Virus record (IMG/VR): IMGVR_UViG_3300001097_000029
Location: 1 to 25,687 of that record
Source of the DNA: a virus
Reading direction: 5' to 3' (one strand)
Length of the DNA stretch: 25,687 bases
The notes below the pieces were generated by a model that was given only the letters and a program-made list of their open reading frames with translations, was not told where the DNA came from and did not search any database. The position numbers and the translations under genes are program-made. Of this stretch, positions 1 through 25,687 are shown piece after piece; positions within the stretch are counted from its first letter, which is position 1, and every line of letters begins with the position of its first letter.

Positions 1-427
1 CGCCCCCAGCCATAAAATTCTGATCGTTAGCTTTTTTATAAGGATCTACACATACAAAATTTACTGTTACCATTCCATATTCTAAAATTTCTTCTAAAAC
101 TGTGTCTCCATCTACTTTAGCAATATAATACTTCCCATCTTCTCCACACTCTCCTGTGATCTCTAGCCTTTTACTTTCTTTGTCTAAAGGATATAACCAA
201 GCTGCTACTTGCAGCATATTATTATATAACTCTGTTTTTGTTTGGCTTGTGACGTCTTGAAAAGTAATAGATAAAACCCTGTTACCAAGAAAAGATCCAA
301 AATCAAAAGATCCGTCTGCTGCTGTTTTTCTTATAAATCTATTTTCAACTGGTGCTAAAACTGACTTTGATATATCTTTAGTAGTTAGCCCATAAAAAGT
401 TTCTTCTACTCCATTAAAAATAACCAC
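1..427 (-). CDS. Distal tail protein (Dit-like, Sipho_tail family), partial
   Basis: This gene is cut by the left edge of the window; about 142 N-terminal residues are visible. The visible part follows the Sipho_tail/Dit pattern: an N-terminal beta region, a segment about the wild-type-like core (GSFDFGSFLGNRVLSITF), then a wing with LEITGECGEDGKYYIAKVDG, and VNFVCVDPYKKA, where 'DPY' is typical of the family. Dit forms the hexameric hub at the tail tip. The likely start is GTG at 427-425, six or seven bases after an AAGGGGGAT ribosome site; the ATG four bases upstream runs into a stop after five codons. It follows the Tal-like gene by 14 bases, whereas Dit usually comes before Tal. The family call is from pattern memory, not a search. 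Confidence 0.65.
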   Translation of the reverse strand, partial: MVIFNGVEETFYGLTTKDISKSVLAPVENRFIRKTAADGSFDFGSFLGNRVLSITFQDVTSQTKTELYNNMLQVAAWLYPLDKESKRLEITGECGEDGKYYIAKVDGDTVLEEILEYGMVTVNFVCVDPYKKANDQNFMAGG

Positions 428-441
428 ACATAATCCCCCTT

Positions 442-3400
442 TTATTCATACTTGAATACAACTCTAGTAGCATACTTTGAATCTCCTGATAGTCTAATAT
501 ATGGCGTTTGTGTGCTTTGATATATGGCAAGTCCTTTTACTAGTCCTGAATTTACATCTAATAAAAATTGCGCTGGCATTGTTACAGCTACTGTCTCACC
601 CCATTTTATAGTAAATAAATTTCCATAGTTTCGCTTTAAATAACTATTATTCCAAGGTGTTGGCCTTGTTGTTCTATCATGTCCGTAAACTCTTACGCTG
701 CCTGCTGTTGCATAGCCTCCATTATTTAATCTTTTTATATATAATACAGCACTTTTAATTGTTGTTGCTGCTGCTGCTACTGTACTAAACGTTGTCCCTG
801 TTGAAAATAACATAAGTCCCAAATGATTTCCATAGCCCCAGCTACCCTGGTATATATCGTCATTATCAGTTCGCCATAAATTATAATTATAGCGCCATGA
901 ACTGCTTGTACTTATAGTGCTAGTGGCTGTTACTTGAACTGGTGGTGGTGGTGGTGGTATTACTGTTCCTGGTGCTGCTACTCCTACAATAGCTGTTTCG
1001 CCTGTCTGACTTGAAGGTGATAAAATGCCTCCTGTATCGTGTCCTGAAGTTGTTCCATTTATGGCTGTTGGTACTGATCCAAAACAACCCATGAGGGACG
1101 CTGTTCTTGCAATACAACCAAAATTTGCAGAAGGATTATTTCCAGTACATCTAACTACTTCTACCTGACTATTGTTACTAGCGTCTAACCCATATACTGT
1201 AGCCCCATCAAAATTACTATCTACGAATTCAATATTTGATCCAAAAGCTGCGCCAGCCCTCAATGATAGTTCGTTAGCGTCACACCACATATACCTAACA
1301 ACTACTTGCGTGCAATTATCACATCTTATAGGTGTATTACCATTTGTAGTGGTTATAAAGCCATATAAAATATTAGGTGCTGAAAATTCTCCTTTTATTT
1401 CTATCCTATTTGAACAACTTATAAATCTAATAGATCCATTTAAGACTACATCAGCCCCAAAATTTAGATATAATAACCCTGATCCTAGCAATCCTTCAAA
1501 GCGTACATCTTCTTCATATGGCGTTGTGCCAGGTCCTCCTGGACTAGTATCTGTAATATATACGTTTATTTCTTCTAACATAATTTTAGGTATAGTATCT
1601 TTAGCCAAAAGCCTGCTAATAGTTTTATATGGAAAGCCTACCAGCCCTGTATTTGTATCATCTCCTGCGTAACTGTCAATATAATAATCAATAGGATCTT
1701 GAACTACATTGATAATGTTTTGGCCTATAAAGCTATCAGATCTTATTCGAGAATATGAAAATTCTTCAGGTGAGAAGTAACCTATTAAATTAGGTGGTAT
1801 ACTATCATCTTCATATTTTATAACAGATAAAAACTCTCCATCTTTACTGACCATTCTCATTCTAGTTCCTTCTATACTTGTTTCAAAAGCACTTGATCTG
1901 TCCCATACGTCCTGGCGTGCTGATATTTTTCTTTCTAGGTCCTGCTGCTTTTGGTTTATATCTGCTACATATCTTAAATAGTTTCCTAGTGTTACTTTAG
2001 TGTTTTCAGGTAATAAGAGATCCCTTTCCATCTCTATAATATTAGATGAAATATCTACTGGAATTCTAAAATTTTCATCTAATAATAAAATAAGATCTCC
2101 TAGCCTCATTTTTTCATGTTCATATCCTAGTAAACTTTCTAAATCTAATATATTAGCCTCATAGGTTATTTTAGGGCTGTTATTCTGTTGTAAAAAGTCC
2201 CATGTTTTCTGTAATAAATTATTAGATTTTTGTTCTTCATCATCATAAAAAAATCCCATTCTGTTTATTGTTCCCCCAGCCCTGCCATATAATAAAAGGG
2301 CTGTATCATCTTGAACAAATTCCTGGCCTGCTGGTTTATTTACTGGCTGCGTTGGATTGAATTCATCAAAATAAATATTTCCTGCCTCTGCGTCATCTGT
2401 ATTAGTCCCAAGCCCAAACTTGATCCCATCTATCCCTGCTGGTACTATATCGTCATATTCTATAATTTCCCATTGATTAGGATTAATAGGGCTGTAAACT
2501 ATAGAACTTTCTGTATTGTATACGCCACCTATATAATAAAATAAATATACTCTGCTTTGTTTTTGCTGGCCCACTAATATAGTAGTTGGTGTATTCACCC
2601 ATACATTTAAACCTATTCGCTGGCCTGCTGTAACTGTAAATAAATCTGATACTAATAGACTTGATCCTACTGTGTCTGTAATTTTTGCACTTCCTGTGCC
2701 TCTAAAATATCTTTCTGAAGTTTGAACTATAGTTCCTGAATTTATATTCCATTGACTTAAATCTACATTAAAGCTACTATTTAAAAATGTTGGAAAATCA
2801 TTAGCCCATATAGAAGTCGAAAAGCTCACTCTTTTTTCTACTGATTTATTCCCTACCTGGCTTATGTTAACGCCTAGCGTGTTATTATCACTTTGTACTT
2901 CCTCGCCTTTACCTCGACCATAACACGCTGTTATTAATTCAGTATTATCTACGATCCTTTTAATGCTTGTTATGTCTTTACCTATTACAGCACGCTTGCC
3001 CCTATATGCTCCTATCTGCTGCTTATAGTCCACTGTCCTTCCTGTTATTACATTTCCTGTAAGTGTTAGACGATATTTAAAGACGCCTGAACTTTTAGCG
3101 CCATTAGCGTCTGAAAACTGCCAGCGTGTTCTAATATCTTCTATAGCCTGCAAGCTGCTTTGATAATAAAAGTTTTGCTGATATATTCCAAATACGTCTA
3201 CATCTCCTACGCTCCATCTACTGCCTGCTAGTGCTGCGCTTAAAGCACTAATAGCTGTAGCCTGTAATACTGTTAGATCCTCTATAACATTATCTCTTAA
3301 TTCATAGTAAACATTTTCGCAAAAAATCTTCTTTGTAATGCCTCCTGAAGTTTCTTCATCTTCTATTCGCAAAATTTCAAACATTATAAAATCATTGTCT

Positions 3401-3582
3401 AAATCATAAAAAGCTAAAAAATTTCCTTCTTTTATTCCTTCTGCTTTGACGATCTTATCTAGCATAACTACATCTAAAGTATTTTCGCCAGTAGTTTTTT
3501 CTGTGTGTATAACTGTTAATAGATCTTCATTATTCAGAATATGTGTTAATTGTTCGTCTTGATTAAATAAATATAGATCCAA
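442..3582 (-). CDS. Tal-like tail protein with carbohydrate-binding and beta-helix regions (receptor-binding candidate)
   Basis: This 1046-residue protein is a likely tail-tip and receptor-binding protein. Residues 1-230 match the N-terminal region of the 'phage minor structural protein'/Prophage_tail family (PF06605): LYLFNQDEQLTHIL, HTEKTTGENTLD, CENVYYELRDNV, GKDITSIKRIVD and the closing YGRGKGEE. About residues 265-420 look like a CBM4_9-type jelly roll inserted in that domain, after which PF06605-like sequence returns (YEANILDLESLLGYE). About 635-830 begin with YYIDSYAGDDTNTG and resemble a right-handed beta-helix such as those in tailspikes. A stretch of prolines (about 873-880) leads to a C-terminal beta domain of about 165 residues. 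Translation starts at TTG (3582) after AGGGGGCG; no ATG in the first part of the frame is better placed. No protease or glycosidase active site is identified with confidence. Confidence 0.8.
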   Translation of the reverse strand: MDLYLFNQDEQLTHILNNEDLLTVIHTEKTTGENTLDVVMLDKIVKAEGIKEGNFLAFYDLDNDFIMFEILRIEDEETSGGITKKIFCENVYYELRDNVIEDLTVLQATAISALSAALAGSRWSVGDVDVFGIYQQNFYYQSSLQAIEDIRTRWQFSDANGAKSSGVFKYRLTLTGNVITGRTVDYKQQIGAYRGKRAVIGKDITSIKRIVDNTELITACYGRGKGEEVQSDNNTLGVNISQVGNKSVEKRVSFSTSIWANDFPTFLNSSFNVDLSQWNINSGTIVQTSERYFRGTGSAKITDTVGSSLLVSDLFTVTAGQRIGLNVWVNTPTTILVGQQKQSRVYLFYYIGGVYNTESSIVYSPINPNQWEIIEYDDIVPAGIDGIKFGLGTNTDDAEAGNIYFDEFNPTQPVNKPAGQEFVQDDTALLLYGRAGGTINRMGFFYDDEEQKSNNLLQKTWDFLQQNNSPKITYEANILDLESLLGYEHEKMRLGDLILLLDENFRIPVDISSNIIEMERDLLLPENTKVTLGNYLRYVADINQKQQDLERKISARQDVWDRSSAFETSIEGTRMRMVSKDGEFLSVIKYEDDSIPPNLIGYFSPEEFSYSRIRSDSFIGQNIINVVQDPIDYYIDSYAGDDTNTGLVGFPYKTISRLLAKDTIPKIMLEEINVYITDTSPGGPGTTPYEEDVRFEGLLGSGLLYLNFGADVVLNGSIRFISCSNRIEIKGEFSAPNILYGFITTTNGNTPIRCDNCTQVVVRYMWCDANELSLRAGAAFGSNIEFVDSNFDGATVYGLDASNNSQVEVVRCTGNNPSANFGCIARTASLMGCFGSVPTAINGTTSGHDTGGILSPSSQTGETAIVGVAAPGTVIPPPPPPVQVTATSTISTSSSWRYNYNLWRTDNDDIYQGSWGYGNHLGLMLFSTGTTFSTVAAAATTIKSAVLYIKRLNNGGYATAGSVRVYGHDRTTRPTPWNNSYLKRNYGNLFTIKWGETVAVTMPAQFLLDVNSGLVKGLAIYQSTQTPYIRLSGDSKYATRVVFKYE

Positions 3583-3584
3583 TT

Positions 3585-5381
3585 TTATCGCCCCCTGGCT
3601 CTAGTTTTTCTTTCTGTTTCTTTTTGTATTTCTCTACTGATCATTTTTGCAAACGCTGCTGGATCTTTTACGTCTCCTTGAATATTGATTGTTATTCCGT
3701 TACCACCACTTAGAGATCCACCACCTAATCCTTTCAGCCTAGATAAGAAAGCCCCTGCGAACTTATCGGCTGGTGATCCTGTTAGTGGGACTACTGCCTC
3801 TGCGCCTCTCTCTGCTAAAGCTGCAAACGTTGGCCTTTTTACAAAACCACCTTTAGCCATAAATCTAAACTTAGGTATTGAAGGTGGATTAATTCCAAAT
3901 TCTCCTGTCACTTGTAGTTTTGGTAGTCTCGGTAGACTTATACTAGGTATTTTTAATTTTAAGCCTGTAAAATATCCTTTGATTGTGTCAATAATATTTT
4001 TAACTTTTTCTTTTGCCTCATCTATCCTATCTGTTATAGATGTTTTTATGCTGGTAAAGATTTCTGATACTCTGTCTTTAATAGATGTTACTTTGTTTAC
4101 TACTTTAGTATACATATCTTGAAACTTAGTGCTTACTGCGTCTACTGCTCCTGCTATTGCATTTGATATTGCTGTTCTAATACCATTAAAAATTTCTGAA
4201 GTTCGATCCTTTATAGATTGAATTTTGGTTGTAACTCCATTATACATTTCTTGAAACTTAGTTGTAACTGCTGTTACTGCTTTAGTTATAGCTGCTGCTA
4301 TAGCTGCTCTAATTTCATTAAATTTATCCTTAATAGCTGTCCCAAACTCACTTGCTTTAACTTTTATTAGATCCCAGTTTTTATATAATAATACGCCTAT
4401 TGCTATTACTGCTACTATTGCTAAAACTACTAACCCTATTGGTGACATTAAAAAACCTATTACTGTTGCAAGTGTCCCTACTATAGTAACAATAGGGCCT
4501 AATGCTGCTAATAATAATATCATTATTCCAATCATCTTCTGCGTGCTACCATCTAAACTGGTAAACCATGTTACAACTTCCCCAACTTTAGTTATTATCC
4601 CAGTTATAGCTGGTATTACTTTGTCCATAAATAAAGGTACTAGCGTGTCCTGGAATAAGGGCATTAATTCTCCAAGTGCTGCAAAAAGTTTTGATTGTAT
4701 AGCTGTTCCCATATCATTAAATGACTTCCTAGCCTCGTTCGCTGCCTTTAATGTAGGCCCACTAATTACTCCACCTAGTTCGTCAGCTTTTTTTATACTG
4801 GCGTCAAAAGCCTCTGCGCCTCCATCTATAACTACTAACATATCTTTATACTGGCCACCAAATAACTTTTGAGCAAAAGCATTTCTTTTTGTTTTGTCTG
4901 TCATTCCTGCTAAAGTTTTTATAGCCTCCTGCTGCAATACGTCCCCAGCTTTAAATTCGCCATTAGACTTCGTTGTTTCAATGCCCATTTCTTTTAATAT
5001 CTGCGCTGATTTCCCTGCCCCTCCTGATACGCTTATTAAACCTTTAGATAGTTCAAGTGCTGAATTTGCTAGTGTGTCCTGTGTTATTCCTGCGTCCTTT
5101 TCCACTTGCCTTAATCTTTGAAGATTATCTGTGGTGATCCCTGTCTGACTTTGAAGATCCAGCAAACTATCTGCATAATTACCAAAAGACTTAATTCCTG
5201 CTAATACACCCAGGGCCACTCCTGCTATTGGTGCTGTAATATTTTTAGTTAAAGATCCACCAAATTTTTTCATGCTTTCACCTTTTGCAGAAAGTTTTTT
5301 CCCAAACTCATTTAAACTTTTTTGGGCCTTGCCTGTATCGGCTGTTACTGTTGCGTATAATTCCCCTATATTTAAAGCCAT
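3585..5381 (-). CDS. Tail tape measure protein
   Basis: This 598-residue protein sets tail length and probably helps DNA entry. The N-terminus is helical and Lys-rich, followed by an alpha-helical body of the phage tape-measure type (YADSLLDLQSQTGITTDNLQ). Two hydrophobic stretches at about residues 280-330 (MIGIMILLLAALGPIVTIVG and VVLAIVAVIAIGVLL) are typical membrane-active segments. Two tandem helical repeats of about 43 residues follow (TKFQEMYNGVTTKIQSIKDR and TKFQDMYTKVVNKVTSIKDR). The C-terminus carries the common AKGGFVKRPTFAALAERGAE motif. At about 0.15 nm per residue the tail would be near 90 nm. No lysozyme or peptidase domain is evident. The ribosome site AAGGAGG lies 9 bases before the ATG, and the gene follows the chaperone frame by 12 bases, the usual order. 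Confidence 0.92.
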   Translation of the reverse strand: MALNIGELYATVTADTGKAQKSLNEFGKKLSAKGESMKKFGGSLTKNITAPIAGVALGVLAGIKSFGNYADSLLDLQSQTGITTDNLQRLRQVEKDAGITQDTLANSALELSKGLISVSGGAGKSAQILKEMGIETTKSNGEFKAGDVLQQEAIKTLAGMTDKTKRNAFAQKLFGGQYKDMLVVIDGGAEAFDASIKKADELGGVISGPTLKAANEARKSFNDMGTAIQSKLFAALGELMPLFQDTLVPLFMDKVIPAITGIITKVGEVVTWFTSLDGSTQKMIGIMILLLAALGPIVTIVGTLATVIGFLMSPIGLVVLAIVAVIAIGVLLYKNWDLIKVKASEFGTAIKDKFNEIRAAIAAAITKAVTAVTTKFQEMYNGVTTKIQSIKDRTSEIFNGIRTAISNAIAGAVDAVSTKFQDMYTKVVNKVTSIKDRVSEIFTSIKTSITDRIDEAKEKVKNIIDTIKGYFTGLKLKIPSISLPRLPKLQVTGEFGINPPSIPKFRFMAKGGFVKRPTFAALAERGAEAVVPLTGSPADKFAGAFLSRLKGLGGGSLSGGNGITINIQGDVKDPAAFAKMISREIQKETERKTRARGR

Positions 5382-5393
5382 AAGTGCGCCTCC

Positions 5394-5992
5394 TTATAAG
5401 TATTGATTTAATATTGAATCTCTTTTAGCCTTGCTGCTTGTCTGTGCAGCCTTGCCTTCGTTGCGCTGCTGTATTGTGTTTACTGTATTACTATTAATAC
5501 TTAAATTATCCAAAAGTAGTTCAAACCTTCGCCAACTTATATTACTTATAGCAAAAGACAGATCCATGCTGTATTCTCGCATAAAATCTGCCTCTATCAT
5601 GGCCCAATCTATAATAATATCGACTACTTTTGTATTGGAAAATTTGCTGCGCTTGTGCCTCCTGCTTTTACTTCATCTTCTCCTGGCTCTTTCTTTACTA
5701 GATCTGTATTGCCATATTCTGCTGCTGCCCACTCTATCACATCTTCCATCTGATCTACTGTAAACCCTTTTGTCATTAAATCATCTAGTTGTTTATTACC
5801 AAGTAAACTCTCACAAATTCCAAGTAGTAGGCCTGGATCTAAATCATCTTCTTTTTGTCCTCTTAGGATCTCGATCATTAATTTAGCAGGCATACTTGCA
5901 GGCATTGTATACTTAGTATTGAATAAAGAAAACACTAATAAAACACTTTTAGTACCCTCATAAAACTTGTCAAAATCTTTAAACTTAGCCAT
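5394..5992 (-). CDS. Tail assembly chaperone GT, made by -1 frameshift (G frame 5624-5992 plus T frame 5394-5639)
   Basis: Two overlapping frames precede the tape measure gene. The first (5992 to 5624, 122 residues, beginning MAKFKDFDKF) is a G-type tail chaperone. The second has an internal ATG at 5600, but its frame stays open upstream through VVDIIIDWA, and no ribosome site serves the ATG. In the overlap the mRNA reads GCA AAT TTT CCA, which contains the slippery heptamer A AAU UUU (5645-5639). A -1 shift there joins residues 1-118 to 81 T-frame residues, giving about 199 residues. G and GT coat and recruit the tape measure during tail assembly, as in lambda and many Gram-positive phages. 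No strong downstream stem is seen. The G-only product ends at the UAG at 5624-5626. Confidence 0.82.
5639..5645 (-). promoter_or_regulatory. -1 ribosomal frameshift slippery site, A AAU UUU
   Basis: On the minus strand the zero frame reads GCA AAT TTT CCA, so the heptamer fits X XXY YYZ exactly. The -1 frame runs open from here into the T coding region, and the zero frame stops five codons later. Position and gene order match the known G/GT frameshift. A weak CCAAT/ATTGG pairing downstream is too close to the site to be a convincing stimulator. Confidence 0.75.
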
Positions 5993-6028
5993 TATATTAT
6001 CCCCTTTGATTTTAGTTTATTGGTAAAG

Positions 6029-6175
6029 CCTGGACACATAACCAGTAAGAATTTAGGCGAATTGTCCAGGATCAATAGTTATAATGTTTTGATCCTACTA
6101 TATCAGGCCCTCATATAATCGCTTATAATTGATATTAAGGGCCTTAAATGATATATGATGTTATATAGTGATAGA
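6029..6175 (+). repeat. Copy 1 of a 68-bp inverted duplicated element, in a gene-free gap
   Basis: This 210-base gap between the tail tube and tail chaperone genes contains a 68-bp core (6038-6105). The core matches the reverse complement of 19815-19882 with three mismatches; its first 44 bases are identical. Similarity continues more weakly to about 6170 (shared CGCTTATA, an AGGCCC/GGGCCT block, and ATGTTATAT). Internal symmetry includes AGGATCAA...TTGATCCT (6069-6092), CCTGGAC...GTCCAGG (6029-6035 and 6064-6070, this copy only) and AGGCCCT...AGGGCCT (6105-6111 and 6138-6144, this copy only). No open frame or convincing promoter is seen. An operator, recombination site, or structured RNA is possible. 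Confidence 0.9.
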
Positions 6176-6202
6176 TGAATTCTAAATATTTATTAAATTT
6201 GA

Positions 6203-6646
6203 TTAAATTGTTGTAGGTTTACCACTTACTGTCATTGTAAAGCCCCAAGTAGTTGGATCATCATTTCCACCACCTACATCAGCTAATACTATGCTTGCAA
6301 AAAATCTGCGTCCTGATCCTCCTGGTGATGTTAATTTAAAATCTCCTAGACTATCATTTCCTGTTAATGCTGCTAAAACTTCAATAAGTTCCTGCCCTGT
6401 TGATCTGTCCCCTGTCATTGGATCTTCTAAAAAGAAACCCTCTGCGCTGATCTCTACGCCTCTACTTGCCACTATATGCTCCATGTAGCCATTAGAACAA
6501 AACTCTGTAGTATCTGCGTCATTCTTACTATTACTAAATGTAAATGTATTTAAACCACACGTTACGTCAACCCACACTGGAACTGCAAAAGTCCCATCAT
6601 TAATACTAAATTCCCAATCTCTAGCTAATACTTTAGTTACAGCCAT
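6203..6646 (-). CDS. Major tail tube protein
   Basis: This 147-residue protein begins MAVTKVLARDWEF and fits the tail tube family of siphoviruses: a small beta-rich protein with WEFSINDGT and DADTTEFCSNGYMEHIVASR near the middle, and a C-terminal GFTMTVSGKPT strand. It polymerises into the tail tube around the tape measure. The ATG at 6646 is chosen because GAAGGGGGT lies just upstream; a longer frame from a TTG at 6664 would include the ribosome site itself. It overlaps the preceding gene by 14 bases. It lies upstream of the G/GT chaperones and the tape measure, which is the standard order, although a 210-base non-coding gap follows it. Confidence 0.85.
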   Translation of the reverse strand: MAVTKVLARDWEFSINDGTFAVPVWVDVTCGLNTFTFSNSKNDADTTEFCSNGYMEHIVASRGVEISAEGFFLEDPMTGDRSTGQELIEVLAALTGNDSLGDFKLTSPGGSGRRFFASIVLADVGGGNDDPTTWGFTMTVSGKPTTI

Positions 6647-7061
6647 TATTTCTACCCCCTTCAAAATTTTTAATTTCTACTGTAAAGTTCAAACTGAATT
6701 CAAATCTTTTATTTTCATCTTTACTAATATAATTAGGTCCACTTTGATCAGCAATACAGCTTACGATCCAAGTCCCATTGTTTATAAATGTATTGTTATG
6801 AAAACCATGCAGCGTATTATAAATATTCTGCGCTCTATCATGTGTTGCTACTGCATAAATACCCCTTACCATAATCTGTACGCTTAAAGGATCATATCCC
6901 AGCTTACTATCTGCTTGTGTTCCACCTCTACTATAAAGTGCTATCACATTGTCAGGGCTGCTAGGCATTGTATAAATAAAAATGTCTCCTGTGTTTCCTA
7001 CTTCATCAAATATTCCCAAATTTTTACTCTGTAAATATTCAGCCATTTCTGATACTAGCAT
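6633..7061 (-). CDS. Tail terminator or minor capsid protein (PF12691-like)
   Basis: This 142-residue protein sits directly before the tail tube gene, where the tail terminator is normally found. The sequence has a helical N-terminus (MAEYLQSKNLG), a strand-rich middle with LYSRGGTQADSKLGYD and VQIMVRGIYAVATHDRAQNI, and a C-terminal FEFSLNFTVEIKN strand. This resembles the 'minor capsid protein from bacteriophage' family (PF12691), whose members cap the tail tube or join it to the head. The ribosome site is GGAGGGG before ATG; the start abuts the previous stop, which suggests coupled translation. The exact family is by pattern and position. Confidence 0.65.
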   Translation of the reverse strand: MLVSEMAEYLQSKNLGIFDEVGNTGDIFIYTMPSSPDNVIALYSRGGTQADSKLGYDPLSVQIMVRGIYAVATHDRAQNIYNTLHGFHNNTFINNGTWIVSCIADQSGPNYISKDENKRFEFSLNFTVEIKNFEGGRNNGCN

Positions 7062-7411
7062 TACTTCAGCCCCTCCTTCATAAATCGTTGCATAGCTGCC
7101 TTTAATGTATTAACATTATTATTTTTTGCATTTACTAACCATTTCCCCTGGCCTTTACCTTTAAATTTATATTCAGGGTGTTCATGTAGTTTTATAGCAT
7201 ATGGCGTATCATAAAACACGCTGGCTGTTGGTGGTGTTTCTATATAGTCTACTGATCCACTATTTTCAAGTGTCCCCTTATCGTGTGGCACATGATCTTT
7301 TGATTTTTCCAGCAAAATTTCTGCTGTTTTTCTTACTGATATTACTGCTGCTGCTTTTATCTTTGCATTTATTTCAGGAACTCTTGAAGATGATCTTATT
7401 TTTACACTCAT
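7061..7411 (-). CDS. Minor capsid or head-tail joining protein (Minor_capsid_2/HK97 gp10-like)
   Basis: This 116-residue protein has an N-terminal helix (KIKAAAVISVRKTAEILLEKS), then DHVPHDKGTLENSGSVDY, AVFYDTPYAIKLHEHPEYKF and GKWLVNA. The motif order 'P.DTGTL..S' followed by 'YA..lHe....F..GK.W.' is the signature of the gp10-like and Minor_capsid_2 (PF11114) proteins, which act at the head-tail joint. It overlaps the upstream gene by 4 bases and the downstream one by 1 base, so the four connector genes are probably translationally coupled. AGGAAGTG lies 9 bases before the ATG. Confidence 0.72.
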   Translation of the reverse strand: MSVKIRSSSRVPEINAKIKAAAVISVRKTAEILLEKSKDHVPHDKGTLENSGSVDYIETPPTASVFYDTPYAIKLHEHPEYKFKGKGQGKWLVNAKNNNVNTLKAAMQRFMKEGLK

Positions 7412-7716
7412 TTTAAAAGCACTTCCTGGTGACTATAACTATTTATAGTCCATTGTTTTTGAACTGATATTGCTATATAGGCGTGTCCCTCAAAATAAAC
7501 TTTACTTTGTGCTGTTATATTCACACCTGGGCTTATAAACATTCTTGCTGTGCTTACAACTTCATTTCCGTTAGGATCAATGATTTTTTGTGCCATTGGT
7601 TCTACTCTACATTTAATAGCTGTAGATCCTGTGAATAGATCCTCATATGCGTTCTGCCCCAGGTAAACTTCTACTGTTGCGTTCTGTGTTAATAAAAAAC
7701 TAGGAATATTAAACAT
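7408..7716 (-). CDS. Head completion or stopper protein (Minor_capsid_1-like)
   Basis: This 102-residue beta-rich protein begins MFNIPSFLLTQNATVEVYLG and contains a conserved-looking 'RVEPMAQKIIDPNGNEVVSTARMFI' region with a 'Y.d...i.vr.ep..' pattern followed by strands. That fits PF10665/Minor_capsid_1 and SPP1 gp16-like stoppers that close the head after packaging. The ATG at 7716 follows a run of G residues; an upstream TTG at 7749 would overlap the previous gene and lacks a ribosome site. It lies between the adaptor gene and the gp10-like gene, the expected place. Confidence 0.62.
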   Translation of the reverse strand: MFNIPSFLLTQNATVEVYLGQNAYEDLFTGSTAIKCRVEPMAQKIIDPNGNEVVSTARMFISPGVNITAQSKVYFEGHAYIAISVQKQWTINSYSHQEVLLK

Positions 7717-7736
7717 ATATATATACCCCCCCTTTA

Positions 7737-8159
7737 TTAAGCACGCCAAACGCCTCTATACATTAGGCCCACTAAAAATAAATATCTGTTAGCCCTGGGT
7801 GCTAATATAGCCATACTTGCACTTGATGATCCTGATCCTGATCCTCCAAAATTCATTGAAAAGTTGCCTATCCCAAAACTAGCAATATTCCCTGCATTAA
7901 TTATATCTGTATCTGTTCCTATACTTAACCAGTATTCAATTTGTGCTGCTGTTGCGTTCTGCGCTGCCAGGGCCACTTCTACATCATCTATTGACGTCCC
8001 TGTAGGATCTAGCCAGTAGTCATTTATTTTATTTAAAGTCATATAGTCCATTAATTCTTGCGCTCTCATAATTAAAGTTAAAATATTAGCTGGTAGATCT
8101 ATAACTGGAATTCCAATAAAAGCAGCTACTTGTGTAGGCGTTGCATATACTACTGCCAT
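7737..8159 (-). CDS. Head-tail adaptor protein (gp15/gp6-like)
   Basis: This 140-residue protein starts MAVVYATPTQVAAFIGI, with helices followed by a Gly/Ser-rich loop (GGSGSGSSSAS, about residues 104-114) and a C-terminal helix (RYLFLVGLMYRGVWRA). Phage adaptors that sit beneath the portal have a similar helical fold and length. The gene is the first of the connector block after the decoration-like cassette. AAGGGGGC serves as ribosome site. Family assignment is mainly by size, fold impression and order. Confidence 0.5.
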   Translation of the reverse strand: MAVVYATPTQVAAFIGIPVIDLPANILTLIMRAQELMDYMTLNKINDYWLDPTGTSIDDVEVALAAQNATAAQIEYWLSIGTDTDIINAGNIASFGIGNFSMNFGGSGSGSSSASMAILAPRANRYLFLVGLMYRGVWRA

Positions 8160-8175
8160 AATATAGCCCCCTTAT

Positions 8176-8478
8176 TTATTTATTTAAATATGCGCTTGCT
8201 ATTGTTACTGAAGTAATAGCACTAAAATTTAAAGTTATATGTCCAGTTCCATCATTAAACCGTTCTACTGGATATGGCCCACACGCTCTAGCCTCTGCGT
8301 TTGTTACTATTATATCTACATTGTGATCTAGTCCCTGGTTACATATCTCTACGCTGTCTGCTGTAACTGTTATAGGAGATCCCCCATCATTTTTTATAAA
8401 AAATATTGTATCTCCATCATTGTATAAACTCATACTTAAAGCTGCTGGAATATATACTAAATTTGTTGACTGGCTCAT
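8176..8478 (-). CDS. Small beta-rich structural protein, decoration-like
   Basis: This 100-residue protein was not matched to a named family. It is almost all short strands, with DTIFFIKNDGGSPITVTADS, a middle loop (QGLDHNVDIIV), PYPVERFNDGTGHITLNF and a final TSVTIASAYLNK. The pattern of 'G...hFi.N.g..pitVt', then 'P..rFND..g.i.l', then 'v.iaa' also occurs in the neighbour at 8480-8818, so the two look like paralogues from a tandem duplication. The position between the coat protein and the connectors suggests capsid decoration or a head fibre. GAGGG precedes the ATG. Confidence 0.7.
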   Translation of the reverse strand: MSQSTNLVYIPAALSMSLYNDGDTIFFIKNDGGSPITVTADSVEICNQGLDHNVDIIVTNAEARACGPYPVERFNDGTGHITLNFSAITSVTIASAYLNK

Positions 8479-8479
8479 A

Positions 8480-8818
8480 TTATACCCTCACTTTCAAAGC
8501 TGCGACTGTTAAAGTTGCTACTGAAGAATAGGTAATATCTGTATATAAACTTATATCGTTAAATCTTCTTTTACTCATATAATTAATTACTGTCTCGCTG
8601 CTGGCTGGCACTGTTACAGTTTGGTTATGTGTGATCCCAAAATTATCAGGCCTTCTACTTATAATATTTACTGTTACTGGTGTTACTGCTGCGTTTATGA
8701 GATGAAAACAAGTTTGATTATTATTAATAAAAAAATTCCCATCTACATTAGCTGCCTCATAAGTTGCCTCTAGTCCTGTGTCTATTAGATCCTGCAATAA
8801 AACTTGACTTGACGCCAT
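8480..8818 (-). CDS. Small beta-rich structural protein, paralogue of the 8176-8478 product
   Basis: This 112-residue protein begins MASSQVLLQDLIDTGLEATY and continues with GNFFINNNQTCFHLINAAVT, VTVNIISRRP and SKRRFNDISLYT, ending VATLTVAALKVRV. The start region (VLLQDLIDTGLEATY) is a helix or strand common in phage head-decoration-type single-domain proteins. It shares a strand order and the RFND motif with its downstream neighbour, and a similar plan with the product of 10823-11179. GAGGAGGG precedes the ATG. A role on the capsid surface is inferred from position only. Confidence 0.7.
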   Translation of the reverse strand: MASSQVLLQDLIDTGLEATYEAANVDGNFFINNNQTCFHLINAAVTPVTVNIISRRPDNFGITHNQTVTVPASSETVINYMSKRRFNDISLYTDITYSSVATLTVAALKVRV

Positions 8819-8857
8819 ATATTAGCCCTCCTCATTTTTATTTAGTCTTATATTAAA

Positions 8858-9361
8858 TTAGTTAGTGCTTTCATACCAGGTATAATCTAGGCTTATTGTT
8901 GCAGCCTCATTACTTCCGTTTAATATTCTTAAAACATATTTAGTATTCGCTTTATAAATAAATTCACCAGCAGCAGCACTTCCACCGATACCGTTTTTCT
9001 TGTCTCCTGTAGCTATTAAATTTCTAAACAGTAAAGTTCCACCACTAACTGCTGTTGGATTAGTATAAAAAATTCCAGTACATAAATTTGTAGAACGTCT
9101 ATCTAAATTATAACAAGTAAATTCTGTTGTTCCATCTGTTACTGTTGGTGCTTCAAATAGTTCTACTGTATATGGGCCACCTTTGTCAACGGTAATACTT
9201 CTGTTTATTAAGTGCATAACTTTAGTAGCTGGCACTATAAATTCTACGAAAATTGTTCCGTTTGCTGGCATTGCATATATAGCAGTTGCATTAAACATTA
9301 TTCCAGCATATAAGAATTGAAAAAAGTAAGGTCTTTGGTTTGATATATTACTTTCTATCAT
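8858..9361 (-). CDS. Beta-rich structural protein, head fibre or decoration candidate
   Basis: This 167-residue protein was not assigned to a named family. Visible features are a hydrophobic N-terminal third (YFFQFLYAGIMFNATAIYAM), FVEFIVPATKVMHLINRSIT, YTVELFEAPTVTDGTTEFTC, a Gly-rich loop (GIGGSAAAGEF) and a final strand pair, KYVLRILNGSNEAATISLDY then TWYEST. The ending 'tkYvlri.N.s...a.i.l...wYE' is common in small phage capsid-associated proteins. There is no signal peptide. It lies in a run of seven such genes. GAGGTG precedes the ATG. Confidence 0.68.
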   Translation of the reverse strand: MIESNISNQRPYFFQFLYAGIMFNATAIYAMPANGTIFVEFIVPATKVMHLINRSITVDKGGPYTVELFEAPTVTDGTTEFTCYNLDRRSTNLCTGIFYTNPTAVSGGTLLFRNLIATGDKKNGIGGSAAAGEFIYKANTKYVLRILNGSNEAATISLDYTWYESTN

Positions 9362-9362
9362 T

Positions 9363-9722
9363 TTATTTCACCTCGAATATTCTTATTTTAGTTGTTCCTT
9401 CTGCTGTTCTTGCATATATTCGCATTGGTAGTCCTGTGTCTATATCTATACCCAAATCATAAGTTATATTTTCACCACTAAATGCAATCATATTGTTACC
9501 ATCTAATGTAAAGGGCGTAAATTTATTTAAGTATATAAGTTTTGAACTATCATTAATAACTAATAATTGTTTTCTATCTGCTAAAATATCTACCCCAACA
9601 AAAAGATCTTGCGCTGTTGTTGTTAGTGTGACTTCTTTAATTAAAAGTTGTGTTAATAGTTGAGGTGTTGTTTCTGTTATTGGATTACCACTTGATAAAT
9701 TTCCTGCTTTAATATTAATCAT
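9363..9722 (-). CDS. Beta-rich structural protein of the decoration-like cassette
   Basis: This 119-residue protein begins MINIKAGNLSSGNP. A helical segment (TTPQLLTQLLIKEVTLTTTA) is followed by strands: DRKQLLVINDSSKLIYLNKF and GTTKIRIFEVK. It is not obviously paralogous to the two shorter genes downstream, though the strand pattern 'k.llViN.s...iyl' resembles them. GAGGTGG precedes the ATG, with one base to the next gene's start region. The function is unknown; a structural role is inferred from its place between coat and connector genes. Confidence 0.68.
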   Translation of the reverse strand: MINIKAGNLSSGNPITETTPQLLTQLLIKEVTLTTTAQDLFVGVDILADRKQLLVINDSSKLIYLNKFTPFTLDGNNMIAFSGENITYDLGIDIDTGLPMRIYARTAEGTTKIRIFEVK

Positions 9723-9765
9723 TTTATTTATACCACCTCATTTTATTTTATTTTTTATTCACCTA

Positions 9766-10224
9766 TTAACTACCTATATAATGAATTGATGCCCCTTGTA
9801 ACATCCTAACTGTGGTTGAAGCCCCAATTATTACTACGCTAAATTCAATAAAATCTCCTGTCTCTGCGTAAACAACTCCATCAATCGTATTAACTTCATT
9901 ACTAGCCTCAATCAAAATTTCACACCCAACCGAACTATTAATGGTGACTGCATATCTCATAATAAATGTGCCAGTATTGAATATTTTAGCATTACAATAA
10001 TAATAACCATCTTTTATAACTGTAAATCTAGATGGGTGCGCTGCAAGGTCAATATAGGCAGGATTACCATATCGCAATGTACCAAATGGTAATGGTGTAT
10101 AAAAATTACTTGTTGTACCAAATAATTGTACTCTATTGTTAAAAATAATCCCATCAAAAGCACTACTACCACCACCACTGTCTCCACCTGATCCACCTCT
10201 AGTAAAATTAGTATTGTTAAACAT
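9766..10224 (-). CDS. C1q/TNF-like head-fibre candidate with Gly-rich stalk
   Basis: This 152-residue protein has a short Gly/Ser stretch near the N-terminus (RGGSGGDSGGGSS, about residues 9-21), then a single beta-sandwich of about 125 residues. The order FTVIKDGYYYCNAKIFNTG, RYAVTIN, VYAETGDFIEFSVVI and a final GASIHYIG follows the C1q/TNF jelly-roll plan, where 'GyY.v.a.i' and 'l..GD.v.v.v' are the best-kept parts. Such trimeric domains occur at tips of phage head and tail fibres. A trimeric head fibre is the best inference. Its ATG overlaps the stop region of the preceding gene, so translation is probably coupled. Confidence 0.68.
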   Translation of the reverse strand: MFNNTNFTRGGSGGDSGGGSSAFDGIIFNNRVQLFGTTSNFYTPLPFGTLRYGNPAYIDLAAHPSRFTVIKDGYYYCNAKIFNTGTFIMRYAVTINSSVGCEILIEASNEVNTIDGVVYAETGDFIEFSVVIIGASTTVRMLQGASIHYIGS

Positions 10225-10225
10225 T

Positions 10226-10492
10226 TTAACTCACGCTCCATTCCATTATTTGAGCAGTAGCGCCAGTTACGTCAGAAATTAAACTTATATCCCCCATAGT
10301 ATCTAAATTAATTATAGTATTTTCAGTTAACAAAAATCCATTTGCTGCTGTTAAATCTGATCTACCATTTAAATCAATCCAAATATTACCAGTCAATACC
10401 CATAAATTAGATTTTTCTCCAATTATATTTTTAATTATTACAACTTCATTAACTGCAAAAGATGGCGTAACTTTAGTTTTATTGTACTTCAC
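10226..10492 (-). CDS. Small beta-rich structural protein
   Basis: This 88-residue protein starts at GTG (10492) seven bases after AAGGAGG. It has strands FAVNEVVIIKNI, SNLWVLTGNIWIDLNG and TIINLDTMGDISLISDVTG. No family is recognised. The start lies 22 bases past the end of the -1 frame of the preceding gene. It belongs to the same apparently co-transcribed cassette. Confidence 0.66.
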   Translation of the reverse strand: MKYNKTKVTPSFAVNEVVIIKNIIGEKSNLWVLTGNIWIDLNGRSDLTAANGFLLTENTIINLDTMGDISLISDVTGATAQIMEWSVS

Positions 10493-10514
10493 AATTAAAC
10501 CTCCTTTTTAGGAT

Positions 10515-11179
10515 CTATTTTTTCTTTCTACTTTTTTTTAATTCCTTCAGGCTAGGATCTACGAACTTTTCTTCTTTACCTTCCAGGATCTCATTTTTAA
10601 ATATTCCAGGGTATTCAGGGCCATTTTTTTCAGGATCATTTATAGGATCTTCAGGAAGTACAAAAAGCCCAGCAGCTTTATCTTCTGCTGCGCCTTTTAT
10701 ATCTTCTATGATTATATAATTTTCATCATTTTCTAGCCTATTTACTAGATCTTTATTAGACGTTGACCATATAACCCCAGTTTCCAGGTTTTTATAATAC
10801 TTAACTTTTAAACCTGGATCTTTTATTTTAAAGTTCCTAAAGCAAAAATAGTCCCTACAAACCCAGTTTCAAAATCAATATAAATTTTACCCTTATCTGC
10901 CCCTGTAATGTTTTCCCATCTCATGCCCTCTAATAAAATACTTGCCCTGCCTGTTGTTGCTGCAAGTTGAAAAACTTTATCACTTGCTGTACCATAAATT
11001 GATTTTATAGTAACGTTTTTAGGCGCTCCACTTGTTTGTGTTACTACTAACATTAATTGTTCACTTAATCCTGCGTCAACTATACAACCATCTGCGACTA
11101 CTGGTACTAGTGGTAAAGCTGCTGTATTTAAAAAATCATTTGCTACCATCTGATTAATTGGTAATACTTGTCTTGCCAT
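10515..11179 (-). CDS. Decoration-like protein with predicted -1 frameshift extension (zero frame 10823-11179)
   Basis: The zero-frame product has 118 residues (MARQVLPINQMVANDFLNTA to FALGTLK) and looks like a single beta-sandwich. After it a 103-codon frame in the -1 register runs to a UAG at 10517-10515 with ordinary coding composition but no ATG, GTG or TTG in its opening part. Its sequence, IKDPGLKVKYYKNLETGVIW followed by TSNKDLVNRLENDENY and ending KSRKKK, resembles small proteins found after coat genes in other phages (from memory). The zero frame ends ACU UUA AAA UAA, containing the canonical heptamer U UUA AAA. A shift would fuse GTLK to IKDPG and give 221 residues. AGGGGGG precedes the ATG at 11179. 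A separate gene with an AUA start is the alternative. Confidence 0.78.
10784..10832 (-). promoter_or_regulatory. -1 frameshift signal: slippery U UUA AAA (10832-10826), spacer and stem
   Basis: In the zero frame the heptamer reads ACU UUA AAA UAA, an exact X XXY YYZ site right before the stop. Seven bases downstream starts a perfect 9-bp stem: UCCAGGUUU (about 10818-10810) pairs with AAACCUGGA (about 10791-10783) around an 18-base loop. Spacing of 5-9 bases is the classic distance for a stimulatory structure. The -1 frame then stays open for 103 codons. Confidence 0.78.
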
Positions 11180-11209
11180 TTTAATTCCCCCTATTATTTT
11201 ATTTTAAGA

Positions 11210-11234
11210 AAACGGATCAAGTTATGATCCGTTT
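11210..11234 (-). terminator. Hairpin after the coat gene, probable intrinsic or partial terminator
   Basis: A perfect 10-bp stem AAACGGATCA/TGATCCGTTT encloses a 5-base loop and is followed on the minus strand by TCTTAAAATA. It lies 11 bases after the coat stop. Phages often place a leaky terminator or stabilising hairpin here to raise coat mRNA over later genes. Confidence 0.72.
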
Positions 11235-11245
11235 ATAGTTTTATA

Positions 11246-12190
11246 CTATAGTGCTGGCCTATTTACTATCAATACTGCTAAAGCTGTTGGGCGTGTAACT
11301 TTTGCGCCATAAAGATGAAGCCCTTTTAGTGCGTCTGCGAAACGTTTTTCAGGTCTATATGCCTCTGTGCTGTTAATTTGTTCTGCATAACTCCAAGCGC
11401 CATTGTACCCTGCAATTACTTTGTATTCTGTTGTTACTGTTGCAAAAGGTACTTGATTAGACTTCATAATCATAAAGCCAGCAGCCTCGCCTACCATACC
11501 ATTTATTCTAGTAGTTTCTGCTGTCTGATCTCCTGTTGCTACAAATCTATCATCTTTGAGTAATAGTCCATGATACCAGCTAGGTACTATGACAAATCTT
11601 CCAATCGTAGGCACATTACTTTCATCTAGTAAAATTCCTAAATCTACTAAAGCGTCATATGCGTCTGTTACTGCTGTAAATACAATAGGCGCTCCTACTG
11701 CTCCTAATAAATTACTTGCTGCTACCTCTGTATATAATCCTGCTATATAACTATCTGCAATTTTTGCTAAGCCATAAGCTGCCTCTGCCATAGCTTGCTG
11801 CATAACTTTTGGGTTCTGTTGTGCTGCGTCTATATCGTCAATTTGAAAATTGTAATATTTAGATTGTGAAATTAATAGTGTCCTGCTTGTATCTGTGAGT
11901 GTTTCAGGATCTCCAATATTTGTATTTTTAGCGTAGTCATCAATGGTAACTTCACCTATACCATTAATTTTAACTGTGTCGCCATACACGCTGATTTCAC
12001 CTTCATAATCTCTATTAATTACAGAAGGTTGGCCATAAATTAAAGCGTCTTTTAGTGTTACTAGTAGCTGTGCGCTCCATACTGCTGGAATAAAGTTATT
12101 GATTGTAAATCTATTAAGTGTTATTGCTTTGAAATTTTTATTAAGATTAGTTCGTGCGTTGAATTCTTGTACAAAATTTAATTTTTTCAT
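11246..12190 (-). CDS. Major capsid (coat) protein, P22-coat-like family
   Basis: This 314-residue protein has the plan of the short P22-coat-like coat proteins of Gram-positive siphoviruses: an N-terminal arm, TINNFIPAVWSAQLLVTLKD, a strand block with GDTVKINGIGEVTIDDY, LISQSKYYNFQIDDIDAAQQ, then AEAAYGLAKIADSYIAGLY and a C-terminal beta region ending LAVLIVNRPAL. It forms the icosahedral shell around the scaffold. AGGAGGAT precedes the ATG. It follows the scaffold gene by 19 bases and is followed by a strong hairpin. The N-terminal LNFVQEFNA only weakly resembles the Prp cleavage motif. Confidence 0.9.
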   Translation of the reverse strand: MKKLNFVQEFNARTNLNKNFKAITLNRFTINNFIPAVWSAQLLVTLKDALIYGQPSVINRDYEGEISVYGDTVKINGIGEVTIDDYAKNTNIGDPETLTDTSRTLLISQSKYYNFQIDDIDAAQQNPKVMQQAMAEAAYGLAKIADSYIAGLYTEVAASNLLGAVGAPIVFTAVTDAYDALVDLGILLDESNVPTIGRFVIVPSWYHGLLLKDDRFVATGDQTAETTRINGMVGEAAGFMIMKSNQVPFATVTTEYKVIAGYNGAWSYAEQINSTEAYRPEKRFADALKGLHLYGAKVTRPTALAVLIVNRPAL

Positions 12191-12209
12191 ATTAAGATCC
12201 TCCTAGTTT

Positions 12210-12935
12210 TTATTTTTTTAAAGGGTGAGCTGCCATAAATTCGTTAATTTGAGGTAACCTTTTTGTGACTTCTTCAGCGCTCATTTTTCTAATTAAATCA
12301 TAACTTAATGGTTCTTTATTTGTATCTCCATTGAATGATCCTCCACCAGTTCCTGGTAACTCTGTTTTAATTGTACCTAGTTCAGGAATATCTTCTAAAA
12401 TCTTTTTAATCTGACCATTTACAGCTACATCATCTAGTTTACCTTCCACTATATCCAAACTTTCTAAGTCCATTAATTTCATTAAATATGATATTTTTTC
12501 AGGCTTTACTCCTGCTGCTGTAGCTGCTTGTTTAATTTCATTATTACGTAAGTATGAATTGTTTTTATTAATGGCCTGATCTCTTTCTAGTGTTAGATCC
12601 TGCTGGCGTTGTATTGCTCTTTCTAAATCTGTCTTGCCCTCTAGATCTTTTGCTGCTTTATCATCTAACATTGCTTTTAATGCTGTTTCATCTTTTAAGC
12701 CCATACCCTGCAAAAGTGTAGCCATTTGTTTTTTTGCCTCTCTCTGAATTCTAGTCATAAAAGATTTTTCATCAGGAAAACTTGCAAAAGGATCTTTTGC
12801 TGGTGGATCTGCTGGTGGATCTGCTGGTGGATCTCCTGCTGGTGGATCTATAGCTGGTGGATCTCCTGCTGGTGGATCTGTTTCACCAAATAAAGATAAA
12901 TTAAAGTTGAATAGTTTTTTTAATTTCAATAACAT
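12210..12935 (-). CDS. Capsid scaffold protein (DUF4355-like) with a putative Prp cleavage motif
   Basis: This 241-residue acidic, helical protein is the scaffold that shapes the procapsid. After a short basic/hydrophobic N-terminus (MLLKLKKLFNFNLSLF) comes a Pro/Ala/Asp-rich linker with repeated DPPA units (about residues 19-50). A coiled-coil-like region follows, beginning FASFPDEKSFMTRIQREAKK, with DLEGKTDLERAIQRQQDLTL later, and a C-terminal helix ending AAHPLKK. DUF4355 scaffolds of Gram-positive phages have the same plan. The N-terminal FNLSLF followed by GETD matches the motif cut by Prp protease in ribosomal protein L27 (NLQLF before A) and in the scaffold of phage 80alpha. The gene lies between the Prp-like gene and the coat gene. 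GGAGGT precedes the ATG. Confidence 0.85.
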   Translation of the reverse strand: MLLKLKKLFNFNLSLFGETDPPAGDPPAIDPPAGDPPADPPADPPAKDPFASFPDEKSFMTRIQREAKKQMATLLQGMGLKDETALKAMLDDKAAKDLEGKTDLERAIQRQQDLTLERDQAINKNNSYLRNNEIKQAATAAGVKPEKISYLMKLMDLESLDIVEGKLDDVAVNGQIKKILEDIPELGTIKTELPGTGGGSFNGDTNKEPLSYDLIRKMSAEEVTKRLPQINEFMAAHPLKK

Positions 12936-12988
12936 TTTTGTTACCTCCGTTTTTATGGATTACGTTTCCCCAGCCATTTATATAGCCC

Positions 12989-13183
12989 TTACTGTAGGGC
13001 CTCTTGCTTGTCAACTATCTCTAGTTCTATTTCATCAGGGTATTTATAACTAACTGCTTGCAGGCCCAAAACTGCTGTTTCCAATATGGCTGATACAGCA
13101 GCGCATACTGTAGGATCTTTTGCGTGGTCAACTGAATATATTTCCATTTCCCCATGTCTCATTGTTACACATATTTTAATCAT
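12989..13183 (-). CDS. Prp-like cysteine protease (DUF464), candidate prohead protease
   Basis: This 64-residue protein contains VDHAKDPTVCAAVSAILETA. Prp proteases, which trim ribosomal protein L27 in Firmicutes, have a conserved HA, then a Cys within VCAAVSA(L/I).qTa.lGL. Here the likely catalytic pair is His20 and Cys27, seven residues apart rather than the usual twelve, so the active-site loop is shortened by five. The family is usually about 105 residues, so this is a reduced version. ATG at 13183 is chosen because AAGGGAT lies upstream; the longer frame from 13228 would overlap a 39-codon frame in another register. The place directly before the scaffold gene suggests head maturation. 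Loss of activity is possible because of the short loop. Confidence 0.66.
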   Translation of the reverse strand: MIKICVTMRHGEMEIYSVDHAKDPTVCAAVSAILETAVLGLQAVSYKYPDEIELEIVDKQEALQ

Positions 13184-13196
13184 AATTTTATCCCTT

Positions 13197-13316
13197 CTAC
13201 TCGTCTTTGCTGCTACACATATAATCACACATATCTTCCTGAAGATCTATTTCTGCCAGGGCTGCGTCTTTTGTATCGTATGGTGTTGGCTGGTGTTGAT
13301 TTAAAAATAAATTCAT
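13197..13316 (-). CDS. Small hypothetical protein (39 residues)
   Basis: The frame starts at ATG 13316 (MNLFLNQHQPTPYDTKDAAL) and ends at a TAG at 13197-13199, 13 bases before the Prp-like start. Codon choice (GAC GCA, GCC CTG) matches the neighbours. The C-terminus has two Cys (MCDYMCSS). A weak AGGAC lies 13-15 bases before the start. No family is recognised. It fills the space between the minor capsid C-part and the protease gene. Confidence 0.5.
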   Translation of the reverse strand: MNLFLNQHQPTPYDTKDAALAEIDLQEDMCDYMCSSKDE

Positions 13317-13378
13317 TATATAAAATTTATGTCCTAATGATATAACACATAATTGACTAATATAAAACACTTCCTTTT

Positions 13379-13690
13379 TTAAGCGTCAGGCCATTCTGCT
13401 CTGAATTCCCTTCTGATTGCATACCACTCTTGAAGTTTTGCCTTTGATAGTTTTATATCTTTATCAATAAAAGATACGCTAACCCTGTTTTTCCATTGTA
13501 CAATCATTCTGTTAATATAATTAAGGTGCTGCTTTGCCTCATATAATGCTTTCTCTCTTGCTAGATCTTCTTTACTAGGTTTAGCTGGTTTAGTGCTTAT
13601 ACCTTCTACATATATAGATACGCTATGTTTACAGTTAGGGTGAAATAATCCATTCGCTATAGCATTTGATAACGTTCCATATTTAGCCAT
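13379..13690 (-). CDS. Minor capsid protein, C-terminal part (Phage_min_cap2), split gene
   Basis: This 103-residue frame is the C-terminal end of a Phage_min_cap2 (PF06152) protein. KYGTLSNAIANGLFHPNC followed by KHSVSIYVEGIS matches the family's conserved 'KYpsL.eAi..GLFHPNCrHs..pYipGis', and the rest is the usual Arg/Lys-rich helical tail (YEAKQHLNYINRMIVQWKNR). The matching N-terminal part is at 14083-14871, and the family normally has both in one chain. The ATG at 13690 lacks a ribosome site and is one base past the stop of the 66-codon gene, so it may be made by reinitiation. A spliced or rearranged origin is possible. Confidence 0.78.
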   Translation of the reverse strand: MAKYGTLSNAIANGLFHPNCKHSVSIYVEGISTKPAKPSKEDLAREKALYEAKQHLNYINRMIVQWKNRVSVSFIDKDIKLSKAKLQEWYAIRREFRAEWPDA

Positions 13691-13691
13691 A

Positions 13692-13892
13692 CTACACAGC
13701 CATTAATCTAGTGAAAAGATCTTTAATAATAGGTCCTGCTTTTTGCTCTCTAAGTTCTATTGCTATTTTATTAGATAAATAATCTATTTGTTTTTCTGAT
13801 AATCCTTCTTTTACTGTATGATCTTTACTTTTTGGGAACGCTTTTGTTAATATTGCTTTTTGCTCTGCATTTACTACGCTGGTTTTTGACAT
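13692..13892 (-). CDS. Hypothetical 66-residue protein inside the split minor capsid gene
   Basis: The frame begins MSKTSVVNAEQKAILTKAF after an excellent AGGAGG (9 bases) and ends RLMAV, one base before the C-terminal part of the minor capsid gene. It is basic, helical and Lys-rich, with KEGLSEKQIDYLSNKIAIEL in the middle. It has no HNH, GIY-YIG or other nuclease motif, so it does not look like a homing endonuclease. No family is recognised. It could be a small moron gene carried by the insert. Confidence 0.62.
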   Translation of the reverse strand: MSKTSVVNAEQKAILTKAFPKSKDHTVKEGLSEKQIDYLSNKIAIELREQKAGPIIKDLFTRLMAV

Positions 13893-14082
13893 TGATAAAC
13901 GCCTCCTATTATTTTATATTAGTTGTATTATATAACATTTTACATCTTTATACATCATTCAATATAATAAGAGTTATATTGAATGGTGTTATTATTTTAC
14001 ATAAAATTTTAGTGTAAAATTTTTTCAATATTATGTCTATAATTAAATAATACACTCGTTTCTAGTATTTTACAATACACTT
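13893..14082 (-). other. Hairpin-rich AT insert upstream of the 66-codon gene, no coding seen
   Basis: This 190-base gap, within the split minor capsid gene, holds three inverted repeats: GTATT/AATAC (14065-14078), ATTTTACA/TGTAAAAT (13994-14020), and an 11- to 12-bp stem ATTCAATATAA/TTATATTGAAT (13956-13985). A TATAAT lies about 50 bases before the ATG of the 66-codon gene but no good -35 is seen. Together this looks like an inserted element with its own expression signals rather than ordinary intergenic DNA. Conserved group I intron cores were looked for and not found. Confidence 0.6.
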
Positions 14083-14871
14083 TTATTCATCTTGAATTAA
14101 AACTTTACCTTCATAAGGTAAACATAAATCGCTGCTGCCAGGGTGATATGATACGATCACTAAACTCACGCCAAGTTCGTCCATTCTGTCCTGCGTTCCT
14201 GCTAGATTAGCTTGAACTAAATTAGATCTGCAAGCCATTTCACTATAGCTTTGTAATGTCCAGTTTCTTCCAGCCTTATCCACAAAACCTGAAACGCCTT
14301 TGTTTGCGAATTTATTTAGTGATCCCTGAACTGCGTCCCTTAATGTGCCTGATCCAGTTAACGTTGTTGATACGCTTTCTGCTATAACTTGCCTGTAAAT
14401 ATCATCAGTAGACCTTATAATTTGTGGGTGAGTTAATTTTAACTGATCTGTTAGGGCCTTGCCTAATGCGTCTACCTTTGTAGTATCTACTTTAGCAAAA
14501 GCTATTTTAACTTCAGTTTCTACTATCCCTATCTGATCACTAAAATATAGTTCACCTTCTTTAGTCCTTGCTATTCCCTGGCGTTTTAAATCTGCGTCAA
14601 CTGAATTTAGGCCCTCTTTATACCCTTTTGCTATAATTCCGTTTGCCTCTTTAGGCATTTCTAAATCTAGGACGCTGATCTGTTCTTTTACATCATCTCG
14701 CATTTTTTGAATTTGTAATAATTTTTTATGCTGCCAGTTTGCAGGATCATCTGCTGTATTCTTAGATAATCTTTTACTAACTTTTTCCAGTATATTATTT
14801 TCTGCTGCGCTGTATAGATCTACTACTTGTTGCGCCAGTATTCTATTTGTATTAGCATTAATCCCTGGCAT
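14083..14871 (-). CDS. Minor capsid protein, N-terminal part (Phage_min_cap2), split gene
   Basis: This 262-residue protein matches the N-terminal two thirds of Phage_min_cap2 proteins, which sit near the portal. The family landmarks are GVSGFVDKAGRNWTLQSYSE, then MACRSNLVQANLAGTQDR, and SSDLCLPYEGKV, which is the usual C..W/P.GKV block. The chain then stops after LIQDE, where relatives continue into a GLFHPNCrHs block. That missing block is found 392 bases downstream (13379-13690) in another frame. AAGGGGGAT precedes the ATG. The order portal then minor capsid is standard. Confidence 0.82.
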   Translation of the reverse strand: MPGINANTNRILAQQVVDLYSAAENNILEKVSKRLSKNTADDPANWQHKKLLQIQKMRDDVKEQISVLDLEMPKEANGIIAKGYKEGLNSVDADLKRQGIARTKEGELYFSDQIGIVETEVKIAFAKVDTTKVDALGKALTDQLKLTHPQIIRSTDDIYRQVIAESVSTTLTGSGTLRDAVQGSLNKFANKGVSGFVDKAGRNWTLQSYSEMACRSNLVQANLAGTQDRMDELGVSLVIVSYHPGSSDLCLPYEGKVLIQDE

Positions 14872-14885
14872 ATATTATCCCCCTT

Positions 14886-16358
14886 CTAAGTTGGAATACT
14901 ATCTATATTAATTGGTGCTTGTCCTGTTTCTGTTAAAATCGAATTCACTTCATTATCAATAGAATTTTTGTCCCATTCAGGGTGGGCCATTTGTACTTTA
15001 ACCCTGGTACTTATGGCCTGCGCTCTGTTCAATGTTTCAATAGTTCCTGATACTGCTTGCAAGTCAAAACTTAGGCTGTCCTGGAATTCTATAGTCGGCT
15101 TTAATACTTCAATGTTAGGCGTTTTAAATACTCTTTTATCTATATCCAGCAGCATTTCTAATAAATCTTCTAGGGCCTGCCTGAAGAAGATCTGTTTTTT
15201 TCCTGTAGTTATTATTGATTTTCTTTCTTTTATATTTAAAGCTGTCCCACTTTCTGCTGCTCCTACTATACTAAGCCCAAAACTTTGAGGACTATAACCA
15301 CTATCTGTAATAGCCTGCAATACTAGCTGATCTACTGTCTGCTTGTGTTCTTGAACTCTTAGATTAAACTGGACCTGATCTATTCCCATGCCCTTCGCTG
15401 ATAAAGGATCTATATCTAAAGCTGTAAAAATTTCTTGATCTGCATTAAATGCAAATTCTCCGTTTTTACGTTCTAACCATTGTTCAGGAACTATTATCCT
15501 AGCCTGGCCCAGTTTTATTTCTTTGATCCAACTTGTATAAGTTGTATTTATACTGTCAAATAGGCCTTCGTTTCCCTGAAAATCTGAATTACCTAGCCCT
15601 GATCCTCTATACTTTTTATTCGGTTTAAGATTAGGTATATATCTAACCATAAGATCATTAAGTCCTGTTGGTATAATATCTAAAATCAATTCAGTATGTG
15701 ATAGGCTTGTCAAAGGTACTCTTATTCCTATATTATCTTCAGATCCTTTATATAAAGCATTTTCTACCTGGCCTTTAGTGTGATACTCTAGCAGCCTCCA
15801 TATATTTTTTTTAGTCTCATAAACTTCTTTAAAAAAATATACATCTTTTAAAAAACCCCACTGAAAACTAGGTACTGCTTTGTCTGCCTGTATTACATCA
15901 ATGATAGGAATATCTTTAAATTCTATATCCCAGTTAGGCTTTAAAAATACGCCTCCAAGTGCGCTTGCGCTCTCTGCTGCCTCTAATAATTTAGTATAAA
16001 ACATACCTTTATTTAATATTACATCAAGTCTATCCTGCGTAGCTTTTGCGCTGGCGCTGGCGTTGTCTGAATAGGCGTCAGGTACTCTAATCATAGGCTG
16101 TTCACTAAATAACATATTAGCTGAAGTGCTGCTTATATCTGCTGCTATTGGTACAAATAAATATGTCTGTATTTCTTTTTTTAGCTTTGTTTGTCTTAAT
16201 TTGTTTCCTGGTAAATATGGCTGATTAAGATGATCTGAATATAAATTTATAATGCTTTCTACATCTGAACTATACCAAGCAGCCCACTCATAATATTTGT
16301 TATAAATATCTTTCCAGTATTTAGGTAACCATTCTGAATTTTCTAATGGTAATGGCAT
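14886..16358 (-). CDS. Portal protein (SPP1 gp6-like)
   Basis: This 490-residue protein is the dodecameric ring through which DNA is packed and to which the tail attaches. The N-terminus WLPKYWKDIYNKYYEWAAWY is the classic start of SPP1-type portals. Later landmarks are MLFSEQPMIRVP, GGVFLKPNWDIEF, ILDIIPTGLNDLMVRYIPN, FDSINTTYTSWIKEIKLGQA, and a long helix near the C-terminus (SFDLQAVSGTIETLNRAQAI) with VQMAHPEWDKNSIDNEVNSI close to the end. Length is normal for the family. AAGGGGGT precedes the ATG. TerL lies 16 bases upstream and the minor capsid gene 15 bases downstream. Confidence 0.92.
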   Translation of the reverse strand: MPLPLENSEWLPKYWKDIYNKYYEWAAWYSSDVESIINLYSDHLNQPYLPGNKLRQTKLKKEIQTYLFVPIAADISSTSANMLFSEQPMIRVPDAYSDNASASAKATQDRLDVILNKGMFYTKLLEAAESASALGGVFLKPNWDIEFKDIPIIDVIQADKAVPSFQWGFLKDVYFFKEVYETKKNIWRLLEYHTKGQVENALYKGSEDNIGIRVPLTSLSHTELILDIIPTGLNDLMVRYIPNLKPNKKYRGSGLGNSDFQGNEGLFDSINTTYTSWIKEIKLGQARIIVPEQWLERKNGEFAFNADQEIFTALDIDPLSAKGMGIDQVQFNLRVQEHKQTVDQLVLQAITDSGYSPQSFGLSIVGAAESGTALNIKERKSIITTGKKQIFFRQALEDLLEMLLDIDKRVFKTPNIEVLKPTIEFQDSLSFDLQAVSGTIETLNRAQAISTRVKVQMAHPEWDKNSIDNEVNSILTETGQAPINIDSIPT

Positions 16359-16373
16359 ATAATAACCCCCTTT

Positions 16374-17612
16374 TTAATTTACATACCTGGCCCATATATT
16401 CCTAGTGCTTTGTGTAATATAGCGCCATGCGTCCATTACATGATCATACATTTTAATTGGTTTATCTTCTCCTAGTTTTTGTGCTTTACTGTCCCAGGCA
16501 TAACTTCCCACCTCCATCAAAAAATTACTACACTTTCTGTTTACTCTTAGCATATCTGCGCCTATTAAATTAGTATTCAATTCTATACCTAATTTTACGC
16601 TGTTATCTGCGCTGACTACGTTTCTTACTCCATCTTCATATAATTGTAAAACAAAAGCAATAGCTGAAGGATCTATAAATATTTTATCAGGCCTGATTTT
16701 TGATCCTACTGTATTTTTTAAACCATCTGACCACTTTATGAAGTCTTTAGAATACTGCGCTGGTGACTTTTGAATACCTTCCCTGCCATTGTGATAGTAT
16801 TCATCTATTATATATAGTTTATTATCTACGCCTAGCCCTGATAATAAAAATGTAGTAGGATTAGCTGATCCATAATCTACCCCTACCCAGTATTTTACTA
16901 TGTCAGGTATTATATCGACTATCATATCATCACTAAAACTACCATAAATTACACCTTCAGCCAGCACCCATAGCCCCAGTATATTTCTTTTAAACCATAG
17001 CCCACTATATGCGTGACGTATAAATGTTAAATATTCATCTGATAAGTTTGGATTATCTTCTAAATTAAAATGAATTACTTCTACCATTCCCAGGTCCAGT
17101 TTTTTCTGATCTGTAATATAATCTTTATATAGATAATGAAAGGGTGTATCAGGATTAGTTGTAGCAAATAATTTTGATCCTTTTATACTTAATCTGTTTA
17201 ATAGCTGCAAGAAAAATCCTTCAGGCGTCAAACTAACTTCATCAATATATGCTCCTGCTAGAGTTTTTCCCCTTAAATATTTTTCTGATCCTTGATCTTT
17301 AGCCCCTATAATTTTTATACGCCTACCATATATTATAAGTTCGCCTGAATTACTATTATATTTATAGTTCGCTGATCCTACTGTATCAAATAAATCATAT
17401 AAAACGTTATCATAGATAGTTTCTTTACTTACTCCTACCATAAGTAGTAGCCCTGGTGGTCCTTCTCTAATGTATTGTAGCCATTTAGGTATCATAGTTA
17501 CAGTTTTACTAGATCTTACGCTGCCTTCTAAAATTGTGATCCTGGCGTGATCCTCTATATGCCTCTGTATAAATGTCGCTGACTTTTTACCCCATAGCCC
17601 CCAGTTAACCAT
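16374..17612 (-). CDS. terL: Terminase large subunit
   Basis: This 412-residue protein is the packaging ATPase and nuclease. Counting from the chosen ATG, Walker A is GSVRSSKT (residues 30-37), Walker B is AGAYIDE (about 119-125, with Asp124 and Glu125), and TTNPD follows as the coupling motif. The RNase H-like nuclease domain begins WVGVDYGSANPTTFLL, with YIIDEYY and a C-terminal YDHVMDAWRY completing the acidic set. This is the SPP1 G2P type. The ATG at 17612 has GGTG six bases before it; a GTG at 17621 is possible but lacks a site. It overlaps terS by 8 bases. Confidence 0.94.
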   Translation of the reverse strand: MVNWGLWGKKSATFIQRHIEDHARITILEGSVRSSKTVTMIPKWLQYIREGPPGLLLMVGVSKETIYDNVLYDLFDTVGSANYKYNSNSGELIIYGRRIKIIGAKDQGSEKYLRGKTLAGAYIDEVSLTPEGFFLQLLNRLSIKGSKLFATTNPDTPFHYLYKDYITDQKKLDLGMVEVIHFNLEDNPNLSDEYLTFIRHAYSGLWFKRNILGLWVLAEGVIYGSFSDDMIVDIIPDIVKYWVGVDYGSANPTTFLLSGLGVDNKLYIIDEYYHNGREGIQKSPAQYSKDFIKWSDGLKNTVGSKIRPDKIFIDPSAIAFVLQLYEDGVRNVVSADNSVKLGIELNTNLIGADMLRVNRKCSNFLMEVGSYAWDSKAQKLGEDKPIKMYDHVMDAWRYITQSTRNIWARYVN

Positions 17613-18594
17613 TATTTTCACCAGCTTTCTCGAAAACAGTTAGATCTATTGAAGTTATAGACTTTATTAGTTCGTCAATATTTCCGTTATCGCTTGCTAG
17701 AATTCCCTTTTGTTCTTCAATTTTCAATTTAGCTTGCAGCAGCTTTAATTTTTGTATCTCTATATTCTTTACGTTATCATTAGAAGTCATTCCTGCATAC
17801 TTAGTTAAAAAATCTAGGGCCTTGTGTTTATCGTGCATTTTAATAAACGTTCCCTGATCGCTTATTTTAATTTCTTGAATTGTATTAGCATTTACTAGCT
17901 GGCCCAATTTTAGGTGGCAATAATCATTAATAGCTGTTACTTTTTTACCTTCTTTGTCTAGTGTTGTTATTTTCTTGCGTCCTACGTCCACATAATTAGT
18001 TATATCACTAAATGCAATACTTGCATATTCCATTATTATTTTTGTAGTGTCTATGTCTAAATTCTGCATTGCGCATTTTTGAAACTTTCTAATAACTGCT
18101 TGAATGTTAGGTTTTGTTAATAAATTACTTGCTATGGATCTCGCTGAATTTTTAGAATATCCAGCAGCTATAGCAGCCCTTGATCCGTTAAAATCAATAA
18201 TAAATTCCTGACAAAAGATTATTTGCTTGCTTGTTAATTTCATGTGAAGTGTTGCAATTTTTTCTATTTCATCAAGATCTGTTGCAGGCGTTGCAGTTTG
18301 ATTGTTGCACTGATCGGCCTGCTGTACTTCGTTTTTAATATTCTTATCGACTTTATTATTTACTGTTGCGACTGTTGCATTGTCTTTATTAGTGTTGCAG
18401 GCTTTTGCTGTAGTGTTGCGTTTTACTGTTGCATTATTCTCTACCTGGTTTATGTCCTCGTCCCATTTGTCCCTGCTTTTAATGCTGCGTACTGTTGCAT
18501 ATTTCATTTTATGTTTTGTTGCTAGATCTTTTAAATTGATTTTTCCTTTTGCTTTGATATACTCCTGTTTTATTAAATCATTTTTGCCCCCCAT
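17605..18594 (-). CDS. terS: Terminase small subunit with N-terminal HTH and long linker
   Basis: This 329-residue protein recognises phage DNA and starts packaging. Residues 1-46 form an HTH of the phage terminase N-terminal type (LKDLATKHKMKYATVRSIKS). A low-complexity Asn/Thr/Lys linker spans about 47-108. Terminase_2 (PF03592) covers about 117-265: LTSKQIIFCQEFIIDFNGSR, AAIAAGYSKNSARSIASNLL. The C-terminus is helical. Most relatives are 140-230 residues, so this is long. The linker DNA contains a dense TGTTGCA array in two frames (see separate entry). GAAGGTG precedes the ATG. Confidence 0.9.
   Translation of the reverse strand: MGGKNDLIKQEYIKAKGKINLKDLATKHKMKYATVRSIKSRDKWDEDINQVENNATVKRNTTAKACNTNKDNATVATVNNKVDKNIKNEVQQADQCNNQTATPATDLDEIEKIATLHMKLTSKQIIFCQEFIIDFNGSRAAIAAGYSKNSARSIASNLLTKPNIQAVIRKFQKCAMQNLDIDTTKIIMEYASIAFSDITNYVDVGRKKITTLDKEGKKVTAINDYCHLKLGQLVNANTIQEIKISDQGTFIKMHDKHKALDFLTKYAGMTSNDNVKNIEIQKLKLLQAKLKIEEQKGILASDNGNIDELIKSITSIDLTVFEKAGENNG
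18250..18523 (+). repeat. TGTTGCA heptamer array inside terS, possible pac or TerS-binding site
   Basis: TGTTGCA occurs exactly seven times at 18250, 18280, 18303, 18373, 18393, 18427 and 18493. Variants are CGTTGCA at 18289, TGTTGCG at 18364 and 18414, and TGTTGCT at 18517. On the coding strand the motif encodes Ala-Thr (GCA ACA) in some copies and Cys-Asn (TGC AAC) in others, so protein sequence alone does not explain it. In SPP1-like phages the pac region lies in or beside the small terminase gene. Scattered single copies exist elsewhere in the window. Confidence 0.6.
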
Positions 18595-18606
18595 TTTTTC
18601 ACCTTC

Positions 18607-18900
18607 TTATTTTATAATTTTTAAATTAAAGTCATTTTTCAATATTTCATAATTATCTGATCTTCTTAAATCACTAGAGCATTTTTTACATATATATACT
18701 TTTTTAAATATTTCTTGTATGTTTTTAGATCCACAAAATTTACATTTTTCAGTATATTTTTCTATTCGTATCTGTTGATCTTTTACGAAAATTTCTAAGG
18801 GCTGTAGCTTACTTATTCCTAGCAGTTTTCTTGTTTTTTTTGGAATTACAAACCGTCCTAATTTGTCAAAAGTCCTTACATACCCTGTAGCAATCATCAT
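18607..18900 (-). CDS. AbrB-type regulator with zinc ribbon
   Basis: This 97-residue protein has an AbrB/SpoVT swapped-hairpin DNA-binding domain in residues 5-50 (GYVRTFDKLGRFVIPKKTRK then LLGISKLQPLEIFV), followed by a four-Cys knuckle (C53-x2-C56 and C71-x2-C74). It most likely binds DNA as a dimer and regulates phage genes, perhaps the packaging and head operon that follows by 12 bases. AAGGGGATAAG precedes the ATG; a second ATG one codon later is equally possible. A TGC-extended -10 lies about 48 bases upstream. Confidence 0.82.
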   Translation of the reverse strand: MMIATGYVRTFDKLGRFVIPKKTRKLLGISKLQPLEIFVKDQQIRIEKYTEKCKFCGSKNIQEIFKKVYICKKCSSDLRRSDNYEILKNDFNLKIIK

Positions 18901-18947
18901 AATCTTATCCCCTTTATTTGTAATATATTGATTATGTTTCTAATTTC

Positions 18948-18956
18948 ATTTTAGCA
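18948..18956 (-). promoter_or_regulatory. Promoter with extended -10 for the AbrB-type gene
   Basis: The minus strand reads TGCTAAAAT, a TGn-extended -10, after the terminator hairpin of the preceding gene and 48 bases before the ATG. A weak TTAATT lies 16 bases before the TAAAAT. This may start the whole packaging and head transcript. Confidence 0.5.
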
Positions 18957-18996
18957 CGCTTATGCAAACAATTAATATATATAAATAAATAAATAA

Positions 18997-19033
18997 AGAA
19001 TATCTACACATAATTTCTATGTGAAAATATTCT
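18997..19033 (-). terminator. Intrinsic terminator after the tandem-HTH gene
   Basis: On the minus strand AGAATAT pairs with ATATTCT and CACATA with TATGTG around a GAAAT loop, with a 3-base internal loop on each side. A run TTTATTTATTTATTTAT follows. The stem begins inside the stop codon region of the tandem-HTH gene. Confidence 0.7.
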
Positions 19034-19623
19034 TATTTTTTAATATTATTCCTGGATCTATAATCATAATTAAATAATACGTTAACTGGTATTAAAAATA
19101 ACTCTGATAAATCTTTCTTTATTTTATCACTAGGATCTTTATCAGTATATAATATACGCTGCATAGTTTTTAAATTAATCCCTATTTCATCAGCTACGTT
19201 TTGCGCTCTTAATTGATATACATACAGTAGCCCAAATAGAAGTTTGTTCCCTATAGGTACTGTATTATTAATTTCATTATACTTTTGATTCTGTGCCTCC
19301 TGAAGTGTTTTGATCCTCATTGGATATACACAACTATGTGGCCCAAATAAACTATCATAAGATATATTAAAATAAAACAATATTTTTTTAGTTGTAACCA
19401 TGCAAGGTATTTTACCATTATAAATATACTTCTGAATTGATCTTATATTACATCTACTATAATTTGCTATATCTATAGTTTTTGTGTCAAAGGAATATAG
19501 AAGGGCCATGAAAATTCTATTTTTTATTTTATTATATCTAGGGCTTTTAAAGTGCTTTACCTGGTGGCCAGTTCCTAAATACTTGTTAATAAATTCTATA
19601 TTGCATACGTCAGGATTGCGCAT
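19033..19623 (-). CDS. Regulator with two tandem XRE-like HTH domains
   Basis: This 196-residue protein appears to hold two copies of one HTH domain of about 65 residues. The first runs about 30-94 (NRIFMALLYSFDTKTIDIAN, then YSRCNIRSIQKYIYNGKIP, ending FYFNISYDSLFG). The second runs about 122-185 (KLLFGLLYVYQLRAQNVADE, then IGINLKTMQRILYTDKDP, ending LFLIPVNVLFN). Both have the XRE layout ending 'f.is.d.Lf'. Such a duplicate could bind two half-sites as a monomer. It has its own promoter with TGTTATAAT and AAGGAGG before ATG, and a terminator, so it is a self-contained unit between rep and the head genes. A role in lysogeny control is plausible. Confidence 0.72.
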   Translation of the reverse strand: MRNPDVCNIEFINKYLGTGHQVKHFKSPRYNKIKNRIFMALLYSFDTKTIDIANYSRCNIRSIQKYIYNGKIPCMVTTKKILFYFNISYDSLFGPHSCVYPMRIKTLQEAQNQKYNEINNTVPIGNKLLFGLLYVYQLRAQNVADEIGINLKTMQRILYTDKDPSDKIKKDLSELFLIPVNVLFNYDYRSRNNIKK

Positions 19624-19658
19624 TTTTTGCCTCCTTTTTATACTACTTTTATGTTTTA

Positions 19659-19667
19659 ATTATAACA
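19659..19667 (-). promoter_or_regulatory. Promoter with extended -10 for the tandem-HTH gene
   Basis: The minus strand reads TGTTATAAT, an exact consensus -10 with a TGn extension, 36 bases before the ATG. No good -35 is seen, as expected for an extended -10 promoter. The same nine bases occur at the excisionase-like gene promoter. Confidence 0.62.
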
Positions 19668-19741
19668 CTTTAAAAACACTAAGTATAGAGGCAATAGCCT
19701 AGATCTATAAAATATTTCCTTCATCTTCCTTTTATCTAACA

Positions 19742-19890
19742 TATTATATCATCATATAACATTGTGTATCTTTTAAGGGCCTTTATAAGCGTTTTAAGCT
19801 ATTTATTGATAAGGTGATATAGTAGGATCTAAACTTTGTAACTATTGATCCTGGACAATTCGCCTAAATTCTTACTGGTTATATCCCCAT
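19742..19890 (-). repeat. Copy 2 of the 68-bp inverted duplicated element
   Basis: The core 19815-19882, read on the minus strand, matches 6038-6105 with three mismatches; the first 44 bases (beginning ATAACCAGTAAGAATTTAGG) are identical. The AGGATC...GATCCT symmetry is kept although two of the three mismatches lie inside it. Weaker similarity extends to about 19742. The element fills the 278-base gap between rep and the tandem-HTH gene together with that gene's promoter. No open frame is seen. Confidence 0.9.
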
Positions 19891-19901
19891 CTTTTACCTA
19901 T

Positions 19902-20795
19902 TTATCTTAGCCCATTTTTTTTCAACTGATCTTTTAAATTAAAGTCTTTTACTTCATCTTCTACTGGATCTTCTTTTACTTCATCTTCTACTGGATCTTC
20001 TCCTGGATCTTCTTTTACTTCATCTTCTACTGGATCTTTGAAAATATCTTCAGGATCTAGTTCTGCTGCTAGTTGTTGAAATTCTTCTCCTGCTGCTGAT
20101 CTCTCATAACTTTTATCATCTAATATAAATCTTATTGAAGTTACTTTTTTGCCTGTTTTAATTTCTACAATTTCAAAATTTACATCTGAATATAACCTTA
20201 ATTCTTTTTCAGCCATTTCCAAAACTTTCACTTTAAAATTATTATATGATTTATAGCTTTTAAGATCTGCGTCTAAATATTTTTTTAAATCAGTTAATGA
20301 AATTTCATATGTATTTTTTTTATACTTTTCAATTTTATATATCTGATTTTTTAATAGTTCATAGATTTTTATACTGTATTTACTTTTCATTTGCAATATA
20401 TTTTCAAGTTTATACTTTAAAAAAAGTCCTTTGAGATCTAATAAATATGGCATTAATTGATCACTTAACTTAATTTTAATTATTCCCTTTTTTTTAATAT
20501 GTATAGCACTTTCAATCCAGTGACACTGTAATAAATTACCTTCATCATTTTCTAGTTCTATTACTTCCCTCATGATATCCCTAGTGATCTTTATTATTTC
20601 TGAATATTTAATACTTTTATTTTTACATAAACTTTGAAAATCTTTTATTCTAAGATCATATAATTTAAAGTGATCATCATTAGGTTGTACTAAACTGGCC
20701 AGCGTTAATATTAACTTCTGTTGTAGTGCTGATAAAGTATTTTTATTTCCACATACTAATTTATTGGCCTTTGATACGCTGTATTCTTCTTTCAT
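19902..20795 (-). CDS. Replication initiator, Rep_3 family (RepB-like)
   Basis: This 297-residue protein starts plasmid-type replication by binding iterons. Residues 1-230 show the two winged-helix plan of Rep_3 (PF01051): VSKANKLVCGNKNTLSALQQ, KLILTLASLVQPND, YDLRIKDFQSLC, then FLKYKLENILQMKSKYSIKI, YELLKNQIYKIEKY, ISLTDLKKYLDAD, YNNFKVKVLEMAEKEL and GKKVTSIRFIL. About residues 245-297 form an acidic tail with repeated EDPVEDEVK units, ending FNLKDQLKKNG, which is not usual for the family. Four iterons begin 88 bases upstream. AAGGGGGT precedes the ATG. Confidence 0.92.
   Translation of the reverse strand: MKEEYSVSKANKLVCGNKNTLSALQQKLILTLASLVQPNDDHFKLYDLRIKDFQSLCKNKSIKYSEIIKITRDIMREVIELENDEGNLLQCHWIESAIHIKKKGIIKIKLSDQLMPYLLDLKGLFLKYKLENILQMKSKYSIKIYELLKNQIYKIEKYKKNTYEISLTDLKKYLDADLKSYKSYNNFKVKVLEMAEKELRLYSDVNFEIVEIKTGKKVTSIRFILDDKSYERSAAGEEFQQLAAELDPEDIFKDPVEDEVKEDPGEDPVEDEVKEDPVEDEVKDFNLKDQLKKNGLR
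19945..20038 (-). repeat. Tandem 27-bp coding repeats in the rep acidic tail
   Basis: The plus strand repeats TCTTTTACTTCATCTTCTAC followed by TGGATCT, with one shortened unit between copies (TCTCCTGGATCT). On the coding strand this gives EDPVEDEVK repeated three times with an EDPG insertion. Near-identity at DNA level suggests recent expansion, so repeat number may vary between isolates. Confidence 0.8.
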
Positions 20796-20830
20796 AATAA
20801 AACCCCCTTATACTAAGATTATCATATTAT

Positions 20831-20852
20831 TACTACTTAGTCTACTGCTTAG
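20831..20852 (-). promoter_or_regulatory. Inverted partial iterons, candidate operator for rep autoregulation
   Basis: The plus strand reads TACTACTTAG then TCTACTGCTTAG. The reverse complement AAGTAGTAATAATA resembles the iteron half AAGTAGTATTAAA in inverted orientation, repeated imperfectly. Rep_3 plasmids often place inverted half-iterons over the rep promoter, where Rep dimers repress it. It lies 36-57 bases before the rep ATG; the promoter itself could not be fixed. Confidence 0.45.
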
Positions 20853-20883
20853 ATTGTATAGTGTTAAACATATTCTAAAGATC

Positions 20884-21002
20884 AAAACACACCTTAAAAG
20901 TAGTATTAAAATTCAAAACACACCTTAAAAGTAGTATTAAAAACTTAAAACACACCTTAAAAGTAGTATTAAAAACTTAAAACACACCCTAAAGGTAGTA
21001 TT
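20884..21002 (+). repeat. Four replication iterons (24-bp core)
   Basis: The core AAAACACACCTTAAAAGTAG followed by TATT starts at 20884, 20915, 20947 and 20979, a period of 31-32 bp, or three helical turns. The first three are identical and the fourth has two changes (CCCTAAAGG). Equal phasing and closeness to rep identify them as Rep binding sites. Confidence 0.93.
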
Positions 21003-21046
21003 TACTTTTGCTTATCGTTGGCTGCTGCCTGGCTGGCTGGTTTCCT

Positions 21047-21096
21047 TAATCATTAGGTTTTAATCATTAGGTTTTAATCATCTATTCTAATCATTC
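21047..21096 (+). repeat. AT-rich 13-14-mers, candidate DNA unwinding element
   Basis: TAATCATT or TAATCATC occurs at 21047, 21061, 21075 and 21088, spaced 14, 14 and 13 bases; the first two share the whole 14-mer TAATCATTAGGTTT. Iteron plasmids often carry AT-rich 13-mers beside the iterons where Rep and DnaA open the duplex. Confidence 0.6.
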
Positions 21097-21330
21097 TATC
21101 TATAGGAAATATGATAAATTTTTAAGTTGCAAAAAGTTATAGTTGGTATTAAAAAAGTAATAATAATAATACGCCTTAAATTGTGCAATAGATTTTTATA
21201 GCCTGTACATAAACTTGTACAACCTAATTTCTGTAAACCTCTTGCAGCTTACAATATATAGTATTATAATAAAGTTGTTGATCATTATCTTATCCCAAGT
21301 GATCTTGTTCATAGTCTTTGTTATTATCAT

Positions 21331-21364
21331 CAAAAACATTTATATATTATTATAAATGTTTTTG
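21331..21364. other. Perfect 14-bp AT-rich hairpin in the origin region
   Basis: CAAAAACATTTATA pairs exactly with TATAAATGTTTTTG around a TATTAT loop. It could be a bidirectional terminator for the early operon ending at 21508, or a structural part of the origin. There is no clean T-run outside the stem. Confidence 0.7.
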
Positions 21365-21507
21365 TTGTTTTATGTCGAATAAAAAATATCATACGAACTA
21401 AATCTATTATCCTTTTATCCCTTCTTATTTCCATTCTAAAGACTTTCTTACTTCACTAATACAATTACCCCTAAAAACGCTTTTAACGTTATAGGCCATA
21501 CTAGGAT

Positions 21508-21897
21508 CTAATTTAAACTAGCTTTTTTAACTTCTCTGTGTATTCTTTGAAAAATATCAGCAACTTTATCTATTAATAAATTGAATTCATCTTCATATAC
21601 TTTGAAAATATCTACTGCCTGATCTGATCCCAGGCATAAAGTAAACCCATTATTTTTCAATGCTATCCCAAAACTAAAAAAATTAGTTTTATTCACATCT
21701 AAATTATTATCATTATTTGCTGCATTTAAAATAATCTTAATCTGATTTATTATTACCTGGTCCTGTACTATCTCTGTCATACCTTCTATTTTATAACTCT
21801 TATAACTTCTTATAGGTCCATTAAAATCTACTTTTAAAAGATCTTCTATCTGATCCCTTGTTATATTATGATCACTCATATTATTAGATTTATACAT
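21508..21897 (-). CDS. Hypothetical protein (129 residues)
   Basis: No family is recognised. The protein begins MYKSNNMSDHNITRDQIEDL and has an alpha/beta look: IVQDQVIINQIKIILNAAN, FFSFGIALKNNGFTLCLGSD, and a C-terminal helix (LIDKVADIFQRIHREVKKAS). It is the last gene of the early operon, 22 bases after its neighbour and next to the origin. GGGGGT lies before the ATG at 21897; an internal ATG (residue 7) lacks a site. Confidence 0.68.
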   Translation of the reverse strand: MYKSNNMSDHNITRDQIEDLLKVDFNGPIRSYKSYKIEGMTEIVQDQVIINQIKIILNAANNDNNLDVNKTNFFSFGIALKNNGFTLCLGSDQAVDIFKVYEDEFNLLIDKVADIFQRIHREVKKASLN

Positions 21898-21919
21898 ATT
21901 ATTTACCCCCTATTCATAT

Positions 21920-22162
21920 TTATTTTTTTCTAACGTTAGGCCTAACTATTCTAATATCTGTTATTAATCGTGGCTGTAGATCAATGTTATATTGGTCAGA
22001 TAATAAAACACTTAGAAAAGTTTCATTATTTTTCAAACTTGTTATCGTCATTATGTCTTTTATTATTAGCGTTTCATGGATCGAATAGTTCTTATTATTT
22101 TCTAGCAATCGTACATGATCCCCTATTTGAAATTCACACTCTAAATTAAAATTGTTCTCCAT
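21920..22162 (-). CDS. Hypothetical protein (80 residues), beta-rich
   Basis: The product begins MENNFNLECEFQIGDHVRLL. The pattern 'f.iGD.Vrll......................i..i' with strands LIIKDIMTITSLKNN and FLSVLLSDQYNIDL suggests a small SH3-like or KOW-like barrel, but no family can be named. It ends IVRPNVRKK. AGGGGGT precedes the ATG, and it starts 7 bases after the upstream gene. Confidence 0.66.
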   Translation of the reverse strand: MENNFNLECEFQIGDHVRLLENNKNYSIHETLIIKDIMTITSLKNNETFLSVLLSDQYNIDLQPRLITDIRIVRPNVRKK

Positions 22163-22169
22163 ATTTCAT

Positions 22170-22457
22170 CTACCCCCTGATTTTTATCATAACCATTTTT
22201 CCTTCGTTTGTTTGAAACTGTAGTCCTTCATCATTTACTATAAAACCATTGATTAAGTTTTGATTATTTAATTCACTGAAAAGATCATTTATAATTTTTT
22301 TATTGTTGTTTAATTCCTGGCTTTCATACTCAATTATGTTATCAATGTTAATATTGTTTTCCATACAAAAGTCAATTACATTTTCTTTATCAAAAGATGT
22401 ATATTCTTTATTACCTTTAAAACATGGATCACTATATATTATTTTATACATTATCAT
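22170..22457 (-). CDS. Hypothetical protein (95 residues)
   Basis: The product begins MIMYKIIYSDPCFKGNKEYT and contains SFDKENVIDFCMENNINIDN, a Asn-rich helix (ELNNNKKIINDLFSELNNQN) and a final strand pair ending KMVMIKIRG. No family is recognised. AGGAGG precedes the ATG; 14 bases separate it from the HTH gene upstream. Expression in the early operon is likely. Confidence 0.66.
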   Translation of the reverse strand: MIMYKIIYSDPCFKGNKEYTSFDKENVIDFCMENNINIDNIIEYESQELNNNKKIINDLFSELNNQNLINGFIVNDEGLQFQTNEGKMVMIKIRG

Positions 22458-22471
22458 TATTCTTCTACCTC

Positions 22472-23287
22472 CTATAACTCTTTTATAACTAACTTAATTG
22501 AATATCGTGTATCGCTGTCCAGTATAGAAACATAATTCAAAATTTTATCCTGGCCAGCTTTTCCATCTATATCAGGCCTATTTAATATTATTATTGATCC
22601 TTCATCTTCTGCTGGATCATTTTTAGCTGCTGCTGGTGCTGCTGGTGCTACTTGTTCTACTGGCTCTACTACTTCTACCTTTATATCATGTTCTACTGTG
22701 TTAGTCGCTGCTAGTTCTTCCTGCTGCTTTATTACTTGCTGCTGCTTTATTACTTGCTGCTGCTTAGCCTCTTTTACTAGCTGCCTAAATTCTCTATCTG
22801 TAATTTTATTAGCTTTTAGATCCTCTTTTAATCTTTTATTTTCTGATCTTGATATTACTTCTGTTGTTTTTCTAGGTCCACTTTTTGTATATGGTACTTT
22901 ATATTGATCAAACATTTTATATAGTGCATATCCTGATATATTAAAATGTTTCGCCATTTGTTTAATCGTGTTACTTTTGCGCATAGTATTTAAAATCGTT
23001 TCTCCTTGTGCCTGATCTTTTAAATTGAATTCCTTTAGTGTTGGGCATTGTGTTAAATCATTATACATATTTGTCATTATAATATCCCCTGCCTTTATAT
23101 AGTTTTTATATGCTTTTGGATCATTAGCCTTTAATATATCTAGTGTTGATTTTACAGATCTTACTCCTTTTGTACCCCCTCCACGCCTTCCTGAATTTGC
23201 GAAACTTCCCCTGGCTGTCCTCTTTTTATCTCTTACATCATCATAAAATATTTTTTCTATTTCCCATGATTTTTCAATATAAGCCAT
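22472..23287 (-). CDS. HTH protein with N-terminal KKRTARG motif, possible replication or regulatory factor
   Basis: This 271-residue protein starts at ATG 23287 (MAYIEKSWEIEKIFYDDVRD) after GGTGGTG; a longer frame from a TTG at 23317 would run through a terminator hairpin. KKRTARGSFANSGRRGGG (about 22-39) resembles the KKxTARGA motif of Gram-positive mobile-element proteins (from memory). A helix-turn-helix lies at about 105-135 (NTIKQMAKHFNISGYALYKM). A Gln-rich coiled-coil-like stretch with repeated QQQVIK is at about 178-190, then an Ala/Pro/Glu linker, then a C-terminal strand pair (SIKLVIKEL). The name is not known. Its place between the annealing protein and the small genes suggests DNA replication or control. 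Confidence 0.72.
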   Translation of the reverse strand: MAYIEKSWEIEKIFYDDVRDKKRTARGSFANSGRRGGGTKGVRSVKSTLDILKANDPKAYKNYIKAGDIIMTNMYNDLTQCPTLKEFNLKDQAQGETILNTMRKSNTIKQMAKHFNISGYALYKMFDQYKVPYTKSGPRKTTEVISRSENKRLKEDLKANKITDREFRQLVKEAKQQQVIKQQQVIKQQEELAATNTVEHDIKVEVVEPVEQVAPAAPAAAKNDPAEDEGSIIILNRPDIDGKAGQDKILNYVSILDSDTRYSIKLVIKEL

Positions 23288-23308
23288 ATATGCACACCAC
23301 CGAAAATA

Positions 23309-23324
23309 GGCCTGCAATCAGGCC
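23309..23324 (-). terminator. Intercistronic hairpin after the annealing-protein gene
   Basis: The minus strand reads GGCCTG, loop ATTG, CAGGCC, then TATTTT. It starts 7 bases after the Bet-like stop and ends 22 bases before the next ATG. It may partly end transcription or protect the 3' end of the upstream message. Confidence 0.6.
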
Positions 23325-23330
23325 CTGAAT

Positions 23331-24137
23331 TTAACTAAACTTATTCAAAACAGCTTTTCTTTTCTTTTCTTGTTCTTCTTTATCCTCGAATTTTTTTAAT
23401 CCTTCTAGCTGCTTATATAGTTCTATACCTTCAATAGCTGTTAGCTTTGATAGATCTTTAACTTTTAAGTGTTTATAACTAAAATCTTGAAGATCTTGTA
23501 GGCTCATTTTATTTTTAGTTTTTGCAAGCTGCCATATATCATTTTTTATAGCTGGATCTATTAAAGTATTTTTATTAGGATCTATTTCAGGATCTTTTTT
23601 AATTGGTGTTTTAATTGGATCTGCTACTTCATCTACTCCACATTCTTCAGGCGTATATAATCCGTTTATATTAAATGCTAAGCGTAGGGCCTGAACTGTA
23701 GCAACTTTTAAAATCATTGTTATTGGTTTACTAGCCCATAAACTCATGTGAGTATTATACTCTGATAGATGAACTTGTGAGGTTATAGGGTGCTGCATTT
23801 CTTTGTTATATACTTTACACCAGCCTACTAGATCTTTACCTTCTACGCTGCCTGTTGTGCCTGTTTCCATACCATTAAACATACCTGATCTATGTGCCAG
23901 CATAACAAAACCATCTTTACTGGTAAATATCTGCGCTTTTGCTTTTGGATTTTTTGCATTTTTAATTAAATAGATCTCTTTAGTAAATATATCTAAATTA
24001 TATTTCTGTGCTGTATACATAAATAATCTAAGTTCTTCCTCCGTTGCCCCTACTGCAAACAATGATTTAATATCTTTTAGCTGCTGATCTGTATAATTAA
24101 TTATTGTCAGATCTTTTGACATTTTTTCTTTTGTCAT
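23331..24137 (-). CDS. Single-strand annealing protein, Bet/RecT superfamily
   Basis: This 268-residue protein pairs complementary single strands during phage recombination. It follows the Bet-like family: LKDIKSLFAVGATEEELRLF, QKYNLDIFTKEIYLIK, QIFTSKDGFVMLAHRSGMFN, GWCKVYNKEMQHPITSQVHL, PITMILKVATVQALRLAF, then INGLYTPEECG, which corresponds to the family's closing 'alRkAFp...gvYtaEE'. The C-terminal 90 residues are charged and unlike the core, as is common. No exonuclease or SSB gene is seen nearby, though these may be outside the window. AAGGGGATAAG precedes the ATG. Confidence 0.88.
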   Translation of the reverse strand: MTKEKMSKDLTIINYTDQQLKDIKSLFAVGATEEELRLFMYTAQKYNLDIFTKEIYLIKNAKNPKAKAQIFTSKDGFVMLAHRSGMFNGMETGTTGSVEGKDLVGWCKVYNKEMQHPITSQVHLSEYNTHMSLWASKPITMILKVATVQALRLAFNINGLYTPEECGVDEVADPIKTPIKKDPEIDPNKNTLIDPAIKNDIWQLAKTKNKMSLQDLQDFSYKHLKVKDLSKLTAIEGIELYKQLEGLKKFEDKEEQEKKRKAVLNKFS

Positions 24138-24152
24138 TATCTTATCCCCTTT

Positions 24153-24368
24153 TTAATAAATTACTAGCTGATCTGATTTATTTTCTTTGATCCATTCCAT
24201 AACTAAAGACTTTTTAAAAAATATCTTATTATTAATCTTTGTAAATGGTAGTCCCTCACGCCTCCACCTTTCAATCGTAATACGTTTAATGTCAAACATT
24301 TCTAATAGTTCATTGGTATTTATAAGATCATCTTTGTTCTGCAATAAATCTTTTAATTCTGCATTCAT
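24153..24368 (-). CDS. Excisionase-like HTH protein (HTH_17)
   Basis: This 71-residue protein has the HTH_17/MerR-like plan: INTNELLEMFDIKRITIERW, then RREGLPFTKINNKIFFKKSL and VMEWIKENK. Such small winged-helix proteins act as excisionases or as operon regulators. No integrase is seen, so a regulator of the early operon is more likely. It is the first gene of that operon, behind a clear promoter, with AAGGAGG before the ATG. Confidence 0.8.
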   Translation of the reverse strand: MNAELKDLLQNKDDLINTNELLEMFDIKRITIERWRREGLPFTKINNKIFFKKSLVMEWIKENKSDQLVIY

Positions 24369-24402
24369 TTTTACAACCTCCTTGCTAAATTATCTATATC
24401 TC

Positions 24403-24431
24403 ATTATAACACATCATATATCATTATACAA
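24403..24431 (-). promoter_or_regulatory. Early-operon promoter
   Basis: The minus strand has TTGTAT at 24431-24426, a 17-base spacer and TATAAT at 24408-24403, with a TGT extension before the -10. The start of the excisionase-like gene lies 35 bases after the -10. The spacer contains ATGATATATGATG, similar to a stretch in copy 1 of the duplicated element, and could hold an operator. Confidence 0.72.
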
Positions 24432-24435
24432 TAAA

Positions 24436-24455
24436 AGGGCCATATTTCAGGCCCT
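24436..24455 (-). terminator. Intrinsic terminator after the DUF4352-like gene
   Basis: On the minus strand AGGGCC, loop TGAAATAT, GGCCCT is followed by TTTATT. It lies just after the stop of the upstream gene and before the early promoter, so it separates two units. Confidence 0.78.
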
Positions 24456-24460
24456 AATAA

Positions 24461-25108
24461 TTAATTTAATTTTATTACTATTTGTTCTGTACCGAATATG
24501 CCTGATAAAAATTCTAGTTCTAACCCTGTAGTACCTTTCTTTACTTCTACTGCATATACTCCTGACATTTTACGTCCTGCTGCTAGTTTCCCATCTAGCT
24601 GGCCAGCGTTTGCTGCCATAGATCCTCCTATGCTCATTTCCTGGCTGCGTCCTTCTTGATCTACTATCTTAAACAGCATTATAGAAGATATAGCTTGATC
24701 TTTGTCTGAAGTATTTTCTATTGTAATATCTGCCCCTACCCATTCATTACCATCTGTAGGTAAATTATATTCTGATCCCTTTATATTAATAAATTTATTA
24801 ACTTTAACTTTAATATTTTTAAGTTGAACTGTCTCGCCTATTTTATATCCTTCTGATACTGGTTCTGCTGCTACTTCTACTGGTTCTGCTGCTGTTGCTG
24901 TATCTTTTGCTACATCTACTACTGCTGTTTTAATTTCACTTCCTGGCGCTGCTGTGTCTCCATCAGATCCACCAGCCATAGATCCTATGAAAATAAATGC
25001 GACTACTAACCCTAGATAAAATCTTTTCTTTTGATAAAATTTGCGTCCTGCTTTGTGTGCTGCTTTTGCTGCTGCTAAGTTTACTTTTAAATCTTTTTGA
25101 TTGTTCAT
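24461..25108 (-). CDS. Membrane-anchored DUF4352-like (telokin-like) protein
   Basis: This 215-residue protein has a basic N-terminus, one membrane segment at about 31-45 (YLGLVVAFIFIGSMAGG), an Ala/Glu/Pro/Thr-rich linker to about 80, and an outer beta-sandwich at about 85-215: YKIGETVQLKNIKVKVNKFI, GNEWVGADITIENTSDKDQA, and LAAGRKMSGVYAVEVKKGT. This is the DUF4352 pattern ('vG..v....... ... g..fl.v.v.v.N.s...'). The protein would face the outside of the host membrane. The ATG at 25108 follows AAAGGTGG; a GTG at 25120 lies inside that site. A prophage-expressed surface protein is the best inference, possibly altering the host or blocking other phages. Confidence 0.76.
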   Translation of the reverse strand: MNNQKDLKVNLAAAKAAHKAGRKFYQKKRFYLGLVVAFIFIGSMAGGSDGDTAAPGSEIKTAVVDVAKDTATAAEPVEVAAEPVSEGYKIGETVQLKNIKVKVNKFINIKGSEYNLPTDGNEWVGADITIENTSDKDQAISSIMLFKIVDQEGRSQEMSIGGSMAANAGQLDGKLAAGRKMSGVYAVEVKKGTTGLELEFLSGIFGTEQIVIKLN

Positions 25109-25142
25109 TAATAAAACCACCTTTATTTTTATTTTTTATTAA

Positions 25143-25162
25143 AGCCCTGGATCTTCAGGGCT
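25143..25162 (-). terminator. Intrinsic terminator after the lipoprotein gene
   Basis: On the minus strand AGCCCTG, loop AAGATC, CAGGGCT is followed by TTAATAAAAAATAAAAAT. The 7-bp stem is perfect. The T-run is interrupted, so it may be leaky and let transcription reach the DUF4352-like gene, for which no separate promoter is evident. Confidence 0.78.
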
Positions 25163-25171
25163 AGTTATAAA

Positions 25172-25675
25172 CTAATCTTTTTTAAACTCATATTTAGCCA
25201 TTCTATAAACTTCTACTTGTCCATCTTCTTTGTTATTATCATATTGAATGAACTCTACTACATGAAGTCCAGCGTCTAACATATTATCAGATAAATTTAT
25301 AGCACTTGCGAAATTATCAGAGTTTTGTTCTTTGCAATTTAATATACCATCTACATATACATATGTTAATTTATCCCCTGCAATAGATCCTGAATATCCT
25401 ATTTGTACTATAAAATTCTCTTTATCATAAAACATGAATGGTATATTATTATCTTCACTAGTTCCTGAAGCTGTATCTAATATGATCGTGCCTTCTCCAA
25501 TTTCTTTTATATCCATAAGTTGTTTTTTATCTTCCACTTTTTTTACCTCCTGCGTTTGTACTGATTTATTATCTGCTGCTGCTGCTGGTGCTGGATCTGT
25601 TGCTGCTTTACCACAGCCACTCATACCTATTGCCATTATAATTACTGTGCTTATCATTAGTTTTTTCATCTTCAT
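25172..25675 (-). CDS. Lipoprotein of unknown function
   Basis: This 167-residue protein has a lipoprotein signal peptide: basic start MKMKKLM, hydrophobic stretch ISTVIIMAIGM, and a lipobox ending SGC with Cys21 as the lipidated residue. A low-complexity Ala/Asp/Pro and Lys/Glu linker (about 23-52) is followed by a beta-rich domain: GEGTIILDTASGTSEDNN, FIVQIGYSGSIAGDKLTYVY, and HVVEFIQYDNN. It should be anchored outside the membrane. AAGGGGATAG precedes the ATG at 25675; the promoter is beyond the window. Superinfection exclusion or lysogenic conversion is possible, as for other prophage lipoproteins, but nothing here proves it. Confidence 0.74.
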   Translation of the reverse strand: MKMKKLMISTVIIMAIGMSGCGKAATDPAPAAAADNKSVQTQEVKKVEDKKQLMDIKEIGEGTIILDTASGTSEDNNIPFMFYDKENFIVQIGYSGSIAGDKLTYVYVDGILNCKEQNSDNFASAINLSDNMLDAGLHVVEFIQYDNNKEDGQVEVYRMAKYEFKKD

Positions 25676-25687
25676 CTATCCCCTTTT

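Follow-up and report, generated by a model that had tools for sequence, protein, structure and literature searches.

A head gene without a usual start codon overlaps a decoration-like protein gene in a tailed phage: coupled reinitiation or a -1 frameshift

Introduction

How is a conserved phage head gene translated when its reading frame contains no usual start codon? This question is raised by two overlapping frames, gene A and ORF2, in a 25,687-nt stretch of DNA (the window) taken from a 33,577-base record of a tailed phage. Gene A ends at a canonical slippery heptamer, and ORF2 continues in the -1 register. A first-pass annotation, whose coordinates proved correct, had predicted a programmed -1 frameshift at this junction. 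All of the gene A and ORF2 elements are located on the minus strand.

Gene Context and Predicted Head Proteins

The genes at this locus are as follows:
11246..12190, minus strand: major head protein gene (phrog_267, E = 1.2e-66), upstream of gene A and given as context
10823..11179, minus strand: gene A, an ORF after the major head gene, encoding a decoration-like head protein of 118 aa
10515..10826, minus strand: ORF2 as read from AUA, a small post-capsid head gene of 103 aa with a DUF7302-like N-terminal domain

Gene A was homologous to post-capsid genes of phrog_24894 (E = 1.4e-6) and to a gene in the relative L061 (E = 1.6e-26). Structure prediction gave a beta-sandwich (pLDDT 86.6) that resembled uncharacterised phage proteins, and its matches in the PDB were weak (best E = 0.02, TM about 0.4). 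Its position and fold type suggest that gene A may encode a capsid decoration protein. DP-rich repeats (DPVEDEVKE, DPPAGDPP) were observed in two window proteins, encoded at 19902-20795 and 12210-12935 (minus strand); the latter protein is scaffold-like, and these repeats recall the KDP/EDP/NDP runs of ORF2. As a further feature of these genomes, GATC was about 2.1-2.7-fold more frequent than expected from a dinucleotide chain in the window (199 observed vs. 83.5 expected), L001, L002, L157, and L158; the excess was absent from the outgroups L009 and L032. Among the other palindromes checked, GGCC alone was mildly raised, in some sequences.

The stop-to-stop frame of ORF2 (10868..10515, minus strand) lies in the -1 register relative to gene A. 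It was first described as a 103-codon frame without a nearby start, which holds for its full length: ATG, GTG, and TTG occur nowhere in 10868..10515, and ORF2 is the sole long conserved frame on the coding strand that lacks all three. An in-frame CUG 12 codons into ORF2 was rejected as a start because it lies inside a conserved motif. Comparison of the window with L001 showed purifying selection on ORF2 (dN 0.28, dS 0.87), with a constraint about equal to that of gene A (dN 0.29, dS 0.81). Because the window was among the seeds of an earlier ORF2 profile, homology was retested with a profile built from relatives outside the clade. This clade-free profile matched the ORF2 of the window (E = 2.9e-7) and, among 360 frames, the ORF2 of the window, L001, and L002 alone; the homology to the stand-alone genes concerns the N-terminal domain.

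Most ORF2-type relatives are short, about 50-100 codons long, and sit immediately downstream of the major head gene, each starting at an ATG or GTG of its own. They include gp45 of phage AP45, which passes the Pfam DUF7302 model (29.4 bits vs. a cut-off of 24.9 bits); the ORF2 of the window gave no match to this model above the cut-off. Most of the phages examined carry either the gene A type or the ORF2 type, and a few have both in tandem. The structural model of ORF2 contained a small N-terminal beta-beta-alpha-beta domain followed by a low-confidence remainder with a basic tail, and a PDB structure search with this model returned no useful match. ORF2 is a real and conserved gene that looks translated, and it probably depends on the preceding gene A for its expression. 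It may encode a low-copy accessory head protein, since a weak start would keep its output low relative to that of gene A. The initial proposal that ORF2 is a charged C-terminal anchor made only by frameshifting was abandoned, because ORF2 is homologous to stand-alone head genes. Gene prediction restricted to ATG, GTG, or TTG starts would overlook this conserved head gene.

Heptamer, Stem, and Overlap at the Junction

The elements of the junction are as follows:
10826..10832, minus strand: slippery heptamer U_UUA_AAA (T_TTA_AAA) in the gene A frame, with the UAA stop immediately 3'
10818..10810 and 10791..10783, minus strand: arms of a perfect 9-bp stem, TCCAGGTTT/AAACCTGGA, with an 18-nt loop (-10.9 kcal/mol)
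10823..10826, minus strand: AUAA overlap, with the candidate AUA start at 10826..10824 and the UAA stop at 10825..10823, matching the ATGA/GTGA of relatives
10835..10838, minus strand: weak SD-like AGGA, 8 nt 5' of the AUA (duplex -4.2 kcal/mol)

The 3' end of gene A reads GGA ACT TTA AAA TAA. The 118-codon gene thus ends in ACU UUA AAA UAA as first reported, with U_UUA_AAA at 10832..10826 (minus strand), and the perfect 9-bp stem 7 bases downstream was likewise recovered. This spacing lies within the approximately 5-9 nt expected for a frameshift stimulator. The chance of T_TTA_AAA, given Thr-Leu-Lys and local codon use, was P = 0.12; in-frame slippery heptamers numbered 59 per 5244 codons, and one stood directly 5' of the stop in 5 of the 37 window gene ends. 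The heptamer alone is therefore weak evidence for frameshifting. Perfect stems of at least 9 bp at a spacing of 5-9 nt were found at 0.27% of positions and in 0.075% of codon shuffles. The folding energy of the stem was unremarkable, however: it was equalled in 17 of 200 dinucleotide shuffles (z = -1.54), and folding was as strong at 6 of 37 gene ends, that of gene A included. Taken together, heptamer and stem form a signal that is suggestive, not compelling.

The SD energies of ORF2 in the three clade members were -4.2, -4.7, and -0.1 kcal/mol; most other genes had values of about -7 to -13 kcal/mol. The lack of a strong SD for ORF2 in all three is expected for a coupled gene. The window codon aligned to the AUG of L002 is AAA, and AUA is the sole remaining candidate. 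A coupled pair has a recognised start codon at its overlap; the window has AUA only, and the pair was therefore classed as derived from, and working like, a coupled pair rather than as a standard member.

Two other sites in the window were used for comparison:
7408..7417, minus strand: ordinary coupled gene pair joined at TTTAAAATGA, an internal control with a U_UUA_AAA heptamer and AUG present
5639..5645, minus strand: tail-chaperone-like G/GT -1 site A_AAU_UUU (pair 5992..5624 plus a -1 T frame to 5394)

Among 206 ATG-type coupled pairs from all loci, the pair joined at TTTAAAATGA was the sole one with a heptamer at its junction, and such junctions (1/206) are thus uncommon outside the AT-rich genome of the window. 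The tail-chaperone heptamer A_AAU_UUU was also found in the genome of L001 (L157), equally far from the stop, and it differs in L002 (L158). The window and L001 therefore share the tail-chaperone site, yet differ in the gene A-ORF2 heptamer.

Comparison with Relatives

Scans of viral contigs detected the gene pair of this clade in L001 and L002 only, whose coat proteins were 83% and 75% identical to that of the window, respectively. Two scans of genome contigs found no relatives of the pair, and none were found among INPHARED phages searched with the fusion protein and its homologues. L010 agreed exactly with the first part of the coat gene and ended before the gene A/ORF2 region. In both L001 and L002, ORF2 comes after gene A, in the register that it has in the window. 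The junction of L001 reads ACG TTA AAA TAA TAG ATC, with G_TTA_AAA, ATA ATA only, and no AUG; that of L002 reads ACA TTA AAA TAA TGG AAG, with A_TTA_AAA and an ATG that overlaps the stop (TAATG). A 9-bp stem or an equivalent was sought at both junctions and was absent from each. Conservation of heptamer, spacer, and stem, which the first-pass annotation had proposed to check, was thus not found, and the canonical heptamer was conserved in neither of the two relatives with the gene pair of the clade. In L001 (4968-5714), the decoration-like gene is present as a tandem duplicate, and the overlapping ORF2 follows the second copy only.

ORF2 was in the -1 register in all seven independent tandems (the window, L001, L002, L047, L083, L092, and L151); L147 was excluded from this count because its ORF2-type match precedes gene A. 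In the more distant tandems of L083, L092, and L151, ORF2 starts at ATGA, and in L047 it starts at GTGA or at an ATG 6 nt further on. The gene A-like protein of L047 (4370-5274, with the ORF2-type gene at GTGA) has a long acidic N-terminal part. The overlapping start of these four aligns exactly with the ATA of the ATAA in the window, and a downstream start within a few nucleotides of the upstream stop was kept in L002, L047, L083, L092, and L151. The -1 register is inherited from this stop/start overlap and does not count as independent evidence of frameshifting; ATGA overlaps explain it. The missing start of the window fits a single G>A change (ATGA to ATAA, which turns UGA into UAA and AUG into AUA), within a presumed order of mutations in the clade. 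The picture of relatives with an ordinary start and no heptamer, which had been named in advance as evidence against frameshifting, was largely what emerged: L002 has TAATG, and four others have ATGA or GTGA.

Translation of ORF2

The preferred reading, with a probability of roughly 0.55, is translational coupling from gene A to ORF2 with reinitiation at the near-cognate AUA. In this reading, gene A and ORF2 are distinct head genes linked through a stop/start overlap, with expression by termination-reinitiation. Relatives begin ORF2 at an AUG or GUG that overlaps the gene A stop (AUGA, GUGA) or at UAAUG, and one G>A change would give the AUAA overlap of the window. After terminating on gene A, ribosomes most likely reinitiate weakly at the AUA, perhaps aided by the AGGA 8 nt upstream, which would yield a small quantity of a free-standing protein of about 103 aa. 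Some ribosomes may additionally slip at U_UUA_AAA, and both routes may act on the same mRNA.

Stop/start overlaps are known to reinitiate (PMC6728339), and stop and start codons at one place have been described as an indicator of coupling, and a conserved shift site as one of frameshifting (PMC3711429). Reinitiation is supported by the ORF2-type genes found elsewhere, which are independent genes that carry an ATG or GTG start, and by the second gene pair of the window, joined at TTTAAAATGA. Furthermore, ORF2 is still constrained in L001, which has neither an AUG nor a canonical heptamer, and a heptamer-free route must therefore work there. AUA starts in Staphylococcus aureus, which reach about 10-30% of AUG (PMC13009471), also speak for this reading. 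On the other hand, those starts have extended SDs, whereas the SD of the window is weak. A stable stem just 3' of a stop reportedly inhibits reinitiation and is depleted at overlaps (PMC7518266), so that the stem is no help to the AUA model, and a perfect stem 7 nt past a canonical heptamer is unlikely to have arisen by chance.

A -1 frameshift specific to the window lineage is a less probable alternative, in which slippage at U_UUA_AAA, stimulated by the 9-bp stem, would yield a minority 221-aa gene A-ORF2 fusion. The textbook order of the predicted signal does stand in the window: canonical heptamer, adjacent stop, 7-nt spacer, and perfect stem all fit, the stem is rare at its spacing, and ORF2 has no AUG, GUG, or UUG (L001 likewise has no AUG). 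Most X_XXZ_ZZN heptamers shift measurably in Escherichia coli with a stimulator (PMC4066793), and T3 and phage A2 are known to make head proteins extended by frameshifting (PMC5009743). However, the heptamer and stem are absent in L001 and L002, and the tail-chaperone heptamer, by contrast, is identical in the window and L001. The register is accounted for by ATGA overlaps, and the heptamer alone would be expected at 12%. It is less likely than not that, once the start codon was lost, reinitiation in this coupled head-gene pair gave way to a -1 frameshift that evolved anew at U_UUA_AAA with its stem. If true, a decoration-like protein and a second head protein, formerly separate, would now be joined in a minority fusion product.

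Slippage of a single peptidyl-tRNA-Lys from AAA to AAA (A_AAA) at the UAA would require no full heptamer and could serve the whole clade, including L001 with neither AUG nor heptamer. The sequence TTAAAATAA is identical in the window, L001, and L002, but its conservation follows from the LK end of the protein, and the same nine bases also end the first gene A copy of L001, where an ordinary SD and ATG follow. Since A_AA.A was also the weakest of six clearly active tetramers, even with a pseudoknot (PMC4066793), this route is highly improbable. An error in sequencing or assembly is highly improbable as well, as is a recent mutation of the start codon after which ORF2 went untranslated in the window genome. 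The genome is known from a single contig and the start codon hangs on one base, but L001 independently lacks the ATG and ORF2 is under purifying selection. Moreover, no indel is needed, because the register of ORF2 is identical in all relatives.

Overall, the sequence features first reported are confirmed, and the frameshift interpretation is supported in part. These results point to an overlap-coupled pair of head genes that has lost its start codon and that may or may not have turned to frameshifting in this lineage. An ATGA overlap can lose its start in one step and then mimic a frameshift site, which is a trap for annotation. The natural junction series of ATGA, TAATG, ATAATA, and ATAAAA with heptamer and stem bears on whether reinitiation can pass into programmed frameshifting.

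Comparison with Known Systems

In gene 10 of T3/T7 and in Lactobacillus phage A2 (PMC5009743), a canonical heptamer gives a minority of a head protein a C-terminal extension, and the locus described here would be alike if its site works. The upstream gene is decoration-like here, whereas it encodes the major coat protein in the T3/T7 and A2 systems. Unlike in those systems, the heptamer and stem of the window are not conserved, and relatives encode the extension as a gene of its own.

The DUF7302 (PF23976)-like gene gp45 of Aeribacillus phage AP45 has the N-terminal motif KN..TG..W in common with ORF2 and also lies in the head gene cluster. Unlike the ORF2 of the window, gp45 starts at an ATG of its own and lies immediately downstream of the major head gene; ORF2 in turn differs from gp45 in its N-terminal extension, its longer tail, and its score below the Pfam cut-off.

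The AUGA/UGAUG coupled pairs (PMC6728339) resemble this locus in overlap geometry, -1 register, weak downstream SD, and operon neighbours. The overlap codon of the window is AUA (AUAA), not AUG as in standard coupled pairs, and reinitiation there would thus be at a near-cognate codon, whereas relatives of the window carry true ATGA, GTGA, or TAATG overlaps, as standard coupled pairs do.
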